Below the pieces are notes generated by a model. It was not told the DNA's origin and ran no database searches. It saw only the letters and a program-made list of their open reading frames with translations. A stretch of DNA of 64,000 nt from Planctomycetota bacterium (lineage in GTDB: Bacteria > Planctomycetota > SZUA-567 > JAFGGJ01): positions 1-64,000 of the forward strand of contig JAFGGJ010000030.1 in the NCBI GenBank assembly GCA_016930595.1, written 5' to 3'. Both the position numbers and the translations under genes were made by a program. Below are positions 1-64,000 of the stretch, in pieces; position 1 is the first letter of the stretch, and each line of letters opens with the position of its first letter.

Positions 1-103
1 CTCGCCAATTCCGCGCCAAACCCGCGCCGAATTGCGATCCTGTAGACGTTTTCGGGCCGTTTTCACGCGTGTGTCGTATACTCTTGTGGTAGATTCGGAC
101 CTC

Positions 104-119
104 TGGCACGGAATTTGCT
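104..119 (+). promoter_or_regulatory. Near-perfect sigma-54 (-24/-12) promoter motif TGGCACG-GAAT-TTGCT, pointing antisense into the DUF481-like gene
   Basis: TGGCACGGAATTTGCT read directly; GG-N10-GC spacing matches the sigma-54 consensus TGGCACG-N4-TTGCW. Confidence 0.5.
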
Positions 120-125
120 AGTGCG

Positions 126-1190
126 TCAGAACGCGAACCCGATGCCCGCAAACAGCGTGACGTCGTTTTCTTCGCGCCCCGGGGCCGGATCGGAATCGTA
201 GTCGTCGATGAAGCTCAGCCGCAAGCTCAAGTGCTCGCTCAACTTGCGCCTCAACGTCGTCTCCGCGTGGATCCTGTGGTCGCCCGCGTCGAAACCGTAT
301 TCCCAGGTGACCGTCTGGACGAACTGGAAACCCTTGGAAATATTCCACGTCAGTTCCAGGCCGGTGAGCGTGCCGGCGGTGCTCTCGTCGGGAACCGGGT
401 CTGCGTTGTTGGTATCGACGTACGCGAGGCCGGCGCGGAAATCGACGGTGAGGTTTTCCCGGGAAGGCATGCGGACGCCGAGCCCCGCGGCGGAAGTGGT
501 GCGGAGGGAAATATCGGCGAAATGATCGTGCTCTTCCTTGAGCTCGTACCAGCTGAAGAACTTCGGCCGGTGGCGGTAGTCATAGCGGAGCGACAGGAGA
601 CCCTTGCCGACGTTGGCGACGTCGGATTCTTCGCCGTATTCGTAGAGAGCGGCAACGGTGAGCCTGTCGCGTTTCGATTCCCTGGCGAGCTTTGCCCTGG
701 CGGCAATGACGGCGTCCCGGCTGTTGCCGGAATGAGCGGTGTAGGAAACGTCCAGCGTGCCGGACCACTTCGCGGCGGAAGCAAGGACGTCGGGGCTGGT
801 GCGCTCCATCAGGCGGCGTGCGGCGGCTTCGTCCGAGGCGTCGCGGCCCATGAAGGCCACTTCGGCGACGGGGATGAGGAGGTCGCCGCCGGCGGCGCCG
901 CGGGGCGTGAGCCTGAGTTCGCCCGGGGCGGCGAAGGAAACGGTGGCGGCCAGGCGGTCGCCGGAAGCAGTCTCGACGGGGATGGGTTTTACGGTACGTA
1001 CGGCCCACACGCCGGGCCAGTGTATGGAGATTTCGCCGGCGTAGGAGGTTTTGAAGACGAGCCTGTCGGCGGCGAGAGTGACGATTTCGCCGGTAAGCGT
1101 ATCGCCGTTGGACATGATGATCTCGTCGGCGTGGAGGGCCGCGCAGGCCGCGGCGGCGAGGAAGAAGGCGGAGGCAACGATCCTGGACAT
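126..1190 (-). CDS. DUF481-family (YdiY-like) outer-membrane protein
   Basis: Signal peptide MSRIVASAFFLAAAACAALHA, then IIMSNGDTLTGEIVTLAADRLVFKTSYAGEISI and a beta-rich C-terminus typical of DUF481; start moved to the Met with the signal peptide. Confidence 0.75.
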   Translation of the reverse strand: MSRIVASAFFLAAAACAALHADEIIMSNGDTLTGEIVTLAADRLVFKTSYAGEISIHWPGVWAVRTVKPIPVETASGDRLAATVSFAAPGELRLTPRGAAGGDLLIPVAEVAFMGRDASDEAAARRLMERTSPDVLASAAKWSGTLDVSYTAHSGNSRDAVIAARAKLARESKRDRLTVAALYEYGEESDVANVGKGLLSLRYDYRHRPKFFSWYELKEEHDHFADISLRTTSAAGLGVRMPSRENLTVDFRAGLAYVDTNNADPVPDESTAGTLTGLELTWNISKGFQFVQTVTWEYGFDAGDHRIHAETTLRRKLSEHLSLRLSFIDDYDSDPAPGREENDVTLFAGIGFAF

Positions 1191-1270
1191 TTGCGGTAGC
1201 TCCTTACACGGGGCGGTACTGCATACCGGGACAGTGTAGAGGCAAAAGTTCCGGAGGTCAAGGAGCAAGA

Positions 1271-1292
1271 CGTGCCGGGAGACACCGGCACG
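1271..1292 (-). terminator. Hairpin downstream of the aminotransferase gene
   Basis: CGTGCCGG-gagaca-CCGGCACG perfect 8-bp stem; only a weak T-rich run follows on the - strand. Confidence 0.4.
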
Positions 1293-1309
1293 GGCGGGCG
1301 GCGGAAGGG

Positions 1310-2512
1310 TCAGGATTCCTGGAGGAAGGCGGCCATGGCGGCAACGCCTTTTTCAATCTGTTCAATGGAGCAGGCGTAACTGAGGCGGACGCAGGAGTCG
1401 TCGCCGAAAGCGACGCCCGGCACGACGGCCACGTGGGCCTTGTCGAGCAGGGCGCCGGCAAAGGACATGGAATCCGCGACCTGGACGCCGGCGACGGTAC
1501 GGCCGTAGTGGGAGCTGACGTCGGGCATGACGTAGAAGGCGCCACCCGGGAGGGGACACTTGACGCCTGGGACGGCGTTGAGGAGTTCGACGATGCGGTT
1601 GCGGCGGCGTTCGAAGGCGGAGCGCATCCGTTCGACGGTATCCGGCATGGCGGGGTCGGAGAGGGCGGCGAGTGCGGCGTACTGGCACGGGGTGGCGGGG
1701 TTGGAAGTGGACTGGCTCTGGAGGTTGCCGACGGCCTTGACGAGGGAGGAGGAGGTCGAGGCGATGTAACCGATGCGCCAGCCGGTCATGGCAAAGGCCT
1801 TGGAATGGCCGTTGACGGTGACGGCGAGGTCCATCATGCCTGGGAGGGAAGCGATACTGACGTGGGAGTTGCCGTCGTAGAGGAGTTTTTCATAGATTTC
1901 ATCGGAAAGGCACCAGATGCCGGCGTGGGAGATTACGCCGGCAAAGGCGGCCATTTCATCGGCGGAATAGACGGCGCCGGTGGGGTTGGAGGGGCTGTTG
2001 AGGATGACGGCCTTGGTCCTGGGGGAGATTGCGGCCCGGAGGGCGTCCGGGGCGATGCGGAAGCCGCTTGCACCGGAGCTCTCGACAAAGACGGGTGTGC
2101 CGCCCGCGTACTGGACCATGGCGGGATAGCTGACCCAGTAGGGCGAGGGAATGACGACTTCGTCGCCCGGGTCCACCAGGGACATGATAACATTGAAGAG
2201 GGAATGCTTGGCGCCGCAGGAGACGACGATCATGGAAGGATCGTATTCGAGACCGTTGTCGCGCCGGAGCTTGTCGGCGACGGCCTGCTTGAGCTCGGGA
2301 ATGCCCGTAACGGGCGTGTAGCGCGTGCGGCCCTTGCGGATGGCGTCGATGCCGGCGTCGCAGACGGCCCCGGGCGTGTCGAAGTCGGGTTCGCCGGCGC
2401 CGAAGTTCACGACGTCAACGCCGTCGCGCGCCAGGGCCTTGGCCCTTGCGGAGACTTTAAGGGTGGGGGATTCGCCGATGGAGGAGGTCCTGGCGGCCAG
2501 GGGCAGGGTCAT
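1310..2512 (-). CDS. Pyridoxal-phosphate aminotransferase class I/II (aspartate aminotransferase-like)
   Basis: MTLPLAARTSSIGESPTLKVSARAKALARDGVDVVNFGAGEPDFDTP, NSPSNPTGAVYS, and VNGHSKAFAMTGWRIGY around the PLP lysine. Confidence 0.92.
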   Translation of the reverse strand: MTLPLAARTSSIGESPTLKVSARAKALARDGVDVVNFGAGEPDFDTPGAVCDAGIDAIRKGRTRYTPVTGIPELKQAVADKLRRDNGLEYDPSMIVVSCGAKHSLFNVIMSLVDPGDEVVIPSPYWVSYPAMVQYAGGTPVFVESSGASGFRIAPDALRAAISPRTKAVILNSPSNPTGAVYSADEMAAFAGVISHAGIWCLSDEIYEKLLYDGNSHVSIASLPGMMDLAVTVNGHSKAFAMTGWRIGYIASTSSSLVKAVGNLQSQSTSNPATPCQYAALAALSDPAMPDTVERMRSAFERRRNRIVELLNAVPGVKCPLPGGAFYVMPDVSSHYGRTVAGVQVADSMSFAGALLDKAHVAVVPGVAFGDDSCVRLSYACSIEQIEKGVAAMAAFLQES

Positions 2513-2659
2513 GCGATAATCCTTTCGGTACGGACCGGGGATATATTTTCGGGAAAAACGGGTCCATGTAAAGCGAAGGCGCCGGAGGAGGGGTAAAGCC
2601 GAGGAAAACATGTTCCGATAAAAGGAGGGGAGAAACCGCGCCGGGAGGGCGCGCGCGGC

Positions 2660-3361
2660 GTGAAAGGTGCGGACGTGGCAGGAAAAGAAGGCGAATTGCT
2701 GCTGGAGGGGGGCAGTTTCGGCACGGCGACGGTGTTTTCGATAATACTGCATGCTCCGCTGGTGGTGCTGCTGATGCACGGGACGTCGCCGCGCGAGAGG
2801 GTCGAAAACGCCACGCCGCTGCTGGAGGCGGCGTATGCGGGGGGGCGGGTGCAGGAAATAAGCTGCCGGACGGGAGCGGCGCTGCCGGAGTTCCGGCCCG
2901 GGGACCCGCGCACGGGGCCCGCGCGGCGCAGGCTGGACGCTGCGGGGACGATCGAGCTGCCGCGTCTGATAGAGCGGCCGGCGCTGCGGGGAATAGCGGA
3001 GAAGAGCCGCGCCCCGGCGCTTCCCTGCCTGACGAAACGCGCCGCATCGGCGCCGAACGCCGGGGACCGCGGGCAGAACTGGTTCAACTGGTACACGCGC
3101 GAGATAAGGGAGCGGATCGAAACGAATTTCCCCGCGGAGCCGCTGAGGACGCGCGGGATCCACGGGGAGGTGTACTTCCAACTGAGGCTGCAGCCCGACG
3201 GGGGGGTAAGGAGGGTGGACGTGCTGAGGGCGGACCACCCGGCGCTGGAAGAGGCGGTGCAGCTTGCCGTCAGGAACGCGCAGCCGTTCCCGGGCTACCG
3301 GGCGCTGGGGCTGAAGGCGTTCCCGCCGCTGAACATGACGTGCAGCGTCAGCCCGAGATAG
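2660..3361 (+). CDS. TonB-like energy transducer / TonB C-terminal domain protein
   Basis: N-terminal TM segment followed by YTREIRERIETNFPAEPLRTRGIHGEVYFQLRLQPDGGVRRVDVLRADHPALEEAVQLAVRNAQPFPGY. Confidence 0.6.
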   Translation: MKGADVAGKEGELLLEGGSFGTATVFSIILHAPLVVLLMHGTSPRERVENATPLLEAAYAGGRVQEISCRTGAALPEFRPGDPRTGPARRRLDAAGTIELPRLIERPALRGIAEKSRAPALPCLTKRAASAPNAGDRGQNWFNWYTREIRERIETNFPAEPLRTRGIHGEVYFQLRLQPDGGVRRVDVLRADHPALEEAVQLAVRNAQPFPGYRALGLKAFPPLNMTCSVSPR

Positions 3362-4097
3362 GTTCTATGCCGAGTGCGGCGGCGAGAAAGACGAGAGCTT
3401 CCTGGACGCGGCAGTCCCAGTAGCCCCATTCGTGTGCGCCGGGGAATTCGTGGTATTCGTGGGAGACGCCGAGTTGCTGCAGGCGAGCGTGAAGGCTGCG
3501 GTTATGCTGAAGGAGGGCGTCTTCGGTGCCGCAGTCGAAGCGGAGGGGCGGAATGAGGGCGCGGTTCTTTTCGGCGAGGGCGAAGACGTCTTCGTCGGGG
3601 TTGGGGAGGGCGCCGAAGATACGGGCGGTTTCTTTGCTGCGTTCGGGTCCGGGCGCGGAATGACCGTAGGAGTAGGCGCCCGAGTGGCCTGCGATGCCGG
3701 AGAAGCGGCGGGGATGCTTGAAGCCGAGCTTGAGCGCGCCGTAACCGCCCATCGATAGGCCGCCGATAACGCGGGCTCGATCAGAGCCGGTGCGAGCGGG
3801 GAAGAATTTTTCGACGTAGCCGATGACGTCCTTCATGACGAGATCTTCGTAAGCGAAGCCCTGTTCGGCGTTCGTGTACCAGCCGCGGCCGCCGTCGGGC
3901 ATGACGACGATCAGGGGGAGCCGGGCCACGTAGCGTTCGATGGAGGTGCGGCGGCACCAGATGCTGTAGCTGTCGGAAAGGCCGTGAAGGAGATAGTAAA
4001 CGGGGAAGGGGCCGTCGCCGACGTCGGGAAGAATGACGTTCATGGCGGACTGCATCTGGAGGGACTGGGAGAAGAAAGACACGTTGAGGAGGGACAC
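3348..4097 (-). CDS. Esterase D / tributyrin-esterase-like alpha/beta hydrolase
   Basis: PVYYLLHGLSDSYSIW, RARVIGGLSMGGYGALKLGFKHP (GxSxG), HEWGYWD. Confidence 0.85.
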   Translation of the reverse strand: MSLLNVSFFSQSLQMQSAMNVILPDVGDGPFPVYYLLHGLSDSYSIWCRRTSIERYVARLPLIVVMPDGGRGWYTNAEQGFAYEDLVMKDVIGYVEKFFPARTGSDRARVIGGLSMGGYGALKLGFKHPRRFSGIAGHSGAYSYGHSAPGPERSKETARIFGALPNPDEDVFALAEKNRALIPPLRFDCGTEDALLQHNRSLHARLQQLGVSHEYHEFPGAHEWGYWDCRVQEALVFLAAALGIEPISG

Positions 4098-4256
4098 GTG
4101 GGCCTCCTTTCCATCCTGGGCCGAAGGATAATGTTAGCGGGTGCGGGGCGGATATAAAGCGGAACGGGAGAATAAGGAAAGACGACAGAAAAGGTATGAA
4201 TACTTGAAAGCCCCGGGGCAATCGCTAGACTTATGGAAAGCGGAGGTTCCGACGGC

Positions 4257-4847
4257 ATGCAACAGAGACAATACCTGTCAACCGGCGAACTGGCCAAGCT
4301 GTGCAACATGACGAAGCACACGGTGCTGACGGCGATAGGCAACGGAGTCATAACGACGAGCCGGACGCCCGGGGGACACCACAGGATCCACGTGGACGAG
4401 GCGAAGGTGTTCCTCGAGAGCCACGCGATACCGGTAACGAAGCTGGCGGGGGTAATGCCGTCGATCCTCGTGGTGGACGACGACAAGGACACGCTGGAGC
4501 TGATAAGACGCGCCCTCGCCAACGAGAGCGTAATAGTGGAAATGGCGAGGTGCGGGTACGACGCGGGAGCGATGGCGGCCAAGATGCGCCCGCAGCTTAT
4601 AGTGCTGGACATACTGCTGCCGGACATAGACGGGCGGACGATCTGCCGGCAGATCCGGCAGAACCCGGTATCGCGGAACACGCGCGTGCTGGCGATAAGC
4701 GGGCTGCGGGGGAAGGAAGAGGAAGAATCCATATATGCGGCGGGGGTGGACGACTACCTGCAGAAGCCGTTCAGCCTGCAGGAGCTGCGAGCGAAGATAA
4801 CGACGCTGCTGAGGCGGGCGCCACAGCCGCACGAGACCGCCCACTAG
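4257..4847 (+). CDS. N-terminal excisionase/MerR-like HTH fused to a C-terminal response-regulator receiver domain
   Basis: YLSTGELAKLCNMTKHTVLTAIGNGVITTSRTPGGHHRI (HTH), then ILVVDDDKDTLELI...LIVLDILLPDIDG...DDYLQKPF (receiver). SD-like GGAGG precedes ATG 4257. Confidence 0.85.
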   Translation: MQQRQYLSTGELAKLCNMTKHTVLTAIGNGVITTSRTPGGHHRIHVDEAKVFLESHAIPVTKLAGVMPSILVVDDDKDTLELIRRALANESVIVEMARCGYDAGAMAAKMRPQLIVLDILLPDIDGRTICRQIRQNPVSRNTRVLAISGLRGKEEEESIYAAGVDDYLQKPFSLQELRAKITTLLRRAPQPHETAH

Positions 4848-4992
4848 CCCGGAGGGAAAAAGCGACCCGGGGGCGAGGCGGAGTGAAGGGTTCGGGCGCG
4901 GAGAACGTCATATCGGGTAGCGCACGGGAGTCGCCGCGCTATACTGTTGTGCTCGATAATCAAGGCTTTTACAGAGCGAGAAGGGGTATGAC

Positions 4993-5943
4993 ATGCCTGT
5001 GGTGAAAGTGGAGGACCTGACGAAGCGATACGGGCAGATAGTCGGCATAGACGGGGTGAGTTTCGAGGTGGAAAAGGGGGAAGTGGTGGGGCTGCTGGGG
5101 CCGAACGGGGCCGGGAAGTCCACGACGATGCGGATCCTGACGTGCTTCATGCCGGCGACGTCGGGGGACGCGCAGGTGGCGGGGCACGACGTTTTCAGCC
5201 AGTCGCTGGAGGTAAAGAAGCACGTGGGGTACCTGCCGGAGAACGTGCCGCTGTACCCGGAGATGCGTGTCAGCGAGTATCTCGACTACCGCGGGGTGCT
5301 GAAGGGGCTGCGGCGCCCGGAGCGCAGGAAACGGACGGCGGAAGCGCTGGAGCGGACGCGGACGAAAGAAGTGGCGGGGCGGATCGTGGGGCAACTGTCA
5401 AAGGGGTACCGGCAGCGCGTGGGGCTGGCGGACGCCCTGCTGCACGACCCGGACGTGCTGATACTCGACGAGCCGACGGTCGGCCTGGACCCGAACCAGA
5501 TACGCGAGACGCGTGCGCTGATCAAGGAGCTGGGCGAAAGCCACACGGTGATCCTGTCGACGCACATACTGCCCGAGGTGGAGATGGTGTGTTCGAGGGT
5601 GCTGATAATGAACGCGGGCAAGCTGGTGCCGCAGGAGGTGATAGACCGGTACCTGAAGAGGTCGGGCTTCCGGCTGGTGCTGACGGGCGACTGGCCGGGG
5701 ATTCAGAAGAAGCTGACGGCCATAGAGGGGGTGAGCAGGACGCAGCTGCTGGACAAGACGCCGGAACTGACGGTGTCGGTGGAGACCCGGCAGGGAACGG
5801 ACCTGCGGGAGAAGATATTCGACGCGGTGGTGGGAGGCGGCGGGAAGGTGCTGGAGATGAGGCAGGCTGCGCTGTCGCTGGAGGAGGCGTTCACGCGAAT
5901 CACGACGGCGGACACGGCCGCGGCGGACGAGGAGGCCGCGTAA
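4993..5943 (+). CDS. ABC transporter ATP-binding protein (GldA-like)
   Basis: Walker A GPNGAGKST; signature LSKGYRQRVGLADALLHDPDVLILDEPTVGLDPNQI. Confidence 0.93.
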   Translation: MPVVKVEDLTKRYGQIVGIDGVSFEVEKGEVVGLLGPNGAGKSTTMRILTCFMPATSGDAQVAGHDVFSQSLEVKKHVGYLPENVPLYPEMRVSEYLDYRGVLKGLRRPERRKRTAEALERTRTKEVAGRIVGQLSKGYRQRVGLADALLHDPDVLILDEPTVGLDPNQIRETRALIKELGESHTVILSTHILPEVEMVCSRVLIMNAGKLVPQEVIDRYLKRSGFRLVLTGDWPGIQKKLTAIEGVSRTQLLDKTPELTVSVETRQGTDLREKIFDAVVGGGGKVLEMRQAALSLEEAFTRITTADTAAADEEAA

Positions 5944-6677
5944 TGAAGAAGATACTGGCGATATGCAGGCGTGAGGCGTTCGCGTATTTCTACGGGCCGA
6001 TATTCTACGTGGCGGCGACGTTCCTGACGTTCATGATAGGCTTCACGTTCTACCAGATAGTGAAGCACGGGTCGGGGATAGACGCGAACATCGGGTACAT
6101 AACGGAGATGGGCGGATCGCTGCTGCTGTTCATAACGCCCATGCTGACGATGCGGCTGTTTGCGGAGGAATACAAGCAGGGGACGATGGAATCGCTGATG
6201 ACGGCGCCCGTGACGGACTGGCAGGTGGTCATCGGGAAATACCTGGCGGTATGCGCGGTGACGATGGCGATGTTCCTGCCGATGCTGGTGCACGTGGGGG
6301 TGCTGTACGCCCTGGGGAAGCCGGCCGCGGCGACGACGCTGACGCTGGCGGCGGTGCTGTTCGTGTGGGGGGCGTTCTATGCGGCGGTGGGGCTGCTGGT
6401 GAGTGCGTTCACGAGGGAGCAGGTGGTAGCGGCGGTGCTGGGCCTGGCGGCGAACGTGGTGCTGTGGATAGTGGGTTTCTGGCTGGGGCAGACGGACTTC
6501 GTGAAGCGCGTGGAATGGCTGGACAAGGCGGTATCGTACGTGGGGTTCTACACGCACCTGGAGCCCGCCCTGCGCGGCGTAGTGGACACTCGGGACATAG
6601 TGTATTTCGCCGGGGCGATAGTATTCCTGCTGTTCGCGACCGTCCGTGTGCTGGAATCGCGGAAGTGGAGAGGTTGA
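5943..6677 (+). CDS. ABC-2 type permease (GldF-like)
   Basis: TAATG overlap with the ATPase; MKKILAICRREAFAYFYGPIFYVAATFLTFMIGF, several TM segments, EEYKQGTMESLMTAPVTDWQVVIGKYLA. Confidence 0.9.
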   Translation: MKKILAICRREAFAYFYGPIFYVAATFLTFMIGFTFYQIVKHGSGIDANIGYITEMGGSLLLFITPMLTMRLFAEEYKQGTMESLMTAPVTDWQVVIGKYLAVCAVTMAMFLPMLVHVGVLYALGKPAAATTLTLAAVLFVWGAFYAAVGLLVSAFTREQVVAAVLGLAANVVLWIVGFWLGQTDFVKRVEWLDKAVSYVGFYTHLEPALRGVVDTRDIVYFAGAIVFLLFATVRVLESRKWRG

Positions 6678-6680
6678 GAG

Positions 6681-8447
6681 ATGAAGATCGACATCCGGAA
6701 ACTGGAAGCGCCGATAGCCGGGCTGGAGAAACGCTGGGAGGCGGTACCCGGGCTTCTGAAGCGCCTGGCGATGCCCGTGGGCTTCGTGGGGCTCCTGCTG
6801 CTCATCGGCGACCTGCTGCTGTGGATAGCACGAGGGAGGCTGTTCGACCTGTGGGGATCGCTGGCGTTTGCGGGCGGGCTGGTGCTGATGCTGGGCGGCA
6901 TCGGGCTGAACACGCCGGGGTTCCTGCGGGCGGCGCTGGAGTTCGCCGGGCCGAGGCGTGCGCTGTACGGGACGAACGCGCTGGTGGTGGTGGCGCTGGC
7001 GTTCGTGGTGCTGACGTTCGCGAACTACTTTGCGAGCAGGTACTACGTGAGGTGGGACCTGTCGCCGGACAACATCTACACGCTGCACGAGCGGACGGCG
7101 AACCTGCTGAAGAAGATAGACGAGGACGCCGACGAGAAGGGCGACCTGGAGATACACTACTTCTACGATCCCGGCCCCCTGCCGTATTCGAACTTCTACC
7201 TCAGCCGTGAGATGCAGAACCTGCTGGCGGAATACGCGGCCAAGTCGGACCACGTGAAACTGCATCTCTACAGCGCTACAAACATAGCGGACCAGGAGCG
7301 GCTGAAGGCGGCGCTGGCGCGTCTGAAGATAGACCCGAGCGCGGTGCCGCTGGACTGGGTGCTGATAACGTACAACAACGAGAAGCAGCGCAAGGACCTG
7401 AAACGGACGGACCTTGTGGAGCAGGCCCCCCCGATGTACGGGCCGCCGCCGGAGCCGAAATTCAAGGGAGAGGACGCCATATCGACGGCGATAAGGGACC
7501 TGCTGCAGTCGGAATCCGTGGTGTGCTATTTCATGACGGGGCACGGGGAGCGGGACACGGGCAACACGCAGGGGAGCATGGTGGTGCTGCTGGAGAACCT
7601 GCGGGGGCTGAACATGACGGTGAAGACGCTGGACTTTGTGGCGACGCCGATCATCCCGACGGACGCCCGGGTGATAGTGATAGCGGACCCGCGTGAGCCG
7701 GCGTTCCGGCCGGTGGAGATAGACAAGCTGCGTGCGTTCGTGGAGGACAGCATGGGCAGCGTGATCGTGATGGCGGAGCCGTACACGCTGAGGAAGCAGG
7801 GGAGGAGTTCGGGCATAGGGGAATTCCTGTCGCGCTACGGGATAAGGCTGCGCGACGACCTTGTAACGGTGCAGATGCAGGCGGTGCTGGGCGGCATGAC
7901 GCTCCGGCCGCAGATACTGGCGAACCAGTACATGCCGCCGCATCCGGCGACGGCGCCGCTGGAGAAGGCGCACCAGCCGGTGTATTTCGACTATGCGTGC
8001 GCGCTCCAGGCGGGGCAGGCGATGGACGAGAGGTACGCGGCAGTGGCGCTCGTGCGTGCGCCCGAAACCATCGGTGCGATGAACACTGAAGACGTGGAGC
8101 AGGCGCAGCGCAACATGCTGCAGGGGCCGATAGTGCTGGCGGCCGTGAGCGAGCCGAAGAACCCCGACGCCAAGCTGGGGCGGGTGGCGGCGTTCGCCGA
8201 CACGGACTTCGTGGCGCTGGGGCCGGACATAGCGCAGAAGGGGCCCGGCCTGAACCTGGTGACGAACGTGATATCGCACTTCGCCGGGAAGAAGGAAAAC
8301 CTCGGCATAGAGGAGAGGAAGCCGACGCGCCGGTTCATCAACTTTTCGCCCACGGCGCAACGTGTACTGTATTTCGGCGTGGTGCTGGCACTGCCCATAC
8401 TGGTGATATTTTCGGGGATATTCATCCTGCTGATCCGCCGCAGGTGA
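6681..8447 (+). CDS. GldG-like ABC-associated membrane protein
   Basis: TM segments flanking a large soluble domain; RWDLSPDNIYTLHERTANLLKKI and YFMTGHGERD; follows ATPase and permease. Confidence 0.85.
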   Translation: MKIDIRKLEAPIAGLEKRWEAVPGLLKRLAMPVGFVGLLLLIGDLLLWIARGRLFDLWGSLAFAGGLVLMLGGIGLNTPGFLRAALEFAGPRRALYGTNALVVVALAFVVLTFANYFASRYYVRWDLSPDNIYTLHERTANLLKKIDEDADEKGDLEIHYFYDPGPLPYSNFYLSREMQNLLAEYAAKSDHVKLHLYSATNIADQERLKAALARLKIDPSAVPLDWVLITYNNEKQRKDLKRTDLVEQAPPMYGPPPEPKFKGEDAISTAIRDLLQSESVVCYFMTGHGERDTGNTQGSMVVLLENLRGLNMTVKTLDFVATPIIPTDARVIVIADPREPAFRPVEIDKLRAFVEDSMGSVIVMAEPYTLRKQGRSSGIGEFLSRYGIRLRDDLVTVQMQAVLGGMTLRPQILANQYMPPHPATAPLEKAHQPVYFDYACALQAGQAMDERYAAVALVRAPETIGAMNTEDVEQAQRNMLQGPIVLAAVSEPKNPDAKLGRVAAFADTDFVALGPDIAQKGPGLNLVTNVISHFAGKKENLGIEERKPTRRFINFSPTAQRVLYFGVVLALPILVIFSGIFILLIRRR

Positions 8448-8489
8448 TTCCGGCCGCACAGAGCGCGTTACTGAAGTTAGGAGGATAGG

Positions 8490-10793
8490 ATGAACTGGCG
8501 AACGACGGTCATACTGCTGGCCACCGTGGTCGCGCTCAGCTTGTTCGTCTGGCTGTTCGAGCAGCACAGGACGCCCGTCGCGAAGGCGAAAGAGCAGGCG
8601 AAACTCGTGGCGCCGGGTTTTGCCGACAAGCGCGAGGACGTGTCACGGATAGTGATAGAAAGGCCGTACGCGAGGGTGGAGACGACGGACACCGCCGGGA
8701 ACGGAGCAGCCGGGGGAGCGATCCAGAAAATCGAGCTGAAGAAGACGGGCGATGAGACCTGGCGCATAACCAGTCCCGTATCGTACCCCGCGGACCGCTA
8801 CCGCGCGCGGGGCCTTATTTCGGGGCTGGCATACCTGGAGAAACGCGCCGTCAACCAGAACGCCGAGGAAGTGCTGGCCATCACGTGCGCCGGGGAAAAG
8901 CTGCAGCCGGCGAAATACGGTCTGGACGAAGCGAACCGTATACGGATCGCCTATTACGGCAAGCCGTCCGGCGAAGGCGACGGGGAGGAACAACTGCTGG
9001 CCGAGGTCCACCTGGCGAGCGAGAAGCTGATGGGGGACGAGATGCTGTACGCCGCCCGGCCGGAGACGGTCGAGCAGGAAGTGTACGTGGTGAACGACGC
9101 CCTGTATTCGGACGCGATGGCGCCGCTGGATTCGCTGCGCTCCAACCGGCTGCTGGAAGGCCTGAGCACGTCCGGCATCGCGTCGCTGGAGGTGACGCGC
9201 AGGGACGGCACGCTGGCATTCATCAAGAAGGGGCTGGACTGGTTCATGACCAAGCCCATGAAGGACCTGTGCAGGGCGCAGGCCGTGGAGGACGCCGTGA
9301 ACGCGGTGGCCGGCCTGAACATACGGCTGTACGTGGAAGATTCGCCGGAAGACGTGGTGCAATACGGCCTGGACAGGCCGAGGTACCGAGTGACGGCGGC
9401 CGATGCGGACGGGACCCCGCGCGTGGTACTGGTGGGGCGGGACGTGGCGCCGGAGGATCCCGAGGCGGCGCCGGAATACGCGTACGCCATGCTTGAAGGA
9501 CAGCCGACGGTCGTCACGGTGCCGGGGAGTTTCCGCGAGAAGCTGGACAAGGCGGTGAACGAGTTCCGGCTGGACAAGCTGCTGGCGTTCCCGTCGGAAA
9601 AGGCGAGCCGCGTGGTGATAGAGAGGCCGGACCAGCCGCTGATAGACCTGCGGCAGGCGGATGGGGACTGGAAGTTCATCGAGCCGGCGCCGTACGACGC
9701 CGACGAAGACGCCGTGAACAACCTGGTGGCCGACCTGAACAACACGCACGTAAAGGAGTTCCTGCCGGCCGTGCTGCCGCCGAGCGACGAGCGCCTGGCG
9801 GCGTCCGGGGCCATAAGGGCGACCGTATCGTTCGACGCGACGACGAACCTGCCGCCGGTGAGGGCGCTGTTCGTGCCCGCGACGGCGGAAGAAATACAGG
9901 CCTGGAGGCTGCTGCCGGAAGGGAAAGCCGCCGCCGATACCCCCTACGACCCTCAGAATGCCTACCTGCTCGACAAGAGCACGTACAGGGCGCTGCTGAA
10001 ACCGCTGCTGGACTTCCGTTCCAGGGACATGGCCGACTTCGACACGGACAAGGCCGTTCGCATGGAAATAACGACTCCCGCCGGGCGGCACGTCGCGGTA
10101 AAGGACCGCGACAAGTGGAAACTGGAGGAGCCCGGCGGATCGCTGGACAGCGGCCGGCTGGAAGACATCCTGTGGCGCGCGGCGACGCTGCGTGCGGAGA
10201 AACTCGTGGGCGAGCGGACCGGGGAAGAGGAGCTGGCGAAATACGGACTCGGGGCGCAGGCCGTCCGGTTGAAGATCGACACGGGGGGGGCCGCGCTGGA
10301 ACTGCTGCTGGGCAACGGGATGCGGCTGGGGACGTTTGCCAAGCTGGCGGATTCGCCGATGGTGTTCGTCGTGGCGGCGGGAGACAACGGTCTCGAGCAA
10401 TTGTGCCGCGACGGACTGCTGAAGGGAGCCAAGCTGTTCCCCGTGCCGGAGGAGCCGAAACCGGCCCCCGCGGAGAAAACCGGCGGGGAGGAAACGGAAG
10501 GGGCGCCGGAGGTTCCCGCCGTGGAGAAGCCCGCGGAAGAGCAGCCGGCGACGCCCGCAGAAACCGTGGCGCCGGCCCCGGAGACCGAAGGAGACGCCGT
10601 GGAAGAGACGGCGCCAGCCGAAGACGCCGGCCGGGACACGCAGCCGCCGGAAGAAGCGGAGACGGAGGAAAACACACAGGAGCCCGCCGGGGACGCCGAC
10701 GAAGACACGGCGCCGGCTGAAGACGCTGCGGAAGGGCCGCCTGCGGCCGCCGAAGAGGAAGAAGCCGAACCCGTCCCGGCCACGGTCGATTAG
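8490..10793 (+). CDS. DUF4340 protein with a long acidic Pro/Glu/Ala-rich tail
   Basis: Single N-terminal TM; repeated VSRIVIERP..., GDETWRITSPVSYPADRYRARGLISGLAYL; position after GldG-like gene. Confidence 0.8.
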   Translation: MNWRTTVILLATVVALSLFVWLFEQHRTPVAKAKEQAKLVAPGFADKREDVSRIVIERPYARVETTDTAGNGAAGGAIQKIELKKTGDETWRITSPVSYPADRYRARGLISGLAYLEKRAVNQNAEEVLAITCAGEKLQPAKYGLDEANRIRIAYYGKPSGEGDGEEQLLAEVHLASEKLMGDEMLYAARPETVEQEVYVVNDALYSDAMAPLDSLRSNRLLEGLSTSGIASLEVTRRDGTLAFIKKGLDWFMTKPMKDLCRAQAVEDAVNAVAGLNIRLYVEDSPEDVVQYGLDRPRYRVTAADADGTPRVVLVGRDVAPEDPEAAPEYAYAMLEGQPTVVTVPGSFREKLDKAVNEFRLDKLLAFPSEKASRVVIERPDQPLIDLRQADGDWKFIEPAPYDADEDAVNNLVADLNNTHVKEFLPAVLPPSDERLAASGAIRATVSFDATTNLPPVRALFVPATAEEIQAWRLLPEGKAAADTPYDPQNAYLLDKSTYRALLKPLLDFRSRDMADFDTDKAVRMEITTPAGRHVAVKDRDKWKLEEPGGSLDSGRLEDILWRAATLRAEKLVGERTGEEELAKYGLGAQAVRLKIDTGGAALELLLGNGMRLGTFAKLADSPMVFVVAAGDNGLEQLCRDGLLKGAKLFPVPEEPKPAPAEKTGGEETEGAPEVPAVEKPAEEQPATPAETVAPAPETEGDAVEETAPAEDAGRDTQPPEEAETEENTQEPAGDADEDTAPAEDAAEGPPAAAEEEEAEPVPATVD

Positions 10794-10984
10794 GGGCGCC
10801 CGTTCCGCAGCGGCGCGGGGCCCCGGCGATACGGCGGCTATTCTGACCGGAACGGTCATGCTTTAATGTCATAACCTATTTGTAAGTGTTGCATTACAAG
10901 CACTTACGCCCCTGCGGGAGGATATTTTTTGTGCGAATTTTCTAGTTTTCCGTCTAGCCAGAGCGGGCCCGGGGTGTAGAATAT

Positions 10985-11131
10985 GCCTGTGCGGCGGGAA
11001 TCCCGCCGGCGGGACAAGGGCTCAGCCCGGGAGGAATACACCATAGCGTAAAGCCAAGTCCCACCCAAACAGCCTTCCCCCTTCCTTACACATGCATCCC
11101 CCGGTTTCTTTGCCGGGGGATGCGCTATTTT
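10985..11131 (+). ncRNA. Candidate structured ncRNA ending in a rho-independent terminator (family unknown)
   Basis: GGCGGGAATCCCGCC hairpin, GGCGGGAC...GTCCCACC closing stem around GGGCTCAGCCC, then a strong terminator; no convincing ORF. Confidence 0.35.
11094..11131 (+). terminator. Rho-independent terminator
   Basis: GCATCCCCCGG-TTTCTTTG-CCGGGGGATGC perfect 11-bp stem followed by GCTATTTT. Confidence 0.75.
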
Positions 11132-11158
11132 GAGGCGGCCGGGGCCGGGCGGGCGGCG

Positions 11159-11187
11159 TTGACAAGATGCGCATTGGGGCCTAGGAT
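11159..11187 (+). promoter_or_regulatory. Sigma-70-type promoter for the TSUP gene
   Basis: TTGACA - 17 nt - TAGGAT. Confidence 0.55.
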
Positions 11188-11231
11188 GGGACATCACCCC
11201 CCGCCGGGGGGTTCAAGGCGACAGGAACGGC

Positions 11232-12209
11232 ATGCCTGGAAAACGGACGGTACCGTACGGAGCGATCATACTGCCGGCAGCAGCAGTAATGCTGTTCGGC
11301 TGCCTGCGGACGGTGGAGGGGGAGATCGGCGACCCGGCCGCGATGAACCCGTGGGTGTTCGCCGGGGCGCTGCTGGTCGCATGCACGATAATCGGCGCGC
11401 TGTCGACGCTGGCTGGGGTGGGCGGGGGGGTGATATTCACGCCGCTGATGCTGGGGTTCACGCCGCTGGATTCGTACATAGTGCGGACGACGGGGCTGTT
11501 CGTGGCGATGGCCGGGGCGCTGATAGCGGCCCGGCCGTACCTGCGGAAGGGGCTGGCGAATTTCCGGCTGCTGATGCTGGCCGCCGTGCCGACGGCCCTG
11601 TTCGCCGTCGCGGGCGCCCTGCTGGCGGCGTACATGAAGGAAACCGCCGGGGAAACCGGCGAAGCGGTCATACGGCTGGTCCTGGGCGTGCTGGTGCTGG
11701 GCATAGGGGTGGTCTTCATAGCGGCGGGGGGGCGCACGGAATACCCCGAAGTCGGAGAAGTAGATGCGTTCACGGCGCGGCTGGGGCTGGGGATGACGTA
11801 CCGGGAGGAATCTCTGGGCAGGCCGGTGGCGTACGAAGTGAAACGGGCGGGGACGGGGCTGGCGCTGTTCTGCGGGGTAGGGCTGGTATCGGGGATGTTC
11901 GGGCTGGGGGCGGGGTGGGCCATCGTGCCCGTGTTCAACCTTGTGATGCTGGCGCCGCTGAAAGTGGCGGCGTCCTGTTCCAGCGCGATGATAGGGATAG
12001 GCAGCACGGCGGCGGTCTGGCCGTACCTGATGGGCGGCGGGATGTTTCCGCTGGTGGCGATCCCGTGCCTGCTGGGGATGGTGATCGGGGCGGCGATAGG
12101 GTCGAAGATAATGCTGAGGGCGAAGCCGAAATCCATCCGGTGGGTGATAATAGGCGTGGTCCTGGTGGCGGGCGTGCGGCTGGTGATCCGTGCGCTGGGT
12201 ATGCTGTAG
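11232..12209 (+). CDS. TSUP (TauE/SafE) family membrane transporter
   Basis: Polytopic; LSTLAGVGGGVIFTPLMLGFTPLDSYIVRTTGLF and GLVSGMFGLGAGWAIVPVFNLVMLAPLKVAASCSSAMIG duplicated repeats. Confidence 0.88.
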   Translation: MPGKRTVPYGAIILPAAAVMLFGCLRTVEGEIGDPAAMNPWVFAGALLVACTIIGALSTLAGVGGGVIFTPLMLGFTPLDSYIVRTTGLFVAMAGALIAARPYLRKGLANFRLLMLAAVPTALFAVAGALLAAYMKETAGETGEAVIRLVLGVLVLGIGVVFIAAGGRTEYPEVGEVDAFTARLGLGMTYREESLGRPVAYEVKRAGTGLALFCGVGLVSGMFGLGAGWAIVPVFNLVMLAPLKVAASCSSAMIGIGSTAAVWPYLMGGGMFPLVAIPCLLGMVIGAAIGSKIMLRAKPKSIRWVIIGVVLVAGVRLVIRALGML

Positions 12210-12219
12210 GAGAAAAACC

Positions 12220-12669
12220 GTGGAAGAGCAGACGGGGCCCGAAGCGCCCCTGTGCGGCATGGTGTACGGCGACACGGCGTTCTGGACGTGCGCGGCGGGC
12301 GTCGCGATCGGGGCGGCGGGTCTCGTGTGGTACCTGGCGGGGGGGGGAGGCGTCATGGAAGCGGAGGCGATGCTGGAGAGCCTGTGGGGCGGCGGCGACG
12401 TGGCGGCCGTCTGGCGTGACGCCGCGGGGCGGGAGGCGCCGGCCGGACACTGGTACCTGGGGTACCTCGACAGGCCCGACGGACTGGCCATGCTGGGCGC
12501 CGTGGTCTGCTGCATGGGCGGGGTGCTGGGGACCTGGGGGGCACTGGTGAGCATGCTGGTGGCCGGCAGGGAAAAGAAACGTCCGCAGAACCGGCTTTAT
12601 GCGACATTCTGCCTGGTTGCGGCCGTCCTGCTGACGCTGTGTGCCGCGGGCGTCTTCGCCGTGCGCTGA
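12220..12669 (+). CDS. Small membrane protein downstream of TSUP (DUF1634-like position)
   Basis: ORF 12190..12669; three predicted TM stretches; overlaps or abuts the TSUP stop. Exact start uncertain. Confidence 0.5.
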   Translation: MEEQTGPEAPLCGMVYGDTAFWTCAAGVAIGAAGLVWYLAGGGGVMEAEAMLESLWGGGDVAAVWRDAAGREAPAGHWYLGYLDRPDGLAMLGAVVCCMGGVLGTWGALVSMLVAGREKKRPQNRLYATFCLVAAVLLTLCAAGVFAVR

Positions 12670-12779
12670 GCGGGCGGTACGGAGCGCACGGGGGAACGGC
12701 CTGCGCAGGCCGGCTGCGGTTGACCCGTGGCACACGCCGGTGTAGACTTCTCTTTACCGGTTCGTGGAAGGGCATTACG

Positions 12780-13577
12780 ATGAATGCGCCGCGGAGCAAC
12801 CGTGTCTTCCTGCCTGCGGTTCTTTTCATGGCCGCACATGTCGGCGGTTGCTCGTGCGACTATGCGCCGCTGCACGAGGCGGTGCGGACGAACGATCTCC
12901 AGGAAATTGAACGCCTTCTGGATAAAGGCGGCGACATCGAGATACGGGGCGGCGAGGAGCGTTATACCCCACTGGTCTGGGCGGCCCACCTGTCGCGAAC
13001 AGAAGCGGCCGACCTGCTGATCAGACAGGGCGCGGACGTAACGGCTACGGACCGTTCCCGTCATTCGGGAGTCGGCTACGGAGCGGGGCCGCGGCGACGC
13101 TGGACCGCCCTGGAATACGCCGTCAGCCAAAACAACAACGCGCTGGCGGGGATTCTGCTGAAGCACGGTGCGGACGTGAACCATCGGGCCGGCGGGGGCT
13201 GGACACCGCTGTTCAACGCGGTATACAATCGCAACGTCGGAATGGTGCGGCTGCTGCTCGAGCACGGCGCCGACGCCGCGGCCCGGGACGAGAACCACAA
13301 TACGCCGCTGCACCGCCTGATCGGTATGACACTGCACGAAGTATATTATGCTTCGGCGCCCGGGCAACGACGCGACCCGCAACTCGTTCCGGGCCCCACT
13401 CCGGCGGGGGCGCGTGTTGAAATCGCGCTGCTGCTGCTCGAAGCAGGAGCGGACCCGCACGCGGAAGACCTGCGCGGCGAATCGCCGTGGGACATGATCA
13501 ACAGCATCCCGGCCCAAGAGATGGCAGACACAGCGCTTCTCAAGAGTCTATTTGAAAAGTCCGCCAAAAGAAACTAG
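12780..13577 (+). CDS. Ankyrin-repeat lipoprotein
   Basis: Signal peptide with VGGCS lipobox; repeats of the YTPLVWAAHLSRTEAADLLIRQGADV and WTPLFNAVYNRNVGMVRLLLEHGADA type. Confidence 0.85.
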   Translation: MNAPRSNRVFLPAVLFMAAHVGGCSCDYAPLHEAVRTNDLQEIERLLDKGGDIEIRGGEERYTPLVWAAHLSRTEAADLLIRQGADVTATDRSRHSGVGYGAGPRRRWTALEYAVSQNNNALAGILLKHGADVNHRAGGGWTPLFNAVYNRNVGMVRLLLEHGADAAARDENHNTPLHRLIGMTLHEVYYASAPGQRRDPQLVPGPTPAGARVEIALLLLEAGADPHAEDLRGESPWDMINSIPAQEMADTALLKSLFEKSAKRN

Positions 13578-13595
13578 GAAGCGCGGCGTCCCCTT

Positions 13596-14837
13596 TTACT
13601 CCAGGACAACGGTTACGCTATCGGCCTGCGGGGGCAGCGTGAAGCGGCCTTTCAGGCGGTCACCCGAAGGCGCCGCGGCGTCAACTGCATAGTCGCCGTA
13701 GAAGCAGTCCGCATGCGCCCTGCCGTCCGCGTCGGCCGTGATTTCGACGTCCGTGGTCCAGCGTTTGTGGAAAAGTTCATACAGGCGGTCATACAGCGGC
13801 TTGGGCGACATATCCGGCCGCAACAGTCCCGCCGGCGCGCCCTGCCAGCTCTGGAAGTCGGAGAAGTCCCACCAGGTTACGGCTTCGACCGCCGGGTGGC
13901 TGAAAAGCAGCGTGTAGAGCTGCTCGCCGTAATCGGCCTGGGCCCGTTCGCCTTCCGGGGCGGTGAGCCAGTCATCGTGCCTCTTGTGCCAGTCGTTGTC
14001 GTTTTCGGCTTTCAGGCGGCCCGAGAGGACGGTAAGCTCGGTGAAATGTAGCGGCAGTCCGAAACGGGCGTAGGTCTCACAGACGTTCCAGGCGCGTTCG
14101 AGCCGCCACAATTCCTTGTGCATGTGGCTCTGGATGCCGAGCGTCCGGACGGGGGCGGCGTCGTCGAGAAGCCGCCGGGCGAGGGATTCGAAATCCTCGC
14201 CCACGTTGAAATCGTTGTAGAGGAGGACGGCGTCGGGACTGGCGTCATGCGCCCAGGCGAGCGCTGCGGCCACGCAGTGCGCCGCGCCGTTCGCCTTTAT
14301 CCAGCGGCCGACGGCATTGTCGAAGCGGTGGCTGACGGTGGCTTCGTTGACGACATCCCAGATATCGATAAGGCCGGCGAAATCCGCCACGATGGAGCGG
14401 ACACGCGCTTCCTGGCGCTGCAGGACTTCGGCGTCGGGGAGGGATCCGGCCCACTGGGGGAAAACTTCGTGCCAGACGAGGGGGTGGCCTTTGGCGGTCA
14501 CGGAATTATCGCGGCACCATTCGGCCATCTCCACCAGCCGGTCGCGCCGGCTGCCGCCCGGTTCCGGCTCGTAGCCGCCCCAGTAGAAGGGAAGGGTGGC
14601 ATAGTTGAGGAGTGCGGCGAACCTGTCCCTGTAAGCCTGTTGGAGGCCGCGGTCGTCCACGGCGGTCAGCAGAAAGCCGTTGCAGCCGAGTTTGAAGGCG
14701 TGCCGGGCGAGCCGGACACGGGCCGTCACGCCGGGCAGGACAGCGCCGCCGGGGCCGACGAAGCGCAGCAGCGTCCCGGTCCGGCGGTTGCGTGCGATCC
14801 TGTCTTCCGCGCCGTCAAGCAGAGCGTGAGTGTCCAT
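13596..14837 (-). CDS. Glycoside hydrolase family 10 (endo-1,4-beta-xylanase-like)
   Basis: MAEWCRDNSVTAKGHPLVWHE, DIWDVVNEATV (acid/base Glu), LHFTELTVLS (nucleophile Glu), VTWWDFSDFQSWQG. No obvious signal peptide. Confidence 0.88.
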   Translation of the reverse strand: MDTHALLDGAEDRIARNRRTGTLLRFVGPGGAVLPGVTARVRLARHAFKLGCNGFLLTAVDDRGLQQAYRDRFAALLNYATLPFYWGGYEPEPGGSRRDRLVEMAEWCRDNSVTAKGHPLVWHEVFPQWAGSLPDAEVLQRQEARVRSIVADFAGLIDIWDVVNEATVSHRFDNAVGRWIKANGAAHCVAAALAWAHDASPDAVLLYNDFNVGEDFESLARRLLDDAAPVRTLGIQSHMHKELWRLERAWNVCETYARFGLPLHFTELTVLSGRLKAENDNDWHKRHDDWLTAPEGERAQADYGEQLYTLLFSHPAVEAVTWWDFSDFQSWQGAPAGLLRPDMSPKPLYDRLYELFHKRWTTDVEITADADGRAHADCFYGDYAVDAAAPSGDRLKGRFTLPPQADSVTVVLE

Positions 14838-14984
14838 GGCGGCTCCCTTCGCTTTATTGCGCATTCTGCACACGCCCGGGCCCGTGTCAAGGAACCCTGG
14901 CGGGCGCTGTGTTTGCGCTAACCGGGTCCAGCCATAAAATAAAGCAGGGCCCCGGGTGATCATCCATACGACGGGAGCGGCACA

Positions 14985-16502
14985 GTGCCTTGCAGAACCG
15001 GATTCGACAACCAGAAATACCTCGAAGAACAAACGGCGGCCATCCTGGAACGGGTCGAGCGCTTCCACAGCAAGCTGTACCTGGAGTTCGGCGGGAAGCT
15101 GCTGTTCGACTACCACGCGGCGCGGGTCCTGCCGGGGTTCGACCCAAACGTCAAGATGCGGCTGCTGCAGGGACTGAAGGAACGCGCCGACATCGTCCTG
15201 TGCATATACGCCGGAGACATCGAAAGGCGGAAGATCCGCGCGGACTTCGGCATAACGTACGACGCCGACGCCCTGAAGCTCATCGACGACATCCGCGACT
15301 GGGACCTGGAAGTGGCCGCCGTGGTGATCACGCGCTTCGAAGACCAGCCTGCGGCAAGGCTCTTCAAAAACAAGCTGGAACGGCGGGGGATGAAGGTATA
15401 CACGCACGCCGCGACGAAGGGATACCCGTCGGATATCGACCTGATAGTGAGCCCCGAAGGGTACGGGGCCAACGAATTCGTGGAAACGGAAAAGCCGCTG
15501 GTCGTGGTGACCGGCCCCGGCCCCGGCAGCGGAAAGCTGGCCACGTGCCTGTCGCAGGTCTATCACGAGCACGTGCGGGGGCGGGAGGCCGGGTACGCCA
15601 AGTTCGAGACGTTCCCGATATGGAACCTGCCGCTCAAGCACCCCGTGAACGCGGCCTACGAAGCCGCCACGGCGGACATACGCGATTACAACGAGATAGA
15701 CCCCTTCCACCTGGAAGCCTACGGCAAGACGGCGGTCAACTACAACCGTGACGTTGCGGCGTTTCCGCTGCTCAAGCGCATACTGGAAAAGATCACGGGA
15801 GGGGAGGCGTTCTACAAGTCCCCCACGGACATGGGAGTGAACCGGGCCGGGTTCGGCATCACCGACGACGCCGCCGTGCAGCGGGCGGCGCAGCAGGAGG
15901 TCATCCGCAGGTACTTCCGTTATTCGTGCGAATACCTGCTGGGGCTGGCCGACAGGGAGACCGTGCAGCGGGCCGAACTCATAATGAAGAACCTTGGGGT
16001 GTCGCCCGACGACCGATCCGTGGTGGGGCCCGCGCGGGAAGCCGCCCGGCAGGCGGAGTCGACGGGCAAGGGGAACGAAGGGATCTTCTGCGGGGCGGCG
16101 CTGGAGCTGCCCGACGGGTCGATCGTCACGGGCAAGAATTCGCCGCTGATGCACGCGGCGTCCAGCCTGGTGCTGAACGCGATCAAGATGCTGGCGGGCG
16201 TCCCGGACAACATACACCTGCTGTCGCCGAATATCACCGAATCCATAGGACACCTGAAGACGGACATCATGAACGGGAAGAACATGAGCCTGGACCTGGA
16301 CGAGACGCTCATAGCCCTTTCCATATCGGCTACGACGAACCCTACGGCGCAGGTGGCCATGGAAAAACTGAAGACCCTTGCCGGATGCGACGCGCACCTG
16401 ACACACATCCCGACCCCCGGGGACGAGGCGGGCCTGCGGCGACTGGGCATAAACCTGACGTCGGATGCGGCGTTTTCCACCAAAACGCTGTACGTGTCCT
16501 GA
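14985..16502 (+). CDS. DUF1846 family protein
   Basis: [57 protein letters not shown] start. Confidence 0.9.
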
Positions 16503-16503
16503 C

Positions 16504-17871
16504 ATGGCGGAAGGTCCGTACACACCGGGCCAGGACCTTACGACGGGGCCCCTGCCTGCGGCCATCTGGAAGCTTTCCGTGCCGATGATAGCCGGCAACC
16601 TCATACGGACGACGTTCGAACTGGTGGACATGGCGTTTGTCGGGAGGCTGGGCAAGAGCGCGCTTGCGGCAGTGGGCATGAGCGCCCTGATACTGATGCT
16701 GCTGAACACGGTATTCATGGGTATAGCGACGGCGGCGACCGCCCTTGTGGCGCGGGCCGTAGGGGCCGGGGACAGCGACCGCGCCAACCACGTTGCAGCA
16801 CAGTCCATAACGCTGACGCTGGCGTTGTCGATCTTGCTGTCGATAGCCGGGTTCTGGCTGGCGCCGTTGCTGCTGGAACTGCTGGGCGCCAAGCAGGACG
16901 TGGTGCTGCTGGGCACCGGGTACATGCACCTGCGGTTCATGGGTCTTTTTGCGATGCTGTCCCTGTTCATCGGGGCCGGTATCCTGCGCGGGGCGGGCGA
17001 CGTTATAACCCCGCTGATAGTAAGCGCCGTCGGCGCCGTACTGAACATCTTCCTGGACGCGGCGCTCATCTTCGGCCTGTGGGGCCTGCCGAGACTCGAA
17101 GTAAACGGGGCTGCGCTGGCGACGGTGTTGTCACAGGTGGCGGTGTTTGCCATCGGCATGAAGCTGCTGACGGGCGGCCACCTGCGCGTGCGCGTAGCCG
17201 CGGCGGAGATGAAACCAGACCCGGCCACGATAGGGCTGCTGGTGAGAATCGGCATCCCGAACAGCGTGGGCATGAGCCTGCGGTTCCTGATGAACCTTGT
17301 GCTGACGCGTATAGTTGCAAAATTCGGAACGGGGGCCGTGGCGGCGTTCACGATAGGCGGCCGGCTGCAGTCGCTGGGTTTCATGCCGACGTTCGCCGTG
17401 GCGCAGACCGCTGCCACACTGGTCGGCCAGAACCTGGGAGCCAAGAAGGAGGACCGCGCCCAGCGGGGAGCGCTGCTGTGCACTGCGGCGGCGGTGGCGA
17501 TAATGTTCACGGCGTCCGTGCTGGGTTTCGCGTTCGCCCCCTACGTGGTGCGGCTTTTCAACAGCGACCCGGAAGTGCTGTCCATCGGCTCGACCATGAT
17601 CCGCATAGCCGCCATCGGGTACCCGTTTGCGGCCATAAGCATCGTGTTGAACCGCTCCATTTCCGGAGCAGGAGACACTGTGCCGCCGATGATTTTCAAC
17701 CTCCTGATACTGTGGGTCCTGCAGGTACCGCTTGCGGTGTGGCTCGCGGGCATGGAGAGATTCGGCGTAACGGGCGTCTGGTGGGCGGGAGCAGCGACAT
17801 CCATAGTTTCGGCGGCGGCGGCGACCACGTATTTCTTCCTGGGCCGCTGGAAACGCCTCAAGATACACTGA
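16504..17871 (+). CDS. MATE family efflux transporter
   Basis: PAAIWKLSVPMIAGNLIRTTFELVDMAFVGRLGKSALAAVGMS; two-fold MATE repeats. Confidence 0.92.
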   Translation: MAEGPYTPGQDLTTGPLPAAIWKLSVPMIAGNLIRTTFELVDMAFVGRLGKSALAAVGMSALILMLLNTVFMGIATAATALVARAVGAGDSDRANHVAAQSITLTLALSILLSIAGFWLAPLLLELLGAKQDVVLLGTGYMHLRFMGLFAMLSLFIGAGILRGAGDVITPLIVSAVGAVLNIFLDAALIFGLWGLPRLEVNGAALATVLSQVAVFAIGMKLLTGGHLRVRVAAAEMKPDPATIGLLVRIGIPNSVGMSLRFLMNLVLTRIVAKFGTGAVAAFTIGGRLQSLGFMPTFAVAQTAATLVGQNLGAKKEDRAQRGALLCTAAAVAIMFTASVLGFAFAPYVVRLFNSDPEVLSIGSTMIRIAAIGYPFAAISIVLNRSISGAGDTVPPMIFNLLILWVLQVPLAVWLAGMERFGVTGVWWAGAATSIVSAAAATTYFFLGRWKRLKIH

Positions 17872-17995
17872 TTACACCCGGGAGGTTTTCAGAACATCTA
17901 CAATACCTGTTCATAACCATGCGGAAACCTGCAGAATACCGCGCGGACAATTTCATACATGTAAACACCCTGCCGGAGCGTTGCCGGAAACCTGC

Positions 17996-18007
17996 CTTGC
18001 ATGCAAG
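17996..18007. repeat. 12-bp perfect palindrome CTTGCATGCAAG in the AT-rich region upstream of dnaN
   Basis: Read directly. Confidence 0.6.
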
Positions 18008-18100
18008 AGCACTTTCACACACAAGCTGTGGTACAATACCAGCCGCTAACCCCTACAAACAGTGTCTCCGGCCTATTAAAGAAGCATCTTTTTATTAGCG

Positions 18101-18150
18101 GGTTTTCAACGGTTTTCCAAGGCGTTTCTCCCAACCGCCAAGCGTTTTTC
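18101..18150 (+). repeat. Helically phased GGTTTTC-type direct repeats upstream of dnaN
   Basis: GGTTTTCAAC (18101), GGTTTTCCAA (18111), GGCGTTTCTC (18121), aGCGTTTTTC (18141): 10-bp spacing. Confidence 0.5.
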
Positions 18151-18224
18151 CCTGGTGCATCCATGGCCGTGATTCATTCTTGTAACCTGTTTATTTTTTC
18201 TAAGGATATATGCTTCTTTTGCCC

Positions 18225-18252
18225 TTGAACAAGACAGGTTTTTTTGTATAAT
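18225..18252 (+). promoter_or_regulatory. Sigma-70-type promoter for dnaN
   Basis: TTGAAC - 16 nt - TATAAT. Confidence 0.55.
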
Positions 18253-18361
18253 TCGCGGGTGTATTTTGATGATGGGGGAGGAACATAATTTAATAATCAG
18301 AACCTCACCCTACAACGGACACAACAGAAAATTAAAGCAAGAAAGACGGAGGGAACTCCAG

Positions 18362-22248
<3,887 letters not shown>

Positions 22249-22285
22249 ACGAAAACGGTGGCCGGGCGGCCGGAGAGACACCAGC

Positions 22286-24790
22286 ATGCCGGAAGACGTC
22301 AGAAAACAGATCATGGACAGGTCCGTTGAAGAGGAACTCAGGACCAGTTACCTGACCTACGCGATGAGCGTGCTGGTGGCCCGCGCCCTGCCGGATGCCC
22401 GCGACGGCCTGAAGCCCAGCCAGCGCAGGATACTCGTGGCCAGCCACGACCTGGACCTGGGACCTCGCGCCAAACACCGGAAGTGCGCCAAGATCGCCGG
22501 CGACACGTCCGGCAACTACCATCCGCACGGGGAGCAGGTCGTCTACCCCACCCTTGTCCGCATGGCGCAGCCGTTCAACATGCGCTACCCGCTGATAGAC
22601 GGCCAGGGGAATTTCGGGTCTATCGACGGCGACCCGCCGGCGGCAATGCGGTATACCGAGGCGAGGATGTCCCAGGCCGCCGTCGAACTCCTGGAAGACC
22701 TGGACAAGGAGACCGTAGACGTCGTCCCCAACTACGACGATACGAGGACGGAGCCGGCGGTTCTGCCCGGGCGGTTCCCGAACCTGCTGGCCAACGGCGG
22801 CAGCGGCATCGCCGTGGGCATGGCGACGAACATTCCGCCGCATAACATCGTCGAGCTGACACAGGCGATAGAGCTGATTCTGGACGACCCCGGGGTGGGT
22901 TTCGAGGAAATACTGCGGATGCTGCCGGGCCCGGACTTCCCCACCGGCGGCATCATCATGGGCAGGTCGGGCATAGAGCGCGCCTACAGGACGGGGCACG
23001 GCAGGATAGCCCTGCGGGCCAGGCACCACGTCGAAGAGACCGGCAAGGACCGCTGCTCGATAGTGATCACGGAGATCCCCTACCAGGTTTCCAAGACGGC
23101 GATCATCGAGAAGATATCCGCGGCGGTGAAGAGCGGGACCATCGAGGGGATAGCGGATATCCGCGATGAGTCCGACCGGGAAGGCATGCGCCTGGTGATC
23201 GCCCTGAAACGCGGCGAAGAGCCCGACGTGATGCTCAATAATCTCTATCGCCACTCGCAGCTCCAGACGACTTTCAGCATCATGCTGATAGCGTTGGCGG
23301 GCGGCCGCCCCGTCAAGCTCACGCTGCGGGATATGATTGTGGAGTACATAGAGCACCGGAAGGAAGTGATCCGCCGCCGGACGCGTTTTCTGCTGGGCCG
23401 GGCGCAGGCGCGTGCGCACATCGTGGAAGGCCTCCTCAAGGCCCTGGCCGACATAGACGAAGTGGTGAGGATTATCAAGACGGCCAAGGACGTGCAGGCG
23501 GCGCAGGACGGCCTGGTCGAGCATTTCGTATTGACCGTCAGGCAGGCGAAGGCGATTCTCGCCATGCGGCTCCAGCAGTTGACGGCGCTGGAAGTGCAGA
23601 AGCTCCAGGATGAATACGACGAGCTGCGCCGCCGTATTGCTGACTACGAGGACATCCTCGCCAGGGAAGAACGCGTCATCGGTCTTGTCAGGGAAGACCT
23701 GCAGTACATCCGGGGCACGTTCGGCGACGACCGGCGCACGGAGATCAGCGACGAGGAAGTGCGCGAGGTGGACATGGAAGACCTCGTCCAGGAAGAGACC
23801 GTTTCCGTCACGCTCACGCGGGACGGTTACGTCAAGCGCCAGCAATTGTCGGCCTACAGGGCGCAGAAACGCGGCGGCGTGGGCGTGATGGGCGCCCAGA
23901 CCAAGGAAGACGACTACGTGACGGACGTTTTCACGACCAGCACGCACGACTACCTTCTGGTGCTCACGAACCTGGGCCGCATGCACTGGGTGCGGGTTTT
24001 CGACATTCCGGAACTGAGCAGGCAGAGCCGCGGGCGCGCCCTTGCGAACTTTCTGCAGTTTGAGGACGGGGAGCGGGTGGAGAGCGTCCTGCCGGTTGCG
24101 AGTTTTGAAGGCCATTACCACGTCTTTTTCGCCACGCGCCTGGGCATGGTGAAGAAGACCGCCCTGTCGGCCTTTTCCAACGTCAGAAAGGTCGGCATCA
24201 ACGCGATAAAGCTGAACGAAGGCGACTCTCTCGTCGGGGCCATCCTGACGTCCGGCGAAGACGAGGTGTTTCTGGCCACGGCGCGCGGCCAGGCCTGCCG
24301 CTTCAGTGAGACCGACGTGCGGCCCATGGGCCGCACGGCCGCCGGAGTTAAGGGCATCAGCCTGCGCGGCGGCGACGAAGTTGTTTCCCTGTTCGTCGCG
24401 GGCCCCGACGACACCGTCCTGACGGTCTGCGAGAACGGCTACGGCAAGCGTTCCCTGCCGGGCGAATACCGTCTTACCAGGCGCGGTGCCGTGGGCGTCC
24501 GCAACATCAAGGTGGTCAAGCGCAACGGTAACGTCGTCGCCGTTATCCCGGTGGTCGAAGCCGACCAGATACTTGTCGCCGCCGAAAGCGGCCAGATGGT
24601 CCGGACGCGCGTCACTGAGATAAGCGTCATCGGCCGCGACACGCAGGGGGTCAGGATAGTGCGCCTGCGGGAAGAGGACAAGGTTGCGGCGGTCGGCCGC
24701 GTTCCCGCCGAGGAGCTCGAAGACGAGCCCGCTGAACCGACGGACGAGAAGCCGACGGACGACGTTTCTCCTGATGTTTCTTCATCCTGA
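22286..24790 (+). CDS. gyrA: DNA gyrase subunit A
   Basis: SYLTYAMSVLVARALPDARDGLKPSQRRIL, AAMRYTEARMS (catalytic Tyr), C-terminal beta-pinwheel repeats. Confidence 0.97.
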   Translation: MPEDVRKQIMDRSVEEELRTSYLTYAMSVLVARALPDARDGLKPSQRRILVASHDLDLGPRAKHRKCAKIAGDTSGNYHPHGEQVVYPTLVRMAQPFNMRYPLIDGQGNFGSIDGDPPAAMRYTEARMSQAAVELLEDLDKETVDVVPNYDDTRTEPAVLPGRFPNLLANGGSGIAVGMATNIPPHNIVELTQAIELILDDPGVGFEEILRMLPGPDFPTGGIIMGRSGIERAYRTGHGRIALRARHHVEETGKDRCSIVITEIPYQVSKTAIIEKISAAVKSGTIEGIADIRDESDREGMRLVIALKRGEEPDVMLNNLYRHSQLQTTFSIMLIALAGGRPVKLTLRDMIVEYIEHRKEVIRRRTRFLLGRAQARAHIVEGLLKALADIDEVVRIIKTAKDVQAAQDGLVEHFVLTVRQAKAILAMRLQQLTALEVQKLQDEYDELRRRIADYEDILAREERVIGLVREDLQYIRGTFGDDRRTEISDEEVREVDMEDLVQEETVSVTLTRDGYVKRQQLSAYRAQKRGGVGVMGAQTKEDDYVTDVFTTSTHDYLLVLTNLGRMHWVRVFDIPELSRQSRGRALANFLQFEDGERVESVLPVASFEGHYHVFFATRLGMVKKTALSAFSNVRKVGINAIKLNEGDSLVGAILTSGEDEVFLATARGQACRFSETDVRPMGRTAAGVKGISLRGGDEVVSLFVAGPDDTVLTVCENGYGKRSLPGEYRLTRRGAVGVRNIKVVKRNGNVVAVIPVVEADQILVAAESGQMVRTRVTEISVIGRDTQGVRIVRLREEDKVAAVGRVPAEELEDEPAEPTDEKPTDDVSPDVSSS

Positions 24791-24820
24791 CCGGCACGCC
24801 GGCCGCGCGCGGGCGGCCGA

Positions 24821-24922
24821 AGTGTTACGCCAGGGTAACACTTATTAAGGGCAAAACGTTACGTTTGCGTAACACCCGTCCGCGGCGTTATCCTGTAACA
24901 CGTTTTCAAGCAAGGGGTAACA
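24821..24922. promoter_or_regulatory. Array of GTTAC-N6-GTAAC dyads and half sites (candidate activator-binding region)
   Basis: AGTGTTACGCCAGGGTAACACT and CGTTACGTTTGCGTAAC, plus half sites GTAACA at 24895 and 24917. Confidence 0.55.
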
Positions 24923-24938
24923 AAGTCAGGACATAACG

Positions 24939-24954
24939 TGGCACAGCATTTGCC
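24939..24954 (+). promoter_or_regulatory. Sigma-54 (-24/-12) promoter of the pseudopilin operon
   Basis: TGGCACA-GCAT-TTGCC; GG-N10-GC spacing; about 35 bp upstream of ATG 24989. Confidence 0.65.
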
Positions 24955-24988
24955 ATTACAATTCACAGGCGAGCACTAGGAGCTGATT

Positions 24989-25414
24989 ATGGACACGTAT
25001 CCGGGACAGGACGGGGCGCCGGAGGCAGGGTATCGGGATGAGGCCGGCTTCACGCTGCTGGAGCTGATGCTGGCGACGGCGGTTCTTGCGGCCGTGGCGG
25101 TTGCCATCGGCCTGGTGATGACTTCCGTGGACCGCTCCGACCGGCATGCCCAGGAATGGACGGCGTCGTATCGGGCGGCGCAGAAGGTCATGGAAGAGAT
25201 CCTCTCGCTGGAGTACAGCGAAACGCCGCTCCAGGACGGCCTGGTATTCACGGTGCTGGCCACGTCGATTCCGACACAGGGGACCGTGGCGGTCGAAGAC
25301 GTCGGCGCAGAATGGGGCGGAGCGGCGGGCACGGCCTACCGCATCACTATTTCGATCAGGGACCAGGAACTGGGAGTGGAAGCGGACCTGACGACCGTCC
25401 GCTCCATGTACTAG
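24989..25414 (+). CDS. Prepilin-type protein (GspI/PilV-like)
   Basis: DEAGFTLLELMLATAVLAAVAVAIGLV prepilin cleavage/methylation motif. Confidence 0.85.
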   Translation: MDTYPGQDGAPEAGYRDEAGFTLLELMLATAVLAAVAVAIGLVMTSVDRSDRHAQEWTASYRAAQKVMEEILSLEYSETPLQDGLVFTVLATSIPTQGTVAVEDVGAEWGGAAGTAYRITISIRDQELGVEADLTTVRSMY

Positions 25415-25424
25415 GAGGACTTTT

Positions 25425-26192
25425 ATGCTGTGCAGAGAACGCAGAGGCGGCGACCGGGGCTTCACGCTGCTCGAAATGATGATTGCCACGGCTATCATCG
25501 CCGCCGTCATCGGCCTCAGCATGATCCTGCTGCACCAGGCCAGCAGCACCACCCGCGTGAACATGCTGCAGACGCACTACGAAGGCCGCCTGCAGGAGGC
25601 TCTCGACGACATAACCATGCGCATCATAGAAACCAGCCCGGGCAAGGTCAGCCTCTTTGCGTACGACCTCGACGGCCAGCGCCATACGGCCATAACGTTC
25701 CCCAGCGCCAGGGGCATGGACGGGAACTACGTGCTTGTGGACGAAATGGGCATCGTTAGCGCCGTGCCGCACTGGCAGTGCATAGTGGTCTACGCCTATC
25801 ACGGCGGGATGGTGAGGCGCTACGAAGACTACACCCCCCGGTCGTACACCAACGTAGCTTACGTCACGAACGTCGGGGCGGCCACGATGGACGTCTGGGA
25901 CGGGTCCACCACCATCCAGTTCAATCTCGACGGCACCCCGATGAATGCGAACCAGAAGATCGAGCCGATTCTTGACCAGGCCAGGCGGCTCTTTGCTCAC
26001 GAGGAGCAGGAAGTCGGGGATCCCCAGGTGCCGCCCAACCCGCCCGATCTGCTCCCCGTACCGCCTATTTACGAATCGCTGAACCCGCCCCTGAACCTGG
26101 TTATCGAAGCCGAGATACAGGTTGGTATCAGGGGGCGGGAAACGCTTGTTGTGAGGTTGGATACCAGCGTGCTCGCCAGGAATCAGAATTAG
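25425..26192 (+). CDS. Prepilin-type protein (GspJ/PilW-like)
   Basis: GDRGFTLLEMMIATAIIAAVIGLSMILL. Confidence 0.85.
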   Translation: MLCRERRGGDRGFTLLEMMIATAIIAAVIGLSMILLHQASSTTRVNMLQTHYEGRLQEALDDITMRIIETSPGKVSLFAYDLDGQRHTAITFPSARGMDGNYVLVDEMGIVSAVPHWQCIVVYAYHGGMVRRYEDYTPRSYTNVAYVTNVGAATMDVWDGSTTIQFNLDGTPMNANQKIEPILDQARRLFAHEEQEVGDPQVPPNPPDLLPVPPIYESLNPPLNLVIEAEIQVGIRGRETLVVRLDTSVLARNQN

Positions 26193-26230
26193 GAATCGGT
26201 CCCGCCGGGACCGGGAAAGGAGAGCGGGCC

Positions 26231-27727
26231 ATGTTCAGAAAATTGCGCAGATTGGGGGGCGATGACAGGGGATCGGCGTTGTTTTCCGTCATCGTTCTGT
26301 CCATCGTCATGGCGACGGTTCTCGCGGCGCTCAGTGCCAGCAGCGTGACGCGCAGCCGCGTGGCGGAGCGCTCGAATAATGAGCTTGGCAGGCTCTACGC
26401 CGCGCAGGCGGGCCTGGACCGCATGAAGGCCTTTATCATGGTCGATGCCGGCACGGCCGCCCCCAGGCTCCAGTCGGAGATCGGCGCCGGCGGCGACGTG
26501 AACGCCATCCACACGCTGGACGTGGGCGGCAGGGTCGTCGAGACTTTTGCCGAAGACCTCCACACCAGCCCCGACCCGTACCTGACGTGGTACCTTCTGA
26601 GGGCGCGGGCGACCGACGAGCAGGGGCGAGTGACGGAGATCGGGCTGGCCTGCCGTCTCGTGGACAGCTTTGCCAAGTACGCGCTCTTTGTGGACGGCAA
26701 CCTCAGCATAGGGGATTTCGCCAGGTACGCGGGCAACGTCCACGCGAACGGCACCGTAACCATATCCGGCCACCACGTGACGTTCCTGGGCGATTTGACA
26801 GCGATGAGGGACATCGTTTTCGGTAACTCCAACGCCAGGAACACCGTGACGTTTGCGAAGAGCGCCATTTCGGGCGTTCCCTACAAGCCCCGGCCCTCGG
26901 CGGCGGACATAGAGGAGACCGGTTCGAATCCTCCTGAAGGCGCCCTGGTATTTGACTGGAACAACGCGGTTTTCAAGACCAAGTTCAGGACGGCGACCGG
27001 GGTCTACCCCAACAATACCCTGAACAGCTACCTTACGTTCCAGGGCGACGAGATCACCGTCCAGCACGTGTGCACGGTCAGCGGTTCCACCAAGACGATG
27101 ACGGAGACGGTCGACATTCCCAACAACAATATCATTTACTCGGCCGGAGACGTCTGGTTTGAAGGTCACCTCAGCCGCCGCACCTCGATAATCACCCCCA
27201 GGAACCTGCATGTTACCGGCCCGGTCCGTTACGTGGACGATTCGGACGAAGCCCAGTACCTGCTCTACAAGAAAGCCGGCGGCGTTGCCGAATTCGACGA
27301 TGCCTTGGACACGTGGAAACCGGTTACCAACTGGAAGTCTTCCAACTTCGACTACCGCCAGGCCGACGACTGGGCCGACAGGATGCCCGTGGTGGACGGC
27401 ACGCCGCAGAATCCGACCCTGGGTCTGGTGGCCGGCAGGAGCATATACATCGAGAACGCGGACAAGGACTTCCCCAAGAACGTGGAGGTCCACGCGATGA
27501 TGTATTCCGCCGAAGACGTGGTGCGGCCCAGGGAGACTTCGGATCCCAACGGCCACAACCTGTATCTTTTTGGCGGCCGCGTGCAGGTCGGGAGCAGCCC
27601 GAACTCCGGTGCGTGGCAATTCCGCCACTACATATACGATGAGAATCTCGCCGCGAACCCGCCGCCGGGTTTCCCGTCTTCTCTCGACCCCGGTTTCAGC
27701 AATTGGCACGTCAGGCAGAGCCAGTAA
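26231..27727 (+). CDS. PilX/GspK-like pilus-assembly associated protein
   Basis: DDRGSALFSVIVLSIVMATVLAALSASSVTRSRVAERSNNELGRLYAAQAGLDRMKA, then a large polar-rich domain. Confidence 0.6.
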   Translation: MFRKLRRLGGDDRGSALFSVIVLSIVMATVLAALSASSVTRSRVAERSNNELGRLYAAQAGLDRMKAFIMVDAGTAAPRLQSEIGAGGDVNAIHTLDVGGRVVETFAEDLHTSPDPYLTWYLLRARATDEQGRVTEIGLACRLVDSFAKYALFVDGNLSIGDFARYAGNVHANGTVTISGHHVTFLGDLTAMRDIVFGNSNARNTVTFAKSAISGVPYKPRPSAADIEETGSNPPEGALVFDWNNAVFKTKFRTATGVYPNNTLNSYLTFQGDEITVQHVCTVSGSTKTMTETVDIPNNNIIYSAGDVWFEGHLSRRTSIITPRNLHVTGPVRYVDDSDEAQYLLYKKAGGVAEFDDALDTWKPVTNWKSSNFDYRQADDWADRMPVVDGTPQNPTLGLVAGRSIYIENADKDFPKNVEVHAMMYSAEDVVRPRETSDPNGHNLYLFGGRVQVGSSPNSGAWQFRHYIYDENLAANPPPGFPSSLDPGFSNWHVRQSQ

Positions 27728-27739
27728 AGGAGCAGCCCC

Positions 27740-28186
27740 ATGACGCCACAGAACCCGGCCCGGACACCCGGCGGTGCACACAGGGAACATCCGACCACGC
27801 TGCCGCTGCTGATCATAGTCATGTGCCTTGTGGCGGTGCTGGGCTTCAAGCTCTACCAGCGCCTCCGTCCCGCGCCTGAAGCCCCCCGGGCGAAACGGGA
27901 GCTCGGTGTGGATGAAAACGCCCCGAATGTTCCGATCGGCGAGTGGGAGGCGCGCAAGGCCGCCAGGCAAAGCGCCGAAGAATGGGTGGAAGACGGCCTT
28001 GCCAGGCCCGAGGACACACGCATGTCTCCCGACGGCAAGGTGCTTGTACCGGCAGTCCGGGTCTACGAGGATAAAGACGTATACGTGCCGATCAGGGTGA
28101 TGGTCGAGGCGGAAGAGGAAGTGCAGGACGTGCCTTTCTGGAAAAAGGACCGGGAACCGGTCAAGGAACCGCCGCTTACCGACTGA
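27740..28186 (+). CDS. Hypothetical single-TM protein of the pseudopilin operon
   Basis: TTLPLLIIVMCLVAVLGFKLYQRL TM segment; starts 12 bp after the previous stop. Confidence 0.6.
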   Translation: MTPQNPARTPGGAHREHPTTLPLLIIVMCLVAVLGFKLYQRLRPAPEAPRAKRELGVDENAPNVPIGEWEARKAARQSAEEWVEDGLARPEDTRMSPDGKVLVPAVRVYEDKDVYVPIRVMVEAEEEVQDVPFWKKDREPVKEPPLTD

Positions 28187-28205
28187 CGGCCCGTACACGG
28201 AATGC

Positions 28206-28235
28206 GGAAGGCCGGGCCTGTGGGTCCGGCCTTCC
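28206..28235 (+). terminator. Strong hairpin after the pseudopilin operon
   Basis: GGAAGGCCGG-N10-CCGGCCTTCC perfect 10-bp stem; short U-tract only. Confidence 0.55.
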
Positions 28236-28339
28236 TATTGCAGCCCCCCTGCACTTGGCAATGCGCCGGGTGCGGCCATAATGGTTTTCGAGAGATCCGG
28301 CCGTCCCGACGGCGGCCTTGTCGAAGACGGGGGTGTGCC

Positions 28340-29164
28340 ATGAAAGCGGGTACTGTGTTCAGCCTGGTGCGGTCGGCATTTCCGGAAGGAACGCCGTTCG
28401 AGGAGATGTTCGCCTTTGCCAGGGAAGCGGGTTTTGACGGCGTTGAGCTTCAGCACGGCGAGCCGCCGAGGGACTTCACTGAAGATACGCCGGACGACGT
28501 CCTGCTGGAAATAAGGGCGGCCGCGGAAGTCGCGGAGCTGGAAATCCCCAGCATCATGCCCGTTGCCCAGGACATCGCCTCGCCGGACCGCGATAAGCAG
28601 GCCCGCGCCGTCAAGGTCCTGAAACGCGTCTCTGAGCAGGCCGCGCTCCTCGGGGCCGGCACGGTGCTCATCGTCCCAGGCCGCGTCAAGGAGGATGCTC
28701 CGTACGACGAGGTCTTCTCCTGTGCCCAGGAAGGCATGAAACGGCTTGCCGACGCCTGTGCCGCCGTACCCGTTGTACTCTCCGTCGAGAACATCTGGAA
28801 CAAGTTCATGTACAGCCCGCTCGAATTCGCGCAGTTTGTCGACGACGTGGGCGCGCCGAACGTGAAAGCATACTTCGACGTGGGGAATATAATGCTTTTC
28901 GGCTTTCCCGAGCAGTGGATCCGGATACTCGGCCCGCGCATCGACAAAGTCCACGTCAAGGACTACCGGCGCGATGCCCCCGGCGCCTTCGGTTTCTGCA
29001 ACCTTCTTGAAGGTGACGTGCCGTGGCCCCAGGTGGTAAAAGCCCTTGAAGACGTCGGCTACAACGGCTACCTGACGGCGGAAGTATCGGGTTACAGGAC
29101 CGGTAAGGCCCTGGGGGCGAGGGCCGCCGCGGAGGCTCTGAACGCCATTATTTCCGGCGTTTAA
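28340..29164 (+). CDS. Sugar phosphate isomerase/epimerase-like TIM barrel
   Basis: FAREAGFDGVELQHGE, LSVENIWNKFMYSPLEFAQFVDDVGAPNVKAYFDVGNI, DKVHVKDYRRD. Confidence 0.88.
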   Translation: MKAGTVFSLVRSAFPEGTPFEEMFAFAREAGFDGVELQHGEPPRDFTEDTPDDVLLEIRAAAEVAELEIPSIMPVAQDIASPDRDKQARAVKVLKRVSEQAALLGAGTVLIVPGRVKEDAPYDEVFSCAQEGMKRLADACAAVPVVLSVENIWNKFMYSPLEFAQFVDDVGAPNVKAYFDVGNIMLFGFPEQWIRILGPRIDKVHVKDYRRDAPGAFGFCNLLEGDVPWPQVVKALEDVGYNGYLTAEVSGYRTGKALGARAAAEALNAIISGV

Positions 29165-29239
29165 TGCAACAATTCCGGCCGGGCGGGCGTCTAATAACAG
29201 GGACCTTTGCGCCGTCTGTTCTCTGGAGGGTCTGCGCCT

Positions 29240-30601
29240 ATGCGATGGAGCCTTGCGCCGGTTACGCTGCTGATCGTACTGTTGACGCCCGGGCAGGGCC
29301 GTGCTGCTTCCGGCGCCGTGTGGGACACCCAGGCCGCCAAGCCTTCTGAGAACGCCGGCAGGATCGGCCAGTATCACTGTACCACCAGCCGCCAGGGCTA
29401 TAACTACTGGGTCTACGCGCCCAAGAGTTATTCCGAGTCCAACCCGGCGGGGCTGCACCTGTTCTTTCACGGCCAGGGGTCGCAGGGGAGCGCCCAGAGT
29501 TTCGGCAGATGGGCGCTGCACTTCTGCGACAAGTTCAACCTCGTGGGCGTCAACATGGAATACATGGACGGGGATAACAAGAAGGATACCGCGGGCAAGG
29601 TCCTGTCCGCCGAAGAGGCCGTCGCGCAGGTCATGGCCGATTACAAGATAGTGCGGGGACGGGGAGCGGTCGGCTCTTTTTCCGGCGGCGGCCTGCCCCA
29701 CGGGCGTCTGCACAGCCAGTACGCCGGCGACAAGACGCCGCGTTTCTCCTGGCCGTTCAGCCATTCTTCCCTGTACGGCTCCAATTTCTGGAAAAGCGCG
29801 ACCGGGACCCATACCATGAGCTGGTTTATCGGCCTGGGGACGGGTGAGTGGGACGTGGGCAAGCCCACCCTGGGGACGACCCAGCAGCGCCGGGCGGGGG
29901 AGCTGTACGGCGTCGCCCTGCGCGGCGGGTGCCCCGACGTGGACTTCAAGATCATCAAGGGCAAAGGCCACGACATAGCCGACGCCGACGTGGCTGCTTC
30001 CTCCGCCGGCTTCCGGCGGTCCGATATCATGCTGGCGCCCTTTGTCTACGGCGGCGATTACCCCGAAAGGGAACTGGCGGGCATAGTCTCCGCCGCCAAC
30101 AGCCGCCAGCTGGGTTCGGCAGCCAGGCTCCTGGGGCAGGTTCTCCGCTCCAAGTCCCTGGACGCGGACACGAAAAAGAAAGCCGAAGATCTCGACCGGC
30201 TGATCTCGGCGCGCATCGGCGAGATGCTGCGCCTGCTGCAGGAGCTGTCCGAGACGGATTTCGTACTCTTTGCCTACTATGCCCAGCAGGCTTCCCGGCA
30301 GCTCACCGGCCATCCCGCGCAGAAAGATGTTCGATCGCTCTTCACCAAGATGGCGTCCGCTAGCGATTCACGCCGGGCGGACGCTGCGTTTCAGCTTTTT
30401 GCCAGGTCTTTTTCTTCTTTCTTCGGCCAGGCGGTTCTCCATGCGAACGCGATCCCCATCCTTGTCGAGATTCGCAGGTATTCGGGGGAACAGTCGTTGG
30501 TCTACCGGTTATCCGATGAGTACCTGCTTCTTGCCGACCCGGAAGAGCTGAAAAAGTACCAGGAAGCGCTTCCGCAGACCGCTGCCGCCCCCAAAAAATA
30601 A
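29240..30601 (+). CDS. Secreted alpha/beta-hydrolase-like protein (PHB-depolymerase/esterase type)
   Basis: Signal peptide MRWSLAPVTLLIVLLTPGQGRA; YWVYAPKSYSESNPAGLHLFFHGQGSQGS; VGSFSGGGLPHGRL. Confidence 0.6.
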   Translation: MRWSLAPVTLLIVLLTPGQGRAASGAVWDTQAAKPSENAGRIGQYHCTTSRQGYNYWVYAPKSYSESNPAGLHLFFHGQGSQGSAQSFGRWALHFCDKFNLVGVNMEYMDGDNKKDTAGKVLSAEEAVAQVMADYKIVRGRGAVGSFSGGGLPHGRLHSQYAGDKTPRFSWPFSHSSLYGSNFWKSATGTHTMSWFIGLGTGEWDVGKPTLGTTQQRRAGELYGVALRGGCPDVDFKIIKGKGHDIADADVAASSAGFRRSDIMLAPFVYGGDYPERELAGIVSAANSRQLGSAARLLGQVLRSKSLDADTKKKAEDLDRLISARIGEMLRLLQELSETDFVLFAYYAQQASRQLTGHPAQKDVRSLFTKMASASDSRRADAAFQLFARSFSSFFGQAVLHANAIPILVEIRRYSGEQSLVYRLSDEYLLLADPEELKKYQEALPQTAAAPKK

Positions 30602-30629
30602 CGGGGGGCCGCAATTTTACGGCCCCCCG
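30602..30629. terminator. Shared bidirectional hairpin between convergent genes
   Basis: CGGGGGGCCG-CAATTTTA-CGGCCCCCCG perfect 10-bp stem. Confidence 0.6.
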
Positions 30630-30645
30630 GCAGGTGCTGCGGGGA

Positions 30646-32898
30646 TCAGTCTGTGATTACGGGTGCGAGCGGGATGTCGGTGCTGCCCGGGCCTGGAGCC
30701 ATGCGGCCCCTGCGGTCGGCTTCACGACGGGCCCGGTCGAGTTCACGGGCGCGTTCACGGAGAGAGCGTTTGACCTGAGTATCAAGCTCACGCACTTTGC
30801 CGACCAGCATGTTGAAGTCCCTTGTGGGGCTCTTGTTCTGCTTGGCGAGATTCAGGGCTGCTTCGGCGTTTTCGGCGGCTGCGTCGATGTTGTCAAGGCC
30901 GAACTCGGCGAGGCCGAGGGCGTAGAGGCCTTCGACGGATTTCTGCTGAGCCAGGGCCTTGCTTGCGGTGGCCTTGGCGGACTTGTGCTGGGTGTTGAGG
31001 GCTTGGGCAAGGGCCAGAGTGCCGGCGAAAGCGACGTTACCGGGCTGGGCGTCGACGGCCATTTCGGCGAGCGCGAGGGCGGCTTCCTTATCCTTGCCGA
31101 GCAGGCACAGTGCCATGGCCTTGTTGCTGGCGGCGTAAGGATTGGTAGGGTCGATGTTCAGGGCTTTATCGAAAGACTGGACGGCCCGGGACAATTGAGC
31201 GAGCTGGGAGTAGGCGGCGCCCTGGTTGATAAGGGCGACGACGTCTTCGGGGTTGCTCTTCAGGTAGTGATTGAGGTGCGCCAGGGCCTTGGAGGGGTTC
31301 TGCTGGTTGACGTAGAGCCTGCCGGCGAGAGACCTGGCGGGCATCATGTCGGGGCTGGTGCGGATGATGCTTTCGAGTTCCTGTATGGCCCTGGGGACGT
31401 CGGGGGCGGGTTTTTCGGCGAGGATCTTGGCCCATTCGTAGCGTATCTGCCGGTCGGCGGGGTCGAGCTTGACGGCGGCTTCCAGGGCGGTTGCGGCCTC
31501 GTCGAACTTATTGGTGACCTTCAGGATATCAGCCTGCAGGATACGGAGGTCGAGGTCCTGCTTCCAGATGATGGTTGCGTTCTGGGCGGCCTTCATGGCC
31601 TTGTCGTAGCTGCGTTTCTGCAGGTAGGCCTTGATGACCGAAACATGGGACTTGTAGTAGTCGGGCGGCTTCTTTATGGAGTCTTCGAAGTCGGTGATAG
31701 CGTCGTCCACGTTGCCCTGGGCAAGCCTGGCCTGTCCCCGGAGCCAGTAGGCTTCGGTATTGTCTTCGTCCAGGGTGACGAAGTTGTTGTATTCAATTTC
31801 GGCGTCCGCGTAACGGCCGGCTTCCATGTAGATGTCGGCAAGCTCCCTGTGGTAGGTGGGCTCGTTGGCCTTTGCAAGGATAGCCTTCTGGTAGTTGAGG
31901 ATAGCGCCTTCGGTGTCGTTCTTCAGGTGGAGGATGACGGCGATATTGCGGAAGGCGGGGGCGTGCTGGGGCGCCAGCTTGAGAGCGGTACGGCAGGCAT
32001 CGAGGCCCTTGGTGTAATCGCTGAGAAGGCCGTAGGCGAGACCGAGGGCGGCATGAGCGTCGACGAGGTTGGGCTCGTAGTTGATCGCCAGTTCAAGCTG
32101 CTGGACCGCGCCGTTGAGCTTGCCCTTGCGGTCTGAGCCCGGGGCGCTTTTTTCGGCGACGAGGAGGAGGCTCTGGCCGAGACGGAGGTTAAGCATGGGA
32201 TCTTTGATGGAGGCGAGCTGCAGGGCTTTGCCGAGGAAATATTCGGCCTTGGCGTATTCCTTCTTTTCGAAGTAGGCGACGCCGGCCTGGCGGAAGACGA
32301 GTTTCTCGGCTTCGCGGGGCAATTTTTCGGAAAGGGCGGTTTCGAACTGCTTGGCGGCGAAGGCGTAGTCGCTGTGTTCCCGCAGCTGGCGCATGCCGAG
32401 TTCGATGTGCTTGATGGCCTTGTCGCTGTAGGTCGGCATATCGCTGGGGACGACGTGCAGCACTTTGAGCCATGCGTGGCCGTCGGAGACTATTTCCACC
32501 TTGGCGAGGACCTGCACGGCCTCAAACCGGTGCAGGCTCTGAATAGACCTGAGAGCCGAAGTGTTCTCGCGTTCAACGAAGCAGAAGAAAAAGGCCTGAG
32601 CGCGTTCGTTGGCTTCCCAGAGCCTGGCCGAAGGGGACCACACCCAGAAATTGACGTAAAACTCGCGGATGAACGGGGTGTAGAAGGGCCTGTAGACGTC
32701 GCCCATCTGGGCGAAGAAAGCTTCAAAGGCGACGTTTTGGCCCAGAAAACCCGCCGGATTGGCTTCGAGCTCTTCAGTGGTGAGCCATTTCGCCTGCTTG
32801 AAGGCCCGTGCCTGTGCACGGGTCATCCCCGCTGCCGTCGGCGTCCACAGCGCATAGAGCACGGCGACAACCCCGAGAGTCATTTTGATGGACTTCAT
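30646..32898 (-). CDS. TPR-repeat protein with signal peptide
   Basis: MKSIKMTLGVVAVLYALWTPTAAG signal; many TPR units. Confidence 0.88.
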   Translation of the reverse strand: MKSIKMTLGVVAVLYALWTPTAAGMTRAQARAFKQAKWLTTEELEANPAGFLGQNVAFEAFFAQMGDVYRPFYTPFIREFYVNFWVWSPSARLWEANERAQAFFFCFVERENTSALRSIQSLHRFEAVQVLAKVEIVSDGHAWLKVLHVVPSDMPTYSDKAIKHIELGMRQLREHSDYAFAAKQFETALSEKLPREAEKLVFRQAGVAYFEKKEYAKAEYFLGKALQLASIKDPMLNLRLGQSLLLVAEKSAPGSDRKGKLNGAVQQLELAINYEPNLVDAHAALGLAYGLLSDYTKGLDACRTALKLAPQHAPAFRNIAVILHLKNDTEGAILNYQKAILAKANEPTYHRELADIYMEAGRYADAEIEYNNFVTLDEDNTEAYWLRGQARLAQGNVDDAITDFEDSIKKPPDYYKSHVSVIKAYLQKRSYDKAMKAAQNATIIWKQDLDLRILQADILKVTNKFDEAATALEAAVKLDPADRQIRYEWAKILAEKPAPDVPRAIQELESIIRTSPDMMPARSLAGRLYVNQQNPSKALAHLNHYLKSNPEDVVALINQGAAYSQLAQLSRAVQSFDKALNIDPTNPYAASNKAMALCLLGKDKEAALALAEMAVDAQPGNVAFAGTLALAQALNTQHKSAKATASKALAQQKSVEGLYALGLAEFGLDNIDAAAENAEAALNLAKQNKSPTRDFNMLVGKVRELDTQVKRSLRERARELDRARREADRRGRMAPGPGSTDIPLAPVITD

Positions 32899-32969
32899 TT
32901 GCCATCTCCCCGGTACGCGAATACCTGTTTTGTCACGGACCGCGCCAGCGCGGCCCAGCCAGTATTACA

Positions 32970-33962
32970 TTATGTTTCGGCGGCTGAAGGGGTTTCCTTG
33001 AGTAACCGTTGGACTACTTCGGCAGAGGATACTCCTTCAGAGTCCGCTGTAAAGTTAGTTACGAGGCGGTGCCTGAGCACCGGAACAGCGACGTTTGCGA
33101 TGTCTTCGACGGAGGGGGTGACCTTGCCGGCGAGGACGGCGCTGGCCTTTGCGGCCAGGATGAGGTACTGCCCGGCGCGTGGGCCGGCGCCCCAGGAAAG
33201 GTATTCCTTTACAAATTCGGGGCTGCTGGGATCTTCGGGCCTGGTGGCCCGGGCGAGGTTGACGGCGTATTCTATCACGTGATCGCTGACGGGGACACGC
33301 CTGACGAGGGCCTGGAGGTCGAGGATTTCGTCCTTGGCCATGACCGGGTCGAGCCGGATATCAAGGTCGATGGTCGTGCTGCGGACGATTTCCTTTTCGT
33401 CGTCGATGTCGGGATATCCGACGTAGATATTGAACATGAAGCGGTCCAGCTGGGCTTCGGGCAGGGGGTAGGTGCCTTCCTGCTCGATGGGATTCTGGGT
33501 GGCCAGGACGAAAAAGGGCGGGTCCAGGGGATACTTGCGTCCGCCCGCGGTGACCTGGCGTTCCTGCATGGCTTCGAGGAGAGCGGCCTGGGTCTTGGGG
33601 GGGGTGCGGTTTATTTCATCGGCGAGGACGATGTTGGCGAAAAGGGGACCCGGGACGAAGCGGAACTGGCGTTTGCCGTCTTCATCCTCTTCCATCACGT
33701 CGGTACCGGTTATGTCGGAAGGCATAAGGTCGGGGGTGAACTGGACGCGGTTGAATTTCAGGGCCAGGATGCGGCTCAGGGTGCTGACCATGAGCGTCTT
33801 GGCGAGGCCCGGGACGCCGACCATGAGACAATGCCCCCTGCAGAAGAGAGCGATGAGCAGCTGCTCGACGATCTCTTCCTGGCCCACGATGACCTTGTGC
33901 ATTTCGCGAAGCAGGCGGCTGTGGGCTTCTTTGAGCTTCTCTACGGCTTCCACGTCGGACAT
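32970..33962 (-). CDS. MoxR-family AAA+ ATPase
   Basis: [78 protein letters not shown]. Confidence 0.95.
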
Positions 33963-34125
33963 GGTTCCCCTGCGTCCCCTACGGGTCTCTCAAGCATAAA
34001 TATTAGTACATTTCCGGCGGAATGCAAGTATGAGGACGAAACCGGCAAGGTTGCGTTGCGCGGCGATGGGGAGCGGGTAACATGTGGGCGACGCAATTGT
34101 TACAGTCCAGGGAAAGGGATCAGAG

Positions 34126-35118
34126 ATGGCAAGAAAGGTGACATTGTTCACGGGGCAGTGGGCGGACCTGCCGTTCGAGACGATGTGCGAGAAGGCAGCC
34201 GGTTTCGGCTATGACGGGTTGGAGCTTGCCTGCTGGGGCGACCACATGGAGGTGGACAAAGCGGCCGGCTCCGCGGGTTACTGCGAGAAGAAGCGCAAGG
34301 CCCTGGAGAAGCACGGGCTGGGATGCTGGGCGATATCGCACCACCTTGCGGGGCAGCTCGTCTGCGACCCGAACACGGACGCCCGCAGCGACGCTTTCGC
34401 GCCGGAAGACACGCACGGGGACCCGGAGAAAAAGCGCGCCTGGGCGGTGGAAACCATGAAGAAGGCGTCCGCCGCGGCGAAAAACATGGGTGTGGACGTC
34501 GTGTGCGGTTTCACGGGGTCTTCGATATGGCACCTGTTCTATTCCTTCCCGCCGGTGACGGCCGGACAGGTAGACGATGGGTTCAGATATTTTGCGGAAA
34601 TGTGGAAGCCGATCCTGGCGGAGTTCAGGAAGAACGGCGTGCGCTTCGCGCTGGAAGTGCATCCCACGGAAATAGCCTTCGACCTCTACACCGCCGAGCG
34701 GGCGCTCGAGGCGGTCGACGGGGACGAGGCGTTCGGGTTCAACTTCGACCCGTCACACCTGCACTGGCAGGGCGTGGACCCGGTGGAGTTCATAAGGCGG
34801 TTTCCGGACCGGATATATCACGTGCACATGAAGGACGCGATAGTGACGCTGGACGGGAAGAGCGGGATCCTGTCGAGCCACCTGGACTTCGGCGACGCGC
34901 GCCGTGGATGGGACTTCCGCAGCCTGGGCCGAGGAGGCGTGGACTTCGAGGAGATCGTCCGGGCGCTGAACAACATCAACTACGGCGGACCGCTTTCGGT
35001 GGAATGGGAAGATTCCGGCATGGACCGGGAGCACGGCGCGGCCGAAGCATGCGAGTTCGTGCGCAACGTGGATTTTCCGCCCAGCGAACTGGCGTTCGAC
35101 GCGCAGTTCGACAAGTAA
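34126..35118 (+). CDS. Sugar phosphate isomerase/epimerase-like TIM barrel
   Basis: [78 protein letters not shown]. Confidence 0.9.
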
Positions 35119-35127
35119 AGGGGCGGA

Positions 35128-35793
35128 TCAGCGTTCAGCTGCGTCCGGCGGCCACCACGCCGCCGGCACACGCGCGGACGGATACCGCTTCGCCACGCTT
35201 CCGTCGGACGTCCTGACGACATATGTCCGCGGCTGGAAAGACGCCGTGGCAACTGCGTGGTCTTCCGGCGGCCCGGAAACGTATATGAGTTCGATGACGA
35301 TGAGGGCGAATTCGCCGCAGGGCGAGAGCGCTTGCCCCATCGGGACCAGTATCAACGCCGGGTGAGGTCTGGCCTCGGCGGCATATTCAGCCATCGCAGC
35401 TTCATCAATGCGGCGGTGCGCGCCGGCTTCGGCATCCACGACGACGACCTTTACAGCCTTGGTGGCGAAGAAGTCGTTTATCAGCAGCTTGCCCGCGACG
35501 CAGCTCTGGATCGTAACACTTCGTTCATGCGAGTATACCCGCAGCCACTCGGCGTCCGGCGAGGAGCGGACGTAAACGTGACGCCGGTGCGAATTCTTCT
35601 CGCAGCGCTGACATATCTCGTACGCGCCCGCCCGCACCGGCCGTGAACCCGGCCGCAGCAAGGGCTTGGGTGGTACAAAGACAGCCGTGCGGACGGGTTC
35701 GCGGCAGCCCGCGAGGAGAGCGACGGCGCACACAGTGATCCGGATGGCCGGCGTTTGCCGCGTGCTCTTCGATCCGGCCGTGTGCCCGGGCAT
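35128..35793 (-). CDS. Hypothetical lipoprotein
   Basis: ICVCAVALLAGC-type lipobox (ITVCAVALLAGC) and single domain with no family recognised. Confidence 0.5.
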   Translation of the reverse strand: MPGHTAGSKSTRQTPAIRITVCAVALLAGCREPVRTAVFVPPKPLLRPGSRPVRAGAYEICQRCEKNSHRRHVYVRSSPDAEWLRVYSHERSVTIQSCVAGKLLINDFFATKAVKVVVVDAEAGAHRRIDEAAMAEYAAEARPHPALILVPMGQALSPCGEFALIVIELIYVSGPPEDHAVATASFQPRTYVVRTSDGSVAKRYPSARVPAAWWPPDAAER

Positions 35794-35795
35794 GC

Positions 35796-36887
35796 TTATT
35801 TCCCGAAAGGCCTTCGGCGGGGCGTCTTCTTCAGCGGGAAGCTGACGGGCCTGCCGCCGAGCGCGGATGCGTAGACGGCGAGAATGACTTCGACGGACTT
35901 GCGCGCTTCGGCTGCGTCCACGAGGAGGGGCGTGCCCTTGCGGATGCTTTCGACGAGGTTTTCGAACTGCAGTTGATGCCCTTCGAACGAGATCGCCCTC
36001 GGGTCGGCCGCGCCGTGAGCGGGGCCTTTTTTCGGCCCGTATTTCCTGAGGACGGCCTTATCGGACGCCAGTTTTCCGTCGAACTCCCAAGAGACAATGT
36101 CCGTATCCACGATCACGATGGAGCCCTTGTCGCCGTAGAGCTCGACGCGGCGGGCGGTGCCGGGATATGCGGCCGTGGTGCCGACGATGCTGCCGAGAGC
36201 GCCGGACTTGAAGCGCAGGGCCGCCGCGGCGACGTCTTCCACTTCGATCCGCTTGTGGGCGAGCAGGCCGGCGTAGGCGGATAACTGGACGACGGGGCCC
36301 ATCAGCCACTGCAGCAGGTCTATGGTGTGAATGGACTGGTTCATGAGGGCGCCGCCGCCGTCGAGTTTCCAGGTGCCGCGCCATCCGCCGGAATCGTAGT
36401 AGGCCTGCGTCCGGTACCATGGGATGAGTGCGATGCCGAGAGAGGGCGAGCCCAGCCTGCCGGCGTCCACGGCTTTCTTGACGGCGAGCATCGAGCCGCC
36501 GAAACGGCTGGGGAAGATGCCGGCGACTTTGCGGCGGGCCTTTTTTGCGGCGGCGATAATCCTGTCGCAGCGCTCAAGGGTGACTTCGAGAGGTTTTTCA
36601 ACGGCGAGGTGTTTGCCAGCCTTAAGGGCCTTGAGGGCGGGCTCCATGTGCGCTCCCGACGGGGTGGCGATCGTCACGATATCGAGGCCGGGGTGCTTGA
36701 GGAATTCGTCCAAGTCGGTGTAGGACGGAACGCCGAATTCGGCGCCCACGCGGCCGGCGCTCGCCGGGATCACGTCATGTACGCACACCAGGCGGCCGCC
36801 CTTCATGGCGTTTACGGCCATGCCGTGAAAATCGGCTATCATGCCGCAGCCGACGATGCCGAAGCCCAGCTTTTCTGGAACCGCCAT
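35796..36887 (-). CDS. Gfo/Idh/MocA family oxidoreductase
   Basis: LGFGIVGCGMIADFHGMAVNAM; VTIATPSGAHMEPALKALKAGKHLAVEKPLEVTLE. Confidence 0.93.
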   Translation of the reverse strand: MAVPEKLGFGIVGCGMIADFHGMAVNAMKGGRLVCVHDVIPASAGRVGAEFGVPSYTDLDEFLKHPGLDIVTIATPSGAHMEPALKALKAGKHLAVEKPLEVTLERCDRIIAAAKKARRKVAGIFPSRFGGSMLAVKKAVDAGRLGSPSLGIALIPWYRTQAYYDSGGWRGTWKLDGGGALMNQSIHTIDLLQWLMGPVVQLSAYAGLLAHKRIEVEDVAAAALRFKSGALGSIVGTTAAYPGTARRVELYGDKGSIVIVDTDIVSWEFDGKLASDKAVLRKYGPKKGPAHGAADPRAISFEGHQLQFENLVESIRKGTPLLVDAAEARKSVEVILAVYASALGGRPVSFPLKKTPRRRPFGK

Positions 36888-36959
36888 AGACCGCTCCCTT
36901 CGAGATGAGACGACAACCTTCCTTTAGGTTACGGGTGCTCCGGACGGACGCAAGGGAAG

Positions 36960-39329
36960 CTAGCGGCCTTCGTAAATGACGATGCGGCCTATGCCGATGC
37001 GGCCGCCGCTGCGGAGGTGCGATTCTATCCGGATGCTGCCGGTCATCGACGTGGGCAGGTCGACCTCGCGAATAGTGCCGCTGACGCGCCCCAGCCCCTG
37101 GAGGGAGGCGCGGGACACGGTGTCGCTGCCGTCGGGATGAACCGTCAGGTAACTGTCGTCGTCGCCGACCAGGAACAACGCCATCTTCAGGTAGATGACG
37201 TGTGCCGGCCGCGTGCAGGTGAGTTCCAGGAAAGAACCGTTCCTGTCCGACGTGCACATGCCGTCCCTGTAGCTCCATCCGACGGCGCCGGCAAGGCTTC
37301 TTCCATCGATAGAGTAAGACCACGGCGCGGGCTTGCTGGAAAGCACCTGCATGTCGGACAGGTAGAACTCGGCGTTGCGTTCCTTGACGGGCACGAAGAG
37401 CGTGATATCGGTCAGGGGCTCGTTCGGCAATTGGCCGACCAGCCTGAGCAGGAATTGCTGGTCATGCCATTCCCCGTCCGCGTTGACATCGACGTAGGCG
37501 GCGCGCATGATGTAGGTTATCCCGTCGGCCGCGGTGCTCATGGAGACGCGCAGCTTTTCGCCGGTGCCCCGTGCGAGGTACGATATTCTGAGGAAATCTT
37601 CGGGCTGTGCCCGCGCCATCAACGGCGGGTTTTCCGACATGGCTATTATCCTGAGGCGGTCGGATCCTTCGTAGTCTTCATGCATGATGGCACGCGCCGC
37701 ACGCCGTTCTTCGCCGGAATTGGAAACGGCCCGGCAGGTTTTCGTGTATTGTCCGTAGGTCAGGGGAACGTCGTGGACGCGCGTGTCGGAAGGGACCGAC
37801 GCGGGCCGATGGACCCGAGGAGGGGCATCGGGAGGCTCCGGGTCCGAAGGCTCCGGCTGGAAGGGCTCCGGCGGGGAGGCCGTGGCGTCGTCGAAGGTTT
37901 CGATGCCCGTGGACGGAACAGCCGACACGGGGACGGGAGGGAGCTCGCCCGCCGAGCCGCCGGCATTGCGCCTTTGGTATAGATACCACCCGGCGCCGGC
38001 CAGCACAAGCAGGGCGGCGACGGCGGTGAACTGGTAACCGGCGGTTGAACGGATCCTGGAACGGCTGGCCGTGGTCCTGGCCCTGGTTGCCCCGGAACGC
38101 CTCAGGGAGGCCGAGCCCCGGTTCCTGTCTCCGCCGGATTTCTTCTCGGGGGCCTTGGGCACGCGTACGTGGAGCGGCGATTCGCCGCGCCAGATGCGTT
38201 GCAGGTCATCGATAAGGTCGTTGGGGGCCTGGTAGCGATCCTTGGGCGCCTTGGCCATCAGTTTCATGATTACCGCGGCGAGGGCAGGAGACAACCTGGG
38301 GCGTATTTTGAGCGGGTCGGGCACCGGGTCCACGACGTGCTTGGTCATTATGACCGGCGCGCTTTCCCCGTCATACGGAACCTCGCCGGTGAGCAGGTGG
38401 AACAGCGTGGCGCCCAGCGAATACAGGTCGCTCCTGGTATCGACGTCGGCAGCGCCCTGGGCCTGTTCCGGGGATATGTAGTAAGGGGTGCCCACGGTCG
38501 TGCCGTGGTTGGTAACGCCGGCGTCTTCCTTGGAACCGGTGGTGCTTACAAGCCCGAAGTCGGTGAGGTGCGTAACGCCGGAAAGATCTATCAGCACGTT
38601 TTCCGGCTTGACGTCCCTGTGAAGGATATCCTTCTCGCTCGCATACTGCAGGGCGCGGGCCATTTCCAGCGCCAGTGTTATGGCGTCCCGCTCGTCGAGC
38701 GGGCCGTCGCGGGAGACTTTCTGGTAAGAATTTTCGCCCTGGACGAATTCCATGGCCAGAAAGTGCAGGCCATCGGCGCGTCCCCAGTCAACAGCGCGGA
38801 CAATGTTAGGGTGGTTCATTCTGCTGAGGACTTCCACCTCCCTGCGGAATCTGGTGAGGAAGCTTTCGTCCCTGGCAAGTTTTGGAGGCAGGACTTTGAG
38901 GGCGACGAGGGGCCCTTCTTCGGGGTTTTCGGGGAATCCCCGGACGTCGCCGCCCTTGACGGCGGGTCCCATCATCTTGGCCAGGTACACCGCCCCCATG
39001 CCGCCTTCGCCCAGCTTGGCGTAGACTTCGAAATGCCCGATACGCCGCGCCGCTCCCGCCCGTTCGCGTTGTTCTTCGAGAAGCCTGTCGGCCTGTTTTT
39101 TAGTGAGCAGGTTGAGATCGATAAGCACTTCGCCGAGGTGCTTGTGGATATCCTCGGTTTTGAGGCGTTCCTGCTCCGCCAGAGCTTCCTCGAGCTCTTC
39201 GCGGGATATGAATCCCCGCTTGACTGCCAGTTGCCCCAGGAGGACTTCTTCGTTTTCCGGCAAGCGTGCTCCCAATGCAGCGGCAATTTTTCCAAAACAC
39301 AAAAAGGTTGCCCAAGATACTTTTAACAT
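36960..39329 (-). CDS. Ser/Thr protein kinase: N-terminal GspE_N/MshEN-like segment, kinase, TM, extracytoplasmic domain
   Basis: LLGQLAVKRGFISREELEEALAEQ...LGEVLIDLNLLTKKQADRLLEEQ; GEGGMGAVYLA; HRDVKPENVLI; DFGLVS; TM YQFTAVAALLVLAGAGWYLY. Confidence 0.85.
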   Translation of the reverse strand: MLKVSWATFLCFGKIAAALGARLPENEEVLLGQLAVKRGFISREELEEALAEQERLKTEDIHKHLGEVLIDLNLLTKKQADRLLEEQRERAGAARRIGHFEVYAKLGEGGMGAVYLAKMMGPAVKGGDVRGFPENPEEGPLVALKVLPPKLARDESFLTRFRREVEVLSRMNHPNIVRAVDWGRADGLHFLAMEFVQGENSYQKVSRDGPLDERDAITLALEMARALQYASEKDILHRDVKPENVLIDLSGVTHLTDFGLVSTTGSKEDAGVTNHGTTVGTPYYISPEQAQGAADVDTRSDLYSLGATLFHLLTGEVPYDGESAPVIMTKHVVDPVPDPLKIRPRLSPALAAVIMKLMAKAPKDRYQAPNDLIDDLQRIWRGESPLHVRVPKAPEKKSGGDRNRGSASLRRSGATRARTTASRSRIRSTAGYQFTAVAALLVLAGAGWYLYQRRNAGGSAGELPPVPVSAVPSTGIETFDDATASPPEPFQPEPSDPEPPDAPPRVHRPASVPSDTRVHDVPLTYGQYTKTCRAVSNSGEERRAARAIMHEDYEGSDRLRIIAMSENPPLMARAQPEDFLRISYLARGTGEKLRVSMSTAADGITYIMRAAYVDVNADGEWHDQQFLLRLVGQLPNEPLTDITLFVPVKERNAEFYLSDMQVLSSKPAPWSYSIDGRSLAGAVGWSYRDGMCTSDRNGSFLELTCTRPAHVIYLKMALFLVGDDDSYLTVHPDGSDTVSRASLQGLGRVSGTIREVDLPTSMTGSIRIESHLRSGGRIGIGRIVIYEGR

Positions 39330-39348
39330 TATATACTTATAAAGGGCC
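39321..39348 (-). other. Tentative dif-like site overlapping the kinase start region
   Basis: - strand GGCCCTTTATAAGTATATAATGTTAAAA vs E. coli dif GGTGCGCATAATGTATATTATGTTAAAT: central/XerD part GTATATAATGTTAAA matches 14/15; XerC arm poor. Confidence 0.25.
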
Positions 39349-39479
39349 CGGCGCAAAGAGCCTGCGGGGAATGTCCCGTCCGGGCGGGCCCCCATAAAGC
39401 GCGCCAAGGCGGGGGCCGATAACCATAACAGGCCGTGAGGCGGTAGTGTCCGGGCCGGAGCAGAAGCGGAGGTGTTTCG

Positions 39480-40097
39480 ATGAAAAACCTGTTCGTGGTG
39501 GGCATACTCGGCGCGTTGCTGTGTGGCTGTTCGGTCGGAGGACCAGGGTTGTCGGCTGCCGCCGCGCCGCTGTCGGACGCGCTTGTCTGCGCGGATGGGA
39601 CACCCTCCGGAGCGCTCGCCGCGGCGCAGTCCACGGAACTCTACAGGCCCGTCAGCGTAGGGCTCATCTATGCGATGCCGATGGACGACCTGTTGACGGA
39701 TGCGGTCGGCATAGACGTGGGTATCACGTGGCGCTGGGATTTTTCATGGGACGTGGAATTCACCGCCGGATACATCCGCTACGAGTGGGAGAACGGAGTG
39801 ACGATGTCGCAGACGTTCCCCGTAATGGCCACCGTCAGGTATACGGAACTGCTGATGTCGGGGGCGAGCTGGTACATGGGCGTGGGTGTGGGCTACAGTC
39901 TTAACGATCCGACGGACATGGAGAACTCGATAGCGGGCAAGGTGACGCTGGGCGCCGTTCAGCCGGTGCAGACCGAGCGCATGCTGGTGGGAGTGGAAGC
40001 CGCCTACTACTACAGCAAGGCGGACAGGAAGTGGGGCGGTGGCGAGCTGGATCTTTCAGGGCTGCAGGCCCGGATAGCGTTCACGTATAATTTCTGA
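39480..40097 (+). CDS. Outer-membrane beta-barrel-like lipoprotein
   Basis: MKNLFVVGILGALLCGCS lipobox; alternating beta pattern ending in FTYNF. Confidence 0.6.
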   Translation: MKNLFVVGILGALLCGCSVGGPGLSAAAAPLSDALVCADGTPSGALAAAQSTELYRPVSVGLIYAMPMDDLLTDAVGIDVGITWRWDFSWDVEFTAGYIRYEWENGVTMSQTFPVMATVRYTELLMSGASWYMGVGVGYSLNDPTDMENSIAGKVTLGAVQPVQTERMLVGVEAAYYYSKADRKWGGGELDLSGLQARIAFTYNF

Positions 40098-40224
40098 GAT
40101 TTTTCTCAAGTTGTTCAAGTTCCCCCCCCGGCTTGGCCGATAACCCAAGTTGTGTGAGGCCGAATGGCCTAGTGTGATAGTTAGCGCCAGGGATTTTTCG
40201 GGTTTCTATCGAAAGGAGAAAGTA

Positions 40225-41109
40225 ATGGCGCGGAAAGGTTTGGTAACACTGGTACTCGCCGTTGGGTTGCTGGCGGTTGGATGTGGCGAGCAGGCTGCTC
40301 TCACTCCCGCTCCGGCAATGGTCTCAGCGGCACCTTCGGATCTGGGCGGTGACCTGGCTTCGGCGTTCGAGCTGGGCAGCGCCTACAACATGATAGCCAG
40401 CCTCGGCTACTCCATGGACAGCGGTCTTGTGGAAGGCAGCGCTATCGATGTTGGCTTCAAGTACTGCTTCGATGAGATTGAGAACGCCGAAGACAAGCCC
40501 ATTGGGCTGCAGGAATTCTTTTCGGACCCGTCCTACGCTGCGGCGAACATCACGCTGACGTCCCCGGACGTCGGCGATGGCGAGACGATCTGGCAGGTCG
40601 AAGGCCAGTACACGCTCCCGCAGATGGACGGCAAGTTGAAGGTCGGCGGCGGTGCCGGCGGCCAGACGGACGTTTTCGGTTGGGGCATCGGCGCTGAATA
40701 CGACATCATGGACGAACTGACTGTCGGCGTCCGCTATGCTTCATCCAAGGACGATGCTGCAAGTGTTACGGATACGTTCATCGACGTGGACGTGGAATAC
40801 GCCCTCGCCATGAGCGACCAGTGGCTTGACCTCGCTCTGAACCTGGAACTCTGGAGCGACGACAGCGGTGGCGACCCCAGTGAAACGACCATCACCTTCG
40901 GCGCAACCTACTACGTAATGCCCGAACTCGGCATCAGGGTCAAGTACGTCAACGCAAGCGGTGACTTCTACGATGCGACCGGCTTCGGTGTCGGTGCCGC
41001 CTACTACGTGGGCCCCCTCGCTGTAAGCCTGGACTGGGAAAAGCTGTCCCCGGACGGCGCACCGGACGATCTCTCCACCATCACCATCGGTGTGGAATAT
41101 AGGATGTAA
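40225..41109 (+). CDS. Outer-membrane beta-barrel-like lipoprotein
   Basis: MARKGLVTLVLAVGLLAVGCG lipobox; beta-strand repeats; C-terminal TIGVEYRM. Confidence 0.65.
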   Translation: MARKGLVTLVLAVGLLAVGCGEQAALTPAPAMVSAAPSDLGGDLASAFELGSAYNMIASLGYSMDSGLVEGSAIDVGFKYCFDEIENAEDKPIGLQEFFSDPSYAAANITLTSPDVGDGETIWQVEGQYTLPQMDGKLKVGGGAGGQTDVFGWGIGAEYDIMDELTVGVRYASSKDDAASVTDTFIDVDVEYALAMSDQWLDLALNLELWSDDSGGDPSETTITFGATYYVMPELGIRVKYVNASGDFYDATGFGVGAAYYVGPLAVSLDWEKLSPDGAPDDLSTITIGVEYRM

Positions 41110-41141
41110 GCGACCGCAAACAGCGGAAGCTAACCGCGCCG

Positions 41142-41176
41142 ACAAGGGCCGGGAAAACCCCGGCCCTTGTTTTTTT
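41142..41176 (+). terminator. Strong rho-independent terminator
   Basis: ACAAGGGCCGGG-AAAAC-CCCGGCCCTTGT (12 bp) followed by TTTTTT. Confidence 0.92.
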
Positions 41177-41230
41177 AATGTGGTAATCAGGAAAGGGCAG
41201 GTTGTGCCGGGCAAGCCGGGGCGGGTCTTT

Positions 41231-41800
41231 TCATGCGACAGCGGGGCGAGGCTTGCGCGCCAGCAGTTTTTTCGCCAGCAGCGCCATCAGCGCAATGAAT
41301 ATGACGGCGGCGGCCAGCGGCAGCAGGACCGCCAGGCCGCTCATGACGACCGAAGAGCCCGCTTCCACCGATGAGACCACCGGGTTCCCGATACCGCCCG
41401 TTGTCGCCGTGGACGCCGCCCGGGTTACCACGGTGAGTCCCTGGACCGCCCCGGCAGCGCCTCCGCCGACGATGACGGCCAGCACCCACTTCAGAAGCGG
41501 ACTCATGTCGGTTATGCAGGCCGCCGCCACCAGGACTCCCGCTATCACGGCTACGGGAGTGGCGATGCTGTCGAGCAGGTTGTCGAGCCATGGGACGTAA
41601 TACGCTCCGATTTCCAGGGCCGTCGCAACGGCAAAAGCGATGAGCGCCGGCCATGTCCCTATCCATGTGAAGCCTTCCGCCAGCTCCAGGTGTCCCGACA
41701 GCGACGCTATGCTGATTACCAGGAACGGCACGAACACCCTGAAGCCGCATGCCGCGCTCAGGCCTATCCCCAACGCTATGCTCAGTACGATTTCCATCAC
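41231..41800 (-). CDS. DUF4126 membrane protein
   Basis: SIALGIGLSAACGFRVFVPFLVISIASLSGHLELAEGFTWIGTWPALIAFAVATALEIGAYYVPWLDNLLD. Confidence 0.85.
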   Translation of the reverse strand: MMEIVLSIALGIGLSAACGFRVFVPFLVISIASLSGHLELAEGFTWIGTWPALIAFAVATALEIGAYYVPWLDNLLDSIATPVAVIAGVLVAAACITDMSPLLKWVLAVIVGGGAAGAVQGLTVVTRAASTATTGGIGNPVVSSVEAGSSVVMSGLAVLLPLAAAVIFIALMALLAKKLLARKPRPAVA

Positions 41801-41938
41801 GCCTCCCTTGTTTTCATCACATGCCCCGCACTATTGTAATGCCGACACCGTTGCGCATGCGGCTGGCCGGCGAATTCGATACCGCGCAGGTCCACCCGCA
41901 CCGGGCGCGTCTGCAACTGACCGGCATCGACCACGACG

Positions 41939-42691
41939 TCAACGATCCCGCTGCCGCGCAGGTGCTTGGGCCACAGGTACCTGTGAGTGGACGGCTTCGT
42001 AAAGGGGCACTGTGACCGCGTTGGAGATTATGACCGTGTCGCCGTGGCGGGCATCGTCTTTGACGGGTTTGGCCGCGACCGATGCCGTCACCACGAGGCA
42101 GACGTCGCCGTTGTCGTCCCGGATGTCCGGCGGCCAGGCGAAGTCCATGAGCGGTACGGCAAAGGTGAAGTCGCGGTAGAGTTTCTTTCCCTGAGCCGTT
42201 CGCAGGTCCACACCGGGGAACCGGTTTCCGGAAAACAGTTCGGTGCCGGGCGTGGTCGGCTCCCGGCCGAACATCGGCCCCATGCCCCGGTAAGCGCGTG
42301 CCGTCCCTTCTCGTCTGCCGATCCGCCGCAGGTTGCCCGGCTCGCGTGGCGACAGCGCATACAGGCCCACGGTTTCCCAGTACCCCAGCCAGCTCGCGGC
42401 AACCAGGATATCGGTTTCCCCTACATACTTGACCAGGCATGCGATGGAACGACTGTCGGCCCTGTACCATGCGGCCATCTGGAAGCCCCCGCAGGGAACC
42501 CCCCATTGCAGAGCCGCAGGCCGTGGTTCGGTTGACAGGCCGGCTTCGATGAGGAATGAAGGACGGGAAGCCGCGGCGGCGTCTTCTGCCGGGACAGGCT
42601 TCCGGGGGCCGTCCAGGGGAGCCGTGCTGTGTGCGCCGCAGCCTGCTGCGAGCAGCAGAGAACCCGCCAGTATCATGGCACTGCGCCACAT
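41939..42691 (-). CDS. Hypothetical lipoprotein, possibly frameshifted near its 3' end
   Basis: MWRSAMILAGSLLLAAGCG lipobox; coding-like sequence continues in another frame to about 41805. Confidence 0.5.
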   Translation of the reverse strand: MWRSAMILAGSLLLAAGCGAHSTAPLDGPRKPVPAEDAAAASRPSFLIEAGLSTEPRPAALQWGVPCGGFQMAAWYRADSRSIACLVKYVGETDILVAASWLGYWETVGLYALSPREPGNLRRIGRREGTARAYRGMGPMFGREPTTPGTELFSGNRFPGVDLRTAQGKKLYRDFTFAVPLMDFAWPPDIRDDNGDVCLVVTASVAAKPVKDDARHGDTVIISNAVTVPLYEAVHSQVPVAQAPARQRDR

Positions 42692-42713
42692 GTCAGCCTC
42701 CCCGGTGTGCCGA

Positions 42714-44804
42714 TTATTGGACGACTATGCGCTTCCAGCCTTCACCGTATTTGCCGCCGGTCTCGATTGCCACCGAGATGTAATAACCGGCTATGCTCAA
42801 TCCACCGATGCCGACTTCGAAGCTGTAATCGCCGCCCCCCAGTTCCTGCCAGTCGGTCAACTCGACTTCCAGCCCGTCTATGCGCGCGCTGAACGCCGTC
42901 CGGTCCAGACCCGTTACGGGCGTGCCTGCGCCGCTGTCCGTGACGGTCACGAGCACGAGTGCCGTGGCGCTGCTGCCGGCCGCGTAAGTGAGCGAATCCG
43001 TGTCCACGGCGACGTCATAGCGGGGCGACAGCCCCCAGTCCGCGTCGAAATATCCCCCCAAGGCGATCCCGTCGCCGGGGTATTCGTACCCGTTGACGCA
43101 GTCGCGCAGTATCGCCGTCGTGTCCAGCACGATGTAATCCGGGTAGAACCAGAAGACGCCTTCGAACCAGTAGTACCAGCCGTTGATATTCCTGTGGCTT
43201 ACCACGACCATCCTGTCGGGCGCCAGCGGATTCGGGTAGCAGAAGAACACCCCGTACTGGCTGCCGGTGAATCCTTCGCCGCCGACGTACACCTGGTCTT
43301 CCTGCACGGATATCGGCGGAGTGAACGCCCTGGAAGCGTCGTTGTACATGTCGTAGACGACCTGGTTGCTTTCCTCCGTGCCGAAGAGCACCAGGTTTTT
43401 CGTCTGGATGTCCGCGGGCGTCACGGACGTATCGGGGACGACCGTGAGGCTGCCGCTCATGTCGCTTGCCCAGATGCTTGCAAAAAGATCGGCTTCATCA
43501 TGGTTGGCCTGGTTGACCGCCGCATTCGCATGAATCGTCCCGTAGACGGCCATGACGTTGCTGCAGAGCGCCTGGCAGACGGGACCTTCCTGCTCGGGCC
43601 GTTTGTGCAGGGCTCCGCCCGGCGGATAGTCTTCCAGCCCCGGCAGTTCGGCGAACGAAGACACCGCACCGTCCGTCCAGGATATGTCCAGGACTTTCCC
43701 GGGAACGTCCGGGTCGTTGCCGACAACGCCGGCGCCGGCGTACAGCCCGTTTACGTACAGTTCGTATTCCGCTCCCGCCGGGAAACCCGCCCCGCGGAGA
43801 TACAGGGCCAGCCTGGAGACGTTGTCCACGGTACAGTCGAGCCGGCAGTAGCGCGGCAGCCACGGCTTGCCGACGAGGTCCGTCACATCGCCCTCGGCGC
43901 GGGCCCACCTGCCCCACTGCCGGAACTTCCGTATGCTCAACCATCCGTCGCGGGCGTGCCACAGCCTGCGCGTCTTCACTTCCACATGTTCGTAATCGAC
44001 GGGGGCCCGGGCCACAAAGAACTCGTACGCCGCGGTCTTGCTGTACCCCGCGCAGTGCCCGCCGGCCCCCAGGACGTACGTGTGGGATATCCCGAGATCC
44101 AGCAGTTTTTCGTGCAGCTTTATACCGTTTTCGGGCCACACGGAGCCGTCGAGTTCATCGGTAACGAGATACAGCGGAGTGCGGCGGAAGTTCTCGGCGA
44201 AGTACAGCGGGCTGGCGGCTTCCAGCAGGTGGTACTGCGGCGCCGGAACGAACCATTCGTCAGGCGGGACCGGGGCGTAGTAATGGCTGTGCCACAGCCG
44301 GAAGTCGCTCCAGCCGTCGCATCCGTACACGCCGGCCCATTTGCCCGGCTGACGCGCGCCCAGCTTGAACGCACCCGTGCCTCCCATGCTGGCCCCTTCG
44401 AAGAAAAGCCTCCGCCGGTCAACCGGGTGCGTCAACTCGATGTGATCCAGCACGTCGTCTATCTCGATTTCGGCCGGCCCGTCGTAGAAGATGATTTTGC
44501 GTCCCTGCAGGTTCACCAGAAGCCAGTCGTGTTCGTCGGCGAAATCCCGCTGGTCCATGCTGAACGTGCTCGACGCCGCGCCGCCGTACCCGTGCCCGTA
44601 GAACACCACCGGCCTCGGCTGGTGCGTGCCGTTGTTGGCCGGGACGTAAAGCCCGTAAGGCTGCGGCGATCCGTCCACGCTGGACGTGTAGAACACGAGG
44701 GATGCGACGCCGGGGCTCGACGGCTGGCCGTCGTCGTCTCCGCAGCCCGCCAGGACGACCGCCGCCAGCACGGCCGCCGCGTGGATGATACCCCGTCTGA
44801 ACAC
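42714..44804 (-). CDS. Large secreted esterase/prolyl-oligopeptidase-like lipoprotein
   Basis: AVVLAGCGDDD lipobox; PYGLYVPANNGTHQPRPVVFYGHGYGG; RLFFEGASMGGTGAFKLG (GxSxG-like). Confidence 0.7.
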   Translation of the reverse strand: MFRRGIIHAAAVLAAVVLAGCGDDDGQPSSPGVASLVFYTSSVDGSPQPYGLYVPANNGTHQPRPVVFYGHGYGGAASSTFSMDQRDFADEHDWLLVNLQGRKIIFYDGPAEIEIDDVLDHIELTHPVDRRRLFFEGASMGGTGAFKLGARQPGKWAGVYGCDGWSDFRLWHSHYYAPVPPDEWFVPAPQYHLLEAASPLYFAENFRRTPLYLVTDELDGSVWPENGIKLHEKLLDLGISHTYVLGAGGHCAGYSKTAAYEFFVARAPVDYEHVEVKTRRLWHARDGWLSIRKFRQWGRWARAEGDVTDLVGKPWLPRYCRLDCTVDNVSRLALYLRGAGFPAGAEYELYVNGLYAGAGVVGNDPDVPGKVLDISWTDGAVSSFAELPGLEDYPPGGALHKRPEQEGPVCQALCSNVMAVYGTIHANAAVNQANHDEADLFASIWASDMSGSLTVVPDTSVTPADIQTKNLVLFGTEESNQVVYDMYNDASRAFTPPISVQEDQVYVGGEGFTGSQYGVFFCYPNPLAPDRMVVVSHRNINGWYYWFEGVFWFYPDYIVLDTTAILRDCVNGYEYPGDGIALGGYFDADWGLSPRYDVAVDTDSLTYAAGSSATALVLVTVTDSGAGTPVTGLDRTAFSARIDGLEVELTDWQELGGGDYSFEVGIGGLSIAGYYISVAIETGGKYGEGWKRIVVQ

Positions 44805-44904
44805 GTTTTTCCGCCTTTCAACCCATATTCTACCATAATCGCGGGAACTTGTCGCCGTTTGCGGCCCCTGCTAGAATGCTTCCGGTTCCGTGCAGGGAGG
44901 CCGC

Positions 44905-45366
44905 ATGCCGAAGATACGTAATTCCGCCAAGGCCGTAATCATCCGTGACGGCAGCATCCTGCTGCAGTGCAACCGGGACGCGCTTGGCGAGTACTGGCTG
45001 CTGCCCGGCGGCGGCCAGAAGCACGGCGAGGCTCTCCATGACGCCCTGCGCCGCGAAGTGCTTGAAGAAACCGGTCTCGAAATTACGCCTGGCCCGCTGC
45101 TGCACGTGCGTGAATACATCGGCGCACGCCACGAATTCGCCGAGCTCGACGCGGGCGTCCACCAGGTCGAATTCATGTTCCGCTGCGAGGCGGTGCCGGG
45201 ATCTTCCGTTGCGTCGCCGGCAGGCCCGGACGACAACCAGGTGGGTGTCGAATGGGTCGATATAGCGGACCTTGCAGAGCTGCCGGTGTACCCGGGCGTG
45301 CTGAAGGAACTGCTGGCGGCCGGGGAGCCGTACGCGGGCCCTGTGTACCTCGGGGCCGTCAACTGA
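44905..45366 (+). CDS. NUDIX hydrolase
   Basis: LLPGGGQKHGEALHDALRREVLEETGLEI Nudix box. Confidence 0.92.
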   Translation: MPKIRNSAKAVIIRDGSILLQCNRDALGEYWLLPGGGQKHGEALHDALRREVLEETGLEITPGPLLHVREYIGARHEFAELDAGVHQVEFMFRCEAVPGSSVASPAGPDDNQVGVEWVDIADLAELPVYPGVLKELLAAGEPYAGPVYLGAVN

Positions 45367-45471
45367 CCCGCCATATTCCGGCCCGGTTGCACTTGCCTTG
45401 TCCGGGGCCCGTCCTACACTGGACGCAGGCAGTGTTTCAAGTCCTGCCACGGGCTTTCAGGAGGGACCGAC

Positions 45472-46326
45472 ATGTTCATTTCAGGATTCGTTGACGAGGC
45501 CGGCGGCGATCTGGCCACGCAGATCAAGGTGACCAGGGAACTCGGCTTCAGCCACGTTGAACTCCGCATGATCGACGGCGTCCAGTTCTGCTCCGTTGAC
45601 GACGGCGCGTTTGAGAAAATCTGGGCCGACCTCCAGGCCGCAGGCGTGGAAATATCCTGCTACGGCTCGGCCGTGGCCAACTGGTCCAGGCCCGTCACGG
45701 GCGACCTGCAGGTTGATATCGACGACCTGAAACGTGTCGGCCCGCGCATGCGCAAGACGCACACGCCGTTCATCCGCATAATGAGCTGGAAGCAGGGCGA
45801 CGTCTCCGAAGCGGATTGGAAAAACCTCGCCATCAGCCGCATGAAGGAATTGGCCCGAGTGGCCGAAGACGAAGGCATCACGCTGGTTCATGAGAACTGC
45901 GACGGCTGGGGCGGACATGAACCGCAGAACACGCTTGTGCTCCTCGAAGAGGTCGCTTCTCCCAACCTCAAGCTCGTTTTCGATACCGGCAACCCCGTGG
46001 GCCACGACCAGGACGCCTGGGAATACTACAAGCTCGTCCAGGACCACATCGTCTACGTCCACATCAAGGACTACAGGAAGCCTGAAGACGGCGGCAAGGC
46101 CGTCGCATGCTACGCCGGTGAAGGCGAAGGCCGCGTGGAAGACATCGTCACGGACCTGCTGAAGAACGGCTATGACGGCGGCTTCTCACTGGAGCCCCAT
46201 ATCGCGGGCGCCGTCCACGAAGGCAAGATTGCCGGCGAAACCGCCAGCGCCTACGATATCTACCTGAACTACGGCAAGGGCTTTGCCGCGCTGCTGGACC
46301 GCTGCAGGCAGGCGGCCGGCCGGTAA
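45472..46326 (+). CDS. Sugar phosphate isomerase/epimerase-like TIM barrel
   Basis: GFVDEAGGDLATQIKVTRELGFSHVELRMIDG, LVHENCDGWGGH, LVFDTGNPVGHDQ, YVHIKDYRKPEDGG. Confidence 0.9.
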   Translation: MFISGFVDEAGGDLATQIKVTRELGFSHVELRMIDGVQFCSVDDGAFEKIWADLQAAGVEISCYGSAVANWSRPVTGDLQVDIDDLKRVGPRMRKTHTPFIRIMSWKQGDVSEADWKNLAISRMKELARVAEDEGITLVHENCDGWGGHEPQNTLVLLEEVASPNLKLVFDTGNPVGHDQDAWEYYKLVQDHIVYVHIKDYRKPEDGGKAVACYAGEGEGRVEDIVTDLLKNGYDGGFSLEPHIAGAVHEGKIAGETASAYDIYLNYGKGFAALLDRCRQAAGR

Positions 46327-46336
46327 ATCCGGCGCG

Positions 46337-47233
46337 TCAGCAGCTCTTCAGACGCTGCAGGATTTCGGCGATTTTCTTCTCGGCGGATGCCTTGTCGATC
46401 TGCGTCGTGCCCGCGCCCCTGTGTCCACCACCGCCGTATTCTCCCAGCATCTCTCCCGCGTTAACATTGCACGTGCGGTTGAATATGCTGTGCCCCACCG
46501 CCACCACCGTGTTTCCCTTGTACCCGTCGAACAGCCGCATTTCCACGTTTGCTTCCGGGAACATGGTGTAGATCAGGAAGCGGTTCCCGACGGGCTTTTC
46601 CGTCATGCCGCGGAAGTCCGTTATTATCACGTTCCCGTCGACGCGGGCGTGTTTCTCCAGCACCGCCTTGAACTCAGCCTGCTCGTGCAGCACCCTGTCG
46701 GTGCGGCGTTTCACTTCCCTGTGCTCCAGGACCTTTTCCAGCGGCACTTCCTTGATGTACTCGACCAGCCAGCGGAAGTACTTCCGGAATTCCGGCCCCA
46801 GCCCGCTCCGGGGGTCCAGCGTCAGCCCCAGCAGCACCCAGCCTTCCGGCTTAGTCACGTCGTCCATGGTAAGGTCCGCGCTGTCCAGTTTGTCGGCGGC
46901 ATTCAGCAGGTCTTCGTAACGGTCGAACCGGTCCTTGTGATCGGCGGCATAGTGGTTGTAGATGACCCGCGCCGCGCTCGGCGCCATTTCAAAGCGCCCG
47001 CGGAATTCCTTTTCCGCCGGCTGTTTTTCTTCCTCGGACACGTGGTGATCGAACCAGAGCCCGCAGCCCCTGATATACGGGATGTTCACCACGATGTCTT
47101 CCGCGTCGGCTTCGACGAGGCCGTCCTGGGCGTCCTTGGGATGCACAAAGCGTATTTCCCGGATGTCCTCGACTTCTGTCAGCAGGACGCTGGAAACCAG
47201 ACCGTCAAAATCACCACGAGTCACGATTCGCAT
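46337..47233 (-). CDS. DHH/DHHA1-type phosphoesterase
   Basis: VTRGDFDGLVSSVLLTEV, LWFDHHVSEE, GGGGHRGAGTTQI. Confidence 0.85.
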   Translation of the reverse strand: MRIVTRGDFDGLVSSVLLTEVEDIREIRFVHPKDAQDGLVEADAEDIVVNIPYIRGCGLWFDHHVSEEEKQPAEKEFRGRFEMAPSAARVIYNHYAADHKDRFDRYEDLLNAADKLDSADLTMDDVTKPEGWVLLGLTLDPRSGLGPEFRKYFRWLVEYIKEVPLEKVLEHREVKRRTDRVLHEQAEFKAVLEKHARVDGNVIITDFRGMTEKPVGNRFLIYTMFPEANVEMRLFDGYKGNTVVAVGHSIFNRTCNVNAGEMLGEYGGGGHRGAGTTQIDKASAEKKIAEILQRLKSC

Positions 47234-47325
47234 GCCAGTCCCTCCTGCTTTCGGCGCCGGGGAAATCATTGTCGCCCGGCTTGCTCATGCGTCAAGCCAA
47301 ACCTGCTTTTCAGGACGTTCCGCTT

Positions 47326-48057
47326 TCAGATTTCGCTGTAATAGCGGAATGCCCCGGCGGCTGTCAGCACCGCGTGGTTCCCGGGGACCCGGCCCCAGTC
47401 GGGCAGTATGCGCACCCAGTTCTTCAGCCCTCTGTACGTCACCAGGTATTCCGGGTGAAAGTGTCCGCATACGACACCCTCGATGTCGTCGCCCAGCAGT
47501 TTGGCGGCCTCGCGCAGTTCCATGTTCAGCATCCTGTCGCCGCGGCGGCGCTTGTCCGCGGCGCTTGCCCGTTTCAGCCCGAACACGACCTTTTCCGCCA
47601 GAAATTCGGGTACCATCCTTGCAAGCAGCGCCATAAGCCCCGAACTCAACAGGAACCTGTAGAGCCTGTAGTGGCCGTCCCAGCGCGTCAGCAGGTCGCC
47701 GTGTGTCAGCGCCACGCTCCGGCTCTTTATCTTCACCGTGTCATGCACGCGGGCTATCTTGTTGCCGGACAGCCTCTCCAGCGCCTTGCCGGCCAACAGG
47801 TCCCTGTTGCCCGGTATCAGGTACACCTTTTCCGTCCGCTCCGACTGCGCTATTTTTTCCAGAAAGCCGCGGTACCGCGACGGCACCCGGCCCCAGCGTT
47901 CATACCAGTAGGAAAACAGGTCCCCCAGCACAAGCACCGGTAATTCCCGATACTTCTCCAGGAGTTTCAGGAAGAGTTCTTCCCTCTCCCCTTCGTCGCC
48001 GAGGTGCACGTCGGCCGTCAGAACCACGTCCCCCGTTAATGCATCCATGTCCGGCAA
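47326..48057 (-). CDS. Metallophosphoesterase (UDP-2,3-diacylglucosamine hydrolase-like)
   Basis: DVVLTADVHLGDEGER, VLVLGDLFSYW, YLIPGNRDLL, LTHGDLLTRWD, GVVCGHFHPEYL. Confidence 0.85.
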   Translation of the reverse strand: MPDMDALTGDVVLTADVHLGDEGEREELFLKLLEKYRELPVLVLGDLFSYWYERWGRVPSRYRGFLEKIAQSERTEKVYLIPGNRDLLAGKALERLSGNKIARVHDTVKIKSRSVALTHGDLLTRWDGHYRLYRFLLSSGLMALLARMVPEFLAEKVVFGLKRASAADKRRRGDRMLNMELREAAKLLGDDIEGVVCGHFHPEYLVTYRGLKNWVRILPDWGRVPGNHAVLTAAGAFRYYSEI

Positions 48058-48059
48058 TA

Positions 48060-48383
48060 TTACTCCCGGCAGATGAGCTCGGCGGCGTTGTGGACGCCGA
48101 GATCCTTGAAATACCTGTGCATTTCCTGCGACAGGATTATCGTCGCCGGGCGGTCCAGTTTCTTGGCCTGCCAGATCCCGTCCATTATCAGTCCCAGGAA
48201 GAGCGAGTATATGCGTTCCAGCCGGGTGAGATCGAACGTCACCTTCCCCGTACCTCCCGCGCTTATCGACTCATGTATCGTGTCGGAGCACTCTTCCCGC
48301 ATTTCCAGGCGCAATTGCGGCACCAGCAACCTGAGGGTCGTTTCTTCGCCGTCCTGTATTACTTCCCAGATCTCTTCGCTCAT
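48060..48383 (-). CDS. STAS-domain-like protein
   Basis: GKVTFDLTRLERIYSLFLGLIMDGIWQAKKLDRPATIILSQEMHRYFKDLGVHNAAELI. Confidence 0.65.
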   Translation of the reverse strand: MSEEIWEVIQDGEETTLRLLVPQLRLEMREECSDTIHESISAGGTGKVTFDLTRLERIYSLFLGLIMDGIWQAKKLDRPATIILSQEMHRYFKDLGVHNAAELICRE

Positions 48384-48787
48384 CTGTGTCCCCCGATCAG
48401 CAGCACAGCCAGCCTGCCTGCGTAATATATCAACCACGCCCATCCTGACATCCCCGCAAATACGTACATGCCGCCCAGTATCTTATCCCGTCCGGACCGT
48501 ATCACCAGCGCCATTACTCCGCCGGCCAGCAGCACCGGCGCCATAACGGCGGCGATGAGGTGATGCCGCAATGCCTCCAGCGGCCTGCCCCGCACCAGCG
48601 CTGCGACCGCCCTGGTGCCGCCGCACAGCGGACACGGCAGGCCCGTCATCGTCACCATCCGGCATTCCCGCGTCACTTTCCCGGGGGCAAAAATCCCCCA
48701 CGCCAGCATGGCCGCCCCCAGCGCGGTTATTGCGGCGGCCTTGTACAGCGCGGTGCTCGCGCCCGGCCGAGTCCCTGCCTCATTCAT
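48380..48787 (-). CDS. DUF2752 membrane protein
   Basis: TGLPCPLCGGTRAVAALVRGRPLEALRHH. Confidence 0.88.
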   Translation of the reverse strand: MNEAGTRPGASTALYKAAAITALGAAMLAWGIFAPGKVTRECRMVTMTGLPCPLCGGTRAVAALVRGRPLEALRHHLIAAVMAPVLLAGGVMALVIRSGRDKILGGMYVFAGMSGWAWLIYYAGRLAVLLIGGHR

Positions 48788-50036
48788 AGTTTATCACGTC
48801 GACGGCGTCGGCCGGCAGTACCCTTTCGCCGGCGGCCGTTTCCACGACGAGCACCGCTTTGTCGGGCGATATGCGTCGCAGCCCGACGATCCTGCCCCGC
48901 ACGGTTTCGCCGGTGTCTTTCAGCCGGAGCTCCGCTTCTGCAATCTCGCCGGCCGCGGGCGTATCCGTTGCTTCCGGTTCTTCGCCGGTCCCGGCCGTCC
49001 CTGCGGCGGGCGTGGCGTCCTGCGGCCCGGTGCGGCGCCGGCTTCTGGTTGTGCTCGCCACGACGATCAGGGCGAACAACAGCACCAGTACGCCTGCCGC
49101 CACCATGACCGCCTGCAGCCCCTGCCGGGATTCCACGGGCTTGAGGGGCAGCGTCTTGGCGCCGCGCGCTTCCCCGGCGATTTCCTTCAGCTCCGGCGAC
49201 GGGTTCAGTTCGTACATGTCCCGCGCCATGTCCGCCGCCGAAGCGTAGCGTTCTTCCGCGGTTTTCGCCAAGGCCTTGCGGACTATTCTCAACATCGGTT
49301 TCGATATGCCAGCGCGGATCTTCTGCAGCGGCGGTGGCGCCTCCTCAATGTGGGCGCGCAGAGTCGCTATCACCGAGTTCCCGACGAACGGCAGCCGCCC
49401 GGCGAGCATTTCGTACAGCAGCACTCCGAACGAATACATGTCCGTTGCGGGCGACACCTCTTCCCCCTGTGCCTGTTCCGGCGCCATGTATTCAGGCGTT
49501 CCGAGCACCGCCCCCACCGTGGTGAGACCGCTCGAATCCTGCCGGTCTTTTGCCAGGCCGAAATCCATCAGCACCGCGTGTCCGGGCCCGTCGATCATTA
49601 TGTTCGCCGCCTTTATGTCGCGGTGCGTTATCCCCAGACGGTGTATCGCCTGCAGGGCCGAGAGTATCTGGGCGGCCAGCCCGAGCACTTCCTCTTCCTG
49701 CAATTGCCCGCGTTTCCTCATGTACTCCGAAAGCGTCTCGCCCCGCACGAACTCCATTGCAAAATAGTGCACGAGGTCCTGGCTGCCGACGTTGTATATG
49801 TGCACGAGGTTCGGGTGCCGCAGCCTGGCGAGCGACTTCGCTTCCCGTTCGAAACGCTGCACGTACTGCCGGTCGCGCGCAAATTCCGGGGGAAGAACCT
49901 TCAGCGCCACTTCCCGTTCGAGACTGCGGTCATAGGCCAGGTAGACCGCCCCCATGCCGCCTTCCCCGATCTTGCTGCGCACTTCGTACTGGCCCAGCGC
50001 CCTGCCCACAAGATCCTGGAGGCCCTCTTCAGACAT
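48780..50036 (-). CDS. Ser/Thr protein kinase with C-terminal TM anchor
   Basis: IGEGGMGAVYLAYDRSLEREVALKVLPPE, HRDIKAANIMI, DFGLAKD, TM VMVAAGVLVLLFALIVVAS. Confidence 0.93.
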   Translation of the reverse strand: MSEEGLQDLVGRALGQYEVRSKIGEGGMGAVYLAYDRSLEREVALKVLPPEFARDRQYVQRFEREAKSLARLRHPNLVHIYNVGSQDLVHYFAMEFVRGETLSEYMRKRGQLQEEEVLGLAAQILSALQAIHRLGITHRDIKAANIMIDGPGHAVLMDFGLAKDRQDSSGLTTVGAVLGTPEYMAPEQAQGEEVSPATDMYSFGVLLYEMLAGRLPFVGNSVIATLRAHIEEAPPPLQKIRAGISKPMLRIVRKALAKTAEERYASAADMARDMYELNPSPELKEIAGEARGAKTLPLKPVESRQGLQAVMVAAGVLVLLFALIVVASTTRSRRRTGPQDATPAAGTAGTGEEPEATDTPAAGEIAEAELRLKDTGETVRGRIVGLRRISPDKAVLVVETAAGERVLPADAVDVINYE

Positions 50037-51936
50037 CCTCTTCGTCCTCCGCTCCGAATTCCTTCAGCTTCGCATAAAGCGTCGTCCGGTTAATTCCCAG
50101 CAGCTCGGCCGCCTTCGACTTGTTTCCTCCGGCCGCCTCCAGGACACTCAATATATGCTGTTTCTCCAGTTCCGCCAGCGGCACGACGCGGGGCCCGGCG
50201 TTTCCGGAGGAGATCCGCAATACCCCGCGCACTTCCTCCCCGTTTATGCTGTCGCTCGGGCTCAGCACCATGAGCCGCTCGATGACGTTCTTAAGCTCCC
50301 GCACGTTGCCGGGCCAGGGGTAGTCCATGAAGAGCGTCGCCGCTTCCGCCGTGAGCTCCGGAGGGATCCTTCCCATGGTTCCCGCGAAGTACCCGAGGTA
50401 ATGTTCCACCAACTGCCGGATGTCTTCGCGCCTTTCCCTCAACGGCGGAACCAGGATCCTGATGACGTTCAGCCGGTAGAAAAGATCCTCCCGGAAACGC
50501 CCCGCCCGCACTTCTTCTTCCAGGTTCCGGTTCGTCGCCGCGACGATTCTCACGTCGACCACCGTCGTGGTCGTGCCGCCCACGCGCCGCAGTTCGCCCG
50601 TCTCTATGCTGCGTAACAGCTTGACCTGCAGCCCCGGCGGCATTTCTCCAATTTCGTCCAGGAACAGGGTTCCTCCGTCGGCCAGCTCAAAACGCCCCGG
50701 CTTGTCTTCCACCGCCCCGGTGAACGCTCCCTTCTCGTGCCCGAAAAGCTCGCTCTCCGCAAGCGATTCCGGCAGGGCTGCGCAGTTCAGTACTTCCAGC
50801 GGGCCCTCCCGCCGCCCGGATTCCAGGTGCAGCAGCCTCGCCACCAGTTCCTTCCCCACGCCGGATTCGCCGGTGACCAGCACCGGGCTGTCCGAAGGCG
50901 CCGCCTGCAGCGTTATCGCCTTTACTTCCCGCAGTTCGGCGCTGTCGCCCACCATCTCTATCTCGCCGGCCAGCATCTTTTCCAGCGACTTGACGCGCGA
51001 CGAAAGCTTCTCCTCCTTCCGCAGGGCGTACAGCGGGCCGGCCGCTATCCGTGCTACGGCCGACAGCCACTCCACGTCCTCGTCCGAGAATTCCTGCGCA
51101 CCTCCGACACGGTCCGCGTACAGCACGGCCTGGAGATCCCTGCCTACAACCAGCGGCACGGCGAGCGCCGTCGAAATCTCCAGGTCCAGCACGCTCTGCT
51201 GCTTCCGGAATTTCTCGCCCTTCCGCCGGGCCATCAGGACCGCCTTCAGGTCTTCCGCCGCGCTCTTTATTATGCTTTGGCTCAACGGTATCCTGTCCAG
51301 GTCCTCCGCCAGCGCGCCTCGTCTGCTGCCGCTCTTCCTCCACGGCCGCAGCGATTCCTTTTCCACCAGCACCGGGTACACACGGTCGGATTCCAGTACG
51401 CCCTCGGCCGCCTCCACTATGAGCTGGAACAGCGCGCCCACCGTGCGCGCCGCCCCGGTCGCGCTCGCCAGTTCGTACAGCGCCACCAGCCTGCGGTAGG
51501 ACTCTTCCCGGTCTTTGGCCTTCGGCGATACGATGGAGCGCAGGCTGTCGTCCAGCATCAGCGTCCTTACGCTGCCCGCCGCGGTCTCCTCGACCCTGGT
51601 CCCGTCGAAGTACGCTTCTTCTCGCAGCAGGAGGTTCGTCTCCCCGATGGATACCTTGTCGCCCGTCTTTGCCGGTTTCTTCCCCGATATCCTCCGGCCG
51701 TTCACGTACGTGCCGTTCGTGCTGCCCAGGTCTTCGACTTCGTATCCCGCGCCGGCCGCCCGTATGACGGCATGCCTGCGGGACGCCCGCCTGTCGCCCA
51801 GTGTTATGTCGCAGTCGCCGTCGCGGCCGATGGAGATATCCCCGGTCACGGGTACCGATTTCACCACCCGCCCGCCTTCTTTTACCCAGATGTGTCCCAA
51901 GGACCGCTCCCGCCGTCTACTTGATATCTTCCGCAT
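50029..51936 (-). CDS. FHA - GAF - sigma-54 AAA+ - Fis HTH transcriptional activator
   Basis: FHA (GDISIGRDGDCDITLGDRRASRRHAVI...LGSTNGTYVNG), Walker A VTGESGVGKELVAR, GAFTGA, TNRNLEEEVRAGRFREDLFYRLN, C-terminal Fis helix. Confidence 0.93.
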   Translation of the reverse strand: MRKISSRRRERSLGHIWVKEGGRVVKSVPVTGDISIGRDGDCDITLGDRRASRRHAVIRAAGAGYEVEDLGSTNGTYVNGRRISGKKPAKTGDKVSIGETNLLLREEAYFDGTRVEETAAGSVRTLMLDDSLRSIVSPKAKDREESYRRLVALYELASATGAARTVGALFQLIVEAAEGVLESDRVYPVLVEKESLRPWRKSGSRRGALAEDLDRIPLSQSIIKSAAEDLKAVLMARRKGEKFRKQQSVLDLEISTALAVPLVVGRDLQAVLYADRVGGAQEFSDEDVEWLSAVARIAAGPLYALRKEEKLSSRVKSLEKMLAGEIEMVGDSAELREVKAITLQAAPSDSPVLVTGESGVGKELVARLLHLESGRREGPLEVLNCAALPESLAESELFGHEKGAFTGAVEDKPGRFELADGGTLFLDEIGEMPPGLQVKLLRSIETGELRRVGGTTTTVVDVRIVAATNRNLEEEVRAGRFREDLFYRLNVIRILVPPLRERREDIRQLVEHYLGYFAGTMGRIPPELTAEAATLFMDYPWPGNVRELKNVIERLMVLSPSDSINGEEVRGVLRISSGNAGPRVVPLAELEKQHILSVLEAAGGNKSKAAELLGINRTTLYAKLKEFGAEDEEDV

Positions 51937-52612
51937 GGCCCGCCGACGGACACTGTGCCGACAGCATGCATTCGCCGCACAGGGGCCTGCGCGCCGCGCA
52001 GATCGTCCTGCCGTGCTGTATGAGCAGCCAGGACAGCTCCCCACGGGCGTCCCGGGGCGCCGCTTCGATCAGGTCCCGTTCCACTTTTTCCGGATCCTTC
52101 CGCTCGGACAGCCCCAGCCTGCGTGACAGCCTGCCCACGTGCGTATCCACCGCTATGCCGTCGTTGTCCCCCCAGACGGCGTATTTTATCACGTTCGCCG
52201 TCTTGCGTCCTATGCCGGGCAGCGTCACCAGCTTTTCCATTTCCCGTGGTACCTTGCCGCCGTGCTCCTCCATGAGCTTCCGGCAGCAGCCTGTTATGTT
52301 CCGCGCCTTGTTGCGGTAAAACCCCGTGGACTTGATAAGCCCTTCCAGTTCCCCGATGTCGCTGCCGGCGTAGTCCGCGGCGGTCTTGTAGCGCTTGAAC
52401 AGCTCCGGGGTGACAAGATTCACCTGCTTGTCCGTGCACTGTGCCGACAGGATGGTCGCCACCACCATCTGCAGGGCGTCCACGTGGTCCAGGGCGGTCC
52501 GCCTGCCGCCGGAATAGCGCCTGCGCAGTTTTTTCAGTATCGTCGCCACGCGCCGCCTCTTGGCCTGCAGGCTCTCCGGCCGCGCCGCCGCGTTCGCTTT
52601 CCGTTTGCTCAT
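51917..52612 (-). CDS. nth: Endonuclease III
   Basis: LQMVVATILSAQCTDKQVNLVTPELFKRY, LPGIGRKTANVIKY, VDTHVGRLSRRLGL, C-x6-C-x2-C-x5-C type Fe-S cluster. Confidence 0.92.
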   Translation of the reverse strand: MSKRKANAAARPESLQAKRRRVATILKKLRRRYSGGRRTALDHVDALQMVVATILSAQCTDKQVNLVTPELFKRYKTAADYAGSDIGELEGLIKSTGFYRNKARNITGCCRKLMEEHGGKVPREMEKLVTLPGIGRKTANVIKYAVWGDNDGIAVDTHVGRLSRRLGLSERKDPEKVERDLIEAAPRDARGELSWLLIQHGRTICAARRPLCGECMLSAQCPSAGHAEDIK

Positions 52613-52613
52613 C

Positions 52614-53762
52614 TCACGTTCCTTCGTGCGGGAAGAATACTCTCCGGTACTCGTCCTGCGCAAAACGGTCCGTCATGCCCGCGATATAGTCCGCCGCCAC
52701 GCGGTGCAGTCCCTCCCCGCCCTCGGCCCGCAGGCGGTGCGCCTCCGGCAGTATCTCCGGCTCGTCGACGTACGCCTGGAACAATTCCTTCAGAAATCTC
52801 TTGGATTTCCTCATCATCCGGTTGACCCGGTAGTGTTTGTACATCTTTTCGAACAGGTATTCCTCGTGGACCCGCTTTGCCTGTTCGATGTCCTCCCCTA
52901 CGGCGACCAGTCTCCGCCCCGCGGCCCTCACGTCTTCCACCGATTGCGCCCCCGCTTCCGCGAGCCGCCTTTCCGTCGTATCCACCGTCGAGCTCACCAG
53001 CAGGTCTATCAGCCCGCGCACGAACTGTTTCCGCCGCACGTCCGGGCTGTCTATGTCGCCGTACGCGACCCCTCCGCGGGCCAGTCTCTTCAGCACCCGG
53101 GCCGACAGCGGCAGGTCCAGGACCTCCGCTTCCTCGGCAAGGCCGCTGTACAGCCCGTCGTCCATGTCGTGGGCGTCGTAAGCGATCGTATCGGCAAGGT
53201 TGACCGCCTGTGCTTCCAGCACCGGACGTTCGTCGGGCGCAAAGGCTTCCAGCGCGCGGGCCGGCGCGTCGTATTTCGTTTCGTGTTTCACGAACGCCTC
53301 CCGCACTTCGTACGTCAGGTTCAGCCCGGGATGGTCCGGGTAGCGTTCCTCCAGCAGGTCCACTACCCGCAGCCCGTGCAGGTTGTGTTCGAACCCCCCG
53401 TGTCCCTTCATCAGTTCGTTCAGGGCGTCTTCGCCGGCGTGCCCGAACGGCGTATGCCCCAGGTCGTGCGACAGGGCTATCGCTTCCGCGAGGTCTTCGT
53501 TGAGACGCAGCGCGCGGGCTATCGTTCGGGCTATCTGCATCACTTCTATCGTGTGCGTCAGCCGGGTCCGGTAGTGGTCTCCCTCGTGGTTCAGGAATAC
53601 CTGCGTCTTGTACTCCATCCGCCGGAACGCAGTCGAATGCACTATCCTGTCCCGGTCCCGCTGGTAGGCGCTCCTGTAGGAATGCTCCGTTTCCGGATAC
53701 TGCCTGCCGGCCGTGGCGGCGGATTTCTGGGCATACGGCGCCAGGTGTTCTTCGCAGGTCAT
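52614..53762 (-). CDS. dGTPase-like HD-domain triphosphohydrolase
   Basis: RSAYQRDRDRIVHSTAFRRMEYKTQVF, RTRLTHTIEVMQIARTIARAL, ALSHDLGHTPFGHAGEDALN. Confidence 0.92.
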   Translation of the reverse strand: MTCEEHLAPYAQKSAATAGRQYPETEHSYRSAYQRDRDRIVHSTAFRRMEYKTQVFLNHEGDHYRTRLTHTIEVMQIARTIARALRLNEDLAEAIALSHDLGHTPFGHAGEDALNELMKGHGGFEHNLHGLRVVDLLEERYPDHPGLNLTYEVREAFVKHETKYDAPARALEAFAPDERPVLEAQAVNLADTIAYDAHDMDDGLYSGLAEEAEVLDLPLSARVLKRLARGGVAYGDIDSPDVRRKQFVRGLIDLLVSSTVDTTERRLAEAGAQSVEDVRAAGRRLVAVGEDIEQAKRVHEEYLFEKMYKHYRVNRMMRKSKRFLKELFQAYVDEPEILPEAHRLRAEGGEGLHRVAADYIAGMTDRFAQDEYRRVFFPHEGT

Positions 53763-54256
53763 TCCAGTGCTCCGGGCAGCGCGGCGAGCAGTTTGTCGTA
53801 GAGTTCTTCCAGTGCTTGGGGTATCACCTTGGTGTCGGCCACGACCGGCATGAAGTTCGTGTCCGATTCCCAGCGCGGGACTATGTGCACATGAACGTGC
53901 CCCGGCAGTCCCGCTCCCGCCACCGCGCCCACGTTCAGCCCTATGTTGAACCCGTCCGGTCGCAGCACCTCCCTCAACAGCTTTTCCGCAAGTGCCGTCA
54001 TATCCATCAAGCCTCCGCGCTCTTCCGCGGTAAGGTCCGTCAGGTCCGCGGCGTGCCGCAGCGGCGCCGCCAGGAGGTGTCCGTTGTTGTAGGGATACCT
54101 GTTCATGACGAGCAGCGCGTTCTCACCCCGGCGTACCAGGAAAATCCCATTCTTTTCCTCCGGGCCCGCTTCCGCCGCCGTGCAGAGAAAACAGTCCTCG
54201 GCCTTAGCGTTGTCCAGAATGTATTTCATGCGCCACGGTGCCCACAGGCGGTCCAT
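53759..54256 (-). CDS. HIT-domain nucleotide hydrolase/phosphorylase
   Basis: MDRLWAPWRMKYI, RYPYNNGHLLAAPLRHAADL, GLPGHVHVHIVPRWESDTNFMPV. Confidence 0.92.
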   Translation of the reverse strand: MDRLWAPWRMKYILDNAKAEDCFLCTAAEAGPEEKNGIFLVRRGENALLVMNRYPYNNGHLLAAPLRHAADLTDLTAEERGGLMDMTALAEKLLREVLRPDGFNIGLNVGAVAGAGLPGHVHVHIVPRWESDTNFMPVVADTKVIPQALEELYDKLLAALPGALE

Positions 54257-54447
54257 AACGCTCCTCCCGAATGCGCCCTCCCCCTATTTTACCCGTACGG
54301 GACGGTTTCGCACACGCAGGTTGCTCCCTCCGTTCCATGCCGCCTGAAGCCTTTCCGCTTCCGCAAAAAAGCTGTTCCTGCTGTTGGCACCTGCCTGCGT
54401 TGTGCTATGCTGATCCCGGCTTCGGATAATAGTCCCGGGAGGATGCC

Positions 54448-56481
54448 ATGCCCGATACTGCCGGAAATGTCGTTCTTGGCGATAACGATGCCCCCGTTCT
54501 CACCGATCCTGCAAAAATCGCCGCCCTGCTGGACAAGGTAGCACGGCCCACGCACGAGCCTATCCAGTTCCTCCGCCGGCGCGGCAGCGCCAGCCCTGCA
54601 GACGAAGCCCATTACGTCCGCATCCATTCCCCCGAAAGCCTCCAGGCCATGCACGACCTGGGCATCCGCCTGCCCAAGAGGTTCCATTTCTACAAGGGCT
54701 TCGGCCTTGAGCGCGAGCGCGCTGAAATCGACAAGACCGTCAAGGTCGCCGAATGGCTCCACGCCCACGGCATGAAGATCAGCGTCTACGTCGGCGGCAC
54801 CATGTTCTCCGATTCCTTCTTCCTGGAAGTCCCCGAAGCCGTCAACTGGATGCGCCGCGACCAGTACGGCCAGCCCGTCACCTACTCCGGCTTCCAGCTA
54901 TGGCGCTACTTCCCCTGTCTCAACAATCCCGACTATCTCGACTACACGAGGCGCGTCCTCGACGTCGCCGTCGATGAAGTACGCGCCGACGAGATTTTCT
55001 TCGACAACCAGATCCTCCGTCACGAACCGCGCTCCTGCCGCTGTGAACACTGCGTCAGGCACTTCCGCGACTACATCCGCCGCACCTACTCGCTCGACGA
55101 ACTCGAACGCCGCTACGGCTACCGCGAAGTCGGCCTTGTCAACCCGCCGGTATGGTCGCAGGCCTGCAAGCCCGAGATCTACAACGAAATCCCCCATCCC
55201 GACGTCCAGGACTGGATCGCCCACCGCACCCGCACCGTCCTTGACTTCTACCGCGCCATGGCCGACCACGTCCACGCCAAGAACCCCGCCGTCGTCGTCG
55301 GTCTCAATATCAAGGGCGTTCACGCCCATAACAGGGCGCTCGACAACGGCGTCGATCACAACCTCCTCGGCTCCGAGGGCAAGCTGCAATTCTCCTGCCT
55401 CGATTCCGGCCAGGCCCACTGCCGCATGCTCGGCAAGGCCCGCGTCTCCGAATGGCGTACTTTCAAAGCCGCCAACTCCGTCCGCATCCACTTTACGGCC
55501 GGCGAAGGCTCTGATCTCGGGATTTCCGAATTCCAGGTCTTCACGTACCGTCCCTTCTATGACGGTTACGGCTGGGCCGGGTCCATGGACGGCGCGGGCA
55601 ATTTCTCCCCCCTCGCACAGTTCTTCCGCATGCACCAGCACCTCTTCCGCGGCCGCCGCCACGTCTATGAAATCGGCGTCCTCCGCTCCTCGGCTTCCAT
55701 GAATTTCTCGAACCGAATCGCCCACGAAAACGTTTATCCCGTCGAAGAAACCCTCTTCAACGCCAAGCTCCCCCTCGGCCTCGTTTTCGATTCCAACATG
55801 TACGAACTCGACGGCTACAAGGTCATCGTCGCCGCGGAACAGCGCGGCCTCTCCAATGAATGGATCGCCGCTCTCCTCAAGTTTGTTGAAAACGGCGGAG
55901 GTGTCGTTTTCACGGGCGGCACCGGCATGTACGACGGCTGGTACCGGCCCCGTACCGGCGGCACCCCCGCTCACGGCCTCGAACCGTTCTTCGGCGAAGT
56001 TCCCGGCGCCTCCGCCCGCAGGAAACTGGGCCGCGGCCGCGTTGCCTACATCCCCGCCCTTGACCTCCCCTATACCATGGACCGCGGCGACTGGCCCGAC
56101 CTCCCGCTCGGCAAAATCCTTCCCCTCGACGACGAAAAACCTCTCCTCGACGCCGTCAAGTGGGTCTGTCCCGCTCCCTTCACCGTTTCCGCTGCCGGCC
56201 CGGCCCCGGTCGCCATGGAAGTCGTCGAAGGCGACAGGCCCGGCGCCCTCTCCATACACTTCGTAAACTATGACCCGAAGAAGAAAGGCCGCCTGAACGT
56301 AAAGCTCGTCCTCCCTGCCTCCGGCCGTAAACCCTCCGCCAGGCTGCTTCTTCCCGCCAAGGCCAGGGCGCGCTCGTACGCTCCGCCGCCGCCCAAGACG
56401 CTCGCGCTGAAAGTTTCGGGCAAGGTCGCTTCGTTCTCGCTGCCCGTCCCGGAGGTCTACGCCTGCGTCACGGTGGAATGA
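54448..56481 (+). CDS. Putative glycosidase-like TIM barrel with C-terminal GATase-like (beta-galactosidase trimerisation-like) domain
   Basis: EIFFDNQILRHEPRSCRCEHCVRHFRDYI; QRGLSNEWIAALLKFVENGGGVVFTGGTGMYD. Confidence 0.6.
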   Translation: MPDTAGNVVLGDNDAPVLTDPAKIAALLDKVARPTHEPIQFLRRRGSASPADEAHYVRIHSPESLQAMHDLGIRLPKRFHFYKGFGLERERAEIDKTVKVAEWLHAHGMKISVYVGGTMFSDSFFLEVPEAVNWMRRDQYGQPVTYSGFQLWRYFPCLNNPDYLDYTRRVLDVAVDEVRADEIFFDNQILRHEPRSCRCEHCVRHFRDYIRRTYSLDELERRYGYREVGLVNPPVWSQACKPEIYNEIPHPDVQDWIAHRTRTVLDFYRAMADHVHAKNPAVVVGLNIKGVHAHNRALDNGVDHNLLGSEGKLQFSCLDSGQAHCRMLGKARVSEWRTFKAANSVRIHFTAGEGSDLGISEFQVFTYRPFYDGYGWAGSMDGAGNFSPLAQFFRMHQHLFRGRRHVYEIGVLRSSASMNFSNRIAHENVYPVEETLFNAKLPLGLVFDSNMYELDGYKVIVAAEQRGLSNEWIAALLKFVENGGGVVFTGGTGMYDGWYRPRTGGTPAHGLEPFFGEVPGASARRKLGRGRVAYIPALDLPYTMDRGDWPDLPLGKILPLDDEKPLLDAVKWVCPAPFTVSAAGPAPVAMEVVEGDRPGALSIHFVNYDPKKKGRLNVKLVLPASGRKPSARLLLPAKARARSYAPPPPKTLALKVSGKVASFSLPVPEVYACVTVE

Positions 56482-56532
56482 CCCTGCCCGTCGCGGCGCC
56501 GGGCGTGGTATAATCCGGCTGAAGGATCACGC

Positions 56533-57354
56533 ATGCCGGCCGATGTCCCCTACATGCCTGCTGACCTCTACCTGGCGCTTCGCGACAACAGGCTGCGCAG
56601 AATCCGCCGCCTCGTCTCCACCGACCCCGCCCTCCTTGAATCGCGCAGCGCGCACGCCGGCCTTACCCCCCTCCTCTGGGCCGCCCATTACGGCCATCTC
56701 GAACTCGCCCGATGGCTGATTTCCCGTGGTGCCGACACCTCGGCGGTCGGGAACGACCCCGGCCCCGAAGGCCCGCGCTGGCAGGATGCCGGCCACCCCA
56801 CGAAACACCGCCTTAATTTCATGCCCGACCTGAACGCTCTATCCCTTGCCCGCCTCCGCTCCCACCTCCCGCTCTACCGAGAACTCCTCGATATCGCCGC
56901 CGACCGGGACCTCTACGTCGCCATGCTTGCTGCTTCAGTCTGCGACGACCTCGACTGGCTCACCGAACTCCTGGAAAACGGCGCCCCCGTCGAACCGCCG
57001 GACGCTCTTCCCGGCGGCGATGACCGCACCCCCCTCGTCGCCGCCGTCCTCAACGGCAACTATGATTCAACCGGTCTGCTTATCCGTTTCGGCGCCGACG
57101 TGCACCGCAGGTTCACCTACATCTACCACATTGAGACCGACTCCTGGTCCGCGCAGCACTACTCCTGGCCGCTCGTCATGTTCGCCGCCGCCGAAGAGCA
57201 CCACGACGTTCTTGAACTCCTCCTCGCGAACGGTGCCGACGTGAACGCCACGGAATCACTGGGCCACACCGCGCTCGACCTCGCCCGGAGGTTTAACCTT
57301 CCGGACACCGTCGAATTCCTCCTGCGGCACGGCGGCCGTGAATCGGGCAAGTAG
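56533..57354 (+). CDS. Ankyrin-repeat protein
   Basis: LTPLLWAAHYGHLELARWLISRGADT; HHDVLELLLANGADVNATESLGHTALDLARRF. Confidence 0.85.
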   Translation: MPADVPYMPADLYLALRDNRLRRIRRLVSTDPALLESRSAHAGLTPLLWAAHYGHLELARWLISRGADTSAVGNDPGPEGPRWQDAGHPTKHRLNFMPDLNALSLARLRSHLPLYRELLDIAADRDLYVAMLAASVCDDLDWLTELLENGAPVEPPDALPGGDDRTPLVAAVLNGNYDSTGLLIRFGADVHRRFTYIYHIETDSWSAQHYSWPLVMFAAAEEHHDVLELLLANGADVNATESLGHTALDLARRFNLPDTVEFLLRHGGRESGK

Positions 57355-57388
57355 CGCCGCTCCTCCCCCGCTTGCCGCCGGACGCTCC

Positions 57389-57970
57389 TCAATACCCCGC
57401 GATCACCCACCCCGACGCCGGGTCCTGGCAGTCGGGCAGGTAGTCGAACGGCTTCATCCCGGCGGCGTCCTTTTCGTACACCGTTCCGTCCGCGCCGATG
57501 ACGAAAGCCTTCCTGCCCGTCTTCCCGTAGACCGCAGGATAGGCCAGCAGGCCGCAGTCGCCCACGTAGCCGGGCGAACCGGTCTCGTTGATGCCGAAAT
57601 CCACGTTCTCCCCGTCCTTCACGTAGCCTTTCAGGTCGTGGAACAGGTACCCGTACTTCGCCACCGGCGCCGCCCCCTGCGCACCGTCGTCGTCCGCATT
57701 GGCCAGTTGCGCATCTATGAGCTGCAGCGGGGCGCCGCCGGCCTTGCCGTAGCAGAGCTCGTCCAGGTCGGCCGCGTATTCCAGGACGTTGTCCTGGTCG
57801 TGGTCGTTCCTGTGGAATATCGACTGTGCCGTCAGGTACACCTTCAGGCTCGCAATCGCCGCAGTCTCATTAGCGTTCATGCGGGCGGCCCCCATCCCCG
57901 CACAGGATATCACCAGGCACATCGTCACCGCCGCCGCCGTCGTTGCGGCGCCGTATGTCAAAGTCTTCAT
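57389..57970 (-). CDS. Lipoprotein, DUF2950-like (tandem paralogue 2)
   Basis: VISCAG lipobox; GYLFHDLKGYVKDGENVDFG, LLAYPAVYGKTGRKAFVIGADGTVYEKD. Confidence 0.55.
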   Translation of the reverse strand: MKTLTYGAATTAAAVTMCLVISCAGMGAARMNANETAAIASLKVYLTAQSIFHRNDHDQDNVLEYAADLDELCYGKAGGAPLQLIDAQLANADDDGAQGAAPVAKYGYLFHDLKGYVKDGENVDFGINETGSPGYVGDCGLLAYPAVYGKTGRKAFVIGADGTVYEKDAAGMKPFDYLPDCQDPASGWVIAGY

Positions 57971-58038
57971 CTTCAGCCTCCCTTGTCCGCCCTGTGGGCG
58001 TGCTGTCCGTTCTCCAGGAACGGTTATTGATCTCAGGA

Positions 58039-58620
58039 TCACTGCTCCGACATCACCCACCCCGACGCCGGGTCCTGGCAGTCGGGCAGGTAGTCGAACG
58101 GCTTCACCCCCTCGGCGCTCTTCTCGTAGATCGTCCCCTCTATCCCGATAACGAACACTTTGCTCCCGGTCTTCCCGGGGATCTCCGGGTAGGCCAGCAG
58201 CCCGCACTCCACGATGTACCCCTTCGTCCCGTCGTCGCTCACCTCGAAATCCTCGTTCTTCCCGTCGCGGACGGCCCCCTTCAGATCGTGGAACAGGTAC
58301 CCGTTCTTCGCCGCCGGCGCCGCCCCCTGCCCGCCGTCGTCGTCGGCATTGGCCATGCTGAGGTCTATCAGCTTGATGGGAACGCCGTTCTGCTGAGTGT
58401 GATAGAGCTCCTTCATGTCAGCGGCGAACTCCCGCATCCCGTCTTCGTCCTGATCCATCCTCCGGAACGTGTTTTGCGCCGACAGGTAAATCTTCAGGCA
58501 GACCTTGGCCGAAGCCTCGTTCGCGCTTATCTTCGCCGTCCTCAGGTTGGTGCACGACGCCGCAGCCAGCACCGCCGCCGCGACCGTTGCCGATACCGCC
58601 ACGCCCGTGATTTTTTTCAT
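58039..58620 (-). CDS. Lipoprotein, DUF2950-like (tandem paralogue 1)
   Basis: AAASC lipobox; same length (193 aa) and domain layout as the neighbour. Confidence 0.55.
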   Translation of the reverse strand: MKKITGVAVSATVAAAVLAAASCTNLRTAKISANEASAKVCLKIYLSAQNTFRRMDQDEDGMREFAADMKELYHTQQNGVPIKLIDLSMANADDDGGQGAAPAAKNGYLFHDLKGAVRDGKNEDFEVSDDGTKGYIVECGLLAYPEIPGKTGSKVFVIGIEGTIYEKSAEGVKPFDYLPDCQDPASGWVMSEQ

Positions 58621-58816
58621 TTTCCGCCTCCGCTCCGTCCTTGGCCTTTTCCCTCTCTTCCACCGGGCCGTTCCGGCTCCGCCCATACTAGCGCCCGCGA
58701 CCGCCCGCGCAAGTGCCGTGCTCTCCGCCGCAGGACTTCAGACGGGGTGAAAGAAAGGGGCCGCCCGGAACCCCGCCCCGGGCGGCCCGCCTCCTGAATG
58801 CGCCGGCCGGATTGCC

Positions 58817-60349
58817 TTACAGCCCCAGGATCCGCATGACCTCCCCGATGTCCGTCTCGCCCTGCGCCGAGCGCCTTATCCCGTCCGCCGCTATCGTCGT
58901 CATCCCCTGGCTTATCGCCAGCCGGCGTATCTTGTCGACGCCCTCCCCGCGCCGCAGCGCCGCCCCGACCTCGGGCGTCACCTTCAGCACCTCCGAAATC
59001 AGCGTCCGGCCAACGTATCCCGTCTGCCCGCAGGCGGCGCAGCCCTTCGGTCTCTTGAAATTGTGCTCCATGCTGTCCCAGTCGAGCCCGCCGTTGCGCG
59101 CTATCTGCTCGGCCCCCATCAGCAGGTGCCTCTCCGTCCCGTCCTGGCTGCAGTGCGGGCAGAGCTTCCGCAGCAGCCGCTGCGCCACTACTATCCTCGT
59201 CGATTCCGCCGTGACGAACGGCGGGCTGCCGATCTCCACCATCCGGATAAGCGCCGCCGCCGCATCCTCGGTATGCAGCGTCGTGAACACCAGGTGCCCT
59301 GTCAGCGCCGCCTGCTGGCATATCATCAGCACCTCGTAGTCGCGGATTTCTCCCACCAGCAACACGTCGGGGTCCGACCGCAGGAACGCCCTCACGATGT
59401 ATTCGAACGGCGTCGATCCCCCGCCCGACGAACGCAGGTTCGTCTGTGTCACCCACGGCAGGTACACTTCGATCGGGTCTTCCACCGCCATGACCTTGAT
59501 CTCCGGACCCGCCAGCTCGTTTATGCAGGCGTACATCGACGTCGTCTTGCCGCACCCCGTCGGCCCCGTGAACACGATGATCCCGTCCGGGCTCCTGATG
59601 GCGTTCCGGATCGTCGCCATGTCGTGCTCGGCGTAAGGCATTTGCTGCAGCTTCAGCACCACTCGGTCCGGCGCTATCAGCCGGGCGGTTACGCACTCCC
59701 CCAGCGGCGCCGGCAGGAAATTCACCCGCAGGTCCACCGAACGGCCCTCCGCCGGCCCCCCCTCCTCTTTCAGACGCAGCAGTATCCGCCCGTCCTGAGG
59801 CTTCGCCTTCTCGTGCAGGTCAACCGCCGCCATCGACTTCCATCTCTCCACGATCGCCGGCAGAAACCTCCTGTCGAACTTCGCTCCCACGTGCAGCACG
59901 CCGTCTATCCGGTACCGGACCACCGATTCCACCTCTCCGTCCGGCCGCATGTGCGTCGTGATGTGGATGTCGCTCGCCCCCCAGGCTTCCGCCAGCCGTA
60001 TCATCATGTTCACGGCTTCGGTCACCCCGGGTGCCGTTCCCGTCTCCGCCTCCCGCCCGGTTATCTTCGCATGGCGATCGGCAAGCTCCTTCACGAGCGG
60101 GGCTATGCTGGCCGGCAGGGCGACCTTCGGGGCTTCCCCTTTCAGGAACCGCTCCACCGCCTCCCGCTCGAACCGCCACTGTCTGCCCACCTTCAGCCCC
60201 TTGATCTTGCCCGACCGCAGCCACCGGTAGAACGTGGCACGCGTCGTTTTCAGCATTGCTATCGCTTCGCCCATGCTGAGCAGGTCCCCTCCTCCCGGCG
60301 CCCCGCCTTTCCCGTCCGCTTTCTTCTGCTTCGCCTTTGTCGCAGCCAT
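58817..60349 (-). CDS. PilB/GspE-type secretion ATPase with N-terminal excisionase/MerR-like HTH domain
   Basis: LLSMGEAIAMLKTTRATFYRWLRSGKIKGLKVGRQWRFEREAVERFLKGE (HTH_17-like) then FTGPTGCGKTTSMYA, EDPIEVYLPWVTQTNL, ILRSDPDVLLVGEIRD-like, CPHCSQ/CAACGQTGYVGRTLISEVL. Confidence 0.92.
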   Translation of the reverse strand: MAATKAKQKKADGKGGAPGGGDLLSMGEAIAMLKTTRATFYRWLRSGKIKGLKVGRQWRFEREAVERFLKGEAPKVALPASIAPLVKELADRHAKITGREAETGTAPGVTEAVNMMIRLAEAWGASDIHITTHMRPDGEVESVVRYRIDGVLHVGAKFDRRFLPAIVERWKSMAAVDLHEKAKPQDGRILLRLKEEGGPAEGRSVDLRVNFLPAPLGECVTARLIAPDRVVLKLQQMPYAEHDMATIRNAIRSPDGIIVFTGPTGCGKTTSMYACINELAGPEIKVMAVEDPIEVYLPWVTQTNLRSSGGGSTPFEYIVRAFLRSDPDVLLVGEIRDYEVLMICQQAALTGHLVFTTLHTEDAAAALIRMVEIGSPPFVTAESTRIVVAQRLLRKLCPHCSQDGTERHLLMGAEQIARNGGLDWDSMEHNFKRPKGCAACGQTGYVGRTLISEVLKVTPEVGAALRRGEGVDKIRRLAISQGMTTIAADGIRRSAQGETDIGEVMRILGL

Positions 60350-60370
60350 TTCAGGCCTCCCTTCTCTTTC

Positions 60371-60403
60371 CGTATCATAATATATCATAGTGACTATGAT
60401 ACG
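60371..60403. promoter_or_regulatory. Nested dyad operator CGTATCATAATATATCATAGTGACTATGATACG
   Basis: Outer arms CGTATCATA/TATGATACG (9 bp perfect) and inner arms TATCATAG/CTATGATA (8 bp perfect); 22 bp upstream of the HTH-ATPase ATG. Confidence 0.75.
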
Positions 60404-60549
60404 CAACAACAATTTCAGGATTTTTTCCGTGCGCCGCCGGCTGAATCCACCTAACCTCTTTGTGGCCCAGGTGTTACGGCCACAAGAAAAATCCTGTTGC
60501 CGCGCGGTTCCTCTGTGCTATCATGACCTTTCGTGCAGGGAGGTGCTTC

Positions 60550-62322
60550 GTGTCCGATCTCTCCGGCTGGTCGATGCGTCCGATAAACGAATGGTCCGCC
60601 CACGACCCCTTCGGTCGCCTCAAACCCTCGGATGTTGCCTCCGCTTCTCCTGAAATAGCCGTCGCCGACGGCTTCGTTCATCTCACCGTGCCGCGCGGCG
60701 GCTACGCCTCCTTCCGGCTCCTCGTCTCCGGCTCGGGCGAATACCGCCTCTCGCCTTCCTGCCGCGCTCCTCTCGCCGTCGATATCTACCGCGCCTGGTA
60801 CCACAGAATGGCCGCTTCCGGCGACTTCCTCCCCGACGCCCTCCTTCCCCTCGCTCCCGGCGAACCCCTTCGGCTCCCCTCCCCTGACAACGCCGTCCCC
60901 GGCCAGTCCGTGCAGGAATTCTGGGTGGATATTTTTTCCCCCGTTTCGGCGCGTCCCGGAACCGTTTCCGCCCGGATTTCCCTCGAAACCGCCTCCTCCC
61001 GTCTCGAAATGCCCCTCTCCGTCGAAATTTCCCCCCTTTCCCTTCCCGAACGCCCCTGCATCGTCATGGACCACAACTCCTACGGCTGCCGCTGGATCCA
61101 TGCGTACTATCCGGAACTCTTTGAAAAACGCTCCGGCAAGTCCTTCTGGAAACGGACCATCGCCGTCCTGCACGACTACTACCGGCTCATCCACGAACAC
61201 CGCGGCCACTTCAGCAACCTCGGGTTCGGGCATTCCGGCTCTTCCGACCCCGTTTATGCCCCGCGGATCTCCGGCCGCGGCCGCGGGAAGCGCCTTGAAG
61301 ACTGGGAACTCTTCGACCTCCACTACGCGCCCCTGCTGGACGGCACCGCTTTCCGGAAGAAATCCCCCGGCATGCCTTCTCCCAGAATGCCCGCGGCTTC
61401 CGTCTGGGGCGTCTACACTCCCATCACGCCCGACTGGCCTGCCTCGTACCTCTGGTGGGGCGAAAAGGGATACGAAGAAGAATTCATGCGCTGCGTCGGC
61501 CAGTTCGATGAACATCTCCGCTCCCTCGGCCCGTCCTCCTCCACCGTCTGGTTCTTCTTCAACCACAAGAAACGCTACCGCTGGTTCGAATGGGACGGCG
61601 ACGAACCCAAGTACGCCGCGGATGACGCCTACCACCTGGAAATGGGCCGCCTCCTCCGGCGGACGGTCAAAGACTCCCCCGTGAAATGGCTCTACCGCAT
61701 GGACGCAAGCTGGCAGATGAAAAACGAATTCGAAAAACTCGCCGGATCCACCGACTTCTGGGTGTGCGGCGGCTTCGTCCGCTGGTACCCGCAGGAAGTC
61801 CGCAGCGTCCTGCAGCGCGGCGACACCGTCTGGTGGTACGGCGGCTGTCCTTCCATCGACAAGCCTTCGTCGGGGATCCTGGAAAACGTCTACAAAACCT
61901 GGGCGCGCGGCCTGCACGGTTTCTGCTCATGGCTGACCACCAGTCCCGGCCCCGATCCCTGGTTCGACTGCGACGGCGCCGCCACGGGCGTCGTCTACCC
62001 CGGTGCCCGTTTCGGCATCCAGGGGCCTCTCCCTTCCATACGCCTCAAGATCCAGCGCAACGGCATTCAGGACGTCGACCTCGTCAACCAGGCCGCCGCC
62101 GCCTCATCCTCCCTCGACGATGCCCGCCGCCGCCTCATCGACTCCGTCGGCATCGCCGTCTGGGAATCCCCCCCGTCCGCCGTCCTCCGGCTTCCCCCCG
62201 AAGACTGGGACAACCACAACCTGTCCACGGATATCGAGCCGGGCACGCTTCCGCTTTCCCCCGCCTCTCCGGACTGGTGGCAGACCGTCCGGCGGGCGGC
62301 CTTTGCCAGGGAGATCCCGTGA
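60550..62322 (+). CDS. DUF4091-type putative glycoside hydrolase
   Basis: WWYGGCPSIDKPSSGILENVYKTWARGLHGFCSWLTTSPGPDPW...IRLKIQRNGIQDVDLV; GTG start assumed. Confidence 0.75.
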   Translation: MSDLSGWSMRPINEWSAHDPFGRLKPSDVASASPEIAVADGFVHLTVPRGGYASFRLLVSGSGEYRLSPSCRAPLAVDIYRAWYHRMAASGDFLPDALLPLAPGEPLRLPSPDNAVPGQSVQEFWVDIFSPVSARPGTVSARISLETASSRLEMPLSVEISPLSLPERPCIVMDHNSYGCRWIHAYYPELFEKRSGKSFWKRTIAVLHDYYRLIHEHRGHFSNLGFGHSGSSDPVYAPRISGRGRGKRLEDWELFDLHYAPLLDGTAFRKKSPGMPSPRMPAASVWGVYTPITPDWPASYLWWGEKGYEEEFMRCVGQFDEHLRSLGPSSSTVWFFFNHKKRYRWFEWDGDEPKYAADDAYHLEMGRLLRRTVKDSPVKWLYRMDASWQMKNEFEKLAGSTDFWVCGGFVRWYPQEVRSVLQRGDTVWWYGGCPSIDKPSSGILENVYKTWARGLHGFCSWLTTSPGPDPWFDCDGAATGVVYPGARFGIQGPLPSIRLKIQRNGIQDVDLVNQAAAASSSLDDARRRLIDSVGIAVWESPPSAVLRLPPEDWDNHNLSTDIEPGTLPLSPASPDWWQTVRRAAFAREIP

Positions 62323-62843
62323 TGACGCCTGAACGCATGCAGTCCGCCCTCCTCGACGCCGCACGCGTCGCTTCCGCCATGCTCGACGGCGAAGAAGCCT
62401 CCCTCGTCATCTCCCCGCGCGCCATGCGCTACATTGCCAGCCCCGACCCGCAGTTCCAGTTTCTTTCGGGCGACTACTACGACGTCGACCACGCAGTCTT
62501 CCTCCGCATGAAGAAACTCCTCCTCCGCCTCGAAACGCTCCTCCCCTTCGAATGCGCCGCCAAGCTCTGGGTTCCGGTCCGCGGCCTTCCCGGCCACGTG
62601 ACGCTCGCCGTACAGAACGGCGCTGTGAACCGTTACTGGAAATGGGCGCAGGAGAAACTCCCGGTCCCTCCCGAAATGGAAACCTGTTTCTCCGGCGGCG
62701 CGCCCGTCCTGGTGCCAGACGACGGCTCGGGGCTCATCACCGTGCTCGCACCGCTCGAAGACAGCCTCGGCGATGTCGTTGCCCTTGTGGAAATTACCGC
62801 CCGGACGCCGAAATCGCGGAAACGCGCTCCGGCGTGGAGTTGA
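62322..62843 (+). CDS. Hypothetical protein, translationally coupled to the DUF4091 gene
   Basis: TGATG overlap at 62320-62324; 173 aa with no family recognised. Confidence 0.6.
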   Translation: MTPERMQSALLDAARVASAMLDGEEASLVISPRAMRYIASPDPQFQFLSGDYYDVDHAVFLRMKKLLLRLETLLPFECAAKLWVPVRGLPGHVTLAVQNGAVNRYWKWAQEKLPVPPEMETCFSGGAPVLVPDDGSGLITVLAPLEDSLGDVVALVEITARTPKSRKRAPAWS

Positions 62844-62863
62844 ATCGTTGCAGGAGATCCCGC

Positions 62864-63895
62864 ATGAAGTACTGTGTATTCCTCGTCGCGGCAGGGCTCG
62901 CCCTCGTGGGCTGCACGCGCACCGCTGATGCGCCCTCCCCCCCGCTTTCCGGGCTCAGGCTGGCCGCCGTCTGGACCTGCAGGTCGCCCGGGTCCGACGT
63001 CGCCGCCGCCCACGAACTCGGCTTCAACGGCGTTATCTGGAACAACCCCGCCTGCGTCGAACCCTGCCACGGGCTGGGGATGAAGGCTTTCCGCATAGTC
63101 GAACCTCTCCGGCCGCGCGCCGGCGCACGCCTGCAGGAAATGCTTCAGGACGAAACGCTTCTCCCGGGGGCGGACCCTGCCGCCGGCATGGAAGAGCATC
63201 AGGCCGGCGGTGAACCGGCCGCCGGAAGGCGCGAAGTCCTCGAACGCAAACTCGTCTGTCCCCTCGACCCTTCCGCCGTCGACTATGCCGCCGGCGAAGC
63301 CGCCAGGGCCCTGCAGCAGGGCTATGACGGCATCGTCTGGGATTTTATCGGCTATCGCAACTATCACTCGTGCGAATGCGAAACCTGCCGTAAGGCCCTT
63401 GCCGAATTCATGCTGGCTCACCCCGGCATGTCGCGGGAAGACGCCAGCGGCGCCTTCTACCGCAAGCTCCTGGTGGACCTGTATGCCGTGCTGTACGACA
63501 AAGTCAAAGAGCTTGACGCCGACGCCGTCGTCCTAACGCATACGCACCCGGTTTTCCTGCCGGACCCGTTCCACGGGCTGGACGTCCGGGTGGACTGCTG
63601 CGCGATCACGGCGGCGTGGTTCTTCCGGCCGTTCTGGCCGATGGACAAAGTGCGCGAATACAGCGGCAGGATTGTCAAAGGCCCGTATGCGTACGGCGGC
63701 GCGGAAGGCATGCCGATGATAGGATACTACGCCGACGGCGACCTCAGCGCGCACATCAAAGACCCGGACCGGCTGCGGGACGAACTCGACGCCGTCAGGA
63801 ACGCCGGGGCGAAACACGTCATGATCTGCGAACTCGGCCACGTGCTCCGCACGCCGCCGGCGGCGGCCGTCATACGCGCCGCCTTCGGGCAGTAA
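62864..63895 (+). CDS. Lipoprotein with glycosidase-like TIM-barrel fold
   Basis: MKYCVFLVAAGLALVGCT lipobox; GYDGIVWDFIGYRNYHSCECETCRKALAEFM. Confidence 0.6.
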   Translation: MKYCVFLVAAGLALVGCTRTADAPSPPLSGLRLAAVWTCRSPGSDVAAAHELGFNGVIWNNPACVEPCHGLGMKAFRIVEPLRPRAGARLQEMLQDETLLPGADPAAGMEEHQAGGEPAAGRREVLERKLVCPLDPSAVDYAAGEAARALQQGYDGIVWDFIGYRNYHSCECETCRKALAEFMLAHPGMSREDASGAFYRKLLVDLYAVLYDKVKELDADAVVLTHTHPVFLPDPFHGLDVRVDCCAITAAWFFRPFWPMDKVREYSGRIVKGPYAYGGAEGMPMIGYYADGDLSAHIKDPDRLRDELDAVRNAGAKHVMICELGHVLRTPPAAAVIRAAFGQ

Positions 63896-64000
63896 TACCA
63901 ATTAAGGGCAATTATGAATTAAGTATTGTGTCCCCTTATTTCCGTTACGTTGATGTCACCCTCTTGAACCGCTCCGCAGCACAGTATATTCCCCGGCCAC

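Follow-up and report, generated by a model that had tools for sequence, protein, structure and literature searches.

Free PutA is a repressor at its own promoter region, and engaged PutA works at the membrane (PMC8249747). BldC multimers bind direct repeats in a head-to-tail arrangement (PMC5859096). Here, we describe a gene whose product joins a winged helix of the HTH_17 type to a PilB/GspE-type ATPase. It lies in the window, which is the whole 64,000-nucleotide stretch of Planctomycetota DNA that was analyzed. Judging from the sequences of this gene and its relatives, we consider it probable that the product is an autorepressed, DNA-binding ATPase of the PilB/GspE superfamily, similar in kind to a trigger enzyme. 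The open literature library that we searched yielded no paper describing the architecture, although papers outside it may exist, and a pilus-motor-like ATPase with such a self-operator arrangement was likewise not found in the literature searched.

A winged helix joined to a PilB/GspE-type ATPase

The fusion is encoded on the minus strand by a single unbroken open reading frame (ORF) of 510 codons, as the original prediction had it, and the product (P0001) is 510 amino acids long (Table 1). Its start is ATG 60349, with a GGGAGG ribosome-binding site ahead of it; a longer version using an alternative TTG start 5′ of the operator is unlikely, because the operator would then fall within the gene. 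The worry that the N-terminus could be a separate, misannotated ORF can be set aside: the fusion is conserved across phyla and is therefore neither two ORFs nor an assembly join.

Table 1. Features of the fusion gene and its upstream region (window positions)
Feature	Position	Strand	Basis
HTH_17–T2SSE fusion gene	58817..60349	-	ORF, Pfam, AlphaFold2 model, orthologues
Winged helix (HTH_17 / excisionase-MerR-like), residues 23–71	60137..60283	-	Profiles and HTH-only model
Linker of low conservation, residues 72–108, replacing MshEN/T2SSE_N	60026..60136	-	Pfam, model, conservation
PilB/GspE-type ATPase, residues 109–506	58832..60025	-	Pfam, catalytic residues, Foldseek
Predicted three-half-site operator	60373..60401	-	Conserved across family, specific to own promoter
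Predicted sigma70-type promoter	60379..60407	-	-10 TATATT (60384–60379); -35 GTTGCG (60407–60402), poor, 2/6 matches; 17-bp spacer

Both profile and fold place the head among the HTH_17 or excisionase-like winged helices. The Pfam HTH_17 match (E 1.6e-12, 47.9 bits) lies well over the cut-off of 27, the NCBIfam excisionase domain is also above its cut-off, and the head contains a recognition segment, TTRATFYRWL, and a wing, KVGRQWRF. In the AlphaFold2 model (mean pLDDT 90.4, pTM 0.78; HTH blocks 85–92), the predicted N-terminal HTH fold appears as a winged helix at residues 23–69, followed by a weakly predicted linker and the PilB/GspE core. Folded alone, the head resembles DNA-bound BldC, RacA and the excisionase RdfS (TM ~0.75, modest E-values). 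A role as an excisionase, that is, as a recombination directionality factor, is not supported, since no integrase occurs among the nine neighbouring proteins scanned. Elsewhere in the window, a weak HTH_17 match (23.5 bits, under the family cut-off) is located at 4272–4412 on the plus strand.

The ATPase part is complete, with N2E, the RecA core, two CxxC pairs and the C-terminal helices. The motifs quoted for its description as a full GspE/PilB motor were found: GPTGCGKTTS, LVGEIRD and paired CxxC (397–400 and 437–440). The full-length T2SSE match (E 2.8e-96, 322.8 bits), Walker A, Walker B, the His box and the paired CxxC make it a member of the T2SSE superfamily (PF00437). The catalytic residues are intact (K268 in Walker A, E334 in Walker B, R336 and H359), and the core superposes on PilF, PilB and GspE with TM up to 0.93 (Foldseek). 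The protein is not, however, PilB or GspE proper: a Pfam scan found neither MshEN nor T2SSE_N in it, as had been expected, pilus genes do not adjoin, and its scores are far below the NCBIfam equivalog cut-offs (345.3 against 630.25 bits for GspE; 330.1 against 675.65 for PilB). Canonical PilB paralogues in locus L077 do carry MshEN.

A predicted operator over the promoter

The dyad that had been noticed at 60371–60403 corresponds to a predicted operator with three half-sites. On the minus strand it reads TATCATA-GTCAC-TATGATA-TAT-TATGATA, in which an inverted TATGATA pair is followed, 10 bp on, by a direct repeat, and it ends 23 nt before the ATG. It occupies the 17-bp promoter spacer and covers the -10 element. 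Many relatives have a consensus promoter, TTGACA-N17-TATAYT, and distant ones commonly show TTGACA-TATCATA-N5-TATGATA-N3-TATGATA ahead of the fusion gene. Classical MerR promoters have 19–20-bp spacers; those of this family measure 16–17 bp, and on this ground a reading as a MerR-type activator was rejected. Because the spacer is of standard length, repression is expected and not activation by DNA twisting; a putative operator laid over such a promoter has the layout typical of a steric repressor.

The operator occurs in the family far more often than expected by chance. Among 58 family upstream regions, 41 have at least 16 operator matches and 25 at least 18, where dinucleotide-preserving shuffles gave expected counts of 1.7 and 0.1, respectively. 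As the members were chosen by protein patterns, not by DNA, this footprint is independent of their selection. The operator is present in 28/41 members with the core recognition-helix signature, some of which show just a weak form, versus 2/17 divergent members (Fisher p 1e-4, a guide only, because related sequences are not independent). This would be as expected if the head reads the operator.

Other upstream regions show variations. In four of the short members described below (L107, L109, L110 and L113), GGATAAT-type repeats, read by eye, stand in the operator's place. Upstream of the genes in L046 and L047 there are four or more TATGATA-like half-sites, which could suffice for a whole ring of heads. 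The genome encodes another HTH_17 protein, which has CxxC pairs, at L002 1249–1677 on the minus strand (G000:C30); upstream of it is TTGACA followed by TATGATACAATCTGATA, a similar promoter and half-site layout.

With a weight matrix applied to both strands of 28 loci (708,380 positions), scores above 15 bits were essentially confined to the fusion gene's own promoter. The operator 19-mer with three or fewer mismatches was found once in the genome of the window. Where genomes are GC-rich, the best or sole site is usually that at the own promoter, and a looser pattern gave few other matches, close to the level of the reversed-pattern control; this looser pattern is uninformative in two carriers, where chance matches are very numerous. 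As strong matches occur essentially at the own promoter alone, single-target autoregulation is strongly predicted. The same scarcity of other good sites in the GC-rich genomes searched means that any coupling of motor state to transcription would not amount to general control of pilus genes, and a pilus-gene regulon was rejected. A one-mismatch match in C72 is probably a chance occurrence: it overlaps the start of a gene that we take to be IclR-like, and the third half-site is absent.

These patterns help to decide what the head does, for which both DNA binding and protein contact had been suggested. MerR-like folds can mediate protein contacts, and CbpM bound to the CbpA J-domain (3ucs) is among the matches to the HTH-only model; a head repurposed in the same way, with no DNA binding, is nevertheless most improbable in view of a conserved, gene-specific operator that overlaps the promoter and whose presence tracks the HTH type. 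The operator instead supports a DNA-binding head. We also consider it very unlikely that the repeats are the site of another regulator. Such a regulator would need to travel with the fusion gene, but no neighbour is conserved across phyla, and even very distant organisms have the site at the fusion promoter alone; it disappears with divergence of the HTH.

Relatives, catalytic residues and neighbouring genes

When 40 related genomes were searched with the full-length protein, this architecture turned up in seven further genomes from the class, one of which has two copies. A wider set was gathered by an alignment-based scan and HTH peptide patterns, a single-protein scan of the genome collection having given none. 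Alignment-profile matches came from Planctomycetota, Lentisphaerae, Verrucomicrobia, Hydrogenedentota and Sumerlaeota, with further ones from Sericytochromatia, Armatimonadota, Hebobacteria and Bdellovibrionales. The fusion thus occurs widely beyond the window, but its restriction to PVC bacteria, the group in which it was to be sought, does not hold, as many phyla have it. Within the phylum it is sporadic, being present in just 13/294 sampled genomes at a strict threshold.

A tree built from 120 ATPase domains unites 42 fusion proteins in a single clade (SH-aLRT 97) apart from canonical PilB/GspE; L064, labelled canonical within this clade, in fact has an HTH. The Armatimonadota and Hebobacteria members fall outside the core clade, as does a subfamily of short (~390 aa) HTH–ATPase proteins from Bdellovibrionales, Myxococcales and others (L104, L107–L111 and L113) in which the Walker B motif is destroyed; a single origin of all fusions therefore does not follow. 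A virus-borne origin is unsupported, since no viral match covered both domains, the matches being either motor ATPases or short HTH hits.

The catalytic residues vary among these proteins. The Walker B glutamate is kept in 63/63 canonical proteins, 41/50 long fusions and 0/7 short fusions; 49/50 long fusions have the Walker A lysine, and most members retain the full catalytic set. In the seven genomes that hold both, RecA core identity is 82% for canonical PilB and 48% for the fusion protein. Mean pairwise identity in the full-length-search set is 65% for the head, the highest of the domains, and 47% for the RecA core; in the wider set HTH conservation is inflated because that set was collected with HTH peptide patterns. 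Catalytic constraint is, by these comparisons, relaxed in the fusion family, and the catalytic decay seen in part of it speaks against a pure motor.

The fusion gene is usually an orphan. Its neighbours in the window are unrelated to platform, retraction or pilin genes, and the same-strand genes just 3′ of it, at 57392–58207 and 58042–58686 (minus strand), encode tandem DUF2950-like probable lipoproteins. A shared conserved neighbourhood was rejected, as synteny, divergent from gltX, is seen in close relatives alone. Among ~58 loci, linkage to pilus genes is limited to L077 (2438–9964) and L078 (5956–13503), both from Lentisphaerae, in which the fusion gene is directly 5′ of pilB-pilB-pilT-pilC, and to L104, in which a pilB is found close to a short member; L080, a close relative of L077/L078, is without that arrangement. 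Because these amount to just two independent cases, we do not take them as evidence of function. T2SSF platform proteins, which are common anyway, were found in 14/14 carrier genomes tested, and carriers hold canonical PilB/PilT paralogues.

Two alternatives turn on these data. The ATPase could be an ordinary extension motor that drives pilus or secretion assembly, with a head that just sets expression and no coupling to motor state. That the window protein keeps each catalytic residue examined is in line with this, as are the platforms in all carriers tested and the gene order in L077/L078; but the fusion ATPase diverges far faster than canonical PilB of the same genomes, the Walker B glutamate is lost in 9/50 long and 7/7 short members, and the gene usually stands alone, so that we regard an ordinary motor as possible yet doubtful. 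Alternatively, a PilB-like subunit without MshEN could act as a brake or decoy, entering canonical PilB rings on the platform or competing with them, its dosage being autorepressed. The canonical paralogues and the loss of hydrolysis residues in several lineages, with the Walker A lysine nearly always kept, would suit such a role, but retention of the full catalytic set in most members makes it rather unlikely.

Proposed mechanism and comparison with known systems

For an autorepressed ATPase, support is strongest for a head that would bind its own gene's promoter and repress it. We propose that the winged helix binds the three TATGATA half-sites over the -35/-10 region; because the half-sites lie there, bound protein would bar RNA polymerase and turn the gene off. 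A single-target autorepressor must have another output, for which the ATPase is the natural candidate, whether as a motor or as a regulator or competitor of canonical rings. The ATPase part most likely provides ATP-dependent oligomerization along with a partner to work with, probably a platform of the T4P/T2SS type; repression would come from free protein and be absent once it is engaged, as with PutA. If this is correct, a pilus/secretion-type ATPase represses its own gene, and machine state can feed directly into gene expression.

The solved relatives of the ATPase part are hexameric rings. A more tentative idea, involving ATP gating, is that a ring ATPase serves as the transcription factor: engagement with nucleotide or platform would alter the ring geometry and open or close the heads on the three-half-site operator. 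Machine occupancy would then be reported straight to the gene without a separate sensor. A family that spans many phyla, has its own operator and ranges from intact to degenerate ATPases would offer a natural series for studying what motor-type ATPases do when tied to DNA.

Comparison with described proteins shows which features are shared. MerR-family regulators have the same winged-helix type and an operator in the promoter spacer; unlike them, the fusion protein lacks a coiled coil and effector domain, its HTH being followed by a linker and the ATPase. BldC shares fold and signature with the head, but identity is just ~26–28% and the structural match moderate (TM 0.75, E 7e-3). A direct pair with 10-bp periodicity is present in the fusion operator, but so is an inverted pair, and in contrast to BldC and the excisionases the head is joined to an ATPase. 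PilB, GspE and PilF have N2E, the RecA core, Walker A/B, the His box and paired CxxC in common with the fusion protein, whereas the fusion family is mostly orphan, with a predicted DNA-binding head and relatives whose catalytic residues are relaxed. With a DNA-binding domain on an enzyme and a putative operator at its own promoter, the fusion protein looks most like the trigger enzymes PutA, BirA and NadR, which are likewise enzymes with an added DNA-binding domain. PutA is the closest working analogue; what sets the protein described here apart is an enzyme moiety of the secretion/pilus motor ATPase type.
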